DNA from: Planktothrix rubescens CCAP 1459/22
Lineage (GTDB): Bacteria; Cyanobacteriota; Cyanobacteriia; Cyanobacteriales; Microcoleaceae
Assembly: GCA_904830895.1 (NCBI GenBank)
Contig: LR882958.1
Coordinates: forward strand, 3,908,501 to 3,972,500
DNA length: 64,000 nt
Reading direction: 5' to 3'
Below the pieces are notes generated by a model. That model ran no database searches, had not been told where the DNA came from, and was given only the letters and a program-made list of their open reading frames with translations. Within the stretch, counting starts at the first letter, position 1. The number at the start of each line of letters is the position of its first letter. Positions 1 through 64,000 of the stretch are shown here, one piece after another. Both the position numbers and the translations under genes were made by a program.

Positions 1-810
1 TACCCGATCATCTTTTGCCCCAATTTCTGCCCTTCCAATATCTCTAATTTTAACTTGCGAGCCATTATCATTACGCTTAATAATTAAGTCTTCATAATCT
101 TGGGGAGTTTCCAGTCTTCCCAAAGTTCTTACGGGATATTCTGTTTCTTTTCCTTCAATTCGACCACTGGGAATTTCAATATTTTGTCGTCTTAGGGCTT
201 GTTCAACATCTAAAGCGGTAATTTGACGGGCTGCCATTTTCAGGGTATCTAACCATAATCGCATGGCATAACGGCGTTCTCCTGAAATAGAAACACTATT
301 AACACCATCAACAGTTTCTAAAGAATTTTTAATATAAAGATCTGCGTAATTACTTAACTCTAAAGCTGATAAAGTTTGACTAAAAAAGGCGATCCATAAA
401 ATTCGTTCATCATCTCCAGATCGTTTTTCTACTACTGGAATATCAACATCATCGGGTAATCTTCCTGCCCCTCTAGCCACCCGACTTCTAACTTCTTGGG
501 CGGCTACTTCTAAATCTCGATTTAATTGAAATTGAACAGAAATAGAACTGCTACCTTCTCGACTACTGGAAGTTAAGGTTTTAATCCCAGCAATACCGTT
601 AATTTGTGCTTCTAAAATCTCCGTAACTTCTGTTTCTACTACTTGGGGACTCGCCCCCGGATAGCTGGTTGTCACCGTAACAATAGGCGGATCAATTTTA
701 GGATATTCTTGCACCGGAAGCCGAGTAAAACCGACCATTCCTAAAATAATAATTAGCAATGAACAAACCGAAGCAAAAACAGGTCTTTTAATGAAAAAAT
801 GAGTAAACAT
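1..810 (-). CDS. RND efflux permease, N-terminal part (cut by window edge)
   Basis: Inner-membrane pump subunit of a tripartite proton-driven exporter of the AcrB/HAE1 family. The reading frame starts at the ATG at 810 and stays open to the window edge (270 codons). The N-terminus is a typical RND first membrane segment (about residues 5-28, FFIKRPVFASV), followed by the porter-domain pattern QEYPKIDPPIVTVTTSYPGA and later VNSVSISGERRYAMRLW. The stop lies outside the window. It follows the membrane fusion gene at 870-2465 on the same strand by about 60 bases, so the two almost certainly form one operon. Substrate cannot be told from this part. Confidence in the family is high. Confidence 0.9.
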   Translation of the reverse strand, partial: MFTHFFIKRPVFASVCSLLIIILGMVGFTRLPVQEYPKIDPPIVTVTTSYPGASPQVVETEVTEILEAQINGIAGIKTLTSSSREGSSSISVQFQLNRDLEVAAQEVRSRVARGAGRLPDDVDIPVVEKRSGDDERILWIAFFSQTLSALELSNYADLYIKNSLETVDGVNSVSISGERRYAMRLWLDTLKMAARQITALDVEQALRRQNIEIPSGRIEGKETEYPVRTLGRLETPQDYEDLIIKRNDNGSQVKIRDIGRAEIGAKDDRV

Positions 811-825
811 ATTAAATTAATAATT

Positions 826-846
826 GTAGTAAGCCCTTCAGGGCTT
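826..846. repeat. Short dispersed palindromic repeat (GTAGTAAGCCCTTCAGGGCT type)
   Basis: The sequence GTAGTAAGCCCTTCAGGGCT contains the palindrome AAGCCCTTCAGGGCTT. Close relatives occur at 3671-3691 (opposite orientation) and 53022-53041. It lies between the fusion-protein stop and the RND start, so it may form an mRNA hairpin inside that operon. Confidence 0.6.
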
Positions 847-869
847 CAATCCCCAGTAAATATCCCAAT

Positions 870-2465
870 TTAACGTTTACCCTTGGAACTCTGATCAGAA
901 TTAGCAGGTAAAATATTAATCGCGGCACCATCGGATAGTTTTTGTGTACCAGAAATAATCAATTTCTGTCCGGGTCTAAGTCCTTCTAAAATTTCCGCCC
1001 GATCATCTTGAATTAAACCTAATTTAATCGGTTGTTTTTTAGCAGTTAATTTTTCTTCCCCTTCCGCAATAAATACAAATCGCTGATCACCTTGAAATTT
1101 AACAGCAGTCATCGGAATTACCACAGCATTTAGTTTTTGTTTCCAAACTACTTCAGCCCGCACAAATTGACCATCTTTAAATAATCCTTGACTATTATCA
1201 AAACTAGCCTTTGCTAAAATAGTTTGGGAGTCTTGATTTACCGAAGGAGAGATAAAACTAATTCGTCCTGTTCCTAATATTTTACCTTGAGGATCAACCA
1301 TTTGTACCGATAATCCTAACTTTAAATCCTCTTTACGTTCTAAGGCTATTGGTAAACGCAATTCTAACTGATCATTCGCGGTTAAACGGGTGAGGATATC
1401 TCCTTTACTAACATAATCTCCAACTTTAATTCCCACATCGCCAACTACTCCGGTAAACGGTGCTAAAACGGCTGTTTCTTGTAAATCTAATTCAATATTG
1501 CGAACCTGAGCAGCCGCTTCAGCAACCTGGGCTTCCGCCTGTTGAATTTCTTGAATTCGAGTGCCATTTTCTAATTGGTTTAAAGCCTGTTTTTCCTGTT
1601 CAACAACGGCTTTACGGAGATTAATTTCTGATTGTCGATTTTTTTGTAATTGTTCTAAACGGCGTTTAGCCGCTTGTAAATTTGCATTAGCACTGTTTTT
1701 TTGAGCGGATAAAGCATCAAATTGATCTTGAGAAATTGCCCCTGATTCGCTTAAATCTTTAAAGCGATTTACCCGATTTTGAGCTAATTCAGCATCGGCT
1801 TGAATCGAATCAATTTGAGATGTGGCTTGATTAATTTCTGCTAATAAACTCCCCGATTCGGCATCAGCTAATCTGGCTTTTGCTTCGGCTAATTTTGCCC
1901 TTCCCTGAGCAATTTCTTCAGGACGACTTCCGGCTTGTAATTCTGATAAACGAGCCTGAGTTCTAACTAAATTAGCTTTAGCTTGATTTAAACTCGATTC
2001 TACACTATCACTTTTGAGGCGAGCGATCGTTTCTTCCTGTTGAATCACTTGCCCCGAACGCACTAAAATCTGAGTAATTCTACCTTCGATTTCTGGCTTA
2101 ATATCTACCGCCCGTTGTGCCTCTAATGTGCCTACAAAATCAGAGGTTTCTTCAAATTTAAAAGTTTCTACCGCAGCGATTTTAACTGTATTTCCCCTCG
2201 GCTTATTAGCTTTTTCTGACTTTGGATTATCCTCATTTTTAGGCGTGCTTTGCCACCATTGTCCTCCAACAAAACCAATCCCCAATGCCATTGAAATAAT
2301 AAGTAGAATTTGGAACCATCCCGTTTTAGAATTTGATGGTTGTGGGGTAATTTTTATGGGTAAAGATTCAGCAAGAAAATCAGTTTTTTCTCGGTAGTTT
2401 TCTTGCTGAATCCATTCTTGATCCTGTTTTTTCACGTTAGATTTTGGGGATTGCAAATTAGACAT
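870..2465 (-). CDS. RND efflux periplasmic adaptor (membrane fusion protein)
   Basis: 531 residues. It links the RND pump to an outer-membrane channel. A cytoplasmic N-terminal stretch is followed by one membrane segment at about residues 50-68 (WFQILLIISMALGIGF), a biotinyl-lipoyl half (VDIKPEIEGRITQILVRSGQVI), a long alpha-helical hairpin rich in Ala/Glu/Gln (about 150-320), the second lipoyl half (APFTGVVGDVGIKVGDYV) and a beta-barrel/membrane-proximal end. The hairpin is longer than in standard AcrA and there is no lipobox, so this is the membrane-anchored rather than lipoprotein kind. It sits directly upstream of the RND permease gene on the same strand. Confidence 0.92.
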   Translation of the reverse strand: MSNLQSPKSNVKKQDQEWIQQENYREKTDFLAESLPIKITPQPSNSKTGWFQILLIISMALGIGFVGGQWWQSTPKNEDNPKSEKANKPRGNTVKIAAVETFKFEETSDFVGTLEAQRAVDIKPEIEGRITQILVRSGQVIQQEETIARLKSDSVESSLNQAKANLVRTQARLSELQAGSRPEEIAQGRAKLAEAKARLADAESGSLLAEINQATSQIDSIQADAELAQNRVNRFKDLSESGAISQDQFDALSAQKNSANANLQAAKRRLEQLQKNRQSEINLRKAVVEQEKQALNQLENGTRIQEIQQAEAQVAEAAAQVRNIELDLQETAVLAPFTGVVGDVGIKVGDYVSKGDILTRLTANDQLELRLPIALERKEDLKLGLSVQMVDPQGKILGTGRISFISPSVNQDSQTILAKASFDNSQGLFKDGQFVRAEVVWKQKLNAVVIPMTAVKFQGDQRFVFIAEGEEKLTAKKQPIKLGLIQDDRAEILEGLRPGQKLIISGTQKLSDGAAINILPANSDQSSKGKR

Positions 2466-2579
2466 GGTTCAGCCAAAATTAAGGTCATTTTTATCAGAGT
2501 AAAATAGCGATCAAATTGAGACTAAATTAGAGTTTAATCTAAAGCTACAATATATTAAGATCGGTCTATATCTTTCTCG

Positions 2580-2752
2580 AGATAGATTAGGATTGTCATA
2601 TTTAGAAACCTTTTCACCATCGGTAACTGAATATCTTACTACATAATACTGAAAAAAGATGGGGTCAACGTAGGTACGGAGTTGACCTGTCTTTCATACC
2701 ACCGCTCACCTGGGTACAGGTAGATCGGGGGACTTCCCGGCGGTGTAAGTTA
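2580..2752 (-). mobile_element. Internally deleted IS200/IS605 (tnpB) remnant
   Basis: Two blocks match the tnpB element at 8400-9800. Bases around 2585-2628 match the tnpB interior (the part encoding GENVSKYDN), and bases 2629-2752 match the element's outer end, including the imperfect copy of its palindrome and the GCGGTGTAAGTTAA terminus. The two blocks are about 600 bases apart in the longer copy, so this one arose by an internal deletion. It encodes nothing. It lies upstream of cobO in the 490-base gap after the adaptor gene. Confidence 0.75.
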
Positions 2753-2958
2753 AATGGTTTTTATTGTAAACTATTGTTTTTGGACAATAGGATTATATTT
2801 GAGTTTAGCATCTTTGCGCCTAAGTCCTACGTCTGAACCGTTAGGGCAGCGGTTGTTGAGTTGAGGTAATGTTAGTTTCCGATCAAGTCGAATTCACCCC
2901 TAAATTCTTTCAAAGTAAAGAGGTAAAATAAGGATCGAACAAGTATCTAAGATGAAAA

Positions 2959-3588
2959 ATGGAAACTAACACAACGAGCGAATTCAGTCTCACCGCCGAA
3001 CAACACCGTTTAAAAATGCAACGGCGCAAGGAAGTTCAGGATCAACGAGTAGCCGAACGGAATCAAACTAAAGGATTAATTATTGTTAATACTGGAAACG
3101 GAAAGGGAAAAACCACTGCCGCTTTAGGGATGGTGTTAAGGTCTTTGGGTCATGGCTATCGGGTCGCTATTATTCAGTTTATTAAAGGTGCTTGGGAACC
3201 CGCAGAAAAGGCGGTTTTTAGTAAATGGCCGGAACAATTAGAATTTCATGCGTTAGGGGAGGGATTTACTTGGGAAACTCAAGACCGAGATCGAGATATT
3301 GAAAAAACCCGGGAGGCTTGGAATTTAGCCCTAACTTTTATTGGAAATTCTGAGTTTAAATTGATTTTACTGGATGAAATTAATATTGCTATAAAACTAG
3401 GTTATTTACCCGTTGAAGAAGTTCTCGCTGGACTTGAAAAAAAAGCTGAGGATACCCATATTATTTTAACAGGTCGAGGTGCTCCCCAGGCTTTAATTGA
3501 ACAAGCAGATCTGGTGACAGAAATGTCTTTAATTAAACATCCTTTTCGAGAACAAGGTATTAAGGCTCAACCCGGAATAGAATTTTAA
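2959..3588 (+). CDS. cobO: Cob(I)alamin adenosyltransferase (CobO/BtuR type)
   Basis: 209 residues. It transfers the adenosyl group of ATP to the cobalt of corrinoids, the last activation step towards adenosylcobalamin. An ATP P-loop of the family (GNGKGKTT, residues 46-53) follows a charged N-terminal arm, and the family pattern RVAIIQFIKGAW and LILLDEIN (Walker B like) is present. The usual length is about 200 residues. No cobalamin riboswitch consensus was seen in the 200 bases upstream. It stands alone on the plus strand. Confidence 0.93.
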   Translation: METNTTSEFSLTAEQHRLKMQRRKEVQDQRVAERNQTKGLIIVNTGNGKGKTTAALGMVLRSLGHGYRVAIIQFIKGAWEPAEKAVFSKWPEQLEFHALGEGFTWETQDRDRDIEKTREAWNLALTFIGNSEFKLILLDEINIAIKLGYLPVEEVLAGLEKKAEDTHIILTGRGAPQALIEQADLVTEMSLIKHPFREQGIKAQPGIEF

Positions 3589-3670
3589 ATATCTATTTAA
3601 TATTGCTTGAATTAGTTTCATTCCTAGGGGCGGGTTTATCTCAATTGAGATAATTAAGAAAGATTTGATT

Positions 3671-3691
3671 GAGTCCTGAAGGACTCACTAC
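3671..3691. repeat. Short dispersed palindromic repeat, possible bidirectional terminator
   Basis: GAGTCCTGAAGGACTC is a perfect hairpin followed by ACTAC, the reverse-orientation relative of the repeats at 826 and 53022. It sits between the converging ends of cobO and aat, where a hairpin would be useful as a terminator. No clear T-run follows, so the terminator role is only inferred. Confidence 0.5.
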
Positions 3692-4275
3692 TTGAGAGAG
3701 CAGGGTTGATTGATTGCTTTTTTTAAGATAGTTTTGTACTCTTTATTTTTAATAATATAAGAGCCAAATCTTTCTAGGTGAGGGTTATTCATTTGAGCAT
3801 CAAATAAAATAAACTCTTTCTGTCTTAACCGTTCAACTAACTTTACCATTGCTACCTTGGAACCATCGGGGATTCTAAAAAACATGGATTCCCCAATGAA
3901 AGCTCCACCAATCACAATTCCTAAGATGCCTCCGGCTAATTCATCTCCTTGCCAAGTTTCAAAACTATAGGCAAATCCAGCTTCGTTTAAGGCATGATAA
4001 ATTTCTTTTAATTCTGAAGAAATCCAAGTTTCTTCTCGATTTGCACAACCTTCTACAACGCTAGTAAAATCTCGATTAATGGCGACGGTAAACCGATTTT
4101 GATTCAAAACCCGTTGCAAAGAACTGGGATAGCGAAATCGTTGATCGAGGGGAATTAGGGCCCGTTCTCGACTAGAATACCATTCCAAGCTATGTTCCCC
4201 GTCATTTGCCATCAAAAAGTATCCTACTGCATACCCTTGGATAATTGCGTTGACATCATATTGCATAGGTGACAA
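3688..4275 (-). CDS. aat: Leucyl/phenylalanyl-tRNA--protein transferase
   Basis: 195 residues. It adds Leu or Phe from charged tRNA to proteins with N-terminal Arg or Lys, marking them for ClpS/ClpAP degradation (N-end rule). Family patterns visible are YFLMAND near the N-terminus, ETWISSELKEIYHALNEAGFAYSFE, the GESMFFR block and FILFDAQMNNPHLERFGS. Length matches the short cyanobacterial form. Start at 4275 (MSPMQYDV) or at the second Met four codons in. Convergent with cobO. Confidence 0.92.
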   Translation of the reverse strand: MSPMQYDVNAIIQGYAVGYFLMANDGEHSLEWYSSRERALIPLDQRFRYPSSLQRVLNQNRFTVAINRDFTSVVEGCANREETWISSELKEIYHALNEAGFAYSFETWQGDELAGGILGIVIGGAFIGESMFFRIPDGSKVAMVKLVERLRQKEFILFDAQMNNPHLERFGSYIIKNKEYKTILKKAINQPCSLK

Positions 4276-4321
4276 ACTTTGCTATACTTTGGTTAATATA
4301 CTAAGGAGTATTGTCTCATCT

Positions 4322-4741
4322 ATGCTAAATCTTAACTCATCTTTTATGTTAGAGAGTACCTTAACAAAACTTCTCAATAAAACCGAGAAAACCTGGGGTT
4401 ATCTCCAAGTCTATCATAGGGGAGAATTATATTATCTCACCATCCCCGGATACGGAGATGATATTCTAAAATTTAAAGGTAATGATTCCACCTATTCCTA
4501 TCAATTATATTGGTATAAACGTCCCAATCCTTCAGTTTTTGTAGAGGCAAAAACCGAAAAAACCTATAGGAAAGAAACAAAGACCTACGACAAAGCTAAG
4601 AGTTTTCAGGTTTGTTTTAAAAGAGAAGCTAATTCCATTGAATCCTCAATTAATCGGTTATTTGCCGAATTAATTAAAAACAAAATATCAGAGGAATATA
4701 AAGGTAAAGATTCTCCGATTATTACCCTAATTCAAGACTAG
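4322..4741 (+). CDS. Hypothetical protein
   Basis: 139 residues from the ATG at 4322, which has an AAGGAG at 4303-4308. A longer frame from 4250 would overlap aat and is less likely. The protein is basic, with many Tyr and Lys, no membrane segment and no motif I recognise. The pattern WGYLQVYHRGELYYLTIPGYGDDIL suggests a small beta-rich domain. Divergent from aat. Confidence 0.6.
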   Translation: MLNLNSSFMLESTLTKLLNKTEKTWGYLQVYHRGELYYLTIPGYGDDILKFKGNDSTYSYQLYWYKRPNPSVFVEAKTEKTYRKETKTYDKAKSFQVCFKREANSIESSINRLFAELIKNKISEEYKGKDSPIITLIQD

Positions 4742-4790
4742 AACCATCAAATGTTATAGTCAAAAGTCAACCGTGAATATTTAACCGGAT

Positions 4791-5144
4791 ATGAATGAAC
4801 CCATTGCACCCATAACCTTACCCCCTAGTGAGAATTTGCAACAGGAAGGAGAATGGTTAAAACAAACCTTAAATCGTTGGTTGGATGAACAATTTATCCC
4901 TGAATCTGTGAATGAAACTATTGCACAGCGTGTCGCTCAAATTTATGTTCGTCAACGAATGGAAGGGGAAAATGATGTGGGTTCTTTGGTGCTGGCGATT
5001 GTGACTGAAATGGAATCTTTTGATTTTTCTAAAAGTTTTTTTGGAGAATTTGCGATCGCTAATGCGGTCAGCGATTTGTTATTAGATAGCTTAGGAATTG
5101 AACGCTGTTGTGGACGCTCAATATTCCCAGACTCTCTGACTTAG
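4791..5144 (+). CDS. Conserved cyanobacterial hypothetical protein
   Basis: 117 residues, acidic, mostly helical. The middle (VNETIAQRVAQIYVRQRMEGENDVGS and FGEFAIANAVSDLLLD) looks like a conserved all-helical domain. The last dozen residues (ERCCGRSIFPDSLT) look less protein-like and may come from a frame that lost its original stop. No function can be assigned. It follows the gene at 4322 by about 50 bases and may be co-transcribed with it. Confidence 0.65.
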   Translation: MNEPIAPITLPPSENLQQEGEWLKQTLNRWLDEQFIPESVNETIAQRVAQIYVRQRMEGENDVGSLVLAIVTEMESFDFSKSFFGEFAIANAVSDLLLDSLGIERCCGRSIFPDSLT

Positions 5145-5549
5145 TTTAACGACAAGCACCATGTCCTTCCATAGAATGACCGAAAATTCCTGTTTTATGG
5201 GGGATGACGGGAAAATTTTGGATATCTGCTTGAATTGTAAAGTTTTCTGACCTACAGATTAATCCCAAAAGGTAGTAAAGTACGGGAAGAGGGTGAGATT
5301 GAGCTTGGGGTGGTTGACAGACGAAAGATCCCATCTCGCTATGACAACTTGCAGTAAAAATGGCGATAGAACCAGACTTTACCACCAAAGCATAAACTTT
5401 CACAGATTAGATTCCAAGCAGAAATCCTCTGTAAACTTTCAATTTCTCAACTTATTTTATCAATCGGAAAAGCGATCTCTGGTTTTCCGTAATCTCCTTT
5501 TAATATCTTGTAGACTCCTTTTAATTAAACCTTAAAATCTTTTTCAATC
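5145..5549. other. Gene-free stretch
   Basis: About 400 bases without a credible gene. Short open frames exist on both strands but none has protein-like composition or a good ribosome site. No hairpin-plus-T-run or repeat copy was recognised. Confidence 0.5.
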
Positions 5550-6191
5550 ATGATTAATCCAAATTTTGTTAAACACCAAAATTTTGTTAAACACCAAATT
5601 GGCATTAAGTTTTTTACTCATCAAGAGTTATTGGAAATTGCCTTAACTCATCCTGATGCTATTGTAGAAAACCTGGATTTAACGCCCAAGGAAAGGAAAC
5701 TCAGAACCCTAGAATATTGGGGTATTACTCATTTAGGTTCTAACTTATTTAGCCAAATGGTGAGTGATTATTTATATCTGCACTATTCCCATTTAGGAGA
5801 AGCAACCCGGACGCTTTTAAAAAGTGATTTAGTTAGTCCCATAATTTTAGCAAAATTAGCGTTAAAAATCAAGATCGATCAAGGCAGTGATTTGGGAAAA
5901 AACTATCCTTTCAAACCGGAGTTTGAACAACAAAAAATATTATCAGAAATGTTTGAAGCATTAGTTGGTGCAGTTTATTTAGAGTGGGATCGAGATTTTG
6001 AGAAAACCTATAATTGGTTAGTGAATCAATTTATTGCTAAGGTTGTCAATCAAATTATGATGGATTTATTTCTTGAATTTGTACCAAAGGCGGATTGGGA
6101 TGCTAATTTTTATCCTTGGTTTGGTTCCAATCATTTAACCTGTCCTTCTCAAAAATCCACATCGCAATTAACCTGTATTTTCTGCTCCTAA
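5550..6191 (+). CDS. Ribonuclease III-like protein with degenerate active site
   Basis: 213 residues resembling the RNase III catalytic domain: helix LLEIALTHPDA (27-37), the signature-like LEYWGITHLGS (54-64), HLGEATRTLLKSDLVSP (81-97) and SEMFEALVGAVYLE (132-145). In active enzymes the signature reads LEFLGD-VL. Here Glu55 is kept but the Asp that follows Gly is Ile59, and the later Asp is Glu133 with Glu136 kept. There is no double-stranded RNA-binding domain; the end (CPSQ...CIFCS) carries cysteines. An 18-base tandem duplication near the start gives NFVKHQ twice. It may be a pseudoenzyme. Confidence 0.7.
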   Translation: MINPNFVKHQNFVKHQIGIKFFTHQELLEIALTHPDAIVENLDLTPKERKLRTLEYWGITHLGSNLFSQMVSDYLYLHYSHLGEATRTLLKSDLVSPIILAKLALKIKIDQGSDLGKNYPFKPEFEQQKILSEMFEALVGAVYLEWDRDFEKTYNWLVNQFIAKVVNQIMMDLFLEFVPKADWDANFYPWFGSNHLTCPSQKSTSQLTCIFCS

Positions 6192-6313
6192 AATTATCAA
6201 TTTGTCAAAATTAATCTTTAAAATAATGGGGTAAGTTGAGAATATTCAGAACAAAATAGCTAATTTTAAAAGCCATCTAAATATTTGACAACTACCCCAT
6301 AAAAATATCTTTT

Positions 6314-7438
<1,125 letters not shown>

Positions 7439-7450
7439 TTAAGGGATAAT

Positions 7451-7700
7451 ATGAACTCTAATTCTTCCACTTTAGAATCAGTTGCCCGTTTTTTCAACTT
7501 TCGAGAACTTCAGACTAATTTTAGGATTGAAATTATAGCTGGGGTCACGACTTTTATGACTATGGCTTATATTTTAATTGTCAATCTTGCTATTTTATCC
7601 TGTGATTAAATCCTGTCAAGGTAAGTTTCATGAAACCAATATTGCTATGTGGATTTTAGCGGTTATTTTTGTTTTGAAGTTTGTGTTTGTGGGAAAATAA
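7451..7700 (+). pseudogene. Gutted AzgA/GhxP-type purine permease
   Basis: The frame starting at 7451 encodes 45 residues typical of the N-terminus of this NCS2 subgroup (FRELQTNFRIEIIAGVTTF then MTMAYILIVN) and stops at 7605. A shifted frame ending at 7700 gives the matching C-terminus (KFHETNIAMWILAVIFVLKF). The roughly 350-residue membrane core between them is missing, so one internal deletion with a frame shift destroyed the gene while leaving both ends. It is divergent from adhC. Confidence 0.75.
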
Positions 7701-7795
7701 GCATGGGGTATGGCGTGAAGATTGAGAATTTGACAATTTGAAGTAAACACAAAGGCACTAAGACACAAAGAAATGCAGCAGGATATCAGGGGGAT

Positions 7796-8395
7796 TTATG
7801 GGAGTTTAGCACCAAAATAGTTTAATTTCCATAAACAACCAGACATAAAATTAGTAAAAATATGGGCTATAATCGGAATTAATAAATTACCTGTGGCGAT
7901 CGCACTATACCCTAAAATAAACCCCACAACCGTTGCCCAAATCACATAAGGCCATTGTTGAGAACCGCTAAAATGTAGAACCCCAAAAGCAATACTAGAA
8001 ACAACTAAAGCCAGAGTTCCTAATCCCAAATCCGATAACATTACTCCTCGGAATAATAATTCCTCACTCAGTCCGGGTAATAGGCCTAACCAAATTAAAT
8101 CCGGCCATAATAAAGGAGTTAAGACTAATTTTAAATAGGTATCGGCACTACGACTATAGGCAGGCCAAATTTTATACATAACAAAACTAGCCATTGTAAT
8201 CATTAACCCGACACCTAACCCCAACCCTAAACTAATCCAGGTAAAGTTAATCGGTAAAAGGGTGACATGACTCAGATATAACCAAGCTTTAGCGATCGCT
8301 AATAATATAATAGCCGTCCCCCCCATGGCTATCAAAACCTGAGTCCGGGTTAAAGATTCGAGTTCAAAATTGTTGGGTGTTTTTTGTTCTACCAC
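7796..8395 (-). CDS. CPBP family intramembrane glutamic endopeptidase
   Basis: 199 residues, at least four membrane segments. CAAX-protease/bacteriocin-processing (Abi) family, an intramembrane protease. The motifs are EELLFRG (Glu111, Glu112, Arg116), His141 in GVLHFSG, and His178 with Asn182 in IIAHIFTN. The start is GTG at 8395. The tnpB element lies directly upstream, so its natural promoter has probably been displaced. The substrate is unknown. Confidence 0.85.
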   Translation of the reverse strand: MVEQKTPNNFELESLTRTQVLIAMGGTAIILLAIAKAWLYLSHVTLLPINFTWISLGLGLGVGLMITMASFVMYKIWPAYSRSADTYLKLVLTPLLWPDLIWLGLLPGLSEELLFRGVMLSDLGLGTLALVVSSIAFGVLHFSGSQQWPYVIWATVVGFILGYSAIATGNLLIPIIAHIFTNFMSGCLWKLNYFGAKLP

Positions 8396-9656
8396 GGGAG
8401 TTAAAAATTAATAGGATGTGAACTACCCACACTGACTTGGAGTACCAAGTACAGTGTCGGCTTCTGTACTCACAGGCGAATGCCTCAAGACAGACTTGCG
8501 CCCCCCTTTTGGTCTTACCTCCCATCCTACAGCGCCAAACGGCTGAACCATCCGTCTTTAGGATTCTGATACCTTCTGTTCTAATATTTATAGCTGCGTT
8601 TCCATCACGATCATGATCAGTACCACAATTAGGACAAGTCCATTCACGAACATCCAATGGCATCTGACTGACTTGATAGAAACAATTAGAACAGAGTTTG
8701 GAACTGGGAAACCATCTATCTATCTCAACTAACTTACCGCCTTTTTGTTCTAGTTTGTAAGCTAAGAAATTAGTGAAAGTTCCCCATCCACAATCAGATA
8801 TTGATTTTGCCAAATTATGATTACGAACCATGCCTTTGACATGAAGATTCTCTACTATAACAGCTTGGCTATCGCTGACCAACTTATGACTAAGTTTATG
8901 TAAAAAATCTTGCCGGGAATTACTCACTCGTTCGTAAACTTTGGCAACAATTTTTCTATACTTTTGTCTTGATTTACTTCCTTTTTGTTTGTGGGCTAAT
9001 TTTTTCTGTTTGCGTTTGAGATTTTTCTCATGTTTAGCAAGATGTTTAGGATTATCGTATTTAGAAACATTTTCACCATCAGTGACAACGGCAAAGTGTT
9101 TGATTCCTAAGTCAATACCATAGATTTTACCTTCTGAAATAGTGGGATTTTCCCCTTCAATTTCTGTTAGGATAGATGCCAAATATTTCCCAGAAGGAGT
9201 TTTACTAACAGTTACCGTCTTGATTTTCCCTGCAATTGGTCTATGTATTTTGGCTTTGACTATTCCAATATTTCCAGGAAGTTTGACATTACCATCAACA
9301 ATTTTGACGTTTTGAGGATATTGAATTGACTGTTTACCATGTTTAGATTTAAACTTAGGGAAGCCTGCTCGTTGCTCAAAAAAGTTTTTATAAGCAGTGG
9401 TTAGATTAAGTGTTGTAGCTTGTAAAACCTGACTATAACAATTAGCTAACCACAGGGTATCTTCGGCTTTTTTGAGCTTAGGCAGTAGGGCGTTGAGTGC
9501 TACCTGTCCCAGCCCTTTCCCGGTATCTTGATAAACCTGAATGGATTTATTTAAAGCATAATTCCACCACCAGCGCGAACATCCAAATGTTTGGGCAAGA
9601 TGTGCTTTTTGCAATGCAGTTGGATACAGACGGACTTGTACAGCTTGATGTAGCAC
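8364..9656 (-). CDS. tnpB: RNA-guided endonuclease TnpB
   Basis: 430 residues, an OrfB/TnpB nuclease, ancestor of Cas12. An N-terminal helix-turn-helix/WED region (QVRLYPTALQKAHLAQTFGCSRWWWN) precedes the RuvC-like core with Asp182 (GIDLGIK), Glu269 (VIVENLHVKG), the zinc ribbon Cys322, 325, 341, 344 and the DHDRDGNAAINI block (Asp349/Asp351). All catalytic residues are present. About the last 30 residues (KSVWVVHILLIFNSRGRTKNT) read through the element end into the start of the CPBP gene, so the stop is not the element's own. Confidence 0.9.
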   Translation of the reverse strand: MLHQAVQVRLYPTALQKAHLAQTFGCSRWWWNYALNKSIQVYQDTGKGLGQVALNALLPKLKKAEDTLWLANCYSQVLQATTLNLTTAYKNFFEQRAGFPKFKSKHGKQSIQYPQNVKIVDGNVKLPGNIGIVKAKIHRPIAGKIKTVTVSKTPSGKYLASILTEIEGENPTISEGKIYGIDLGIKHFAVVTDGENVSKYDNPKHLAKHEKNLKRKQKKLAHKQKGSKSRQKYRKIVAKVYERVSNSRQDFLHKLSHKLVSDSQAVIVENLHVKGMVRNHNLAKSISDCGWGTFTNFLAYKLEQKGGKLVEIDRWFPSSKLCSNCFYQVSQMPLDVREWTCPNCGTDHDRDGNAAINIRTEGIRILKTDGSAVWRCRMGGKTKRGAQVCLEAFACEYRSRHCTWYSKSVWVVHILLIFNSRGRTKNTQQF

Positions 9657-9798
9657 TCGATTTGCACCTCCTGGTCTGAATATCTTACTACATAATACTG
9701 AAAAAAGATGGGGTCAACGTAGGTACCTACGTTGACCCGCCTTTCATCCCCCCGCTCACCTGGAAGTAGAGCGGGGGACTTCCCGGCGGTGTAAGTTA
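8400..9798 (-). mobile_element. IS200/IS605-family element with tnpB only
   Basis: The element carries tnpB and no tnpA transposase, so it cannot move by itself. Its upstream end (9676-9798) shares about 120 bases, including the terminal GGCGGTGTAAGTTAA, with the remnant at 2629-2752. That end holds a 28-base perfect palindrome at 9709-9736 and a CCCCGC...GCGGGG hairpin, the folded ends this family uses instead of terminal inverted repeats. The other end lies about 8400-8410, just before the CPBP gene. A guide (omega) RNA would be expected over the 3' end of tnpB, roughly 8400-8520. Confidence 0.8.
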
Positions 9799-10889
9799 AG
9801 TTGATTCAAGGATAATATATTCGGACGCAGGGAGTTGGGATCAAGTCCAGCTTTATGCGCCACTAAAACTCCTAAAGCCTCTAAATAAGAGTTTACCTGT
9901 ATGGCATTAATTCCTAACTGTTCCGGGGTAACTTGCATTCGGGTTTGATTTTCCCCGACGGCAATAATTTGAGGCCAGACGCGCCGTGGCTCGGAGACGC
10001 GCCGTGGCTCGGAGACGCGCCGTGGCTCGTCTCTACTGAAACTGAGGACAGCAGAACCCCCACAGGCCGTTGCTGGAACCACAATAGCATCTACTTGATC
10101 CGCCCAAATTGTCCCCGCCATAGCTGTATTTACGAATTGGGGGGCACGACTCAACCCCACTAACACACAGGGTAGGAAGGTATAGCCCAATTCCTCCGCC
10201 GCCGAACGAGGGGATAATTCCGGGTCAATGGCCAGAGGAGAAAGGGCCGGAGCGTGGGCAGAGGGAATTTGAAAGGTGCGGACAATTAAATGGCTGATCA
10301 CTGCTTCGGCCCCTGCTAAGGGATCAACCCCCTGTCCATGACGATAGGCCTCTAAAACCCCACTATTTTCTGGTTCAGGAAAACGAGCAACCACGGCGAT
10401 CGCCTCGGCTTTAGCCTCCTTAATTAAGCGTTCTGCGGCCCTTAGCAGGCTGTCTGGGTTGCCAATAGTTCCCCAGGAAGCCCCCGAAGTCGAGGTTCGA
10501 ATAGCCACGTTCAGAGGGGCATCTGTTACCACATAGTCGGTTAAAGTTAGGCCCAGGGTTGCCCTAGCTGCGTCCGCCACTTGTAAATGTCGGAGGCGCA
10601 ATTCTGGCTCAATGGCTTGATCGAGGAGTAACCCCACCCGGTTTTGGTGGACAGGTTGCAGTCCCCAATTTCCGGCGGCCAATTGATCCAGGGCAAACCC
10701 TTCCACATATAGGGTATTGGGCATTGGCCAATAAAGTTGGGCACCATTGAGAACGTTAGGATGGGTAATCAGGGTATCTGCAACTTGAGCGATCGCCCGC
10801 GCTACAGGTAAACCATCCCCCGCATACCCACCAATGGCCGCACCAATTCCCGTTGGGATAATTAAAACAACCGTATAGGGCCGAGGCAT
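9756..10889 (-). CDS. DUF3326 family protein with repeat insertion and element-derived C-terminus
   Basis: 377 residues. DUF3326 proteins are widespread in cyanobacteria and of unknown function; the opening PYTVVLIIPTGIGAAIGGYAGD and the block VNTAMAGTIWADQVDAIVVPATACGGSAV are typical. Two oddities are visible. First, an 18-base unit is present three times (9978-10031), adding EPRRVS repeats just before IIAVGENQT. Second, the last 11 residues (HRREVPRSTSR) are encoded by the tnpB element's end, so the insertion removed the native stop. The frame is otherwise intact. Confidence 0.85.
   Translation of the reverse strand: MPRPYTVVLIIPTGIGAAIGGYAGDGLPVARAIAQVADTLITHPNVLNGAQLYWPMPNTLYVEGFALDQLAAGNWGLQPVHQNRVGLLLDQAIEPELRLRHLQVADAARATLGLTLTDYVVTDAPLNVAIRTSTSGASWGTIGNPDSLLRAAERLIKEAKAEAIAVVARFPEPENSGVLEAYRHGQGVDPLAGAEAVISHLIVRTFQIPSAHAPALSPLAIDPELSPRSAAEELGYTFLPCVLVGLSRAPQFVNTAMAGTIWADQVDAIVVPATACGGSAVLSFSRDEPRRVSEPRRVSEPRRVWPQIIAVGENQTRMQVTPEQLGINAIQVNSYLEALGVLVAHKAGLDPNSLRPNILSLNQLNLHRREVPRSTSR
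9978..10031. repeat. Triple 18-bp repeat inside the DUF3326 gene
   Basis: AGACGCGCCGTGGCTCGG occurs three times in tandem and ends in CGTCTCTAC. Single diverged relatives (GTAGAGACGTGCCA-GGCGCGTCT) lie in intergenic DNA at 23549 and 41451. The unit length is a multiple of three, so the reading frame survives. Confidence 0.8.
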
Positions 10890-10933
10890 AGCAGATTAGG
10901 GGGAACAATCTTAGAAAAGTTAACTATTAACCA

Positions 10934-11122
10934 TCAAACCTTAGAGGTTTCCTCAACAGTTACAACAGCTTCAACATGGGCTTTTTGTTGTTCAGAATCA
11001 ATACTGGTAATTGCCCAGCGTAGGGGTTCCCCCCGTTTTTTTAATTCCGCTTCAATGGCTTGATTTAACTGGGTTGGAGATTCCTGAATATCAATTTCAG
11101 CCGTAATAAAATGGGTTGTCAT
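10934..11122 (-). CDS. Small conserved cyanobacterial protein
   Basis: 62 residues from the ATG at 11122 (MTTHFITAEIDI). The frame is open further up to 11155 but that start has no better ribosome site. One alpha/beta mini-domain with a conserved-looking SPTQLNQAIEAELKKRGEPLRWAITSID. No membrane segment or known motif. It sits between the ferredoxin and DUF3326 genes on the same strand. Confidence 0.65.
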   Translation of the reverse strand: MTTHFITAEIDIQESPTQLNQAIEAELKKRGEPLRWAITSIDSEQQKAHVEAVVTVEETSKV

Positions 11123-11239
11123 GGTTTGATTTAATCCTCTATATTTTCTATTCAAAAAGTAATGGGTAATTGCGAATTACGAATTACGAATTACGAATGG
11201 GTAATAAAAAGAGTTTGCCTCCCCTACCCCCTCTGTTCA

Positions 11240-11560
11240 CTAAGAAGTTTGGGGATATTGACGATGATAAACTTCGTCTTCTTTTCCGGCAACCAGTTTC
11301 AAATTAGAACGGGGATAGGCAATACAAAGAAGGACATAACCTTCAGCTTGAAGTTCGGGACTTAATCCCATACCCTCAGTTTGATCAACTTCGCCTTCCA
11401 TAATTTGGGCTGCACAGGTGGTACAAACCCCTGCATTACAAGAATTGGACAACTTAATTCCGGCATCCAAGGCAGCTTGGAGGATTTGTTTATCCTCTGG
11501 AACTTCGACTGTTTGGACGTTTCCTTGATCGTGAAATTCAACTGTATAGGTTTCAGACAT
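11240..11560 (-). CDS. 2Fe-2S plant-type ferredoxin
   Basis: 106 residues. Soluble one-electron carrier. The cluster ligands Cys41, Cys46, Cys49 and Cys79 lie in the patterns CNAGVCTTC and LLC. The region around the cluster and the short extension after Cys79 (IAYPRSNLKLVAGKEDEVY) differ from photosynthetic PetF1, so it is probably one of the alternative cyanobacterial ferredoxins rather than the main photosystem I acceptor. The partner enzyme is not shown by the context. Confidence 0.92.
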   Translation of the reverse strand: MSETYTVEFHDQGNVQTVEVPEDKQILQAALDAGIKLSNSCNAGVCTTCAAQIMEGEVDQTEGMGLSPELQAEGYVLLCIAYPRSNLKLVAGKEDEVYHRQYPQTS

Positions 11561-11948
11561 TGTATTCTTGTTAGACCCTGAACTATTGTATCCTTGAGTG
11601 CAGCCGATCTGAATATTGAGCCTTCCTGATTGTGCAAAGAGACATCAAATTACCCATACAAACTAAATCAACTTTTGTCATCTATCCTAGGATATATATT
11701 ATAAAAATGATCAACTAGGCAAAATCATATTAGGTTTTACGGTTAAAATTTTTTCGGTTTGGTGACTATAGAGTTGAACCCAATGTGTTATAGTTATTCG
11801 GGTTAGATTTCTCCAGTCAATAGTATCTGATCTCCTCACCCTCTTGTGCCAATTTTGTAACTACTTGGAAGAAAATATAGCCTTTTTCACACACTGAGTC
11901 TGTGAAAACTAGCTATGGAATGTAGAAATTTGATAGGATGGGACGTTT
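11561..11948. promoter_or_regulatory. Divergent upstream region of ferredoxin and ABC transporter
   Basis: About 390 AT-rich bases between two genes reading away from each other, so promoters for both must lie here. TATATATTATAAAAATG near 11692 and TATAGT near 11785 are possible -10 elements. No operator pattern was recognised. Confidence 0.35.
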
Positions 11949-13922
11949 GTGTTAAAAATGATGGAAAATATGAATAAATTTGATACTCAACTTTGGCAAC
12001 GTTTTTTAAGAATTGCTCAACCCTTCTTTTATCCTTTAGAACCAGGTAGTGGCAAGGTTTTTTTAAGTTTATTATTGTTATTATTAATCTTTCTGGGTGC
12101 TACGGTATTTGTTTTAGTGAGTGTTGTTGTTGTTATCAGTCAATCGGTTTTTCCCGATTTCTTTAATAGCATTGCTCCAGGTTTGTATGAATTGATCGCC
12201 AGGATTATTTATTCTCGCTATATTATTATCATTCTCTTAATGCTTGTCGTTCCTATCGGAACATTTTTATTGTACAGAAATCAAATTAAAACCCGTTGGC
12301 AACCTTGGGCATTTTTGAGTGTGCTTTTATTTATATCCCTATCTGTCAGTGGATTAAATGTAATTATTAGTTATGTTAATAACTTTTTTACGACAGCTTT
12401 AGCGGAAAGAAATCAGGATGAATTTTGGCGTTTTCTCTATGTTTATGCCAGTGTGTTTGTCGTAGGAACTCCCATTGTTGTCATCTATTCTTATACCCGC
12501 GATCGCTTGGGAAACTATTGGCGAAAATGGTTAACGGATAAATTTTTAGACCAATATTTAAGTCAGCGAGCATTTTATAAAATAGAATCGGAAAATAAAC
12601 TTGATAACCCAGATCAACGAATTACAGAGGATATTAAGGCATTTACGATTACCAGTTTAAAATTTTTACTAATTATTCTAAGTTCAATTATTGATGTAAT
12701 TTCTTTTACCGGAATCCTCTGGTCTATTTCTAAATCTCTTTCCATATTTCTATTGATTTACGCTTCTGTTGGTACGATAATCACGGTTTTTGTTGGACAG
12801 CGTTTAATTCCTATAAACTTCAATCAATTAAAACGAGAAGCTGATTTTCGTTATGGATTAATTCATGTCCGAGATAATGCCGAATCTATTGCTTTTTATC
12901 AAGGGGAAGAACAGGAACTCCTCCAAGTCAAAGAAAGATTTTTCAAAGCCTTTAAAAACTTTAATTTATTAATTGGTTGGCAGAGAAATGTTGATTATTT
13001 TACCACAAGCTATGGATATGCTGTGGTTATTATTCCTTCGCTAATCTTAGCTCCTATTTATTTTGCTGGAACAATTAAATATGGGGATATTAGCCAAGCT
13101 GGTTTTGCCTTTGCTCAAGTTTTAGGGGCTTTTTCAATTGTAGTAAGTCAGATTGAAATATTAAGTGCTTTTGCCGCCGGAATTAACCGTTTATCAACCT
13201 TCTCGGAATTTTTAGAATCTCCTAAATCCATGGAGGAAGGTCAGACACAAATTGATATGAAAGTTGATGATTCCCTAGCTTTAGATCACGTTACTGTCAA
13301 CACACCCAACTATCAAAAAATACTGGTTAAAGACTTATCTTTGAGCTTACCCGAAGGTCAAGGATTATTAATTATGGGTCAAAGTGGAGTCGGAAAAAGT
13401 TCTTTATTACGCACCATTGCCGGGTTATGGACATCAGGAACCGGGAGCTTAGTTCGTCCTGAATTATCATCAATGTTATTCTTACCCCAACGTCCCTATA
13501 TGATTTTAGGAACATTGCGTCAACAATTACTTTATCCTAATAGTAATCGAGAGGTGAGTGAAACGGAATTACATCAAATATTACAGTTAGTGAATTTAGC
13601 CGATTTACCCGAACGAGTTAGCGGTTTTGATACCGAATTAGATTGGGGTAATGTTCTTTCCGTGGGAGAACAGCAACGATTAGCTTTTGCCCGATTATTA
13701 ATCAGTAAACCTCGCTACGCGATTTTAGATGAAGCCACCAGTGCCCTAGATTTAAAAAATGAAGAACTACTTTATAAAAAACTATATGAAACTGGAACAA
13801 CTTATATTAGCGTTGGGCATCGAATCAGTTTATTGCGTTATCATAACAACGTTTTAGAACTCATGGGAGATCAAAAATGGCGTCTGGTTTCGGCTGAAGA
13901 ATATCGGGCAGAAATGATTTGA
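11949..13922 (+). CDS. ABC transporter, fused permease and ATPase (SbmA/BacA-like, YddA type)
   Basis: 657 residues. The N-terminal half has about six membrane segments of the ABC_membrane_2 (ABCD/BacA) type; the C-terminal half is an ATPase with Walker A GQSGVGKSS (about residue 477), signature LSVGEQQRLAF (about 570) and Walker B ILDEATSALD (about 589). Proteins of this fold import peptides or fatty-acyl compounds; the substrate here is unknown. Start may be the first ATG (MLKMMENM) or either following Met. It stands alone with a long leader. Confidence 0.88.
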   Translation: MLKMMENMNKFDTQLWQRFLRIAQPFFYPLEPGSGKVFLSLLLLLLIFLGATVFVLVSVVVVISQSVFPDFFNSIAPGLYELIARIIYSRYIIIILLMLVVPIGTFLLYRNQIKTRWQPWAFLSVLLFISLSVSGLNVIISYVNNFFTTALAERNQDEFWRFLYVYASVFVVGTPIVVIYSYTRDRLGNYWRKWLTDKFLDQYLSQRAFYKIESENKLDNPDQRITEDIKAFTITSLKFLLIILSSIIDVISFTGILWSISKSLSIFLLIYASVGTIITVFVGQRLIPINFNQLKREADFRYGLIHVRDNAESIAFYQGEEQELLQVKERFFKAFKNFNLLIGWQRNVDYFTTSYGYAVVIIPSLILAPIYFAGTIKYGDISQAGFAFAQVLGAFSIVVSQIEILSAFAAGINRLSTFSEFLESPKSMEEGQTQIDMKVDDSLALDHVTVNTPNYQKILVKDLSLSLPEGQGLLIMGQSGVGKSSLLRTIAGLWTSGTGSLVRPELSSMLFLPQRPYMILGTLRQQLLYPNSNREVSETELHQILQLVNLADLPERVSGFDTELDWGNVLSVGEQQRLAFARLLISKPRYAILDEATSALDLKNEELLYKKLYETGTTYISVGHRISLLRYHNNVLELMGDQKWRLVSAEEYRAEMI

Positions 13923-13934
13923 GAAATTCAATCC

Positions 13935-14297
13935 TTAATCAGCTAAAACGGATTCAAAAAAACGACATTCTTGACAAGGGCCAAGGGGATTCACCGCACA
14001 GCGTATCAGTTCAGAATAGGCATTAAAACGACAGTTTGCATTTCCTAGAATCCAATGTCCATCAATTAAGGTTCTATCTTCAGGTCGTTGTACTGATTGC
14101 ACATACAAGGAAATTTTATGCAGTCGGTAACGACCGGATTTGAGTTGATAGCGATGACGACGCTCTAAAACAGTATAGGTTTGACCCTGGAAATTTAGAT
14201 AATGACCCGGTTGGGGTGTCCAATCTAAACAAATACGTCCAAGAGATTTATGAGAATGTGTTAGTATCAATTCCGTTGGTAGTGAATTTGGCTCCAT
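13935..14297 (-). CDS. Conserved cyanobacterial protein, probably DUF6464
   Basis: 120 residues with pattern GHYLNFQGQTYTVLERRHRYQ and a C-terminal cysteine set (CRFNAYSELIRCAVNPLGPCQECRFFE) that could bind a metal. I believe this is the DUF6464 family from memory of its motif; function unknown. It converges with the ABC transporter gene, 12 bases between stops. Confidence 0.75.
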   Translation of the reverse strand: MEPNSLPTELILTHSHKSLGRICLDWTPQPGHYLNFQGQTYTVLERRHRYQLKSGRYRLHKISLYVQSVQRPEDRTLIDGHWILGNANCRFNAYSELIRCAVNPLGPCQECRFFESVLAD

Positions 14298-14425
14298 GAT
14301 GGTTTGATTTAATTCAACAGGTTTTGAGATTATCCTCCTGAATGTTACGGTGTTCAGTCACCAAAAACAAGAGGATTTTTTGGTTTTATCCCATAAATAA
14401 AATATAAAAATTCTATTTATTCACC

Positions 14426-16153
14426 TTAATATTTACGTTCCTGGGGTTCAAATAGGGTAATTTTTACCGGACGATAGGCTAAATCAATACCCGCAGGGGA
14501 ATAATAGGCTAAAGTATGTTTTAGGAAGGTTTCATCATGGCGTTGAGGATAATCTTCCCGACTATGGGCGCCTCGACTTTCTTGGCGATTTAAGGCCGAA
14601 GTTAAAATCATATTTCCTACAATCATCAGACTTTTTAATTCCAATGCTTCAATTAATTCTGTATTCCAACATTTGCCTTTATCATCTAAATAAATCCGTT
14701 GATAACGATTCTGTAACTCCTGAATTTGACTTAACCCTTCTCGCATAACTGTATCGGTTCTAAATACACCACAATGGGAGGTCATAGCATCTTGAAACTC
14801 CTGACGCAGTTTCCCAATTCTGTAGTCTCCAGACTGGTCTAATAAACCTTGTAATTGCAATGCAGTTTCTTTCAAATAACGCTGTTCATCAATATTTGGT
14901 AACTTGCGATTTTGGACAAATTTGGCAATAGCCGCCCCGGTTCTTTTTCCATAAACCACACATTCTAATAACGAGTTACTGCCTAAACGATTAGCTCCAT
15001 GCACCGACACACAAGCGGCTTCTCCGGCGGCAAATAATCCATCAACAAAACTATCCGCACCACTTAAAACTTGACCATTAATATTAGTGGGAATACCCCC
15101 CATCGAATAGTGAACGGTTGGACGTACAGGCATCGGTTCCACCGCCGCATCAATTCCTAATAAACGGTGAGCTTCTTCCCAACAAAAGGGAATCCGACTC
15201 ATAATTTTTTCCCGTCCTAAATGTCGCAAATCCAAATAAATATAAGGCCCCCCGGCACTGCCATCGGGGTTAATTCCACGGCCTGCCCGCAGTTCTAAAG
15301 TAATCGCGCGAGAAGTAATATCCCTAGGTGCTAATTCCATCCGACTCGGGGCATAAGTCGCCATGAACCGCTCCCCATTACTATTAATTAAATAGGCTCC
15401 TTCCCCCCGCACAGCCTCGGAAATTAACACCCCCACCGGATATAGTCCCGTAGGATGGAACTGGACAAACTCCATATCTTGCAAGGGAACCCCCGCCATT
15501 GCCGCCATCGCCAACCCGTCCCCGGTTGAGGCGTAGTCATTGGAAGTGGTATTAAATGCCCGACCATAGCCCCCGGTGGCGAACATCACCGCCTTAGCCC
15601 GGACAACGGTTAACTGTCCATCATCAATTCGGAACATGACCACCCCTTTGGCCTGTCCGTCTTCTAAAATCAGACGCAGCACATACCATTCATCATAGAT
15701 ATGGACACCATAGCGTCGCAGGTTACTGACCAGTTCGTGTAAAATCGCATGACCTGTTTTATCAGCAGCGTAACAAGTGCGATTATGGGAATGGCCCCCA
15801 AAAGCCCGTTGAGCAATCCGGCCATCGGGAAGACGGGAAAATAATACCCCCAAATGTTCTAAATCAATAATTACATCCGGGGCTTCTTTGGCTAAAATTT
15901 CGACAGCATCTTGGTCAGCTAAATAGTCTGAACCCTTGACGGTATCAAAGGCGTGGGCTTGCCAACTATCACTTTCATCAATATTTTTTAAGGTAGCAGC
16001 AATACCCCCTTGGGCAGCGACGGAATGGGAACGGATGGGGTGAGTTTTGGCAACAATAGCTATATTCAGGCTGGGGTTCGTCCGGGCAATTTCTACGGCC
16101 GCCCGACATCCTGCCAGTCCGCCCCCAACAATAATCACATCATGTTCTAGCAT
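14426..16153 (-). CDS. sdhA: Succinate dehydrogenase / fumarate reductase flavoprotein subunit
   Basis: 575 residues. Oxidises succinate to fumarate and passes electrons through SdhB to the thylakoid plastoquinone pool. It shows the FAD-binding start [18 protein letters not shown], His43 in [11 protein letters not shown] for covalent FAD, the substrate block [27 protein letters not shown] and the C-terminal [11 protein letters not shown] pattern. Full length. sdhB is not adjacent, as is common in cyanobacteria, where the sdh genes are scattered. Confidence 0.95.
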
Positions 16154-16155
16154 CT

Positions 16156-16275
16156 TAATCAGTTATCAGTTATCAGTTATCAGTCATCAGTCATCAGTTA
16201 TCAGTTATCAGTCATCAGTTAAGGAGTTAATCAATTAACTGTAAACTTCTTAACTATTAACTGATAACTGATCTG
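16156..16275. repeat. Heptamer-type tandem repeat tract (TCAGTTA/TCAGTCA)
   Basis: Runs of the unit ATCAGTT/ATCAGTC upstream of sdhA, with an inverted partner (TTAACTGATAACTGAT) at 16257-16272. The same family fills the gaps at 18366-18385, 19380-19420, 23465-23640, 25610-25688, 29105-29300 and 30180-30232. These are short tandemly repeated repetitive sequences typical of filamentous cyanobacteria. Confidence 0.85.
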
Positions 16276-16281
16276 TGCCGT

Positions 16282-16572
16282 TTAGGAAGCCGGAAATTCA
16301 GTACGACTGGGTTCGTCTTGAATTAAGGGGTCTACGGATAGAATTTCAATATGGTTAAATAAAGTGGTGACGAATGCAAAGAGTAGGAAAGGTAAAGACA
16401 GCACAATAATTAAGCCAACCGTCGCTAACGCATAAATTTGACGGGTTGTACTCCACAGGGCTAGGGAAGTCGCTAAGGCGATAAAGATGACAATTAACCA
16501 AATGATGATTTGGCTATAGATATCACCATAGGTTAGTGTGCATCGAATACGATACTTTTTCAGATCTTGCAT
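16282..16572 (-). CDS. Small two-TM membrane protein, unknown
   Basis: 96 residues with two clear membrane segments (about 22-41 IIIWLIVIFIALATSLALW and 48-70 ALATVGLIIVLSLPFLLFAF). N- and C-termini are both polar. No motif I can name. The ATG at 16572 follows a plausible GAGAG ribosome site. It is separate from sdhA by a repeat tract. Confidence 0.65.
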   Translation of the reverse strand: MQDLKKYRIRCTLTYGDIYSQIIIWLIVIFIALATSLALWSTTRQIYALATVGLIIVLSLPFLLFAFVTTLFNHIEILSVDPLIQDEPSRTEFPAS

Positions 16573-16834
16573 TGGTTCTCTCTTGTAATATTACTTTAAA
16601 CTTCCAGATTAAGGGATTGATTCAATTTTGGAAAATTTCTCAACATTTTAATCACAGTTGTAATTTAACTTTACATTCTGTCAAACATCAGGTATCGCCC
16701 ATACTCAATTATTGATTTTTTCAGGGATTGTTAACATTTAACTGGAATTCTTAACCATAAATTTTTAATTCTTAATACTTAAATGTTTACTCCATATACT
16801 TAATCACGTGACTATTACCTATTACCTATTCCCT

Positions 16835-17434
16835 CTAATCCTCTGAACGAAAAAACAAGAGATTAGGCAATGCTAAACCCACAGGAATAGCTAGTGTCAT
16901 TAATAATCCTGTGCCTGCCATAACAATAGTATTAGCAATTAACGGAACATCGGCATGGATTCCTAACTTCATCATTAAAATCAAACCACTTCCCGCCCTG
17001 AAAATATAAATCCCAGGAATCATTCCCACAACGGCACCAAATGCGATGGCTGCCGAGGGAACTTTGAATTTTAATGATAATTAATTTTAATGATAATTAA
17101 TTAGTTCTAACTCATCCGTAAGTTGTTCTAAGGTTTTATGTCCTTGTTGAATATCATCAACTAAACGCATCACTTGAGTGATCACCATCATATTAATTTT
17201 CATCACCGGAATCGGGATGCTAATGCGCGAATAGAATTGATTATGGATTTTTGTTGTTAATGTGATGGCTTCATAGGAAACTAATAACCGGGCTTCAATT
17301 CCTAAACTATCCGCCAATTGATGAGTGACTCGATGCACTCTTTCAGTTGCCGCACTATTCTGGAGGAGAAGTCGGGCAGTCAGTAAAACTAGGTGAAACT
17401 TTTGATCGATTTCTGGCAGGACTGTTGGTGTCAT
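16835..17434 (-). pseudogene. Gutted ThrE-type threonine/serine exporter
   Basis: 17087-17434 encodes the first 115 residues of a DUF1212/ThrE N-terminal domain (LLLQNSAATERVHRVTHQLADSLG) and stops. 16835 to about 17077, in another frame, encodes the end of the ThrE_2 membrane domain (KVPSAAIAFGAVVGMIPGIYIF then RAGSGLI). The several membrane helices between are missing. At the junction a 16-base unit (TTAATTATCATTAAAA) is tandemly duplicated and supplies stops. A deletion derivative, not two real genes. Confidence 0.75.
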
Positions 17435-17496
17435 CTGGGCTTTTCCTTAAATAGACATTTGATGGTATTAATCGTATTGGATTTAGGCTTAATATT

Positions 17497-18039
17497 ATGG
17501 ATGGGTTGGAATTAATACAGCGAAAGGCAGAAGGAGAATGGAGTTTTAAAGGAGTGGATTTAAGGGGTGCAGATTTGCAAACTTGTGATCTGAATAAGTT
17601 GGTTTTTATTGGGGCGGACTTGAGTGGGGCGAATCTCAGTTACGCAAATTTAAGTCGAGCTTCGTTGCGCGGGGCTAACTTAATGGGGACGAATTTGAGT
17701 TATGCCATTTTAAAACAAACCAGTTTATATAGTGCCCAAATGATGGGAGCAAATCTTTCCCATATTAATCTCAATGGAGCAAATTTAACTCAAGCAAATT
17801 TAAGTTATACTAATCTTTATCAAGCAGATTTAAGCGATGCAACTCTATATGAATGTAATTTAGAAAATGCTTGGTTAGTGGGCGCAGATTTACGCGATAC
17901 CGATTTACACAAAGCAAATTTCAAAGCAGCTAATTTAACCGATGCCAACCTAACCGATGCCATCGGATTTAATGATCAGGATGCAATAATTTATAATACG
18001 ATTATGCCCAATGGTCAAGTGCTATTATCTATGTTATAG
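17497..18039 (+). CDS. Pentapeptide repeat protein
   Basis: 180 residues built of A(D/N)LXX repeats from about residue 22 to 165 (GADLSGANLSYANLSRASL), which fold as a right-handed square beta-helix. No other domain and no signal peptide. Roles in this family are varied and often unknown. Divergent from the broken thrE gene. Confidence 0.9.
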   Translation: MDGLELIQRKAEGEWSFKGVDLRGADLQTCDLNKLVFIGADLSGANLSYANLSRASLRGANLMGTNLSYAILKQTSLYSAQMMGANLSHINLNGANLTQANLSYTNLYQADLSDATLYECNLENAWLVGADLRDTDLHKANFKAANLTDANLTDAIGFNDQDAIIYNTIMPNGQVLLSML

Positions 18040-18118
18040 CAGTCGCCAGACCTATTAGGACAAAGAGTGATGCAGCAAAGCTAGATGGTGAAGTCTTTTC
18101 CTCCGGTGTTCCCTCCCC

Positions 18119-18153
18119 CCCTAGCCCCCCGTGCACGGGGGGTTTGGGGGGGC
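18119..18153. repeat. GC-rich palindromic repeat (C6-AAA-C6 / G6-TTT-G6 type)
   Basis: Two arms of six C and six G runs separated by GTGCAC form a near-perfect hairpin in otherwise AT-rich DNA. The same element occurs inside the group II maturase at 38097-38137. Here it provides the last codons of the S4 protein. Confidence 0.8.
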
Positions 18154-18363
18154 TGTTCCCTGTTCCCTGCTATATAAATTAACCGTTAAGGTTTTTCCAT
18201 TAACCAATACTTGATCTCCGGTGACTAACTTTCGTCCCCTGCGAGTTTCAACCTCACCATTAACTTCAACATCACCATATTTAATTAGGATTTTGGCTTG
18301 TCCCCCGGTGGAAACTTCACCCATAAATTTTAGAAATTGATCAAGTTTAATTGTTTCAGACAT
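18121..18363 (-). CDS. RNA-binding S4 domain protein (YbcJ/YaaA type)
   Basis: 80 residues, a single S4 RNA-binding fold: [42 protein letters not shown] and VLVNG. Small stand-alone S4 proteins bind structured RNA, possibly ribosomal. The real domain ends near residue 63; the tail ([15 protein letters not shown]) is encoded by the palindromic repeat that swallowed the original stop. Confidence 0.85.
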
Positions 18364-18398
18364 AAATCAGTAATCAGTTATTAGTCATCTCATTATAG

Positions 18399-19256
18399 CT
18401 AAAACCCGGCTTCAATTAAAGCTTGGTCTAAATCCTCAACTAACCCCAAAGATTCAGCCCTAAGCTTGAGATAAGCTAAATCTAAACACTGTCCTTGTAC
18501 TTTTAATACACCCAATACATCTCGCCATTGCTTTTCGGACTGGTTTGATTTTCGCCAATATAATTTATTCAGAATTACATCTTCCGCAGAAGCTAGAAAA
18601 ACAGTTGCACCCGTTGGAATTTTATACTGTTGTCGTCGTTCAAATTTGATCTGTTCAAATTCCGAATTTTCTGCCATAATTAAATCAGCACGGGAGATTG
18701 TTTCTATATGGGTAACTTGTAGAATTCGCATTCGACCCGAAACCACATCATCTACACCCGAAACATAAAAACCTATTGCTTCTAATTGTAAAATTAATAA
18801 CGTTAAATCTTGAGATGAAATTGAGATAACGATATCCAGATATCGGGTTGTTCGGACTTCTCCATAAGCAATAGCAGCCACACCACCCGTAATATAATAA
18901 GGAATATTAAGGGACTCGAAAATCGGGTGGAGAATTTCAGCTAAAGTAATAGAATCTTGAACCCAACTCATTTCGTTTCCAGTGGGAATATAATGGTGCG
19001 GACAATCTTCTGCCAACCAAGATTCCGCAAGTTTTCGGGAAAATTGTTCCTGAGATAAATAGGAGAATCTTTGACGAAAACAACTCATGGAAAAGCGACG
19101 AGCATTTTGATTCATCGAACTTCCCATTATCAATCGCTGTTCGGGTGTTCGTTGTTTTAGTAGCCAGAATTCCAAACAATCAACTTCCGGTGTCGTATCT
19201 TGGGATTGAGGTCGATAACCCGGTTTGATTGTAAATTTAGGGATAATTTGAGTCAT
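18399..19256 (-). CDS. Nucleotidyltransferase-fold protein, probably inactive
   Basis: 285 residues. The central part (YYITGGVAAIAYGEVRTTRYLDIVI) resembles the GG-A-G-RxTxDxD signature of minimal/AbiEii-type nucleotidyltransferases, and DVILNKLYWRKS matches the later conserved DxxxxK part. In active relatives the motif reads D-x-D; here the first Asp is Tyr (RYLDI). The first 100 residues show no motif I know. Not a proven antitoxin/toxin; no partner gene is adjacent. Confidence 0.6.
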   Translation of the reverse strand: MTQIIPKFTIKPGYRPQSQDTTPEVDCLEFWLLKQRTPEQRLIMGSSMNQNARRFSMSCFRQRFSYLSQEQFSRKLAESWLAEDCPHHYIPTGNEMSWVQDSITLAEILHPIFESLNIPYYITGGVAAIAYGEVRTTRYLDIVISISSQDLTLLILQLEAIGFYVSGVDDVVSGRMRILQVTHIETISRADLIMAENSEFEQIKFERRQQYKIPTGATVFLASAEDVILNKLYWRKSNQSEKQWRDVLGVLKVQGQCLDLAYLKLRAESLGLVEDLDQALIEAGF

Positions 19257-19421
19257 TGATTAACTGCTATACCAGTAAACAGTTATCAGTTTAAAAGGGA
19301 ACAGGGAACAGGGAATAGGGAACAGGGAAATCCCCACACTTAAAAGTAGGGGATTTTGACCAGGACTTAATAACAGTTGACTGATGACTGATGACTGATG
19401 ACTGATAACTGATGACTGATT

Positions 19422-22400
19422 TTATTCGTCTTCGTCCTCGTTGTCGTCTTCGTATTCGTCATCAATTAACTCGTCATCGACATCGAGGATAGCGGATAAT
19501 GAAGGATCATCTTCACTATCTTCAAATATAACCTTGCTACCTTTACCTAAACTAGACGGTGCAGCTTTAGGTTCTGGGGGTAATTCCCGTTCAAAACTGT
19601 TATAAACCCGGGCGGTTTTATCATCCAAAACCACATCCCGCAGTTCGTCCTCATCCTCCTCATCCAAATACAACGTGCCATTATCAAAGCCATACTCGGC
19701 ATTACCCGATTCCTCATAGGCATTAAATCCCGTTCCCGCCGGAATCAGACGTCCGATAATCACGTTTTCCTTGAGACCGCGTAACCAGTCGGATTTGCCC
19801 TCAATAGCGGCTTCAGTTAAGACCCGGGTAGTTTCTTGGAAACTGGCCGCCGAGATAAAGCTATCGGTATTTAAGGACGCCTTGGTAATCCCCAATAACA
19901 CAGGAGTATATTTGGCGGGCGCACTTCCGGTAATCGACATGGCATCATTCACCTGTTCCACCTGGCGCAGTTCCACCAATTCCCCAGGTAACATTGTGGT
20001 ATCGCCCCCATCGTCAATCCGCACCTTCGAGGTCATCTGACGGACAATCACCTCAATATGCTTATCGGAAATATCAATCCCCTGGGACTGATACACCGAC
20101 TGTACCTCGTTAACCAAGAACGCTTGACAATGGCGGAAACTACCCAAAGCCGCGTCATACATCCCTTCTCCCTGTTCCAGATAATGGTCATAGAACACTT
20201 CCAGGATTTCATGGGGATTACTAGGGCCATCGGTCAAGGTTTGTCCGGCCTCTACTTTGTAACCATCGGAGATGATGGGGGATTGACCCGAACCCAGGGG
20301 ATAATCCGTAACCGTGCCATCATTTTCAATTACCCGCAGTTCGGTGATGTCATCATCCATAGTCACCTGGGCGGTTCCCGGGCGTCGGGCTAAAATACAG
20401 GCTTCCTTGGGTTTACGGGCTTCTAATAATTCTTCAATCCGGGGCAACCCTTGAATAATATCTCCGGTTTTGGCCCGTTCAAACACCAGCAACACCAGGT
20501 TATCTCCCCGTTGTACCAAGTCTCCATCTTTAATATGCAGAATCGCACCGGGAGACACCCGATAGGGCCGACCCCGACGCATGGTAATCTGATTTCCCGT
20601 TACCGGGATAGTCCCCTGACCCACGATTTTGTCACCAACGGCAATGACTTGACCGGACTCCGATAGGTTAACTCCTTCAGCAATTTCAATTCCTTCTACC
20701 AACAGTTGACCCAATTTCACCGTAGGTTTAACGCCTTCGGGTAACTGAATCGTCATTTGGTCACTCTCGCGCACCACCAAACAACGGCGCACAATTTCCG
20801 ACCCCGACCGAATCCCCTGAATAATCCCGTCTTCCTTACACATGATTTCCGTGCGGGTAACAACGGCACCTTTCTCAATTTCATCTCCATCCTTGACCAT
20901 TAACCGCGTCAGGGTACTGCCCTGAGTCGCATCAGCGATCGCATCCCGACGAATTACCAAGGATTCTAAAATCACTAACTGTAACTTCCTGACGTCGGGG
21001 TCATTCTCATCGGGAAGTAACTCAATATCGGCGGCTAACTGCGGGGCTTCGATGCCAATACTAATTACTAACTGGGTTCGTAGCAGTTCCACCCCTTCCA
21101 CAGAGCGTACCCGTTCCCCATCTTTGTAGGTTAAACGTTGCACGGCTCGCAGAACGATGGACTCGTTCAGAGACTCCTGAGAGGGGACGGTGGGATTTTC
21201 GGGAACGCTAAACTCCACCACGGGACGTAACAGCAAGGCTGGGCCTTCGGGAGTTTCCACATATTCCACATAACGCAAGTTGTCCGAGATAATCCCTGGA
21301 ATCACCTCTTGGCCGGGATTGACAATCTGGCCATCAATTGCCATCACCATTTCGGGGTCATCTACCAGATGCAGTTCCCCTGGTTTGATGACGATTTCTC
21401 GCAGAATATCATTTTTCTGAGTAACTTCGATCACCCCATTACTCTGACAGAAGATATCCTTAACCACTTCCATCCCAGCTTCCACATACTGTCCATCCTC
21501 AGTTAACAGTAAGGAAATATCTTTATTCACCTCATGGCATTCTTCGGGAATCCATAATAAAGTCCCTCCCTGGGTAACTTCATAACCCTGTTTTCCCTTA
21601 CCCCGTTTGGCGACTTCTACCCCGGCGTATTTAATAATCCCCCCGGTTTTTGTCCGGTAGCTATCATCCATCAGTTCCGCAATCACATCATGGTTTTCCA
21701 CTTTGGAACCCGGACTGACTTTGAGCATGAAGCGATGGTTACTATTGGTTTCAATAATATGTTGTTCCCGTCCCTGCATCTGTACCAACCGCACTAAGGC
21801 CTGATCTAGCAATACCGAGGCGGTGATAATCTCAATTTCCCGAGGTAGCTCACCTTCGGCAAACTGTTCCCGAATTCGGACTAATCCCCCATGCTCTGAA
21901 ACCAGTTTAGTTTGGGCGAGAACGCTTCCCGGATGCACTGGATCACCATTTTTGACCAATGGTTCCGCCGCCGGGGGTAGGTTATAAACTTCTCCTCCGA
22001 GAACCCAAATCAGACCCCCCCGTTGGGCGATGCGGGTCATGTTCCCTTGACGGTCGGTTTTTTCTTCGGGAACCACATCGGCAAATTTGACTTCCCCAGC
22101 TAAGTCCGTAGCGACGTCCTTAGTAGCTTTTTCCGTAGTTTTCCGGGCTGTCCGACCCCCGGCGGCAATTTCCGCTAGGATTTCGTTAGCTTTAACTTGT
22201 TGACCTTCTTGGACAATAATCGTTGTCCCTTGGGCGATACTGTGTTTTTCGGTATTTTTTCCACTACCGTCCACAATAATCTGGCCCGTGTTTTCCACGA
22301 TGAAGGCATCATCTCCGTGACGGGTACGGAAGGGACGGACTCGCAGGGATTTAGAGAACTTGACCACCCCATTAATTCCGGCCCGGATCATTCCAGCAGC

Positions 22401-23462
22401 TTCGGCCGTAAATACCCCTCCGGTGTGGAATGTCCGCATGGTTAACTGGGTTCCGGGTTCGCCGATACTCTGGGCGGCAATAATTCCCACCGCTTCCCCA
22501 AGGTTGACGTTATGACCATGGGCTAAACTCCAGCCATAGCAATGTTGACAGACGGAACGATTGGCTTCACAGGTTAGAGGCGATCGCAATAACACCTCCT
22601 CAACCCCGGCTTCCTGAATGGCTACGGATAACTCCTCACTCACGGAGTGATTTTTGACCGCCTGTTCTGACTGATAGGTGATAATTTCTCCGGTTTGGGG
22701 GTGGCGCACATCTGCCCCTAACACCCGACCCATTAACCGATCTTTGATTGGAATTAACACCCGTTCGCCATCGGTCATACTGCGAGTCCAAATCCCCTTG
22801 CTGGTTCCGCAGTCAATCTCCCGCAGAATCACATCCTGGGAAACATCGACTAAACGGCGGGTTAAATACCCAGAGTCGGCGGTTCGTAGGGCCGTATCTA
22901 CTAGACCTTTCCGCGCCCCATAGGAAGAAATAATATACTCCGTAACGGTTAAGCCTTCACGGAAGTTAGTTTTAATCGGTAAATCAATAATTTCCCCTTG
23001 GGGGTCAGCCATTAGTCCCCGCATTCCGACTAACTGACGGACTTGGGAAATATTCCCCCGCGCACCGGAGAAGGCCATCATATAAACGGAGTTCAGGGGG
23101 TTACTGGCTTTAAAGTTTTCTACCACCCGATCTTTTAGGGCTTCGGATGTGCCATTCCAAGTATCAATAACTTTTTGGAACCGTTCAACTTCGGTAATTT
23201 CCCCTTTAATATAACGGCGTTCTGTATTTCTAATTTCTTCTTCCGCTTCTTCTAATAAAGCTTTTTTGGAAGGAGGAATCTGTAAGTCATCAACACTAAT
23301 AGAAACCCCGGCTTTTGTGGCATAAGTAAACCCTAATTCCTTTAATTCATCGGCAATTTGGGCGGTACGAGCCGTGCCATAATTCATAAAAGCCCAGGAC
23401 ATGATTTTTTTTAATTGTCCTTTATCAATAACTTGATTCCGAAAGATTTTTTTGTTAGCCAT
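19422..23462 (-). CDS. rpoC2: RNA polymerase beta'' subunit (C-terminal half of beta')
   Basis: 1346 residues. The C-terminal half of beta', a separate protein only in cyanobacteria and plastids. It starts with [20 protein letters not shown], contains the conserved zinc region CGTSKGIW...[16 protein letters not shown], the trigger-loop block [27 protein letters not shown] near residue 340, the long cyanobacterial insertion of sandwich-barrel hybrid motifs in the middle, and ends in an acidic tail ([13 protein letters not shown]). Third gene of the rpoB-rpoC1-rpoC2 operon. Confidence 0.98.
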
Positions 23463-23464
23463 GA

Positions 23465-23640
23465 TGTAAATCAGTTATCAGTTATCAGTAAATCAGTTAT
23501 CAGTTTAAGAGTTACCAGTTATCAGTAAATCAGTCATCACTTATTCAGTGTAGAGACGTGCCACGGCGCGTCTGTAACAGTTGAGGAGTTAATAAATTAA
23601 CTGTAAACTTCCTAACTGATAACTGATAACTGGTAACTGA
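23465..23640. repeat. Repeat-filled gap between rpoC1 and rpoC2
   Basis: TCAGTTA-type tandem tracts (23467-23545 and 23617-23640) flank a copy of the GTAGAGACGTGCCACGGCGCGTCT palindromic repeat at 23549. The whole 178-base space inside an essential operon consists of repeats. Confidence 0.8.
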
Positions 23641-25536
23641 TTACTGTATCAGGGTATCTTGAACGGTTTTATTGAAAATGACACGCCCCGGGGTAGTACG
23701 AATATATTGGGCAAGAATATTCCCCTCGGAATCTTCTCGAACTCGTCGCATTAGTTTCCCTGTTTTTTTGCCCACATAAGTTTTAGTGATCACTCCAGTT
23801 AAGTCGTCTTTAAGTTCGACCCCTATCTGTTCTACTTCATCCGATAAAATCTCCCCATCAAATCGCACCATGATGTATGAATGTAAACCCAAAGCGCCCT
23901 GTTTATAGGCTAAGATTACATCTTCTAAATCAGGAAAATAGCGGTGACTTTGATCCTCTAATTTAGGGTTTTCTGCGGTTAAATAATAACATCCCAACAC
24001 CATATCCTGACTAGGTGTAACAATCGGTCTACCCGTTGCTGGGGATAGAATATTATTCGAGGCTAACATTAATAACCGAGCTTCAGCCTGGGATTCAATT
24101 GATAGGGGAACGTGAACGGCCATTTGGTCACCGTCAAAGTCAGCGTTAAAGGCGGGACAAACTAACGGATGCAGTTGAATCGCCCGACCATCGACTAAAA
24201 TCGGTTCAAAGGCTTGAATCCCTAAACGGTGCAAGGTTGGGGCGCGGTTTAGCATCACCGGATGTCCTTGGATGACTTCCTGTAAGACTTCCCAAATGCT
24301 GGCATCATTCCGTTGAATCAGTTTTTTCGCCGCCTTAATATTGTTAACTAATCCTTGACGAATTAGGCGGTTAATTACAAAGGGTTGGAACAATTCAATT
24401 GCCATTTCCCGTGGTAAACCGCACTGGTGCATTCTTAATTTTGGCCCCACCACAATCACGGAACGTCCAGAATAATCGACCCGTTTTCCTAATAGGTTTT
24501 GACGGAATCGTCCTTGTTTTCCTTCGATAATATCGGAGAGGGATTTTAAGGGTCGATTATTCGCCCCCACCACTGTCCGACCTCGGCGACCGTTATCAAT
24601 TAAGGCGTCAACGGCTTCCTGTAACATCCGTTTTTCGTTACGGATAATAATTTCTGGGGCGAGAATTTCCTGTAACCGGGCTAACCGATTATTCCGGTTA
24701 ATCACCCGACGATATAGGTCGTTTAAGTCGGAGGTGGCAAATCGACCCCCATCTAACTGCACCATTGGCCGTAAATCAGGAGGAATGACGGGAATTACAT
24801 TCAAAACCATCCAATCCGGTTTGGAACCCGTAGCCACAAAGTTATCAATCACCCGCAACCGTTTAATATATTTGGCGCGTTTTTGTCCCTTGGCGACGCC
24901 GATTTCTTCCCGTAATCTTTCGGCTTCTTCTTCTAAGGGAATATCTTCGAGCAAACGGGAAATGGCTTCGGCTCCAATTCCCACTTCAATTCCGGTTAAG
25001 GTGGAATCTTCACTATAAATTTGGTCTTCAATTTCTAACCAAGTATCTTCGGTTAATAACTGTTTATAGGATAGGCCGTCATAGTTACCTGGATTTAACA
25101 CCACATAAGCGTTAAAATAAACCACCTGTTCTACATCCCGCAATGGCATATCTAATAAAATAGCCATATAACTAGGAATGCCTTTGAGATACCAAACATG
25201 GGTAACGGGAGCCGCTAGTTTAATAAAACCCATACGGTGACGACGGACACGGGATTCTGTTACTTCTACCCCGCAGCGTTCACAAACAATTCCACGATGT
25301 CTGACCCGTTTATATTTCCCACAATGACATTCCCAATCCTTTGCTGGGCCAAAAATTCGTTCACAAAACAACCCATCCATCTCCGGTTTCAGGGTTCTGT
25401 AATTGATGGTTTCAGGTTTTGTAACTTCTCCAACAACTTGACCATTGGGTAGGGTTCTTTCTCCCCACTGCCGAATGCGTTCTGGAGATGCGATTCCAAT
25501 TTTAACGTAATCAAATCGTTGTTCAATTTTAGCCAT
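23641..25536 (-). CDS. rpoC1: RNA polymerase gamma subunit (N-terminal half of beta')
   Basis: 631 residues, the N-terminal half of beta' in cyanobacteria. The zinc-binding set [19 protein letters not shown] is near residue 70, the bridge to the catalytic centre follows, and the absolutely conserved magnesium motif NADFDGD lies at about residues 463-469. Usual length. Reads in the same direction as rpoB and rpoC2. Confidence 0.98.
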
Positions 25537-25544
25537 TTTATTCA

Positions 25545-25688
25545 GGGAATAGGGAACGGGGAATTACGAATTACGAATGGGTAATGGGTAATGGGTAATG
25601 GGTAATAGTAAAAAGTTCAACAGTTGGTTAACTCCTCAACTGATAACTCCTCAACTGATAACTGGTAACTGATGACTGATAACTGATT
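25545..25688. repeat. Repeat-filled gap between rpoB and rpoC1
   Basis: Contains GGGAATAGGGAACGGGGAA, then ATTACGAA and four GGGTAAT units, then TCAACTGATAACT units. The last repeat reaches within a few bases of the rpoB stop, which may have been reshaped by it. Confidence 0.75.
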
Positions 25689-28600
25689 ATTCGTCTTCTT
25701 CGACTGAACTACTTAAATCATAAGTAGGTTTAGCGGGGGCAAAGTTATTGGAGGTGTAGGTCATCCGGGTGGCTGGGATATCAGCCATTAAGTCTACTTC
25801 CACATCTCGACTTCCACCTTCGTCGGTGGTTTCCACTTTATGCACCGCAATATCCAAACACAACGACTGCAACTCCCGCATCAACACCTTAAAGGATTCC
25901 GGTGTCCCAGGACGGGGAATGGTTTTACCCTTGACAATGGCGTTGAGGGCTTCGTTGCGTCCCTGCATATCGTCGGATTTGACCGTTAACAACTCCTGCA
26001 AGGTATAGGCCGCCCCGAAAGCTTCCAAGGCCCAAACCTCCATTTCTCCAAACCGTTGTCCTCCTTGTTGGGCTTTCCCTCCCAAGGGTTGCTGAGTCAC
26101 CAAAGAGTAAGGGCCAGTAGACCGGGCGTGAATCTTATCATCAACCAAGTGAACCAGTTTCAACATATAGGCAATCCCCACGGTGACGGGTTGGTCAAAG
26201 GGTTCTCCGGTGCGACCGTCATAAACGATGCTTTTCCCCGGATAGTTTTCGTTAAATAACCAATCTTTCTTGGTTTTATCCCGGGCTTCTTTTAACTTCC
26301 CGTGAACGGTTTCCCGTGACATTTCCGGGCCGTGCATTTCATCAAAGGGAACCACTTTAAACCGTTTTTTCAGGTTTTGACCCGCCCACCCTAATAAACA
26401 TTCAAAGATTTGGCCGACGTTCATCCGACTGGGTACACCCAAGGGATTAAGAACAATATCCACAGCCCGACCATCGGGCAAATAGGGCATATCCTCAATG
26501 GGGAGAATCCGAGACACAATCCCTTTATTTCCGTGGCGTCCGGCCATTTTGTCCCCGACTTGGATTTTGCGTTTTTGCGCCACATATACCCGCACCACCA
26601 TATTCGCCCCAGGCGGTAACTCATCCCCCTGTTCCCGGGTAAATACCCGCACATCTACAACCCGACCTTTTTCTCCGTTAGGAACCCGTAGGGAGTTATC
26701 CCGCACGTCCCGGGCTTTTTCTCCGAAAATTGCCCGGAGTAATTTTTCTTCGGGGGGTTGGTCGGATTCCCCTTTGGGTGTGACTTTCCCGACTAAAATA
26801 TCCCCGGACTCTACCCAGGCCCCAACTCGGATAATCCCATTCCCATCCAGTTGTCGCAGGGAGTCTTCCCCCACGTTAGGAATTTCCCGGGTAATTTCTT
26901 CGGGGCCGAGTTTGGTTTGTCGGGCTTCAATTTCGTATTTTTCAACGTGGATGGAGGTGTAAATATCCTCTTGGACTAAACGCTCACTAATTAAAATCGC
27001 GTCTTCGTAGTTATATCCCTCCCAGGGCATATAAGTCACCAGAATATTATGACCTAAAGCTAGTTCTGCCCCTTCGGTGGAGGAACCATCGGCTAATACC
27101 TGACCCGCTACCACCTGATCTCCTTCATAAACCAAGGGACGCTGGTTTAAACAAGTATCTTGGTTAGAACGTTGATATTTTTGTAGTTCGTACTCGATAT
27201 AGCCAGCGTATTTTTGCTTCCATACCGAGGGCTGTTTGGTTTTGAGGTCGAGATCGTCGTATTCGCGAATCAGGAAACTTTCCTCGCTGGAATTTGAATC
27301 GGCATCTACCGTCAGGGATTTGACAATAATCCGAGATCCGTCAATATAACTGATCTCCCCATCCATACGCGAAACAATCACCATCCCACTATCCCGGGCG
27401 GCTTGGGCTTCTAGTCCGGTTCCCACTAATGGCCGTTCGGGACGTAACAGTGGTACGGCTTGCCGTTGCATATTAGACCCCATCAATGCCCGGTTCGCGT
27501 CGTCATGTTCCAAGAAAGGAATTAAGGAGGTGGCGACGGAGACAATCTGTACCGGAGATACCGCGGCATAGTCCACCTGCATGGGAGTTGTGGTGGTGAA
27601 TTCCTGGCGATACCGCACCGGAACAATTTCCCCTAAAATCGTTCCCTCGGCATCGGTGCTAATATCCCCAGGTGCCACCCGTAAATCGTCTTCTTCGTCG
27701 GCGGTCATGTACACCGCAGGTAAATCTAAGCGGACTTTGCCGTTTTCAACTTTGTTATAGGGGGTGGCAATAAATCCGTAGGGGTTCACCCGCGCCAAAG
27801 TTGCTAAAGAGCCAATTAATCCAGCGTTGGGCCCTTCCGGGGTTTCAATCGGACAAATCCGACCGTAGTGACTGGGGTGAATATCTCGGACAGCAAACCC
27901 GGCCCGTTCCCGGGTTAGTCCCCCGGGGCCGAGGGCAGATAGGCGCCGTTTGTGGGTCAGTTCCGCTAAGGGATTGGTCTGATCCATAAACTGCGATAAT
28001 TGGGAACTACCGAAGAATTCTTTAATGGCAGCCACTAGGGGTTTGGGGTTGACTAAGGATGCTGGGGTTAAGGCATCGGCATCACTCACGGTCATCCGTT
28101 CTCGGATAATCCTTTCTAAGCGGTTTAAACCGACCCGAATTTGGTTTTGCAGCAGTTCTCCCACTGACCGGACACGACGATTTCCTAAGTGGTCAATATC
28201 ATCGGTTTCACCAATATCAAATTCTAGGTTAATTAAATAATCAATCGCCGATAAAATATCCACGGAGGTTAGAACCCTGGTGGTATCGGGAATGGTGAGT
28301 CGTAGTTTTTTATTCAGTTTATAGCGTCCCACCCGGCCCAAATCATAGCGTTTGGCATCAAAAAAGCGATTATTGAGTAACTGTTCTCCACCAGCCACCG
28401 TTGGGGGTTCCCCTGGACGGAGTTTGCGGTACAGTTCCATTAAGGCATCGTCTTCGCTAAATTCCCCTTCCCGTTCAATGGTCTTTTCAAAGTATTCGGG
28501 ATGGCGCAGGGCATCAAAAATTTCGTTATTGGTGAGTCCCAAGGCTTTTAATAAAACCTGGGCGGATAGTTTGCGGGTTTTATCAATTCTGACCCACACT

Positions 28601-29103
28601 AAGTCATTTTTATCGGTTTCAAATTTTAACCAGGCACCTCGGTTGGGAATTAAGGACGCACTATATGTCCGTCGGCCGTTTTTATCAATTTCAGATTTAT
28701 AATAAACCCCAGGACTTCTGACAATTTGGTTGACGATAACTCGTTCAGCCCCATTGATAATAAAAGTTCCCCGTTCTGTCATTAGGGGTAAGTCCCCAAT
28801 AAAGACTTCTTGTTCTTTAATTTCTCCAGTTTCTTTATTAATTAAACGAGTCGGAACGTACATTTGAACGGCATAGGTACTATCCCGCCGTTTGGCTTCA
28901 TCAACGTCATATTTAGGACGTTTAAGTTTATAATCTTTGGCTAAAAAATGGAGTTCTAGTTTCCCGGTATAGTCGGTAATTGGGGAAAAACTTTCTAATT
29001 CTTCAATTAGCCCTGCTTCTAAAAACCAACGAAAACTTGACCGTTGAATTTCAATTAAGTCAGGGAGTACAAAAGTGGGTTCGTTATGGGTTAGACTTGC
29101 CAT
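25687..29103 (-). CDS. rpoB: RNA polymerase beta subunit
   Basis: 1138 residues. Forms the catalytic centre and rifampicin pocket with beta'. Conserved blocks seen include [29 protein letters not shown] (rifampicin region), [35 protein letters not shown] and the C-terminal [21 protein letters not shown]. It ends in an acidic tail (SSSVEEDE). First gene of rpoB-rpoC1-rpoC2. Confidence 0.98.
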
Positions 29104-29104
29104 T

Positions 29105-29300
29105 TATTAGTTATCAGTTATCAGTTATCAGTGATTGAGTTAATAGTTGTCAGTTATCAATAATCAGTCATCAGTCATCAGTCATCAGTCATCAGTTAAT
29201 CGTTAAGAAGTTTACAGTTAATTTATTAACTCCTCAACTGATCACTCCTCAACTGAATCACTCCTCAACTGATCACTGTTAACTGATAACTGATAACTGA
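29105..29300. repeat. Repeat-filled gap upstream of rpoB
   Basis: TCAGTTA and TCAGTCA tandem units in both orientations (TTATCAGTTATCAG and AACTCCTCAACTGA forms) occupy nearly the whole space and run into the last codons of tatD. Any rpoB promoter here would have to be inside the repeats, so rpoB may depend on promoters upstream of tatD or rpsT. Confidence 0.75.
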
Positions 29301-30064
29301 AAGAGTTGACAGGCATTATTCGTGGTTTGTTGAGATAGGGTTTCTAGGGAAATGTCCCGCAGTCGGGCAACGGTTTCGGCAACATGGCGCACAAAGGCGG
29401 GTTCGTTGCGTTTTCCCCGTTGAGGAACAGGCGCTAGAAAAGGACAGTCTGTTTCAATTAAAATTCGATCAGACGGAACTAGACGAGCACATTCCTGAAT
29501 AGCAATTGCGTTTTTAAAGGTAACGGTTCCGCTAAAACTGATATACAGCCCCAACTTCAGAAACTCCTGCTGTTCTTCGGGAGTTCCTCCCCAACAGTGC
29601 ATGACCCCGGAAACTTGGCCTTGTTGTTGCCAGAATTGCTTTAATAGGGGAATCATGGTTTCTGCTGCCTCCCGACAATGGATAATCACAGGTTTCTTCA
29701 AACTATAGGCAATCTCTAGCTGTTGGGTGAAGACCTGGATTTGTTGATCTCGGTTATCGGCTTTATAGAAATCGAGTCCCATTTCTCCAATCGCAACGAC
29801 TCTATCATCGGATTGGGCGAGTTGGGTAATGGTTTGGGCCGAGGTGGAATTCCAGAGTTTAGCATCCAAGGGATGCAACCCAACAGCAAAGCTTAGTTCG
29901 GGGACTTGATTAGCAATTTCCTGTATTTCCTGAAATTCTCCAGGGTGAACACAGGAATGCACCAAACGGACTACTCCCGCCTCCTGCCATCTCTGCCGAA
30001 TTGCGTCTAAATCGGATGCCAATGCTTTGAAGTTAATATGGACGTGGGTATCGATCAGTTGCAT
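29279..30064 (-). CDS. tatD: TatD family metal-dependent hydrolase
   Basis: 261 residues from the ATG at 30064 ([12 protein letters not shown]); a start nine codons further up is possible but less typical. TIM-barrel amidohydrolase with 3'-5' nuclease activity on DNA or RNA in studied members. Metal ligands seen: the HxH pair in DTHVHIN, Glu in GEMGLDFYK, His in IIHCREA and Asp in [10 protein letters not shown]. The last residues (QLSVIS) are encoded by the repeat tract. Confidence 0.93.
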
Positions 30065-30235
30065 AGTCCTTTTATTCAGATTCATCAGCAATCAGTGATC
30101 AGTTACCAATTTTGCAGTGCCAGCGTCCTCGCGGGATAGTTTATATTACCCGTATCCTTCATGGCTAAGAGTTGACTACTACTAAGCATTGGCTCTTAAC
30201 TGTTAACCGTTTACTGATAACTGATCAATGATGAG

Positions 30236-30532
30236 CTAGGCCGCAACGGTTTGGTGGCGCTTTAAGGCTCTCGCCAGGCGAGATTTTTTACGAGCGCCAT
30301 TGTTAGGATGCAGGATACCCTTTTTTACGGCCTTGTCGATTTTACTAAAGGCATCCGACATTTGTTGATTTACGTTAGTGAGATTATCGGTTGTGGGGTC
30401 AGTCCCAAATTTATCAACAGAGGTGAGACATTTTTTCATTAAAGTCTTGACGGCTGACTTGTAAGATTTGTTACGCAGGCGATTGCGCTCTGCGATTTCG
30501 ACTCGTTTGACAGCAGATTTTATATTAGCCAT
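30236..30532 (-). CDS. rpsT: 30S ribosomal protein S20
   Basis: 98 residues from the ATG at 30532 ([21 protein letters not shown]). An early 16S rRNA-binding protein of the small subunit. The basic helical pattern and the end [14 protein letters not shown] are typical. The classic cyanobacterial order rpsT-tatD-rpoB-rpoC1-rpoC2 is seen here. Confidence 0.96.
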
Positions 30533-30556
30533 AGGTTGTGATTGAAGAAGACGCAA

Positions 30557-30963
30557 GTATTTCGATTAGAGATACTCAGTTACAGACATACCAATATAAC
30601 ATTTATTTTGTCAAATTCAACCTATCTTCCTATTTACCCATAGGAAGGAGCAATAAAGTTCTGGATTTGAGCCATTGTAGCAAAAAAAAACGGGTTTAAC
30701 ATCCTGTGCTTCTAGGGTTGCTCTCGCGTAGGCGGGTATAGCTTTTTGTGCTATGCTAGATGCGGTATGAATCCCCAGAGTGTTGCCCCTGTGGCTAGAA
30801 CTCTAAAGTATCGCTTAAGGATACAAAGTCTGGGTATGGCCAAGGAAACAAGGGGGAGAAATTTTTCACCTGGGTTAATAAGCCTCGGTGTCAAGATATT
30901 CAACCCTGTTGTCTGTTCCGTATCTGCGCCCTAGTTTTTTTAAGGTTGGCACTCCGAATCACC
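30557..30963 (+). other. Long leader region between rpsT and hisD
   Basis: About 400 bases. TTGCTC at 30718 and TATGCT at 30752 could be a promoter reading to hisD. Bases 30770-30935 are GC-richer than the surroundings and end in CCCTAGTTTTTTTAAGG, as a small RNA might, but I could not match a known RNA family, and a 62-codon frame here has no protein-like features. Confidence 0.35.
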
Positions 30964-32259
30964 ATGCTGCGAATTATTACTCAGTGGGTTGAAGCACAAG
31001 CTGAATTACGACGGATCTCTGACCGTACCCATGATGACGCGATGACCCATAAAGAAGCAACCGTGCGAGAAGTCTTGCAAACGGTTCGGCGTCAAGGGGA
31101 TAAGGCTCTTTTGCACTATACGGAAGAATTCGATCAAAAAATATTAACATTAGATGAGTTGCGGGTGAGTGGTTCGGAGTTGGACGCAGCTTACCAGCAA
31201 GTCTCGAAGGAATTGTTGGATGCGATCCAATTTGCTCGCCAACAAATTGAAGCCTTTCACCGCCAGCGCACTCCTAAGTCCTGGGTGCAGTTTGGGGAGG
31301 ATGATGTGGTTCTGGGGAAACGGTTTACCCCCGTTGACCGGGCTGGATTATATATACCTGGGGGGAAAGCGTCGTACCCCAGTACGGTTTTGATGAATGC
31401 AGTTCCGGCTCAGGTAGCCAAGGTTCCCCGGATTGTGATGGTGACTCCCCCAGGGCCAGACTCTAAGGTAAACCCAGCCGTGTTAGTGGCGGCTCAAGAG
31501 GCGGGAGTCCATGAAATTTATCGGGTGGGTGGGGCACAGGCCGTGGCGGCTTTAGCCTATGGCACGGAAACGATCCCGAAGGTGGATGTGATTACCGGCC
31601 CGGGCAATATTTATGTGACCTTGGCGAAAAAGTTGGTTTATGGGACGGTGGGCATTGATTCCCTGGCGGGGCCATCGGAGGTTCTGATTATTGCGGATAG
31701 TACGGCGAATCCGGTTCATATCGCGGCGGATTTATTGGCCCAGGCGGAACATGACACCATGGCTGCGGCAATTTTATTAACAACGGATTCGGCTTTAGCC
31801 CGACAGGTGGTGGCGGAGGTAGAACGGCAGTTGGTGAATCATCCCCGACGGACGTTGACGGAAAAGGCGATCGCCCATTATGGTGTGGTGGTGGTGGTGG
31901 ATTCCTTGGAGGCCGCAGCCGAGTTATCTAATGAATTTGCCCCAGAACACTTAGAATTAGAGGTAGCCGAACCCTGGGATTTACTAGAAAAAATTCGCCA
32001 TGCCGGGGCAATCTTTTTGGGTTGTTCGACCCCGGAGGCGGTTGGGGATTATTTGGCTGGCCCTAACCATACCTTACCCACATCGGGGGCAGCCCGTTAT
32101 GCCTCGGCCTTGGGGGTGGAAACGTTTATGAAACATTCAAGTTTAATTCAGTATTCGCCAACGGCTTTACAGAAAGTTGCCGGATTGATTCAGGTGTTGA
32201 CTGATGCGGAGGGTTTACCCTCCCATGGTGACTCGGTACGACTCAGAACTCAACCTTAA
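30964..32259 (+). CDS. hisD: Histidinol dehydrogenase
   Basis: 431 residues from the ATG at 30964 (MLRIITQW). Catalyses the last two oxidations of histidine synthesis, L-histidinol to L-histidine with 2 NAD+; zinc enzyme. Family blocks: RAGLYIPGGKASYPSTVLMNA, DVITGPGNIYVTLAKK, LAGPSEVLIIAD, AEHDT and GPNHTLPTSGAARYASALGV. Usual length. An in-frame TTG at 30946 is a weaker start choice. Confidence 0.95.
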   Translation: MLRIITQWVEAQAELRRISDRTHDDAMTHKEATVREVLQTVRRQGDKALLHYTEEFDQKILTLDELRVSGSELDAAYQQVSKELLDAIQFARQQIEAFHRQRTPKSWVQFGEDDVVLGKRFTPVDRAGLYIPGGKASYPSTVLMNAVPAQVAKVPRIVMVTPPGPDSKVNPAVLVAAQEAGVHEIYRVGGAQAVAALAYGTETIPKVDVITGPGNIYVTLAKKLVYGTVGIDSLAGPSEVLIIADSTANPVHIAADLLAQAEHDTMAAAILLTTDSALARQVVAEVERQLVNHPRRTLTEKAIAHYGVVVVVDSLEAAAELSNEFAPEHLELEVAEPWDLLEKIRHAGAIFLGCSTPEAVGDYLAGPNHTLPTSGAARYASALGVETFMKHSSLIQYSPTALQKVAGLIQVLTDAEGLPSHGDSVRLRTQP

Positions 32260-32289
32260 TCGTGATGGCTGTTAATTTTGACCAAAAAG

Positions 32290-32690
32290 CGAGACGCAAG
32301 CCCCTGGCTTCAGACATGGGGATAAGTCGGTAGGGATTTTTAAATCCCGTGAAACGATTGCGTGGCTTTAGCCATAGTGATATAATCAAAACAAAGCAAG
32401 TAAGAATAACCATCTGCGTGTTGAACCATCCTAGTGCGGAGTAATCCCGGCAACGGACATATCCGACTCGATTCGGAATAGTTAAAGGGCAAATAATGGC
32501 AGGATGTTGATCGTACCTAACTGGCGTTGTGATGGACTCGGAAAGCGAAAAAAATCAAAGTAAGCGCAATTGCAATACCTGTCGTACTGGTAGTTGTTTT
32601 GAGCGTGTAGGGTGTCTTGATAGCACCATTGAAACGGTTCACAGATCTTCAAGAATCCCCCGGCTTCAGATGTGGGGAGTATCAAGTCTT
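32290..32690 (+). mobile_element. Palindrome-ended IS200/IS605-type remnant without gene
   Basis: The ends carry the same hairpin in the same orientation: CCCCTGGCTTCAGACATGGGG at 32301-32321 and CCCCGGCTTCAGATGTGGGG at about 32658-32677, the latter followed by AGTATCAAG. Same-orientation hairpins at both ends are the hallmark of this family. The 340 bases between hold no transposase or tnpB frame. It differs in sequence from the tnpB element at 8400. It fills the hisD-uspA gap. Confidence 0.55.
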
Positions 32691-32766
32691 GCCTTTAGAA
32701 TAGCGATTTGAAGCGGTAGGATTTTAAGGCGCGGTGATTTTCCAGTTGTTTAGAGGAGACGTTTTT

Positions 32767-33192
32767 GTGCTGAATACGATTTTGGTTGCTGTGGATGATT
32801 CACCAACTGCTAAGTTTGTGATTAAGGCCCTGGGTCAACTGCAATTGCAACCCACAACTAACGTGATCTTCTGCCATGTTATTCCAACGGTAGAATCAGA
32901 TTTTGATCTGGTGGCGGATCGGCCGCGTCCGAGTGCAGATGAGTTTCCCTATGGTAATTTGGAAAAGCAACTGCGGGTTTATCAGGATCAGTTAGATTGT
33001 GAAACTGAAATTGAGATTGTAGCGGGTGATCCGGCGGAGGAAATTATTCGTTTGGCTAATATATATAAGACGGATTTAATTATTATTGGGAATCGGGGAT
33101 TAACGGGAGTAAAACGAATTCTGGAAGGGTCAGTGAGTTCTCAGGTGGTTTCGGAAGCAAATTGTTCGGTTTTGGTGGTTAAGGAAATTTAA
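32767..33192 (+). CDS. Universal stress protein (UspA family)
   Basis: 141 residues from the GTG at 32767 (reads NTILVAVDDSPTAKFV after the start), chosen because GAGGAG lies at 32753-32758 and the family begins here. The ATP-binding signature GNRGLTGVKRILEGSVSS (G-2x-G-9x-G-S) is complete, so it is of the nucleotide-binding kind. Cytosolic, role in stress or signalling unknown. Confidence 0.9.
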   Translation: MLNTILVAVDDSPTAKFVIKALGQLQLQPTTNVIFCHVIPTVESDFDLVADRPRPSADEFPYGNLEKQLRVYQDQLDCETEIEIVAGDPAEEIIRLANIYKTDLIIIGNRGLTGVKRILEGSVSSQVVSEANCSVLVVKEI

Positions 33193-33351
33193 GGTTAGTG
33201 GGAAGTTGCGATCGCTAATTTGATTTTAAGTATCAATTGATCTGATTTATCTGGGCGCATCAAGCCACCCATGGTTAGAAGTTTGGGGTTGGCTTTTTGG
33301 GCAACTTAATAATACTAATAAGCCTAATTTTAAGTAAAGTTACCCAGTGTT

Positions 33352-33408
33352 ACACTAAATATAGCGTAAAATAAGATTTCTGTCAATCCCTGTCACTAAA
33401 TATGGAAT
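33352..33408 (+). promoter_or_regulatory. Pair of NrdR-box-like operators upstream of nrdA
   Basis: ACACTAAATATAGCGT (33352-33367) agrees with the NrdR consensus ACACWATATATWGTGT at 14 of 16 positions, and TCACTAAATATGGAAT (33393-33408) is a weaker second copy. Starts are 41 bases apart, about four helical turns, which places both on one DNA face. NrdR represses ribonucleotide reductase genes in many bacteria. It would control nrdA and nrdB together. Confidence 0.55.
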
Positions 33409-33463
33409 TAGAGTACAGTGGTAAGGCGTCAATTCATTATAGCATTGGGTAAAAATATTGACT

Positions 33464-35722
33464 ATGCAATCAACATCACCATCCCTTACCATCACCCCTA
33501 ATAAAAATATTAAAGTCATTAAACGAGATGGTCGTCTGGCCCCATTAGATGTCTCTAAAATTCGAGAAGTCGTTAACTGGGCTTGTGAGGGAATGGAGGC
33601 GAATCCGATTACCCTAGAAGCGGGACTAACCACCCGACTGCGGCATGGTGTGACTACCCGAGAAATTCAGGATAATTTAATTAATTGCGCCTTAGAGTTA
33701 TGCAGTCCCTCCGACCCAAACTGGCGTTATGTGGCGGGAAGACTACAGATTTGGAGTTTATGGAAAGATACCTTAGTCCGTCGGGGCTATGAATACGGCG
33801 ACTATTGCAGAACGGTTCATAATAAAGTGGAACAGGGACAATATGACGTTCGGATTCTGACTTACACCGCCGAAGAACTTCAAGAGGCCGGAAGTTGGAT
33901 TAATCCCGAATGGGACAAAGATTATGATTATGCTGGGGCAGTTTTGTTAAATAAACGCTATTTATTAACAGATGAATTACCCCAAGAAGCTCTATTAACC
34001 TGTGCGTTGCTATTAGCAATTGTAGAAAAACCCGAAAATCGGTTATTCTGGGCGAGAAAGTTTTATCAAGCGATCGCTCAACGTAAAGTTTCCTTAGCTA
34101 CCCCAATTTTAGCAAATTTAAGGATTCCTCACGGCTCCCTGAGTAGCTGTTTTATTACGGCAATGGATGATAATTTGGAAAGCATTTTTGACACGATTAA
34201 AGATGCCGCCAGAATTTCTAAAAATGGCGGCGGTGTGGGCACAAATGTTAGCCGAGTGCGGTCAACTGGCAGTTGGGTGATGGGAAAACAAAACACCTCG
34301 GGGGGTGTGATTCCTTGGATTAAATTATTAAACGATACGGCGATCGCGGTAAATCAAGGCGGACGTCGGGCGGGGGCGATTACGGTGAGTTTAGATGTCT
34401 GGCATTTAGATGTTCCTGAATTTCTGGAAATGCAGACAGAAAATGGCGATCAACGTCGCAAAGCTTATGATATTTTCCCTCAATTAGTGATTCCTGATGA
34501 GTTCATGCGTCGGGTGATCAGTCGAGAAGATTGGACACTGGTTGACCCCTATGAAGTTAGGGAAAAACTGGGCATTGAATTAGCCACAACTTGGGGGGAA
34601 TCCTTTGAAAGTGTATATCAAAAAATAGAAGCAAACTTAGATACGGAAATCACCCTTTATAAAAAGGTTAATGCTCGGGATTTATTTAAGTTAATCATGC
34701 GTTCCCAAGTAGAAACCGGAATGCCCTATTTATGGTTTAAAGATACCTCAAATCGGGCTAATCCTAATCAACATGAAGGCTATATTCCGGGGGGGAATTT
34801 GTGCCAAGAAAGCTGGTCGAATGTTAAACCCGGAGAAGAAGCACACACTTGCAACTTGGATTCTTTGAATTTAGCTAATATTGAACGAGAAGAACTGCCG
34901 GAAGTCTGTGAAATTGCGGTGCGAATGTTAGATAATACGATTGAAATTACTAACACTCCCTTTGAAGCTAGTAAAACCCATAACCAAAAATATCGAACAA
35001 TTGGGGTAGGGGCGATGGGATTAGCGGATTGGTTAGCCAAAAATCGCTTAACTTATAACCATTTAAACGAAATTAGTCATCTGTTTGAAGATATTGGTTT
35101 CTATTGTACTAAAACCTCAATGGAACTGGCAAAAGAACGGGGTTATTACCCAGCATTTAAAGGCAGTGCTTGGAGTCAAGGAAAGTTAATTGGGGCGAAA
35201 CCCGTAGAGTGGTTTTTGCAACACGCGGCGCAGAAAGAACGTTGGCAACAATTGAGTTTAGATATTCAACAATATGGGATTCGTAATTCTCATATTACCG
35301 CGATCGCTCCTAACACATCCTCTTCTTTGGTGCAAGGATGTACCGCTAGTATTTTGCCCTGTTATAGTCGTTTTTTCTATGACAAATGGGCGAAGGGAAC
35401 AGTTCCAATTGCTCCACCGTTTCTTCAGGATCATTTTTGGTTTTACCCGGAAAATAAAAGCCTAAATCAACAAATTGTTGTTAAGGCGGTGGCGACGGTT
35501 CAAAAGTGGATTGATACCGGAATTTCCATGGAATTAATGTTTAATTTGAATGAGGGAGTTTACTTTCCTGATGAACCCGATCGCGCTATCAAAGCTAAGG
35601 ATATTTTTGATACCTTAATCTTAGCTTGGCAAGAAGGCTGTAAAGCGGTTTATTATGTCAGAACCGTGCAGCGTGATAGTTTCAAAGAAGCTGATGATGG
35701 TTGCGTTGCTTGTGCTAATTAA
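33464..35722 (+). CDS. nrdA: Ribonucleoside-diphosphate reductase, class I alpha subunit
   Basis: 752 residues from the ATG at 33464. Reduces ribonucleoside diphosphates to deoxy forms with NrdB. An N-terminal ATP-cone (IKVIKRDGRLAPLDVSKIREVV) is followed by the barrel with Cys229 (LSSCFIT), Cys447 (NLCQES, thiyl radical position) and Cys463 (HTCNLDSLNLAN), the NTSSSLVQGCTAS block, and the C-terminal CVACAN redox pair. Full length and uninterrupted by introns or inteins, in contrast to nrdB 77 bases downstream. Confidence 0.96.
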   Translation: MQSTSPSLTITPNKNIKVIKRDGRLAPLDVSKIREVVNWACEGMEANPITLEAGLTTRLRHGVTTREIQDNLINCALELCSPSDPNWRYVAGRLQIWSLWKDTLVRRGYEYGDYCRTVHNKVEQGQYDVRILTYTAEELQEAGSWINPEWDKDYDYAGAVLLNKRYLLTDELPQEALLTCALLLAIVEKPENRLFWARKFYQAIAQRKVSLATPILANLRIPHGSLSSCFITAMDDNLESIFDTIKDAARISKNGGGVGTNVSRVRSTGSWVMGKQNTSGGVIPWIKLLNDTAIAVNQGGRRAGAITVSLDVWHLDVPEFLEMQTENGDQRRKAYDIFPQLVIPDEFMRRVISREDWTLVDPYEVREKLGIELATTWGESFESVYQKIEANLDTEITLYKKVNARDLFKLIMRSQVETGMPYLWFKDTSNRANPNQHEGYIPGGNLCQESWSNVKPGEEAHTCNLDSLNLANIEREELPEVCEIAVRMLDNTIEITNTPFEASKTHNQKYRTIGVGAMGLADWLAKNRLTYNHLNEISHLFEDIGFYCTKTSMELAKERGYYPAFKGSAWSQGKLIGAKPVEWFLQHAAQKERWQQLSLDIQQYGIRNSHITAIAPNTSSSLVQGCTASILPCYSRFFYDKWAKGTVPIAPPFLQDHFWFYPENKSLNQQIVVKAVATVQKWIDTGISMELMFNLNEGVYFPDEPDRAIKAKDIFDTLILAWQEGCKAVYYVRTVQRDSFKEADDGCVACAN

Positions 35723-35799
35723 AGGCTAACAAGCTAACTTGATAAAACTATGTCATACTGGTGGGGGAAAGTTATCTTAAATTCCTTGATTTTACGAGT

Positions 35800-36017
35800 A
35801 TGACCTTAGACTTTGCTTCATCCCCACCCCTGGACAAAAATGGGCGTAGAAAGCCCTTAACTATGCCCATAAATCCGATTTTCAATCCGAATGGAAATGA
35901 TGATATTAATCATCGTTCTATTTGGTTTGGGGAAACCACAAATTTAATGCAATTAAATGATGTGCGTTATTCCTGGGCCGTGGGTTTGTATAAACAAATG
36001 CGCGAGAATTTCTGGGT
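35800..36017 (+). CDS. nrdB: nrdB exon 1
   Basis: 72 codons plus two bases, ending RYSWAVGLYKQMRENFW + GT. The ATG at 35800 is chosen over 35761 because that stretch is not family-like; the conserved part begins at PINPIFNP. The exon tail CTGGGT (36012-36017) is the P1 half of intron 1. Confidence 0.88.
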
Positions 36018-39000
36018 TAATTAGGTAGCTCAGACTAAATCCCTTGAAAACGGTGAAACTCTGTGTAATTTATTGGCGTTGCGAGAAAGTTTTTTGTATT
36101 ATGAAATATAACTTTCATAATATCAAAAATGGAAAGCAAGACCTGTAGCAAGTGTCACGTTGTTAAACATATTTCCGAATTTCACAAAGACGCTAGGTTA
36201 AAAAGTGGAATAGTCTCAAGGTGCAAAAGTTGTATTCTTGCATACAAGCAAGACTATTACGCATCAAGTCATGGGAAAGCTAAATCCAAAGCCTACGTTG
36301 AAAGAAATAAAGAAAAGATACAATCCTATAACAAGCAGTATCTTAGGGAATATAGAAACTCTGGAATAAAAAATAAAAATAAACTAGAGTTTTGTATTTA
36401 TAAAGGTGGTTGTTGTTCAGAATGTGGATTTGTTGCAACGGAAGATACTATTGCTGCCTTTGATTTTCATCACACTGATCCTTCTGAAAAGGAATATACT
36501 CCATCAGATATGGTGTTAATGAGAAAAGATAAGGTATTCCAAGAATTAGATAAATGTATTCTCTTGTGTTCTAACTGTCACAGGATTCTACATTACAGAC
36601 AATACCGTGCCAAGCTTGCTAAAAAGCAAGAAGGTGTAGAGACTAACCCTATAAGGGAGTAGGCTGTAAGCGATTGACAGTCGAAGCGGGGGACTCCTTT
36701 TGCTATTAAAAGGATGATGAGATAGTCCGATCCATAAGGTGACTTATGGCAGCTTAAATCAAGCGGGTTAGACTTAGCGAATCTAACTGAACACCAATGA
36801 CCCGAAAAATTAGATATTACTCAGGATGTCGTGGATTATGTTAACTTAACTCCCGATGAACGTTGGGCATTTGATGGAATTTTAAGTTATTTAACCTTCT
36901 TAGATTCTGTTCAAACCTGCAATATTCCTCATCTGAAAAGTTGTGTAACTGCCCCAGAAATTAGTCTTTGTATGGCGGAACAAACTTCTCAGGAGGCGAT
37001 GCACAATCAGAGTTATCAATACATGATTGAAACGATTATTCCATCCGATCGGAGAACCTTTGTTTATGAGTTTTGGAAAACCGATAGTGTTTTGCGCGAT
37101 CGCTGTGAATTCATTGCCGGGATTTATCAACAATATATGGATGTGCGATTCGTTTAACCTAAAATAAACCGAAAGGTTTATGGGACGGTTAACCCAGTTT
37201 ATAAGACTGGTGATAACTGATTACATTTATGGGTGAACCGCCGTGCGGTAAGTCCCATCCCTCAAGTGCTGAGGTGAAAACATAACCCCTAGTTTGAATG
37301 GGTAGCAACCAACAAGCTAAAGCGGGGTTAAAAGGTAGAACTACTGGAAGCCAAATCTGGTAACTATCGAGTAAGAAGTCCATGCGTAGCGAAAGCAAAG
37401 ATGTGTTTGAACCACCGTTAATTGTGATGGTGTAATGGCTAAATCAAGAACAATCTTGAATAACACCAAGCCAAAAGGCAAGGATAGGGCATAAGCGGGT
37501 GTTCAACCGACTTATAAGCACCGCCCAAAAACCCGGTGGATAACATCACGCTAAAGACTTCAAACAAATGTGTAATCGGAACGAAGTAACCCCTGTATAT
37601 CTCTGGAGAGGTCGTGCGTCCAGTAAGTAGCTAACGAATGATATATGGGGAAGGGATGGTATCAAAAGCGAATGCTTTGCTGTAATGGCAAAGATATGCT
37701 GACAGATACTCGGTAATTCCAAAGAAATAGAACAAGTAGCAATACAAATGTCTAAAACGCTGATTAAAACTCAGACGGTGGAATGGAAAGACCTTAACTG
37801 GCGCAAGCTGGAAAGGGTAACTTTCAAGTTGCAAAAGCGCATATTTCAAGCGAGTGAACGAGGCGATGTTAAAGCAGTTCGTAAACTTCAAAAGACCCTG
37901 ATTAATTCCTGGAGTGCTAAATGTATTGCGGTTCGCAGGGTAACACAAGATAACCAAGGCAAAAATACGGCTGGAGTAGATGGAATTAAATCTCTTACCC
38001 CAAAGCAACGTATGAACTTGGTAGGACGATTAAAGTTAACCAATAAGGTAAAACCAACTCGCAGAGTTAATATTCCCAAACCTGGTACAACAGAAACCCC
38101 CCCCCAAGCCCCCCATGCACGGGGGGTTTGGGGGGGCGGAATACCCACAATCAACGACCGCGCATTGCAAGCGTTAGTTAAACTAGCGTTAGAACCAGAA
38201 TGGGAGGCTGAATTTGAGCCAAACAGTTATGGTTTCAGACCAGGACGTTCCTGCCACGATGCAATAGGAGCAATATTTTTGAGTATCAGATACAAGTCCA
38301 AATATGTACTTGATGCTGATATTGCCAAATGCTTCGACCGCATAAACCACAAAGCATTAATCTCCAAGATAAACACATACCCTACATTAAGCCGTCAAAT
38401 TCAAGCGTGGCTAAGAGCAGGGTACATGGACGGAAAAGAACTTTTTCCTACTAATGATGGTACACCACAAGGCGGGGTAATTTCACCTTTACTTGCGAAT
38501 ATTGCCCTACATGGTATGGAAGAAAGAGTCATGCAATATGCAGAAACTCTAAAAGGGAGAAAATTGGCTAACCGTCAATCTCTTAGTTTAATCCGTTACG
38601 CCGACGATTTCGTAATAATCCATGAGGATTTAAACGTAGTTAAAAAGTGTCAAGAGATAATTGCTGATTGGTTAAGTGACATGGGATTGGAATTAAAACC
38701 AAGTAAAACAAAATTAACCCACACCCTTAATGAAATCGAAGGAAATGTTGGGTTCGAGTTCTTAGGATTCCATGTACAACAACACAAAGTAGGTAACTAC
38801 CGATGTGCGAACAACACGCACGGAACACCGCTAGGTTTTAAGACATTAATCACACCCTCAAAAGCCAAAGTTAAAACTCATCTTGTCAATATAGCTGAAG
38901 TAATAGATACCCATAAGACTGCCCCTCAAGCTGCTTTAATTAGCAAGCTAAATCCAATTATTAGAGGTTGGTCAAACTATTACTCAACTAAAGTTAGTAA

Positions 39001-41443
39001 GGATACTTTCTCAAAAGTTGATAATCTAACTTATGACAAATTAAGAGCCTGGGCAAGAAGGAGGGGAAAAGGGAACATCAACAAAGACAAATACTGGAGA
39101 ACAGTAGGCGACAGAAATTGGTGTTTCAGTACAAAAGATGGATTAGAATTATTCACCCACGCCAGTACGCCAATCGTAAGGCATACAAAGGTCAAAGGAA
39201 AGGCTAGTCCGTTTAATGGAGACTGGATTTACTGGAGTAAACGAAGGGGCGAATATCCTGAAACTCCTAGCAGAGTTTCCAAATTAATCAAAAAACAAAA
39301 GGGTATTTGTCCTCACTGTGGTTTGTATTTCACAAGTACAGACATTGTAGAAGTTGACCATATTAAACCAACATCATTAGGTGGAAAAGACATCTATGAT
39401 AATTTACAACTTCTACACAAACACTGTCACGACACAAAGACGGCTCATGATGGTTCTTCAACTAAAAATAAGCAATTACCAATAGTTGAGAATTATGAAA
39501 ATAACCCGTTTTGAATCGTATCCGTAACAAGGATGGAGTTATCAAGGAGCCGTGTGAGGTGAAAGTCTCACGCACGGTTCTGAAGGAGAGGTAGGAGTGG
39601 TAACGCTCCTATCGACTCTAACAATCCCACCCTGGAAAATTACTTTATTTCCCTGTTAGCTGACTATATGTTAGAAGGAATTTACTTCTACAATGGGTTA
39701 AATTAATGGCCCCCTAGCACCGCGAGATGTTAGTGAAAACTCATCAAATTGCTGGAACCCCCTAAAGCCTTTATACCAAAGCGAAATTAGAAATGATAAG
39801 CGCGCCAGGTGCGAGAGCAGAAAAAAGTTAAAGGATTGATTGGAAGCCGCAAGGGATCTAATCTTTACAATGGGCAATCAGCAGCCAAGCTCCTCATAAA
39901 AGGAGAAGGTTCAACGAACAGAGGGTGAGTATCTTTTATTCGTTTAAGATAAAAGATAATGGTATGTTCTAGCCCCTACCGAAAGGATGGGTAGTAGCGT
40001 TATCTACTTCTACAATTTAGCGTCACGGATGTTAATGCCGGGATCTGCCGATATTTTCAAAATGATTAACCGTTAAATTCATAGCGGCTTTTCACGGTAA
40101 CGTGAATTGAAAACCCCTCTAATTCAGGGAAACTCTCAATTGAGACAATCCTGAGCCAAGTGGAAAGATGAACTTCCCCATGTTATAATTCATCTACAAC
40201 CTAATAGATGTCTTAGCTCATGGATGCCAAACACCCTGATTTGCCTTATACGGTTTCTGAAGATGGTTCTATGCTCAAAGTAAGAGGTCAAGGAATTAAG
40301 AAGACGACCCGAAGTACCGCCGGATATCGTCAGATTAGTTGCTATGGAAAGACATTTCTTGTTCATAGAGTTGTTTGGGAAGCATTTAACGGGGAAATAC
40401 CACAGGGATTGCAAATCAATCACATTGATGGAAATAAAGCTAATAATAGTCTGTCTAATCTTGAGTTGGTGACACCTGCTGAAAATATCCGTCATGCAGT
40501 CAAAACAGGATTAAAACAAGGGAAATCAGCCGAAACTAACTCTATGGCTAAACTCACTAATGAACAATATTTGGAAATAATCCATGATCTTGTCAATGGG
40601 GCAACCAATCAAGAGGTTGCTGATAAGTATGGGTTACACTCCCGATATATCTCACTGATTCGTCATAGAAAACGTCTGAAGTCTGTTTGGCAGCAATTCG
40701 AGAATGAAAATCAAGTCGTTCAAGTTAAAAATAGTTCGGGTTTAAACAGTAAAATTCCTATTGAGCAAAGAATTGAAGCTATTAAGAGACTTCCGACTTG
40801 CTCTAATAAGGAATTAGCCCAATGGCTTGATGTTGACTGCTCTGTTATTAGCAATGTTCGTCATAGAAAAACATGGATTGATGCTTGGGAAGTTATTGAT
40901 TCTAAAGGTGCAACGACTAGCGGTAAAAGCGTAGTAGCAAGTGCTACGAAACGGGGGGCTTCCTATTAGGAAGATGATATAGTCTATTCTGAAAGGTGAC
41001 TTTCAGCAGTTCTTAAGAGAACGGGCAAGGACTAACGACCCTTGTTGAATATTAAGGATGAACTTTCTCATGTTCGGTTATTCCAGAAATTAATTCCTGA
41101 AGCCATGCAAGTGTTTACCCACTCTGTTGATCAAATTTATGAAATGTTCAATACCGCCGTTGAACATGAATGTAAATGGACTAATCATATTGTGGGAAAT
41201 AATATCTTAGGAATCACGGAATATAGTACGGAACAATACACCAAATATCTAGCCAATATTCGGTTACGTTCTATCGGTTTAGAGCCCCTTTATCCCGATA
41301 AAAAGTACAGTAAAAGTCCCTATACCCATTTAGAACGCTTCTCGGATACCAAAAAAGAAGCCCATACTAAAGCCAACTTCTTTGAAGCCAGCGTCACCAG
41401 TTATGTGATGTCTTCTGGGGTCAGTGGTTGGGACGAAATTTAA
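35800..41443 (+). CDS. nrdB: Ribonucleoside-diphosphate reductase beta subunit, split into five exons by four introns
   Basis: Exons deduced here: 35800-36017, 36800-37142, 39623-39698, 40000-40073 and 41057-41443 (218+343+76+74+387 = 1098 bases, 366 codons with stop, no frame break). The joined 365-residue protein has the diiron ligands Asp108, Glu138, His141, Glu205, Glu239, His242 and the radical Tyr145 (EAMHNQSY), so it is a complete class I beta subunit if spliced. Introns: group I, group II, group I, group I in order. Without splicing only exon 1 (74 codons to a stop in the intron) is made from the normal start. Confidence 0.93.
36018..36799 (+). other. Group I intron 1 in nrdB (782 bases, HNH ORF)
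   Basis: The exon end CTGGGT pairs with the internal guide GCTCAG (36028-36033), giving six pairs with the required U-G at the splice site. The P7 strands are GACTA (36641-36645) and TAGTC (36723-36727), the latter inside GATGAGATAGTCCGA, a classic S element. A P9-like hairpin CCATAAGGTGACTTATGG follows. The last base is G (36799), after which the reading frame resumes as PEKLDITQD. Carries an HNH endonuclease gene. Confidence 0.88.
36129..36662 (+). CDS. Intron-encoded HNH homing endonuclease (zinc-finger type)
   Basis: 177 residues. A zinc pair set near the N-terminus (KTCSKCHVVK with SRCKSC), a Lys-rich linker, and an HNH core CSECGF...FDFHHTDPSEKE...LLCSNCHRILHY near 110-155. Such proteins nick or cut the intronless allele so that the intron spreads. 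The last six or seven codons overlap the P7 strand of the intron core (36641-36645), so the gene and ribozyme share sequence. Not homologous in architecture to the endonuclease of intron 4. Confidence 0.88.
   Translation: MESKTCSKCHVVKHISEFHKDARLKSGIVSRCKSCILAYKQDYYASSHGKAKSKAYVERNKEKIQSYNKQYLREYRNSGIKNKNKLEFCIYKGGCCSECGFVATEDTIAAFDFHHTDPSEKEYTPSDMVLMRKDKVFQELDKCILLCSNCHRILHYRQYRAKLAKKQEGVETNPIRE
36800..37142 (+). CDS. nrdB: nrdB exon 2
   Basis: Completes codon 73 and encodes residues 74-187, including Asp108, Glu138, His141 and Tyr145. It ends GAT just before the group II intron's GTGCG. On its own the frame would run into the intron and stop at 37157. Confidence 0.9.
37748..39514 (+). CDS. 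ltrA: Group II intron reverse transcriptase/maturase with HNH domain, repeat-disrupted
   Basis: 588 residues: RT blocks from about 60, active-site YADD at 284-287, maturase (X) domain with IIRGWSNYYSTKVS near 395-420, and a C-terminal HNH nuclease (CPHCGLYF...EVDHIKPTSLGG...LHKHCHDTKT). Residues about 117-131 (TPPQAPHARGVWGGG) come from a GC-rich palindromic repeat replacing the PNGEERPLG-type segment that the sister protein has at the RT finger. The frame is kept, but activity is doubtful. The domain order fits the cyanobacterial/chloroplast-like class. Confidence 0.9.
   Translation: MSKTLIKTQTVEWKDLNWRKLERVTFKLQKRIFQASERGDVKAVRKLQKTLINSWSAKCIAVRRVTQDNQGKNTAGVDGIKSLTPKQRMNLVGRLKLTNKVKPTRRVNIPKPGTTETPPQAPHARGVWGGGIPTINDRALQALVKLALEPEWEAEFEPNSYGFRPGRSCHDAIGAIFLSIRYKSKYVLDADIAKCFDRINHKALISKINTYPTLSRQIQAWLRAGYMDGKELFPTNDGTPQGGVISPLLANIALHGMEERVMQYAETLKGRKLANRQSLSLIRYADDFVIIHEDLNVVKKCQEIIADWLSDMGLELKPSKTKLTHTLNEIEGNVGFEFLGFHVQQHKVGNYRCANNTHGTPLGFKTLITPSKAKVKTHLVNIAEVIDTHKTAPQAALISKLNPIIRGWSNYYSTKVSKDTFSKVDNLTYDKLRAWARRRGKGNINKDKYWRTVGDRNWCFSTKDGLELFTHASTPIVRHTKVKGKASPFNGDWIYWSKRRGEYPETPSRVSKLIKKQKGICPHCGLYFTSTDIVEVDHIKPTSLGGKDIYDNLQLLHKHCHDTKTAHDGSSTKNKQLPIVENYENNPF
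38097..38137. repeat. GC-rich palindromic repeat inserted in the maturase gene
   Basis: C-run, AAG, C-run, ATGCAC, G-run, TTT, G-run: the same hairpin as at 18119-18153. Comparison with the sister maturase shows it adds about 11 codons net and replaces a few, without a frame shift. Confidence 0.85.
39623..39698 (+). CDS. nrdB: nrdB exon 3
   Basis: 25 codons plus one base: NPTLENYFISLLADYMLEG then IYFYNG, including the iron ligand Glu205. Its end ATGGGT is the P1 half of the next intron. Confidence 0.88.
39699..39999 (+). other. Group I intron 3 in nrdB (301 bases, no ORF)
   Basis: Exon end GGGT pairs with GCCC in GGCCCCCT of the intron (U-G at the splice site). P/Q strands AATTGCTGGAA and AATCAGCAGCCAAG allow P4; P7 strands are GAACA (39916-39920) and TGTTC (39965-39969). 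The last base is G (39999), and the frame resumes as TT-ATCTACTTC (FIYFYNLASR). Too small for a protein, so it must be spread or helped by others, or be immobile. The core is unlike that of introns 1 and 4. Confidence 0.82.
40000..40073 (+). CDS. nrdB: nrdB exon 4
   Basis: Two bases completing Phe213 plus 24 codons: IYFYNLASRMLMPGSADIF then KMINR. It ends one codon before the iron-ligand motif DELSH, which lies across intron 4. Confidence 0.88.
40074..41056 (+). other. Group I intron 4 in nrdB (983 bases, HNH ORF)
   Basis: Exon end CCGT pairs with GCGG in the intron (CATAGCGGCTT) with U-G at the splice site. Textbook P (AATTCAGGGAAACTC) and Q (AATCCTGAGCCAAG) elements are at about 40121 and 40147. 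P7 strands are GACTA (40915-40919) and TAGTC (40980-40984). The hairpin CTGAAAGGTGACTTTCAG has the same AAGGTGACTT loop as in intron 1. The last base is G (41056), resuming as GATGAACTT (DEL). Confidence 0.88.
40220..40969 (+). CDS. Intron-encoded HNH homing endonuclease (NUMOD/HNH_3 type)
   Basis: 249 residues. An N-terminal beta module (YTVSEDGSMLKVRGQGIKKTTRS) precedes the HNH_3 core FLVHRVVWEAFNGEIP...INHIDGNKANNSLSNLELVTPAEN (about 55-90), then two helix-turn-helix-like repeats (NQEVADKYGLHSRYISLIRHRK and NKELAQWLDVDCSVISNVRHRK) that probably read the DNA target. The final 18 codons (GATTSGKSVVASATKRG) overlap the P7 region of the intron. Unrelated to the intron 1 enzyme apart from the HNH fold. 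Confidence 0.9.
   Translation: MDAKHPDLPYTVSEDGSMLKVRGQGIKKTTRSTAGYRQISCYGKTFLVHRVVWEAFNGEIPQGLQINHIDGNKANNSLSNLELVTPAENIRHAVKTGLKQGKSAETNSMAKLTNEQYLEIIHDLVNGATNQEVADKYGLHSRYISLIRHRKRLKSVWQQFENENQVVQVKNSSGLNSKIPIEQRIEAIKRLPTCSNKELAQWLDVDCSVISNVRHRKTWIDAWEVIDSKGATTSGKSVVASATKRGASY
41057..41443 (+). CDS. nrdB: nrdB exon 5
   Basis: 128 codons and stop, starting DELSHVRLFQKLIPEAM (Glu239 and His242 are iron ligands) and ending SSGVSGWDEI, the C-terminal tail that docks to NrdA. The longest exon; a frame from 41042 is open through the intron end but is not a real start. Confidence 0.92.
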   Translation, partial: DELSHVRLFQKLIPEAMQVFTHSVDQIYEMFNTAVEHECKWTNHIVGNNILGITEYSTEQYTKYLANIRLRSIGLEPLYPDKKYSKSPYTHLERFSDTKKEAHTKANFFEASVTSYVMSSGVSGWDEI

Positions 41444-41450
41444 CCTGTCG

Positions 41451-41475
41451 TAGAGACGTGCCATGGCGCGTCTCT
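41451..41475. repeat. GTAGAGACGTGCCATGGCGCGTCTC palindromic repeat
   Basis: A single copy just after the nrdB stop, the same family as at 23549 and inside the DUF3326 gene. The hairpin may help end nrdB transcription. Confidence 0.7.
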
Positions 41476-41567
41476 CTGTTGTGGCTATTGCATTTCTCTA
41501 CCCCAATGCTAAAATTTATGTCAACATAGAGAAAATAGCTTTCTGATAGTTTTTGCTCGAACTCCGT

Positions 41568-42476
41568 ATGAATACTGTCCGTCCTACAACCCATGCTCTA
41601 ATTCCGATAGAAAGACTCAAACATTTAATTAATCAATCGATTACCACCCTAGAAACCCTACTTCAAGATCCAGCAGTTTCTCCGACTGAACGAGCGAATA
41701 TTGCCTTAAAAATATTAGAAATGTCGGGATGTTCTTCCGTTACTCCCCTGGAACTTCTACAATCTCCCTCCCTACTGGCTTCATCTGTAAATTTTAACGC
41801 TTCTCCTATTTCCCAACCCTCTACAACAACCGTTGAACTTCTCCCATCTTCCGCCCCAATTGTAGCTGAGAATAATCTGGAAATTTTACCTGCTAATTAT
41901 GTGCAGATTGAAAATTTTTTAAAACCGCAAGAGCATAAAGAAGCATTGAAAATTGCTTTCAAACAACCGGATAAATTTGTAGGTTCAAAAACAACTACTC
42001 AAGCAAGTAATTATCGAAAATCTTCCATTCTCTATGCAACTTTATTTCCTGATTTCTACGAATTACTGCGTAAAAAATTAATTGCTATAATTCCTTCTGT
42101 TCTCACCCAGTTAAACCTTTCACCCTTTACCGTTTCCCAGGTAGAAATGCAATTAACCTCCCATAATGACGGGTGTTTTTATAAAATTCATAATGATTCG
42201 GGTAGTCCCGAAACCGATACTCGCGTAATTAGTTATGTCTATTATTTTCATAAACAACCTAAAAACTTTTCAGGGGGAAATTTAAGACTATATGCTACGG
42301 AATGGCAAAATGGTTATGCCTTGAATGAACGGGAATTTATTGATATTGAACCCCATAATAATAGTATTGTTTTTTTTGATAGTCGTTGCAAACATGAGGT
42401 CATGCCTGTCAGTTGTCCGTCCCAAAGGTTTGAAGATGGACGCTTTACCCTTAATGGTTGGTTGCGTGCGGGTTAA
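41568..42476 (+). CDS. 2-oxoglutarate/Fe(II)-dependent oxygenase (prolyl 4-hydroxylase-like)
   Basis: 302 residues from the ATG at 41568; an in-frame TTG at 41553 exists. The first 100 residues are helical then Ser/Pro-rich. The C-terminal half is a P4Hc-type double-stranded beta-helix: Fe ligands His and Asp in KIHNDSG, His in CKHEVMPV, and the 2OG Arg in GRFTLNGW. Preceded by YYFHKQPKNFSGGNLRLY, typical for the family. Probably hydroxylates a protein or peptide; substrate unknown. It follows nrdB by 125 bases. Confidence 0.88.
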   Translation: MNTVRPTTHALIPIERLKHLINQSITTLETLLQDPAVSPTERANIALKILEMSGCSSVTPLELLQSPSLLASSVNFNASPISQPSTTTVELLPSSAPIVAENNLEILPANYVQIENFLKPQEHKEALKIAFKQPDKFVGSKTTTQASNYRKSSILYATLFPDFYELLRKKLIAIIPSVLTQLNLSPFTVSQVEMQLTSHNDGCFYKIHNDSGSPETDTRVISYVYYFHKQPKNFSGGNLRLYATEWQNGYALNEREFIDIEPHNNSIVFFDSRCKHEVMPVSCPSQRFEDGRFTLNGWLRAG

Positions 42477-42539
42477 TTCAATATTTGATAGTTGCAAAAA
42501 GCGATCGCCTTGTTTAAAGACTGACCGCTTTTTAACCCT

Positions 42540-42594
42540 AGCAGGACTTACACACAAGACCAAAGAAACCGGGTTTGGCGCTTAAGTCCTACCT
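42540..42594. repeat. Dispersed inverted repeat (AGCAGGACTTAC ... GTAAGTCCTAC type)
   Basis: AGGACTTACACAC and GCGCTTAAGTCCTACC flank AAGAAACCGGGTTT. A related fragment GCGCCTAAGTCCTACG lies at 2816. A typical cyanobacterial dispersed small repeat between two converging genes, able to act as a terminator hairpin. Confidence 0.55.
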
Positions 42595-42625
42595 AGATTT
42601 AAAATTGAATTAATCGGGAAAACAA

Positions 42626-43105
42626 TTACATCGAACACCCTTCTGGAGTATAAAGGTTTAAATATTTTCCTGATATCCAACCATAGGCTTTTTTATCATC
42701 ACCTAACGGTTTTCCTAACCACCATAATTGCTGATTAAAGCAACATTCAATTAATTCGACATCAACGTGATTGGGGATTTTATAAATTACATTATCAGAA
42801 ACAGCATCGGGAGATGAACGCACATTAAGATTGGTGTCCGTGGATAAATTCACAGTGGCAAATTCTCGATCAGAAAGCACAACTAAGGCATGGGGTTTAT
42901 AGACATACCAAACCATACTTTTATCTTTGCCACTTCCTAAAGATGCAACTAAGGTAATCTGGTAATGATCGGGTTTATGATCTTGGTAGCTGCTTAGGAT
43001 TAAGCGACTTCCAAGCGGAAAATTGATTTTTTGAGTCTCTGTTAAGGTTGAGGAATCAACAGGATGCAATTTTAACAGAGTTGTGTGGGTAATAATTAAT
43101 CGCAT
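42626..43105 (-). CDS. Bacterial SH3 domain protein
   Basis: 159 residues. The C-terminal half (TNLNVRSSPDAVSDNVIYKIP and GWISGKYLNL) is a bacterial SH3 (SH3b) domain, which often binds peptidoglycan or protein ligands. The first 80 residues form another small beta domain (TTLLKLHPVDSSTL...FPLGSRLIL) that recalls cyanobacterial SH3-like modules. No signal peptide, so it is probably cytoplasmic. Converges with the oxygenase gene. Confidence 0.8.
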   Translation of the reverse strand: MRLIITHTTLLKLHPVDSSTLTETQKINFPLGSRLILSSYQDHKPDHYQITLVASLGSGKDKSMVWYVYKPHALVVLSDREFATVNLSTDTNLNVRSSPDAVSDNVIYKIPNHVDVELIECCFNQQLWWLGKPLGDDKKAYGWISGKYLNLYTPEGCSM

Positions 43106-43260
43106 TTTTATTCGGGGTATGATTTGATTGTGATTTTATCGGGTTTTATAAATTCATAATAGCATAAGCTGTTCAGCATTTAGACTATACAGCCTAGCAA
43201 TCATTCCCATTATAACACGCCGGAAATCGGTAATTAGTATTGGTGGCTCATTAAAATTAG

Positions 43261-43989
43261 TTAAAAATGTCCTCTACTTTTTCTGACAATTAAGACAGCA
43301 TCAATTTGAGTGGAAATAATAGAAACTGGAGTCATATCCAAAAATTCACAGACTAAAAAGTATAGTGAACTAGGAATAGCTATTTTTAGATCTCTGCTGG
43401 TAGCAACCGCTTCTTGAAACATGGTTTTATCTAAATTAGTTTTACATTCAGCACAAACATATCCTAGATGTGACTCAAGCAGCTTAGAATTTTTAAACTC
43501 ACTATCTAATGAAGTTTTTAAGTACAGTTTTTTTCCTAAAATAAAATCTTGATTTTTTGTTCTTAAACTGGGTTCACCCCCTTGACCCTGATTTCCCAAA
43601 GAAGACAAAAAACTTAATCCAGAAAAGGTGTTTTTTGGCCCAATTTCAAAGGAGTCATCAATTCCTCGTAAACTTCTATAGATCAATTGAGGGAGAAATT
43701 CCTCAAGAATTGTATTATCTAGTTTGAGTTGTCCTTTTTGACAATATAGAAAATTATCAGAACTATCAAAGATTAAGTCCAGTTCAATGAAACGCTGATA
43801 GGAATTAGTTACCTCTACTAAATTTTCTACCGTATCTTTTTGATCTTTTTCAACAGCTTCTAATGCTTGTATCCACTGTTGATATTGTTTTAGGGATTCT
43901 TCAACTCGTTCTTTATCAGCAGCAGGTAATTGAGGGTTGTTCAAACAAGCTTTGAGTTTATCATAATGAGGTGTTGGGAATTTCAGCAT
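43261..43989 (-). CDS. Type II restriction endonuclease, likely Bpu10I family
   Basis: 242 residues. The block YVCAECKTNLDKTMFQEAVATSRDLK carries an E-x-K pair that fits the PD-(D/E)xK nuclease core, and CKTNLDKTM is, from memory, typical of the Bpu10I family. It lies directly downstream (23 bases) of the methyltransferase reading frames on the same strand, the expected restriction-modification layout. C-terminus may be short for the family. Recognition sequence not determinable; Bpu10I itself reads CCTNAGC. Confidence 0.7.
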   Translation of the reverse strand: MLKFPTPHYDKLKACLNNPQLPAADKERVEESLKQYQQWIQALEAVEKDQKDTVENLVEVTNSYQRFIELDLIFDSSDNFLYCQKGQLKLDNTILEEFLPQLIYRSLRGIDDSFEIGPKNTFSGLSFLSSLGNQGQGGEPSLRTKNQDFILGKKLYLKTSLDSEFKNSKLLESHLGYVCAECKTNLDKTMFQEAVATSRDLKIAIPSSLYFLVCEFLDMTPVSIISTQIDAVLIVRKSRGHF

Positions 43990-44012
43990 TGTCAGATGAT
44001 CCTTTCGAGGTT

Positions 44013-45261
44013 TTATTGTTGTAAATAGGGAGATGGAGTTAAACTGTAAACTTTATTAATTGCGTCTCTGAGAGAAGATTCATTTTTTTCTGAAACTACA
44101 TCTAATCCTTGGGTTAAAACTTGTTCAGCAACCTGTCTAGCAATTATATCCCAGTCTTGAACTGATATAGAAACTTTTTTGTTGACTAAGTGTAATAAAT
44201 CTTCTCGAATGATTTGACCAAACTTATTTTTAAATTGACGTTTTTGTGTGAGTACCGAGTCAAAAACGCCAGACTGTTTCACTAATTCTATAATAATTTC
44301 TGAATTATAGAAGGGAACACCTAACACCGTTGATTGATAACCGACTACAAAAATGATTCGTGTTTCTTTTTGACAGACTCTCTGAAGCTCTTGGAGAACA
44401 GCAACTAGATCTAAACAGTATTGGATGACAGTCAAAAATCTATTGCCTCGGTTAGCTCGATTTGAACCTATTTCGGATTTAGCAATTTTGAGTAAGTCCC
44501 AACCCAATAGTTCTGCGGAACTGCGATAATTTTGGTGATAATTGAAAACGTTGATATAGGGAGGAGAGGTAATCACAAAATTAATACAATCATCTTCGAG
44601 GGGAAGCTGACGCGCATCCCCTAAAACCGGATTAATTTTTGCTTCAGAATATGGAAGTTCCCGAATTAATTGGTAGAGTTTACAAGCGGGTATGGTAAAT
44701 CTGTTCTCTGGTTAAGTTATGATTTTCTGAGATATCTAAGAGGATCACTAATCCATGAACAATAATACTCTCAAAATCTTCTAATTGATCATAGAGTTCA
44801 CTCAAATTTTGTTGAAATTCTTCTATTGTCAGGGTTTGATGGTACTGGATATCAAAAAAGTTAGATATTGCCAAGAGCGTTTCTAATTTCTGGGTTATGG
44901 ATGTAATGATCTGTTCTCGTTTGTGTCGTGTTAAGTTGATAAATTGATAGGTACGACTTAAAATCCAGGCTGCGGGATTAAGTTCACATCCAAATGCTTT
45001 TAAACCTAAACACCCAGCTTCATAAACTACAGTTCCACTTCCGAGAAAGGGATCTAAAATTGTGGCGGTTTTGGGAGCATAGGCAAAAATTAGGTTTTCC
45101 ACTAATTGAGGAGCAAATTGTCCACGCCAGCTAAACAGGTTAGACCGAGTTTTGTCCTCAATATCCAGAATATCTTGGGGTAAACTGATATTAAATTCTT
45201 TTACATTCTGACTCAAAAATTTTTCTCGCAGTCGGTTGTCTAAAAACAGGCGATTTGCCAT
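44013..45261 (-). pseudogene. DNA methyltransferase with frameshift
   Basis: One gene in two frames. The upstream frame from ATG at 45261 (MANRLFLDNRLREKF) carries DILDIEDKTRSNLFSWRGQF and the SAM-binding LDPFLGSGTVVYEAGC, and stops at 44680. The downstream frame continues without gap as KLYQLIRELPYSEAKINPVLGDARQLPLEDDC and the catalytic TSPPYINVFNY to 44013. One extra base near 44684 (CGCTTGTAAACTC) separates them. The SAM-then-TSPPY order is that of N4-cytosine/N6-adenine beta-type methyltransferases. Inactive if the shift is real. Confidence 0.8.
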
Positions 45262-45414
45262 ATTAAAATATAATGGAATTACTCGTGCGAGACGTTCGGT
45301 GCCAAAGTCAAGGATTAAACCCCGAAACGTAAGCAGGGAGATAGGTTCAGACAATTGGCAAATGGAGTTAAATCCACTAATAAATCCAATTAAGCCTGTC
45401 TTAACTTTGGAAAT

Positions 45415-47793
45415 GTGACCTTAAAGGAAGGTCAATCTCGGAGTCAACGGTACGGATTACCGTACCTGAGAGATATAGGCAATACCCACAGAGCCAGACT
45501 GATTATCAAAACTCTGAAGCTGGGTATAACGGGAAACCGGGTGTAAGTCAAATGCCCAAGGAGTTCTCTAGCCAATTGCCCAAGAATAACGTAAGTGAAC
45601 ATCCGACTTGAACCGTCGTAATCATTAAGTAGCGAAACGACTTGTCACGCTGCGTTCAAAAGAACAAGGGGAACAGATAGAAGTTTTTATGTACTTCTAT
45701 AAAAGGTAAGGTTTTGAGTAGAACACTTACTTAGACTCCCAAAAGTACCCCGGCGGATAGGATGATTCTAAAGGCAATAAACCCATTTTCAAGGAACGTT
45801 AAAACCCCCTCATATACCCCTACAGAGGTCGAATATTGTTAGGTAGCCACAAATCTAAGGCGTATGTTATGAGGGCGAGAGATGGAGTCAGAAGCCAATG
45901 CCTAAATGTAATGTTTAGGATACGCAGACAGATTCCGGTTTAGTTGTTAGGTAAGGTTGTTAACGTGCAGTATAAACGGTGAAAACGAGTTTCAAGACTA
46001 CGGAAGCATGGAATACTATAAATTGGGCGAAAGTTCAAAGAAAAGTATTCAAGCTGCAAAAGCGAATTTACCAGGCATCATTATCGGGACAAAATGCAAA
46101 GGCTCGAAAACTTCAAAAACTTCTAGTTAAGTCATATTACGCCAAACTCTTAGCAGTTAGAAGGGTAACTCAAGATAATCAAGGCAAGAAAACAGCCGGG
46201 GTAGATGGTGTTAAATCCATCACACCCAAACAACGATTAGAACTTGTCGGAAACTTGAATAAATACCAAAAGGCGAAACCACTCCGAAGGAAATGGATAC
46301 CCAAACCCAACGGAGAAGAACGTCCTCTAGGAATCCCAACTATAAACGATAGAGTCAGACAAGCCTTGGTGAAATCTGCATTAGAACCACAATGGGAAGC
46401 CAGATTTGAAGGTGAAAGCTACGGGTTCAGACCCGGACGCTCTACCCACGACGCAATGTCAAGAATCTTCCAAAGCATCAATAAAGGTGAATATTACATC
46501 TTAGATGCTGACATCTCAAAATGTTTTGACCAGATCAACCATGAATACCTACTGTCCAAAATTGATTGTCCATCAACAATGAAAGCCCAAATCAAACAAT
46601 GGTTAAAAGCTGGAGTTATGGATAACGGCATATTTAATGCAACAGAGACAGGCACTCCACAAGGAGGAGTCATTAGTCCTCTACTTGCAAACATCGCACT
46701 GGATGGAATGATGAGTTTAGTTAGGAGCTTGTTCCCAAAGAAAACGAGCAACAACAAAAACTACGCAACAGTCATCAGATATGCCGATGATTTTGTGGTT
46801 ATTAGTCCACAATTAGAAGTCATTCAACAGTGCCAAGTTGTCATCGAGGAATGGCTAAAACCCATCGGGTTGGAACTGAAACCAGCTAAAACCCGGATAT
46901 GCCACACACTAAGAGAAATCGAAGTAAATGGCGAAAAGGTAACACCAGGATTCGACTTTTTAGGTTGGAACTTTCGACAATACCCTGTGGGAAAACACCA
47001 CTGTGGTACAACGGGAGGAAGCTCTAAGCGATTAGGATTTAAAACTCTAATAAAACCTAGTAAGAAGGCAATTAAAGCTCACGCGGACAAAGTGAAAGAA
47101 GTGATTAAAACCCACAAAACTGCACCCCAATACGCACTAATCAAACGCTTAAACCCTGTCATAAGAGGATGGTGTAATTATCACTCCAAAGTAGTTTCCA
47201 AAGAAACATACTCCTCTTTAGATTATATGACATGGCAGAGATTAAGAGCATGGACAGTCAGCAGATGCGGAAAGGCAAACTACGGGAAACTGAAGAACTA
47301 TTTCAGGAAAAACGATAGCAAAGCATGGAATTTTGAAACCAAAGATGGTTATAAACTACTAACCCATGCAGAAACACCAATCACCCGCCACGTCACTGTA
47401 AGACCTGAAGCATCACCTTATGACGGAAACTGGACATATTGGAGTACAAGAAAAGGAACATCTTTTGATGTACCTAAACGAGTAGCAACTTTGCTCAAAA
47501 AGCAAAAAAGGCAAATGTAACCTCTGTGGGCAGTATTTTACCCCAGAAGATATTGCAGAAATCGACCATATCATCCCTACATCGAAAGGTGGAAAGAATG
47601 ATTATAAAAACCTGCAATTATTACATCGCCATTGTCACGATATTAAAACATCAACTGATGGGTCTTATAACTCAAAAGGAGATGGATGCTCTGATGATAA
47701 CAGTCAACTAGACTAGGAGCCGTGTGCGGTGAAAGTCGCAAGCACGGTTCTGAATGGGAGTCGGGGGTTGTAAAGCCCCCCTCGACCCCTAAT
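45415..47793 (+). other. Second group II intron, antisense to and upstream of the methyltransferase
   Basis: Domain V at 47717-47750 (GAGCCGTG...CACGGTTC) and domain VI ending CGACCCCTAAT give a 3' end at 47793. The 5' end is less certain: GTGACC at 45415 is the best candidate. It lies between the methyltransferase promoter region and an intergenic stretch and does not interrupt a plus-strand gene, so splicing is not needed by a host gene. Confidence 0.75.
45979..47716 (+). pseudogene. ltrA: Group II intron maturase, frameshifted before the HNH domain
   Basis: From GTG at 45979 the first frame gives 513 residues: RT with YADD at 268-271, intact IPKPNGEERPLGIPTINDR finger, and X domain. It stops at 47520. 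The HNH domain (CNLCGQYF...EIDHIIPTSKGGK...LHRHCHD) continues in another frame to 47716. The shift lies in CAAAAAAGGC, six A where five would keep the frame. RT and maturase may still work; the endonuclease would be lost unless the polymerase or ribosome slips at the A-run. Confidence 0.85.
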
Positions 47794-48307
47794 AAGGATT
47801 ACAATAGAATACTCGATCTCAGAAATCTATTTCGGGCAATATGCACACTATTATAATTTTGTCAACAGCAATTACAAATATTTATACTCCGTAATAATCA
47901 GAAATGTTCTTCAAGGGGGATTAGGAAGGATAATTTGGGCAGATATTATCCCTAAATTCACAGTTTAATTAGCTAAATTCACAATAAATTGAGACTTGTA
48001 GCCACTCTCGCTGATTTTTTACACAAAACAACCATTATAGTATTTTGAAAAAGATTTTATCTCACCCACCTCATCCTGTCAACCCCCTGATTTTTCGTCA
48101 AAAATATGAGAATAATTCTCAATAATTTGGCGGTTTACAGTTGTTTACAATTCTGACTGTTTGAAAATTTAAAATACTCTGTACAGATTTATTATTTTTA
48201 CTTATTGATTTTTCCTTGGGCATGGGAGATAATAGAGTTAAAAATAATAGTGGATAATTGAATGTCCGTTTCAAGCTAAAGTAAGAGACGTTGCTCAAGC
48301 GGTAAGC
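47794..48307. other. Gene-free stretch before the ABC operon
   Basis: About 510 AT-rich bases. The promoter of the ABC exporter must lie here; TTGGGCATGGGAGATAATAGAG near 48216 could supply a -10 (GATAAT). No repeat or RNA was recognised. Confidence 0.4.
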
Positions 48308-49411
48308 ATGATTGAAGTTGAAAAGTTGTGTAAAACCTACGGTTCTACTGTAGCGCTGCGGGATGTTTCCTTTGCGGTAGAACCGGGGGCAATCTTAGGA
48401 TTTTTGGGGCCGAATGGGGCGGGAAAAACCACCACCCTGCGGATTTTATCGGCCTATCTTCCGGCTACCAGTGGAACTGCGAGAATTGCCGGGTTTGATG
48501 TGCATGAAAAATCCATGGATGTGCGACAACGGATTGGTTATTTACCGGAAAATCCGCCACTGTATCCCGATATGACTGTGGAAGGATATTTGTATTTTGT
48601 GGCACAGATTAAACAAGTATCGGCGGGCGATCGCCAAACCAACGTAGAAACGGCGATCAGAAAATGTGGATTATTGGAAAGGCGAAAATCCCTAATTAGA
48701 AAATTATCGAAAGGCTACCGTCAACGAGTAGGAATTGCTCAAGCTATTGTCCATGATCCGCCTGTAATTGTATTAGATGAACCGACAGTAGGGTTAGACC
48801 CGCGACAAATTATTGAAGTGCGGAATTTAATTAAGAGTTTAGCCGGGAGTCATACGATTATTTTGTCAACCCATATTCTACCGGAAGTTAGTATGACCTG
48901 TAGCCAAGTGGCGATTATTAACCGAGGTGAAATTGTGGCGACGGGGACACCGGAAACCCTGATGGAACAGTTGACGGGAGGTTCGGGATATGAAGTAGAA
49001 CTCGACGGAGAAATAGAGGAGGAGAAATTGGTCGGGTTGAAACAGATATCGGGGGTAAAAGTTATTGAAAAAGTTGGTAATTTAGGGGATTTAAACCGAG
49101 GGATATGGCGGTTGGGTTGTGAACTAGATTCTTATCCTGCACCGGAAATTTTAGCGATGTTACTGGCATCGGATTTGAAAGTCTATGAACTGCGGCGGAC
49201 TCGTGCAAGTTTGGAAGATGTATTTTTAGAGTTAACTACCCAAACTCAGCCCGAAAAAACCGAGTTGTTACCAACAACAGACTCCCAGACTGGAGAGGAT
49301 ATAGAAACAGAGGAAAATATTACTTCGGAATTGGAGAATGAGGAATCTAAAAATATAGAGGATACTGATTCTCAACCTCAAAATTCAACATTAGATCGGG
49401 AGGAGGAATAA
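48308..49411 (+). CDS. ABC exporter ATPase (GldA/NatA-like)
   Basis: 367 residues. Walker A GPNGAGKTT near residue 36, signature LSKGYRQRVGIAQA near 135, Walker B VIVLDEPTVGLDP near 155, then the DUF4162-type C-terminal part (LRRTRASLEDVFLELT) and an acidic Glu/Asp/Thr-rich tail of about 50 residues that is unusual. Three bases from the next gene; forms an operon with the permease and the Gld-type auxiliary protein. Confidence 0.92.
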   Translation: MIEVEKLCKTYGSTVALRDVSFAVEPGAILGFLGPNGAGKTTTLRILSAYLPATSGTARIAGFDVHEKSMDVRQRIGYLPENPPLYPDMTVEGYLYFVAQIKQVSAGDRQTNVETAIRKCGLLERRKSLIRKLSKGYRQRVGIAQAIVHDPPVIVLDEPTVGLDPRQIIEVRNLIKSLAGSHTIILSTHILPEVSMTCSQVAIINRGEIVATGTPETLMEQLTGGSGYEVELDGEIEEEKLVGLKQISGVKVIEKVGNLGDLNRGIWRLGCELDSYPAPEILAMLLASDLKVYELRRTRASLEDVFLELTTQTQPEKTELLPTTDSQTGEDIETEENITSELENEESKNIEDTDSQPQNSTLDREEE

Positions 49412-49413
49412 TT

Positions 49414-50214
49414 ATGCTAATAATTTTGAACAATATTATGGCAATTTATCGCAAGGAATTACAGGGATATTTTGCCTCTCCATTGGCCTATGCTATTGCG
49501 GGAGTGTTTTGGCTAATTACCGGATACTTTTTTATTGCGATTTTATTAGGGCCAGAAGGGTTAATTCAACAGGTTGCCTACCGAGATCAGATGGGAATAA
49601 CTGAACCCCCGATTGATTTACCTTATGAATTTTTACAAGTATATTTGCGTTTGATTGGCACGTTATCGTTATTTGTGTTACCGATGTTGTCGATGGGGTT
49701 ATATGCAGAAGAACGAAAACTGGGAACTTTGGAATTATTAGCCACTTCTCCCCTAACTAATTGGGCGATCGCCACTGGAAAATTATTAGGGGTGCTGACG
49801 TTTTATATAACTATGATTTTACCCTTAATGGGATTACAGGTATTAGCCTTCAGCGCTTCTAAACCTCCGGTTTCTCCGGGTTTGTTTTTATTAGCTCATT
49901 TGGGGTTAATTTTATTGGCGGCGGGAATTTTATCCCTGGGAATGTTTATTTCTTCTCTAACAGATAGTACAATTTTGGCGGCGGTATTTACTTTTGCTTT
50001 AGTTTTATTTCTCTGGGTGATTGACTTAATCGGTGGAAGTCTGGGAGGAGTTGTAGGAGAAGGGTTAAAACAATTATCTCTAATTTCTAGTTATACTAAC
50101 TTTGTGCGAGGAATTGTGGATAGTAGTAGTATAGTCCTGTTAGCTAGTTATATTATTTTAGGTGTATTTCTAACAGCGCAGTCAATTGATGCTTTGCGTT
50201 TCCAACGTTCTTAA
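49414..50214 (+). CDS. ABC-2 type permease (GldF-like)
   Basis: 266 residues with about six membrane segments. IYRKELQGYFASPLAYAIAG and GLYAEERKLGTLELLATSPL are typical for the GldF/NosY permeases that pair with GldA-type ATPases. Substrate unknown; in Bacteroidetes the set is tied to gliding, in cyanobacteria its job is not settled. Confidence 0.9.
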   Translation: MLIILNNIMAIYRKELQGYFASPLAYAIAGVFWLITGYFFIAILLGPEGLIQQVAYRDQMGITEPPIDLPYEFLQVYLRLIGTLSLFVLPMLSMGLYAEERKLGTLELLATSPLTNWAIATGKLLGVLTFYITMILPLMGLQVLAFSASKPPVSPGLFLLAHLGLILLAAGILSLGMFISSLTDSTILAAVFTFALVLFLWVIDLIGGSLGGVVGEGLKQLSLISSYTNFVRGIVDSSSIVLLASYIILGVFLTAQSIDALRFQRS

Positions 50215-50218
50215 TAAT

Positions 50219-51826
50219 ATGATCAAAACCCAATTTAAACTCAATCGTCAATTTATACAATTCCTATTTTTCCTTGGCCCTAGTTTGATCGTCATGGGAT
50301 TATCTGCCGGGATCGTGATCGGAAGTTGGGAACCCATTCCTTTAATCTTAATTATTACTGGAGTTGTAATTTTAGGATTATGGTTTTTATTCCAAGCCTA
50401 TTTTAAACCTCAGGATCAGTCTCAAACTCCCTACTGGAGTCGGCGCTCTACCCAAGCCGGAACTAATGCCTTAGCCTCGACGGTATCTGTTTTATTAATT
50501 TTAGGATTAATTAATTTTGTCGCCATTAGAAATAACTTCCGTATTGATTTAACCGAAAATCAACAATTTACCCTATCTCCTCAAACCCAAAACCTAGTTA
50601 AAACCTTTGAACAACCGCTAAAAGTTTGGGTTTTTGACCGAGGGAAAAATCCCCAAATTCAAGAATTATTAACCAACTATCAACGCCTGGGCGGTAAAAA
50701 TTTTCAGTATGAATTTATCGACCCCCAAGCTCAACCCGGACTGGCGCAACAATTTGGGGTGAAAGAGTTTGGCGAAATCTATTTAGAATCAGGAAAAAAA
50801 CGACAACGGGTAAGAAAAGAAGCCTTAGAACCCTTAACCGAATTAAAACTGACCAATAATATTGCACAATTATTCAGTAACCGGACTCCAAAAGTTTATT
50901 TTATCCAAGGTCATGGAGAACGACCCTTAACCGAGGGACAGGGAGGATTATCGGAGGCAATAAAAAGTTTAACCGAAAAGAATTTTATCGCCGAACCGTT
51001 AAATTTAGCCGAACAAACTGCTGTTCCCTCGGATGCAGATGCAATTATTCTTGCTAGTCCCCAACGGAAATTATTTGCAGGAGAAGTTAAAGCCCTAGAA
51101 GCCTATTTAGATCAAGGTGGTAGTGTTTTATTATTATTAGACCCGCAAACTAATCATGGTTTAGATGAACTCCTAGAAAAATGGGGAGTTAAAGTTGATC
51201 CGCGCCTGGCTATTGATGGGTCAGGGGGTGGCCGTTTAGTGGGTTTGGGGCCGACTGTTCCAATTGTGCGAGAATATGGTAAACATCCGATTACCCAGGA
51301 TTTTGGGAATGGAATTTCGATTTATCCCTACGCCAGTCCGGTGGAAACCCGCACTATTGATGGGATTACCGAGATTCCGTTAATTTGGACAAATGATCAA
51401 ACCTGGGCGGAAAGCGATCTCAAAAGTCCTGAACTCAAGCTCAACCCGGAAGTAGATCGACCTGGCCCCCTCTCCCTGGGAGTTGCCTTGAGTCGTCCCC
51501 AGAAACAGGCTGAAAAGTCGGAAACTAAACCACCTTCCCAACCCTCTCCAGAGAAATCCGAAGCTCGGTTAGTGGTGTTCGGAAATTCGCAATTTGCCAC
51601 TAATGGATGGTTTGGTCAGCAACTGAATGCCGATGTGTTTCTTAATTCTGTGAGTTGGTTGAGTCAGTCTGACCAGGAGACTTTATCTATTCGTCCGAAA
51701 TTAGCCACCAGTCGCCGAATTGCCATGACCCCACTTTTAGGACAAACTTTGAGTTGGTTGGCGTTATTGGTTTTACCGATATTTGGGTTTGGGATGGCGG
51801 TGTTTGTGTGGTGGAAAAGACGTTAG
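50219..51826 (+). CDS. Gld-type ABC auxiliary protein (GldG-like)
   Basis: 535 residues from the ATG at 50219, four bases after the permease stop. An N-terminal pair of membrane segments (QFLFFLGPSLIVMGLSAGIV, and TVSVLLILGLINFVAIRN) precedes a large extracytoplasmic region (RIDLTENQQFTLSPQTQNLVKTFEQPLKVWVFD, then LLLLDPQTNHGLDELLEKWG) and a C-terminal membrane segment (LLVLPIFGFGMAVFVWWKRR). This layout is the ABC-type uncharacterised transport domain of GldG. Third gene of the operon. Confidence 0.88.
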   Translation: MIKTQFKLNRQFIQFLFFLGPSLIVMGLSAGIVIGSWEPIPLILIITGVVILGLWFLFQAYFKPQDQSQTPYWSRRSTQAGTNALASTVSVLLILGLINFVAIRNNFRIDLTENQQFTLSPQTQNLVKTFEQPLKVWVFDRGKNPQIQELLTNYQRLGGKNFQYEFIDPQAQPGLAQQFGVKEFGEIYLESGKKRQRVRKEALEPLTELKLTNNIAQLFSNRTPKVYFIQGHGERPLTEGQGGLSEAIKSLTEKNFIAEPLNLAEQTAVPSDADAIILASPQRKLFAGEVKALEAYLDQGGSVLLLLDPQTNHGLDELLEKWGVKVDPRLAIDGSGGGRLVGLGPTVPIVREYGKHPITQDFGNGISIYPYASPVETRTIDGITEIPLIWTNDQTWAESDLKSPELKLNPEVDRPGPLSLGVALSRPQKQAEKSETKPPSQPSPEKSEARLVVFGNSQFATNGWFGQQLNADVFLNSVSWLSQSDQETLSIRPKLATSRRIAMTPLLGQTLSWLALLVLPIFGFGMAVFVWWKRR

Positions 51827-51936
51827 TTGGAATTGGTATTTTTACGCGGGGGAGGCTTGATTTAACCACAAAGACACAAAGACACCAAGAATACAAAAAA
51901 ACAGCCAAAAGTCTTGACTCTATAACAAAATTACCT

Positions 51937-52015
51937 ATCACGGATTTAAGATGATTACGCAGATTAACACAGATTAAAATCCGTGAAATCAGTGAAATCC
52001 TTTTAAATCCGTGAT
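51937..52015. repeat. Inverted-repeat element (ATCACGGATTTAA ... TTAAATCCGTGAT)
   Basis: 13-base perfect inverted ends enclose AGATGATTACGCAGATTAACACAG and direct copies of AATCCGTGAAATC. With CACAAAGACACAAAGACACC at 51868 and four CATTACC units at 52026-52055, the entire 230-base gap is repeats. A MITE-sized non-coding element. Confidence 0.65.
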
Positions 52016-52057
52016 CACTATTACCTCTTACCCATTACCCATTACCCATTACCTATT

Positions 52058-52933
52058 ATGACATTTTCAACTATTCCTTTAATTGGGTTACGCGCTGACC
52101 ATTTCCGTCATCCTTTGGATTTACAATCTACGAATACCTTGAAACAATTTCCGGGTTTAGATATATTAGTGCGGCAATTATTAGGGGGTCTGGGAGAACA
52201 GTTTTTTTATTTAGAAAATATTGCTTCTAGTATTTTGGTGAGTGACCAACAATTACCTAATTTGCATCAATTATTATTAGATGCTTGCAAAATATTAGAT
52301 TTAGAACCTCCTCAACTGTATATTCGCCAAAATCCTGTTCCCAATGCCTATACCTTTGCCATGCGGGGAAAACAGCCCTTTATTGTGATTCATACCTCCC
52401 TAATTGAATTATTAACTCCAGATGAAATTCAAGCGGTGATTGCCCATGAGTTGGGACATTTAAAGTGTGAACATGGGGTTTATTTAACCCTGGCGAATTT
52501 AGTGGTACTAGCCGCTAATCAATTATCCCCCTGGGGAACAATGTTAACCCAGGGTTTACAGACCCAGTTAATGGAATGGGTGCGCTGTGCAGAATTTACT
52601 TGCGATCGGGCGGCATTATTGGCCACTCAAGATCCCAGAATTGTGATGTCGGTATTAATGAAATTATCGGGAGGCTCTCCCAGTTTAGCCCCCCAACTCA
52701 ACTTAGATGCCTTTGTAGCCCAAGCTCGGACGTATGATCAAATTAGTAGTACGGAACTCGGAGAACTGCTTAAACAAGCCCAAACCGCCCAATTAAGCCA
52801 TCCTCTCCCTGTGCTACGGGCGAGGGAAATTGATCGCTGGTCGAGTAGTTCAAATTATCAGGACTTGCTAAAAAGAAAGTTTATGGTGTATGATGGTGAA
52901 GCCAACCGAAAGGGCGGGTGGCGGAATTGGTAG
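52058..52933 (+). CDS. M48 family zinc metalloprotease
   Basis: 291 residues. HELGH near 131 (IAHELGHLKCEHG) holds two zinc ligands and the catalytic Glu; the third ligand is the Glu of CAEFTCDRAAL. The N-terminal SILVSDQQLPNLHQLL and CKILDLEPPQLYIRQNPVPNAYTFA are typical of cyanobacterial M48 proteins. Only weak membrane segments. The last seven codons (GGWRNW and stop) lie inside the tRNA-Leu gene. Confidence 0.9.
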   Translation: MTFSTIPLIGLRADHFRHPLDLQSTNTLKQFPGLDILVRQLLGGLGEQFFYLENIASSILVSDQQLPNLHQLLLDACKILDLEPPQLYIRQNPVPNAYTFAMRGKQPFIVIHTSLIELLTPDEIQAVIAHELGHLKCEHGVYLTLANLVVLAANQLSPWGTMLTQGLQTQLMEWVRCAEFTCDRAALLATQDPRIVMSVLMKLSGGSPSLAPQLNLDAFVAQARTYDQISSTELGELLKQAQTAQLSHPLPVLRAREIDRWSSSSNYQDLLKRKFMVYDGEANRKGGWRNW

Positions 52934-52993
52934 ACGCACCGCACTCAAAATGCGGCGGCTTCGGTCATAAGAGTTCAAGTCTCTTCCCGCCCA
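52912..52993 (+). tRNA. trnL-CAA: tRNA-Leu(CAA)
   Basis: 82 bases. The acceptor stem GGGCGGG/CCCGCCC is perfect. The anticodon stem CCGCA/TGCGG encloses CTCAAAA, giving anticodon CAA. A long variable arm (GGCTTCGGTC) and GTTCAAGTC T-loop identify a class II tRNA. CCA is not encoded. Overlaps the end of the M48 gene by 22 bases. Confidence 0.95.
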
Positions 52994-53021
52994 CTTCTAA
53001 GCCTTAAAGAGCTTCACTCGC

Positions 53022-53041
53022 GTAGTAAGCCCTTTAGGGCT
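53022..53041. repeat. Short dispersed palindromic repeat (GTAGTAAGCCCTTTAGGGCT)
   Basis: Third copy of the family seen at 826 and 3671. It follows tRNA-Leu and can form AGCCCTTTAGGGCT, which may serve as the tRNA terminator. Confidence 0.6.
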
Positions 53042-53097
53042 TTATCATTATTTCAAGGTTTCTGTATCCCAATCACCCCATATTAAAATTCTTTAAA

Positions 53098-53568
53098 ATG
53101 GACATAACCCTGAACCTCGGTGAATTAGCACCGGATTTTGTTCTACCCGATAGCGATGGTAACCCTGTCCGTCTCAGTGATTTTCGGGGGAAACCGGTGG
53201 TTTTATATTTTTATCCGAGGGATAATACCCCTGGATGTACAAAGGAAGCCTGTGGGTTTCGGGATAATTACGGAGAATACCAAGAAAAAAATATAATTGT
53301 TCTAGGGGTAAGTACGGATAACCAGGTTGCTCATCGTAAATTTATTAGTAAATATCAGTTACCCTTTCCTCTATTAGTTGATGAAGGGGGGAAAGTAGCA
53401 ACCGAATATGGCAGTTACGGACTGAAAAAATTTATGGGGAAAGAATTTATGGGGATATTTCGTCATACTTTTGTGATTGATGCTCAGGGTCGCATAGAAG
53501 CAATTTATCGGAAAGTTAAACCGGAAACCCATAGCCTAGAAATCCTGCAAACTCTTGAGAAACCATAG
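53098..53568 (+). CDS. bcp: Peroxiredoxin Bcp (thioredoxin-dependent thiol peroxidase)
   Basis: 156 residues. Reduces hydroperoxides using a peroxidatic Cys in [20 protein letters not shown]; the second Cys five residues on is the resolving one of the atypical 2-Cys Bcp type. Cytosolic antioxidant. Usual length. Single gene. Confidence 0.95.
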
Positions 53569-53663
53569 AATTTTCCTGATTTTGTACTTATGATAGGGAT
53601 AGGCTAATTAGTAACAAAAACTCAAAACCTGTCTATTTTTTTAATTAGAGGAGAAAAAACACT

Positions 53664-54131
53664 TTGGTAGTATCCTTTGCCAAATATGTTTGGAATTTTG
53701 GACAAACGGTATTAGGAATTATTTTTCGTCATCCTATCCCTGGAACCAGTATTATTCCAATTCTACCTGATGGCAAAATTGTGCTGGTGCGCCGTCGAGA
53801 TAATGGGAAATGGGCTTTACCCGGGGGCATGGTAGACTGGGGTGAAGATATCCCCACCACTATTAAAAGAGAACTGGCAGAGGAAACTGGGTTAGAATTG
53901 GTTAAGATTCGCCGTTTGGCGGGTGTCTATTCTGCGCCTGATCGAGATCCGCGAGTCCATTCCATTTGTGTTGTCGTAGAAGCGGATGTTCAAGGTAACT
54001 TTCAAGTTCAGGACATCCAGGAAATTACGGAGGTTAAAGCCTTTTCTGTTACATCCCTCCCCTCCGATTTTAGCCATGACTGTGAACGACATCTTCAGGA
54101 CTATTTACAGGGTTTAACGACCCTAGCGTAA
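53664..54131 (+). CDS. NUDIX hydrolase
   Basis: 155 residues from the TTG at 53664, preferred because GAGGAG is at 53647-53652. The NUDIX box (GGMVDWGEDIPTTIKRELAEE then TGLEL) is complete: G-x5-E-x7-REL-x-EE-x-G. Cleaves nucleoside diphosphates linked to another group; the exact substrate is unknown. Thirty bases from the hydrolase gene, so likely co-transcribed. Confidence 0.88.
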   Translation: MVVSFAKYVWNFGQTVLGIIFRHPIPGTSIIPILPDGKIVLVRRRDNGKWALPGGMVDWGEDIPTTIKRELAEETGLELVKIRRLAGVYSAPDRDPRVHSICVVVEADVQGNFQVQDIQEITEVKAFSVTSLPSDFSHDCERHLQDYLQGLTTLA

Positions 54132-54160
54132 GGTTTTGTCCACAATATTAAAAATTTAGG

Positions 54161-55060
54161 ATGTATCAATTATTTCATCACTTCCGAATTCAAGTGTCCC
54201 AGGGACAGATTTTCTGGTGTGAAGTCGGTGATGGCCCGGCAATTATTTTTCTGCATGGGTCTTGGACGGATAGCAGTCAGTGGGTACCGTTGATGCAGTA
54301 TTTAAGTCTGGATCACCATTGTTTTGCACCGGATACTTTGGGATCTGGAGAGTCTCGACCGTTTACAAAAATTCACCCTTCTATTAATTTAGAAGTTGAG
54401 TGTTTAGCGGAATATATTCAAACCCTCAAAATTGAAGAAGTCTGTTTAGTAGGTAATGGGTTGGGAGCTTGGATAGCAACCAGTTATGCCTTGAAATATC
54501 CCCAAGTGGTTAAGGGTTTAGTGGTTATTGCCCCGGAGGGAATAACCTTTAAAAACTATAAAAAAGAATGGGGATGGAAACGACAATTATCGGCTTATTT
54601 TTCTCCGTTATTTTTGTTTTTGAAACTGATTTATCCCCTAGGGTTTCTATTCGGACAAGGAAAAAAAATTCAGGCTTGGTTTAGCGATCGCCAAATTCTG
54701 TTGGAGTGGCCTGTTGCCAGTCAACTGTTGTACCGTCGTCGCTGGGCAGAAATTCAGGCAGAAATGTTGAATCAACCTCTGGAGTCGTTGAAATTACCCA
54801 CTTTGGTCTTACAAGGAGATGAGGATACCGCCACCGCCTTGAACCAGAGTAAAACTTTCTCCGAAATCGCACCGATGACTCAATATCATATAATTGAGGG
54901 CGGGAAACCGAATTTACCCTTGCAAATGCCAGAAGTTATCGCCCAATATATTCGGGAATTTATTACCCATCAAGTTCAGTTTTCAGAGCCGCCATCCCCC
55001 GAAATATTAGATCGGGATCAGCCACAGGATGAATACCCCTATCAGGAAACCGCTTGGTGA
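54161..55060 (+). CDS. Alpha/beta-hydrolase fold protein lacking the nucleophile
   Basis: 299 residues. Oxyanion block FLHGSWTDSSQW (30-41), DTLGSGES (58-65), the nucleophile elbow VGNGLGAW (97-104) and TLVLQGDEDTATA late in the chain. The elbow is usually G-x-S-x-G, but here residue 100 is Gly, so the serine is missing; the acid position (GDEDTA) is present. It may bind a ligand without cleaving it. Its last 98 bases overlap coaX on the other strand. Confidence 0.8.
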   Translation: MYQLFHHFRIQVSQGQIFWCEVGDGPAIIFLHGSWTDSSQWVPLMQYLSLDHHCFAPDTLGSGESRPFTKIHPSINLEVECLAEYIQTLKIEEVCLVGNGLGAWIATSYALKYPQVVKGLVVIAPEGITFKNYKKEWGWKRQLSAYFSPLFLFLKLIYPLGFLFGQGKKIQAWFSDRQILLEWPVASQLLYRRRWAEIQAEMLNQPLESLKLPTLVLQGDEDTATALNQSKTFSEIAPMTQYHIIEGGKPNLPLQMPEVIAQYIREFITHQVQFSEPPSPEILDRDQPQDEYPYQETAW

Positions 55061-55712
55061 AGTAGGACAGTAATAAATTGCGATCGCCTCCGGTGATTAC
55101 CATCGCCCCCTGGGGATATTGTTTTTGCCAGGCTTCAATAAAATCCCGCACTCCGGCCAACAGGGTATAAATAATTCCGCTCTGAATTGCCTCTGAGGTT
55201 TCGGTAGCCCAGCGTGGCGGTAGATGGGGAGGGGAGAATTCAACCCTCGGTAGGGTGGCGGTTTTCTGAGCCAAGGAAGACCGTTGTAGCCCTAAACCGG
55301 GTAAGATAGCTCCTCCCACTAGCCGTTGATCGGCGTCGGCGGCGGTGAAGGTTAGGGCTGTTCCCGCATCAATTACTAAAATTGGCCATCCATACTGTGT
55401 TCCTGCTCCTAATACAGCTAAGGCGCGATCAATGCCTAGGGTTGAGTACATTCCGTTCAGGGGAATATCAGCTAAGGTCAAAACCCGAACTTGGGGGAAT
55501 CTGGCCCAATATTGGGTGGGTTCGCAGACCACGGAAGCAACGATTAAAGGTAAATCATCTTTTAGGGTTGGGGGTGGTTCGGTATTGTCCTCATCCCAAG
55601 TCTCTAATACCGTTTGACCGCATAACTTAGCCCAATGGCGTCGAGAATTTCCTAGCATCAATCCTAACCAGAGACGATTTCGGAATGAGTATAATTGAGG
55701 GGATTCACACAT
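54963..55712 (-). CDS. coaX: Type III pantothenate kinase
   Basis: 249 residues. First step of coenzyme A synthesis (pantothenate to 4'-phosphopantothenate). GNSRRHWAKL near the N-terminus is the P-loop-like motif, with PILVIDAGTALTFTAAD and VGGAILPGLGLQRSSL as further motifs of the ASKHA fold. The 3' end overlaps the converging hydrolase gene. Confidence 0.9.
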   Translation of the reverse strand: MCESPQLYSFRNRLWLGLMLGNSRRHWAKLCGQTVLETWDEDNTEPPPTLKDDLPLIVASVVCEPTQYWARFPQVRVLTLADIPLNGMYSTLGIDRALAVLGAGTQYGWPILVIDAGTALTFTAADADQRLVGGAILPGLGLQRSSLAQKTATLPRVEFSPPHLPPRWATETSEAIQSGIIYTLLAGVRDFIEAWQKQYPQGAMVITGGDRNLLLSYFTKRFPDRGIHPVADPDLIFRGMAALKTELDG

Positions 55713-55913
55713 CTATCTTTAGGAATACTTCCAATTTTATGAACAATATTGTAAAATATCTTGACAGAAAGTTTAAGGGTTAATGGTGCATTTGCAAATT
55801 CTGTTTTCATGGATTATTGACTATCCTGATATTAAACTAAGACTTTTTCTTCTTCTTCTCAAGCTAGGAAACATCTGATTTATAAAGTTGATTAAATTTG
55901 ATTAGATTGTGGT

Positions 55914-56855
55914 TGGAAAACTTGGGAAATTGATGGCTTAAAACAACTGGCTGATCAATTAGCGATCGCGATTAAACAAGCCCAACTTTATACACAAGTT
56001 CAAGAAACCGCTTGCCAATATCAACTCCAAACCCAAGATTTGCAAGCCACCTTAGAAGAATTAAAAAATACTCAAATTCAATTAATTCAAAGTGAAAAAT
56101 TATCAAGTTTAGGTCAAATGGTAGCCGGAATTGCCCATGAAATTAATAATCCCAATAATTTTATATATGCTAATATTTCCCACGCCAGAAACTACGTTCA
56201 AAACTTGCTAGAAGTCTTGAATAAATGTCGAGAGTTTAGCCCGGAAGTTGGAGAATTTTTAAATCAAATGGGTGAGGAAGTAGAACTCGATTTTATTCAA
56301 GAGGACTTTCCCCTGTTAATTGATTCTATGGAACAGGGAAGTGTGAGAATTCGTTCTATTGTTGATAGTTTAAAAGATTTCTCCCATTTAAACGAATCCG
56401 AATGGAAATCCGTTGATTTAACTGAAGGTTTAGAAAGTAGTTTGACCTTGTTAGAACATCGAATGACTCAAATTAAAATCAATAAAAATTATCAAACCAT
56501 TCCCAAAGTTAATTGTTTCCCTAGTCAAATTAATCAAGTCTTTTTCCAAGTTTTAAGTAATGCCATTGATGCGGTTAAATCTAATCCAAAAGAGGGAGAA
56601 GTTACTTTAACAACTGAAGATCACAGTCCAGATTTTATCAGAATTACAATTCAAGATAATGGACTAGGAATTCCAGATGAAATTAAATCTCGAATTTTTG
56701 ATCCATTCTTTACGACAAAACCCGTAGGCCAAGGGACAGGAATGGGACTGGCTATTTGTTATCAAGTAATTGTTAAAGCTCATGGTGATAAATTAGAATT
56801 TAAGACTCAACAGGAAAACGGGACAGAATTTATGATTGAGATTCCTTGTTCCTAA
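55914..56855 (+). pseudogene. 5'-truncated sensor histidine kinase
   Basis: The frame reads GAF-domain end (WKTWEIDGLKQLADQLAIAIK), a coiled coil, the HisKA His in GIAHEINNPNNF, and the ATPase with SNAIDA (N box), DNGLGIP (G1), FDPFFTTK (F) and GTGMGLAI (G2). There is a TGA just before 55914 and no GAF or sensor part upstream, so the N-terminal sensor is lost. Translation could start at the TTG at 56040, giving a 271-residue kinase core without sensor. No response regulator is adjacent. Confidence 0.7.
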
Positions 56856-56925
56856 ATGGTATTATAATTTTATTCTCCTTTTTTTGTGTCTTTATGTTTC
56901 CTTCTTTTTGGTTGCTTTAAATCTA

Positions 56926-58554
56926 TTAAAGTCGTTTAAAAACTAATACACCATTCTTTTGATAGGACAATTTAAAATTGGGTTTTGCTTTTAATTGAGT
57001 TGCATATTTTTCCCCTAAATCTTTTGTATCGGGCCAAGGATGACGTAAATTTAAAATCACATAATCAAATTCTATTAAATTAAAGTCTGGTGATACTTGA
57101 TTGAGTAATTTAATAGTTTTACGATGGGTAAAATGGGGTGCAAGTCTGTTATCGGTCAAAACTCCACCTTTAGTGTGAATTTGGCTGACAGCTTTTTGGG
57201 TTGCTGACCAATTATCAATTCGAGTAAAATAGCCTAAAACTTGTGTATGATCTGCCCATAATAAGAATACTAAAATTGACCAAAGTATGATCCATTTCGG
57301 TAGTTTTTGATGGGGAATTGTGAATAGATGAGAAGAAGACCCCCAATGTCTCACCTTTGGTAATAGGGGGTGAGAAGATTCGGTTTCTTCCTGGGGTAAA
57401 GATATGTAAGAAGATACATTTTCACCCAGTTCTTTTCCCCCCATTAGCAAGAAAGGGCTAGGGGGGGTCTGAAATTTATTCCATAAACCCCATAAACTAT
57501 TAGCAAGTCCTGCCTTTTCTGCTGCTAAAGTTTCTATCATCACTAATAATAAAAAAGGTAATGCAGGGAGAGAATATTGATAAATTAAACTGCGTTGCAT
57601 CGGGTCAATAGATAATATATTGAGTAATAAAGTTGGAATGGCGGGAACTAATACGATAAACTTTTGAGGATTTAACCACCAAATCACCGCGACACTAAAC
57701 TCCAAGAAATAAACTAAAGTATTGATAGATAATAATTTTCCTAAAATCAATTTAGGTTTAATAATTGTATTGAAAATTACCCCTAAAACCGAATCCCCTA
57801 AATAATCATATCGAGATACTCCGGCGGCTTCTTGACCACTATAAAAAGGAATCATAACCTGAGTTGCAATTAAAAACCAAGTGATTCCTAACGCTATTGC
57901 TATCATTCCATAAAAACGACGTTGTTCAAAAAAGATCAACCAAAATCCAATAGCAATTACGGTTAATGCGAAAACGGCTTTACAGGCTAATATCCAAATA
58001 ATTGCTATAGTAAACCAGATAATTTTTTTCTGTTTTGCTGCTAAAATTGCTCCAAAAATTGCTGGGACTGCTAAAACATCGGGGTGGAAATCAAATAAAT
58101 TAATATTAAAAATTTCAGGATAGAGTAAATAGGCGATCGCAACGGCTAAACTTAATCGTTGATTTAATCCCGCTAATTGAGCTAATTTCCATGTTAATCC
58201 AGTCGCAGATCCCAAACAAATTGCTTGCACTAAAAATAACCAATAAACACTCGGATAAATTTTATATAATAATGCTAAAGGATAAATTGCGATCGCTCCA
58301 TGATCTCCCAAAAAATGAAAACCCAAAAATGAAGAAATGGGTTGTCTTCCTATACTAATTAAGTATATAATTTGATCATAAATTCCTAAATCATAAGCAG
58401 TAGACTGAAATAAAAAGTGACGTAAACTGCTATAGAAAAATAAAATAAATGTGCCAATTCCCATAACTTTCCAGATAGAAATGGAAAATAGGCTCTTAGT
58501 CTCTATCGGCGCTGAAGCTTCGGGATGGTCTGGGTGGGTTTGCATTTTGTTCAT
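56926..58554 (-). CDS. DUF2079 membrane protein
   Basis: 542 residues with about ten membrane segments. The pattern FQSTAYDLGIYDQIIYLIS, FLGDHGAIAIYPLALLYKIYP and FNINLFDFHPDVLAVPAIFGA is typical of DUF2079, a GT-C glycosyltransferase-like family of unknown role. Residues about 358-410 (PPSPFLLMGGKELGENVS and PLLPKVRHWGSS) look like repeat-derived DNA in frame rather than membrane protein. Confidence 0.85.
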   Translation of the reverse strand: MNKMQTHPDHPEASAPIETKSLFSISIWKVMGIGTFILFFYSSLRHFLFQSTAYDLGIYDQIIYLISIGRQPISSFLGFHFLGDHGAIAIYPLALLYKIYPSVYWLFLVQAICLGSATGLTWKLAQLAGLNQRLSLAVAIAYLLYPEIFNINLFDFHPDVLAVPAIFGAILAAKQKKIIWFTIAIIWILACKAVFALTVIAIGFWLIFFEQRRFYGMIAIALGITWFLIATQVMIPFYSGQEAAGVSRYDYLGDSVLGVIFNTIIKPKLILGKLLSINTLVYFLEFSVAVIWWLNPQKFIVLVPAIPTLLLNILSIDPMQRSLIYQYSLPALPFLLLVMIETLAAEKAGLANSLWGLWNKFQTPPSPFLLMGGKELGENVSSYISLPQEETESSHPLLPKVRHWGSSSHLFTIPHQKLPKWIILWSILVFLLWADHTQVLGYFTRIDNWSATQKAVSQIHTKGGVLTDNRLAPHFTHRKTIKLLNQVSPDFNLIEFDYVILNLRHPWPDTKDLGEKYATQLKAKPNFKLSYQKNGVLVFKRL

Positions 58555-58727
58555 TACTCACAACGAAGTTCAGTCTACCTGAGAGTGAATCTTCTGAACA
58601 GTAGAATCTTTGATTATATCTCAATCTTTTAATTCCTAGATAATATCCCTAACTCGATTTGAGCAGGAATTGGGAAATGGGGATCAACCATCGTACTATG
58701 GTTATATCAAATACTTGTTAAGAAAAG

Positions 58728-59912
58728 ATGAAAGCAATTACACTTCTGGGTTCTACAGGTTCCATCGGGACTCAAACCTTAGACATTGTAGCAGAATATC
58801 CCGAACAGTTTCGGATTGTGGGACTCACTGCCGGAAGCAATATTAACCTATTAGCCCAACAAATTCGCGCCTTTAACCCCAGTATTGTCGCCATTTCCAA
58901 TCCTGACCAGTTACCCGAATTAAAAGCCCTGATTACTGATATTAACCCCCAACCAATTTTACTCGCGGGAGAGGAAGGAATTATCGAAGTTGCACGCTAT
59001 GGGGACTCGGAAGCAGTAGTTACCGGAATCGTCGGTTGTGCAGGTTTATTACCTACAATTGCCGCCATTGAAGCCGGAAAAGATATCGCCCTAGCTAATA
59101 AAGAAACCTTAATTGCTGGGGGGCCGGTTGTCAATCCTTTAATCAAAAAACATGGGGTAAAATTATTACCTGCGGACTCGGAACATTCAGCAATTTTTCA
59201 ATGTTTACAAGGAGTTCCCCAAGCGGGATTAAGACGAATTATTTTAACAGCTTCTGGGGGTGCTTTTAGAGATTGGCCCGTAGAAAAATTAAAAGAAGTA
59301 ACAGTAGCCGATGCCATTACCCATCCTAACTGGTCAATGGGCAAAAAAATTACCGTTGATTCAGCCACAATGATGAATAAAGGTTTAGAAGTAATTGAAG
59401 CGCATTTCTTGTTTGGATTAGATTATAATGATATCGAAATTGTGATTCATCCCCAGAGTATTATTCACTCGTTAATTGAGCTACAAGATACCTCCGTTTT
59501 AGCCCAATTGGGTTGGCCAGATATGCGTTTACCGATTTTATATGCCATGTCTTGGCCGGAAAGAATTTATACAAATTGGCAACGTTTGGATTTAGTTAAA
59601 GCGGGGAATCTAACCTTTAAAGAACCGGATGATCAAAAATATCCTTGTATGTCTTTAGCCTATGCTGCTGGCAGGGCTGGGGGTTCGATGCCTGCGGTTT
59701 TAAATGCAGCAAATGAACAAGCTGTTGCTTTATTTTTAGAAGAAAAAATTGCATTTTTAGATATTCCCAAGGTCATAGAACTAACTTGCGATCGTCATCA
59801 AATTGATAATCGTAAAGATCCGACTTTAGAAGATATTATAGAGTCAGACCGTTGGGCAAGACAAGAAGTAATTGTGGCTTCTAAAAAACTTCATCAAAAA
59901 ATAGCGGTTTAA
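58728..59912 (+). CDS. dxr: 1-deoxy-D-xylulose 5-phosphate reductoisomerase
   Basis: 394 residues. Second step of the MEP isoprenoid pathway, NADPH dependent; target of fosmidomycin. NADPH-binding [13 protein letters not shown] at the start, [12 protein letters not shown], metal/substrate block [17 protein letters not shown] and [16 protein letters not shown]. Full length. Stands alone, divergent from the DUF2079 gene. Confidence 0.96.
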
Positions 59913-60015
59913 GTTGTAAAAAAACGACTAATAAACTTAAATTTGAATGGATTTATAAATTGGCTGAGACTTCAAAAATCGTAGGGTTGAGGCGGGCTTC
60001 AACCCTATAAAAAAA

Positions 60016-60062
60016 ATCCAGGTTAATTTGATTGAGCGCAGTCTGAATCAAATTAACTGGAT
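60016..60062. terminator. Long inverted repeat downstream of dxr
   Basis: ATCCAGGTTAATTTGATT and AATCAAATTAACTGGAT pair over 17 bases with one bulge. A smaller hairpin AGGGTTGA/TCAACCCT (59983-60006) precedes it. Either can end transcripts from dxr or from the small gene converging on it. Confidence 0.55.
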
Positions 60063-60077
60063 CACAACAAAAAATTC

Positions 60078-60296
60078 CTATTCAGATTCAGGATTTGTGT
60101 AGGGATCAACATTCGGGTCTTGGATAGCTTCAGGATGAGGATTAGTATAGGGTTTTAAATTAGGGTCTGCATTAAAATCGGAATCGGAATTTGTATAGGG
60201 ATCAACATTCGGATCTTTTACAGCTTCAGGATGGGGATTGGTATAAGGCTCAGTATTAGGATCTCCATTTGGTTGAGAATGACTAGAAGTAGACAT
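60078..60296 (-). CDS. Small repeat peptide rich in Asp, Asn and Pro
   Basis: 72 residues built from a degenerate unit DPN(V/T/L)xPYTNPHPEA, repeated four times. No membrane segment, signal or cysteine. The DNA repeats match the protein repeats, so it grew by duplication. The unit order and start ATG followed by Ser/Thr look like a real translated frame, but nothing is known of its job. Confidence 0.5.
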   Translation of the reverse strand: MSTSSHSQPNGDPNTEPYTNPHPEAVKDPNVDPYTNSDSDFNADPNLKPYTNPHPEAIQDPNVDPYTNPESE

Positions 60297-60532
60297 TAGC
60301 TTATAACCTCATTAATTTCAGATGGGTGGATTGTCAATCAGAGTCTAAAAAGTAAATTTTCCTTTCGGGACTTCACTTATTTAAGTGCATCTGGGCGAAG
60401 ATCCCAAATTCTATCATACAAAATTAACAAAATGGCGTAGTCTCCGCCTTGCAGCATCGCGTCGCTTCTTAGGCATACCCCCTGATTCAGCAACGCCCAA
60501 TATCCATATATATGTGTCTGCGTGTGTCCAAG
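60297..60532. other. Gene-free stretch
   Basis: No credible gene. A segment GGCGTAGTCTCCGCC (60433) is a small palindrome of dispersed type. It ends at the inverted end of the IS5-like element. Confidence 0.4.
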
Positions 60533-61462
60533 ATTAGACCTCTTGCAAAAAAAATCTATGCTATAATAAAAAATTTTCACTTTCAGACTAAGAGTGTCAA
60601 CTCATAATTATAAATGGCTGACAACAAATTACAACGAAGACCATAACGGCGACGACGATTTCGATAACGACTCGATAAGATCCTGAAAATTTTGAGGCTC
60701 CGATTAACGTGTTCAATCACAATTCGTTGATGAGCCAAAGCTTGATTATAGTCTTTTTCTAAGACCGAAAGATTGCCATTTTTGGGTTTCTTTTTGGGTA
60801 CATAGCTATTCAAGTGATAATCCTTAATCCCTTGATAGCCACTATCTTGTAAACTATCAGTTTGGGGGTGAAAATGAATTTTGCTTTTTTTGAATAAGCT
60901 GAAATCGTGGCAATGTCCTTGTCCAAAATCTGTACAAATAATCTGTTTAGTTTCTTGATCAATTACTAACTGAATTTTGAGCGTGTGATGTTTTTTCTTT
61001 CCTGAGTAACATTTTTTCTGTTTTTCATTAAAGTTGATTCAATATTAGCAACAATTCGGCAAATAGTTGATTCTGATACTCCCCAATTTGTCCCAATATG
61101 AAAATATGTTCTGTATTCTCGCCAATACTCCAAGGCTACTAAAACTTGCTCTTGGAGAGTCAGGCAGGTGTGACGTCCTCTCCTATCTTTAGGATGTTCT
61201 AACCTGAACTGCTCTATGGCATTAACCATTGCTTGAAAGGTTTGAATCTTGACACCAAATCTCCGTTTAAATTCAGGAGGTTTCAAATTTAGATAAAATT
61301 GAGTGTTCATCGCAGAGTTATTGTCTTAATTCACTTTCAATTTTTACCATTTTATGGAGTTTTTAGCAAAAGTTTGTGAAGAATGGTTAGTCTCTGGGAT
61401 TTTATGAAATTGAGCAAAACTCACCATAATACCATAAAATTATTTTGCAAGAGTTCTAATAG
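60533..61462 (-). mobile_element. Defective IS5-family element
   Basis: Ends ATTAGACCTCTTGCAAAA (60533-60550) and the reverse complement of ATTAGAACTCTTGCAAAA (61445-61462) are 18-base inverted repeats with one mismatch. Inside, on the minus strand, is an IS5-type transposase in two frames. About 930 bases, near the usual size of the subgroup. Confidence 0.8.
60583..61310 (-). pseudogene. IS5-type DDE transposase, frameshifted and internally deleted
   Basis: Upstream frame (61310-60966): helix-turn-helix part with RRFGVKIQTFQAMVNAIEQF and GVSESTICRIVANIESTL. The downstream part, in another frame, reads KQKKCYSGKKKHHTLKIQLVI, later DSGYQGIKDYHLNSYVP and HQRIVIEHVNRSLKIFRIL, with the last Glu of the DDE triad. 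The segment that should carry the first Asp (VDATE-PIERPKK in relatives) is absent. The A-run GAAAAACAGAAAAAATG is where a programmed shift could occur, but the missing Asp makes this copy dead. Confidence 0.75.
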
Positions 61463-61607
61463 ACCGTTGCCCCTTGTATCGGACAAAAACCATTAAATTC
61501 TGATGCCATCATTTGTTCCCTAGGCGAGTGACTCCCAGCCACAAAAAGCTGAACCCCATAGAAATGAAGGATTTAGCGGGCATGAAAAAATATTTTGCCA
61601 AAAGGGG

Positions 61608-61636
61608 TTGACATCTTCAAAGAAGACTGATAGATT
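61608..61636 (+). promoter_or_regulatory. rRNA operon promoter
   Basis: TTGACA (61608-61613), a 17-base spacer and TAGATT (61631-61636), about 190 bases upstream of the 16S gene. The perfect -35 and ideal spacing fit a strong rRNA promoter. Confidence 0.65.
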
Positions 61637-61830
61637 TATAAAAGTGTCGAAAAACAAAAGACACACCGAACCTGGACAACTAAAGAGTTTGAAAGCCAAG
61701 TTAAAACATTTTATTCTCGTCAAAACAGAATTTAGAGCTTAACCAGGGAGTTTAACACAAACTTTCTGAAAAAGCAAAAAATTCTAAAACTTTGAGAAAC
61801 AAGTTTTAGAGCCAAAACAACAGATTCTTC

Positions 61831-63321
<1,491 letters not shown>

Positions 63322-63647
63322 TAGGGAGACCTACTTTTGATGAGAGTGCCAAATCCAAAACAACAGCACCCTCAAAAGTCATCCCAGGTCGTTACGAGAA
63401 AAATGAAAAACACAACAACAGCTTTCAAACTCGGAAGTCCGGTTCAAAACCTAGGACAATTCAGCACCTAGCTTCAATCAAAAAGAAGCCAGAATGCTGG
63501 ACTAACAAGTCCAGACAGAACCTTGAAAATTGCAGAGAAACAAAAACTGGCAGTAGTTCGTAGTTAGAACTTTGAGTCATGGGAAGGGAAACCAACCCAA
63601 AAGCCAAAGAGATAACCACAAACAAAACAACAGAAACAAAGTTAAGT
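63322..63647 (+). other. 16S-23S spacer without tRNA genes
   Basis: About 326 bases. The D1-D1' helix is formed by GACCTACTTTTGA (63329) and TCAAAAGTCATCCCAGGTC (63373). Bases typical of D2 (CTTTCAAACTCGG) follow. No tRNA-Ile or tRNA-Ala sequence is present, although many cyanobacterial rRNA spacers carry one or both. Confidence 0.75.
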
Positions 63648-64000
63648 GGTCAAGATAGAAAGGGCTGACGGTGGAAACCTTGGCACACAGAGGCGAAGAA
63701 GGACGTGGCGACCGACGATAAACTCCGGGGAGCTGGAAGCGAGCAACGAGCCGGAGGTGTCCGAATGGGGCAACCCAAAAACAGCCCACTGAATAAAATA
63801 GGTGGGCATGAGCGAACCGGGCGAACTGAAACATCTTAGTAGCCCGAGGAAAAGAAAGCAAAAGCGATTTCCCGAGTAGTGGTGAGCGAAAGGGAAACAG
63901 CCTAAACCAGTCGGTTTACCGATTGGGGTAGTGGGACAGCGACACTGGACTCGACAGAGTTAGACAAAGCAGATGAAACCTGCACCAGAGAAGGTGAAAG
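63648..64000 (+). rRNA. rrl: 23S ribosomal RNA, 5' part (cut by window edge)
   Basis: Begins GGTCAAGATAGAAAGGGCT and continues with the conserved GACGGTGGAAACCTTGGCAC, AGAGGCGAAGAAGGACGTGG and ACCGACGATAAACTCCGGGG blocks of the 5' domain. The exact 5' base is approximate. Confidence 0.95.

What the first reader, a model, noticed from the sequence alone, without database searches (positions are those of the whole stretch)
35800..41443. nrdB split by four introns of two unrelated ribozyme classes
Seen: five coding blocks that join, at sites chosen only from ribozyme rules (U before a group I intron, G as its last base, GUGCG...AY for group II), into one 366-codon frame without a single shift. 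The joined protein has all six diiron ligands and the radical Tyr. Known: cyanobacterial ribonucleotide reductase genes can host group I or group II introns or inteins. Inference: a 3 x group I plus 1 x group II mosaic in one 1.1-kb gene is exceptional, and DNA-precursor supply depends on four correct splicing events while nrdA next to it is intact.
Basis: partly seen in the sequence, partly recalled or inferred. Interest (0 to 1): 0.93.

Follow-up and report, generated by a model that had tools for sequence, protein, structure and literature searches.

The report
Essential gene split by four introns
In a cyanobacterium, the only gene found for the small subunit of the enzyme that makes DNA building blocks is cut into five pieces by four predicted self-splicing introns of two unrelated kinds, and its close relatives carry one to five such introns at changing sites, so making DNA would likely depend on several correct RNA splicing events.

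Summary
Five blocks join at the stated sites into an open 365-aa ribonucleotide reductase small subunit, and relatives lacking each intron show a precise empty site. It is the only nrdB found; model searches for class II and III reductases found none. Three introns are group I, one is group II. In the genus (Planktothrix, by one relative's record title) 10 of 10 genomes have an interrupted nrdB: 30 introns, one to five per gene, at ten sites. Two genomes of one species share only two of six sites. All 45 group I introns collected sit at the same four sites, two of them beside radical-tyrosine or iron-ligand codons, and each is most like an intron at its own site elsewhere. Two predicted viral contigs and a cultured Firmicutes phage are interrupted at one of these sites. 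Group II introns of one lineage occupy several different sites. Group I introns carry HNH, GIY-YIG or LAGLIDADG endonuclease genes, or none. Best reading: selfish homing and retrohoming elements tolerated through precise splicing, with fast turnover. Splicing itself is untested. It is a new variant of a known kind: bacterial and phage reductase genes are known intron and intein hosts.

The parts
35800..36017 (+). nrdB exon 1 (CDS nt 1-218)
36018..36799 (+). intron 1, group I, 782 nt, site 218; P1 guide GCTCAGA at 36028-36034 pairs with exon TCTGGGT; in-frame stop at 36022
   Evidence: (29.6 bits, below cut-off)
36129..36662 (+). ORF inside intron 1, 177 aa, HNH endonuclease-like
   Evidence: PHROG 2255, 1e-29; no Pfam family at E 0.001
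36800..37142 (+). nrdB exon 2 (CDS nt 219-561)
37143..39622 (+). intron 2, group II, 2480 nt, site 561, GTGCG...AAC; in-frame stop at 37155
37501..37506 (+). putative EBS1 loop GTTCAA; pairs 5 of 6 (two G-U) with the exon end ATGGAT
37748..39514 (+). ORF of intron 2, 588 aa: reverse transcriptase, maturase and HNH domains
38099..38136 (+). genomic palindromic repeat inside the reverse transcriptase ORF, frame kept
39545..39622 (+). group II intron domains 5 and 6
   Evidence: 66.5 bits
39623..39698 (+). nrdB exon 3 (CDS nt 562-637)
39699..39999 (+). intron 3, group I, 301 nt, no ORF, site 637; P1 guide GCCC at 39709-39712; in-frame stop at 39704
   Evidence: (71.5 bits)
40000..40073 (+). nrdB exon 4 (CDS nt 638-711)
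40074..41056 (+). intron 4, group I, 983 nt, site 711; P1 guide GCGG at 40084-40087; in-frame stop at 40074
   Evidence: (38.9 and 33.7 bits, below cut-off)
40220..40969 (+). ORF inside intron 4, 249 aa, HNH_3 endonuclease
   Evidence: (PF13392, 69.1 bits)
41057..41443 (+). nrdB exon 5 (CDS nt 712-1098)
33464..35722 (+). nrdA, uninterrupted large-subunit gene just upstream

Best explanation
The only nrdB found in this genome is split into five exons by three group I introns and one group II intron that are predicted to splice themselves out of the RNA, so the working protein would be made only after four splicing events. Shown by sequence: the exon frame, the empty sites in relatives, the ribozyme signatures, the endonuclease and maturase ORFs, purifying selection on the exons, and intron contents that differ between relatives. 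Inferred: each group I intron spreads by homing into one fixed site, between species and probably through phages that bear nrdB; the group II introns spread by retrotransposition into varied sites, their maturase helping them splice. Because the gene is needed and the sites lie in codons that can hardly change, faulty excision would be selected against while precise splicing makes the elements nearly neutral, so they accumulate and turn over quickly.
For: Open 365-aa frame; empty sites; Rfam hits; predicted folds keep 24 of 69 (site 218, nine introns) and 24 of 68 pairs (site 711, six introns) through changes on both sides; at site 218 the exon end GGGT goes with guide GCCC or GCTC and GGAT with GTCC (12 of 13 introns; L158 has its best helix in another register); joined frames open in eight other genus genomes and up to the assembly gap in G052; dN/dS 0.01-0.10 in eight comparisons; single nrdB and no other reductase class found; 45 of 45 group I introns most similar to one at the same site; group II introns 85-91% alike at sites 255, 561 and 804; a 94.5% identical group II copy in an acs-like gene of the same genome.
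Against: No RNA evidence. Introns 1 and 4 score below the Rfam cut-off in the window itself. The EBS1 loop of the group II intron pairs only 5 of 6 with its exon, two of them G-U (4 of 6 by eye in the sister copy of G046), and its reverse transcriptase ORF holds a palindromic insert, so its splicing may be weak or need help from other copies. P1 helices of 4 bp arise in 36% of shuffles, so outside site 218 they prove little, and for the 20 introns found the U/G rule helped choose the site. The conservation of group I sites is not significant in viral genes (p 0.13).
Confidence: 0.85

Rival explanations
1. The introns are domesticated: splicing acts as a switch that ties the supply of DNA precursors to growth state or translation.
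For: Each intron of the window gives translation an in-frame stop 1 to 13 nt past the exon, a feature discussed as aiding intron folding in PMC3984707 (passage). 10 of 10 genus genomes keep at least one intron.
Against: Intron number and sites vary even within the species, and 133 of 163 other loci are uninterrupted: no one intron is conserved.
Confidence: 0.08
2. The gene is dead or dying and the introns sit in a non-functional copy.
For: Four interruptions, one with a weak exon-binding loop, and stops in every intron.
Against: Only nrdB found; no other reductase class found; dN/dS 0.01-0.10; active-site residues kept.
Confidence: 0.03
3. The exon pieces are translated separately and assemble as a protein in pieces, as in Aeromonas phage Aeh1 NrdA (passage).
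For: Pieces of a split reductase can work in that phage.
Against: Exons 3 and 4 would give about 25 residues each; inserts are ribozymes with precise empty sites. No search for internal start signals was made.
Confidence: 0.02

Closest known systems
Trichodesmium erythraeum ribonucleotide reductase gene (Liu, Yang and Meng 2003; only the title seen, in a reference list)
   Same: Cyanobacterial reductase gene with several self-splicing elements, group II introns among them.
   Different: [quoted passage not shown] here the elements are group I and group II introns and no intein in nrdB.
Cyanobacterial reductase group I introns: Nostoc punctiforme (Meng 2007) and Arthrospira platensis (Fujisawa 2010), both cited in PMC3984707 (passage)
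   Same: Group I introns in cyanobacterial reductase genes.
   Different: Neither paper is held, so overlap with sites 218 and 711, also occupied in G009/G010 here, is unknown.
Phage T4 nrdB group I intron with I-TevIII (passage)
   Same: Same gene, group I intron with an HNH ORF.
   Different: One intron. Its site appears two codons past site 637, same phase; judged by eye from the one of five trial positions that keeps the conserved segment, using a recalled intron length of 598 nt.
Bacillus phage SPbeta and other phage nrdE/nrdF genes with introns and inteins (passages)
   Same: Several elements in reductase genes.
   Different: Group I introns and inteins in class Ib genes; no group II intron is mentioned in the passages seen.
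Alicyclobacillus phage KKP_3916 nrdB (OQ846916.1)
   Same: Interrupted at the same place, R|DELSH, by 830 nt with an ORF 51% identical over part of the window's intron-4 ORF.
   Different: Single interruption in a gene 42% identical over its first exon; Rfam gave no match to the insert at E 0.01.

Membership tests
Group I intron (introns 1, 3, 4) | Conserved ribozyme core by covariance model | tested here: met
   Intron 3 over cut-off; introns 1 and 4 only through ORF-less homologues at the same sites
[quoted passage not shown]
   45 of 45 introns collected, these three among them; 36% of shuffles also give 4 bp, and the rule helped place 20 of the 45
Group I intron (introns 1, 3, 4) | Covarying helices | tested here: met
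   Sites 218 and 711 by homologues; site 637 not tested this way; the predicted folds hold no pseudoknots
Group I intron (introns 1, 3, 4) | Guanosine-started splicing | not testable with these tools
   Needs RNA
Group II intron (intron 2) | GUGYG...AY ends and domain 5 | tested here: met
Group II intron (intron 2) | Reverse transcriptase/maturase ORF | tested here: met
   RVT_1, GIIM, HNH; TIGR04416 over cut-off; with a palindromic insert
Group II intron (intron 2) | EBS1-IBS1 pairing | tested here: inconclusive
   5 of 6 with two G-U
Homing endonuclease in a mobile intron | Nuclease domain of a homing family | tested here: met
   Intron 4 HNH_3; intron 1 by PHROGs only
Homing endonuclease in a mobile intron | Cuts the intron-less allele | not testable with these tools
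   Needs purified protein
Class I ribonucleotide reductase small subunit | Family match, six diiron ligands and radical tyrosine | tested here: met
   residue roles recalled

The most novel reading that the evidence does not exclude
nrdB is a shared host-phage battleground: four fixed cutting sites in the enzyme's core are used by cyanobacteria and by phages that carry their own nrdB, so intron endonucleases of one side cut the intron-less nrdB of the other. The mosaic would be a by-product, or even an arm, of a conflict fought in the one gene neither side can lose.
Probability: 0.18. Interest if true: 0.85.

Novelty: new variant of a known kind. Interest (0 to 1): 0.63.

Why it matters
One indispensable gene holds both classes of bacterial mobile intron side by side. 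Ten genomes of one genus show stages of the homing cycle at the same sites: intron with endonuclease gene, with a shrunken insert, without ORF, and absent. Fixed-site group I introns and wandering group II introns can be compared within 1.1 kb of coding sequence. It makes testable how a bacterium copes with several splicing steps in its only detected reductase, when translation would meet a stop in each intron, and whether phages with nrdB move these introns.

Tried and rejected
Considered and rejected: dead gene, separately translated pieces, second nrdB. A GTCCATG stretch near nt 236 of the group II intron looked like EBS1 but is kept (GTTCATG in one) whatever the exon, so the variable loop was taken instead. 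The idea that the weak EBS1 reflects recent arrival from the copy in the acs-like gene did not hold: each copy pairs 5 of 6 with its own exon. No viral relative of the intron-1 endonuclease was found; six weak ones of the intron-4 endonuclease were. Of six proteins near viral nrdB genes only one matched a PHROG, so the viral nature of L164, L225 and L227 rests mainly on the IMG/VR label. Site 908 of G052 in my earlier maps was corrected to 909 after re-reading both contigs; the conservation test used 908. Literature searches listed no paper that I recognised as describing nrdB with both intron classes or Planktothrix nrdB introns; I looked at passages of eleven papers only, and two likely relevant papers are not held, so priority is not claimed.

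Full report
Observation. The protein is a ribonucleotide reductase small subunit (PF00268, 230.5 bits; NF007184, 355.9 bits against a cut-off of 310; nearest solved chain by sequence 6zjk). D108, E138, H141, E205, E239, H242 and Y145 are invariant in six cyanobacterial sequences; their roles are recalled from E. coli/T4 homology.

One gene, one enzyme. The window lies in a 5.70-Mb genome rated 100% complete, with one nrdB, in pieces, and one nrdA, intact. A class II model scored 29.5 bits against a cut-off of 340, inside nrdA; no class III gene was found.

Exact joins. The introns sit after CDS nt 218, 561, 637 and 711; relatives lacking each one show a precise empty site. Three are group I and one is group II. 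The two ORF-bearing group I introns fall below the Rfam cut-off in the window, but ORF-less introns at the same sites score 58-103 bits, and predicted folds of nine site-218 and six site-711 introns keep 24 of 69 and 24 of 68 pairs through changes on both sides. The first in-frame stop comes at nt 5, 13, 6 and 1 of the four introns.

The genus. It is taken as Planktothrix because the contig of G049 has the length and match positions of 'Planktothrix sp. UBA8402'. All 10 genomes have an interrupted nrdB: G000 4 introns, G045 4, G046 5, G047 2, G048 3, G049 1, G050 3, G051 4, G052 2, G053 2, that is 30 (21 group I, 9 group II) at ten sites. The G052 intron at 909 has its two ends on two contigs. 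Joined frames are open in the eight other complete ones, 365-370 aa, and up to the gap in G052. dN/dS against the window gene is 0.01-0.10 in eight comparisons, G052 left out. G045, of the same species by the tool's kinship, shares sites 218 and 711 with the window; the window also has 561 and 637, G045 255 and 432. At 218 the window has an HNH ORF and G045 none; at 711 the window has HNH_3 and G045 LAGLIDADG, in another loop. nrdA is uninterrupted in 8 of 10; G052 holds an in-frame insert with LAGLIDADG domains, probably an intein, and G049's lies on two contigs.

Group I introns keep to four sites. Every group I intron found there or in the genus lies at 218, 432, 637 or 711. The 80 contigs were the best of 125, which favours intact genes. 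In an even sample of the phylum 58 of 386 genomes matched, 45 of them in the same order or nearer; 16 of these 45 matched in two or more pieces, one of which (G183) gave no callable intron. Site 432 is directly before the codon of Y145; 711 splits R|DELSH, with two iron ligands; 637 lies in the eighth codon after ligand E205; 218 is in FWVPEK. Each of 45 group I introns (21 genus, 4 in G009/G010, 20 others, two of them viral) is most similar to one at the same site, although 218 and 432 introns of the genus share about 75-88 nt at their 3' ends. Group I sites are more conserved than random windows in 72 bacterial genes (0.792 against 0.738, p 0.016) but not clearly in 61 viral ones (p 0.13); the group II sites are not (p 0.28 and 0.83) (8 of 80 and 6 of 67 loci left out as interrupted or partial). 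The same contrast between the two classes is stated in PMC2814812 (passages).

Elsewhere in the genus 19 of 38 group I hits lie outside nrdB: 17 are tRNA-Leu(UAA) or tRNA-Arg(CCU) introns, one (L079) is 94% like such a tRNA-Arg locus over 374 nt, one is unresolved. That search missed some introns within nrdB, so nrdB as the only host among protein genes holds only at its sensitivity.

Endonucleases. Site 218 HNH (by PHROGs), 432 HNH_3 with NUMOD4, 637 GIY-YIG, 711 HNH_3 or LAGLIDADG. The ORF at 218 of Geminocystis (L158) is 44% identical to the LAGLIDADG ORF at 711 of G045, so endonuclease genes seem to change introns.

Group II introns wander. Copies at 255, 561 and 804 are about 85-91% identical; G046 has two in one gene; those at 341 and 213 are more distant. 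The genome holds 15 domain-5 copies. One copy, 94.5% identical over 2388 nt and with the same palindrome at the matching place, interrupts an acs-like gene, named here from its translation only. The EBS1 loop pairs 6 of 6 at 255 (G045, G051) and 804 (G046), 5 of 6 at 561 in the window and 4 of 6 in G046 (the G051 and G046-561 counts read by eye).

Phages. Five predicted viral contigs carry a complete, uninterrupted nrdB with 89% identical protein (L164-L167, L228) and a sixth, L171, is cut off by its contig end. Two others are interrupted at 711: the ORF in L225 is 67% identical to the window's intron-4 endonuclease, though that intron scores only 27.3 bits; L227, without ORF, scores 96.2 bits. 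Near the five best viral genes the 30 nt around the four group I sites match the window's at 18-25 positions, so cutting of phage nrdB by the window's enzymes is not assured. Alicyclobacillus phage KKP_3916 is interrupted at the same place with a related ORF. This suggests movement of the 711 element through phages across phyla; direction is unknown.

Verdict. The novelty is not this one gene but a genus-wide mosaic of both intron classes in an indispensable gene, variable within a species.

Noticed in passing
window 38099-38136: A palindromic repeat sits in the reverse transcriptase ORF of the nrdB group II intron, frame kept; 64 strand matches at 60 places of the genome within two mismatches, none for the reversed control.
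   Followed up: partly
L287:1293-3847: Sister of the nrdB group II intron, 94.5% identical with the same palindrome, interrupting an acs-like gene of the same genome.
   Followed up: partly
window 45979-47793: Second group II intron in the window: a 513-aa reverse transcriptase/maturase ORF and a domain 5/6 at 47715-47793, 56.9 bits.
   Followed up: partly
L277:118-3399: nrdA of G052 has an in-frame insert with LAGLIDADG_3 and Hom_end matches, probably an intein.
   Followed up: partly
L279:1255-2084: Alicyclobacillus phage nrdB interrupted at the site matching 711 with an HNH-like ORF; the record annotates the pieces separately.
   Followed up: partly
L155 and L157: Crocosphaera nrdB genes with group II-like introns at other sites: nt 156 in one, 145 and 220 in the other.
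   Followed up: no
L164-L167, L171, L228: Predicted viral contigs with nrdB protein 89% identical to that of Planktothrix; the cultured phage collection holds none above 60%.
   Followed up: partly
L092, L095, L140: Bins labelled Chloroflexaceae, Gracilibacteria and Hyphomicrobiaceae hold nrdB 81-83% identical to the cyanobacterial one, perhaps contaminated bins.
   Followed up: no
L265 and L274: nrdB of G183 has overlapping matches suggesting a frame break, and G384 has only a partial match.
   Followed up: no
L083: Weak group I match (27.5 bits) in G048 outside nrdB and outside any recognised tRNA.
   Followed up: no
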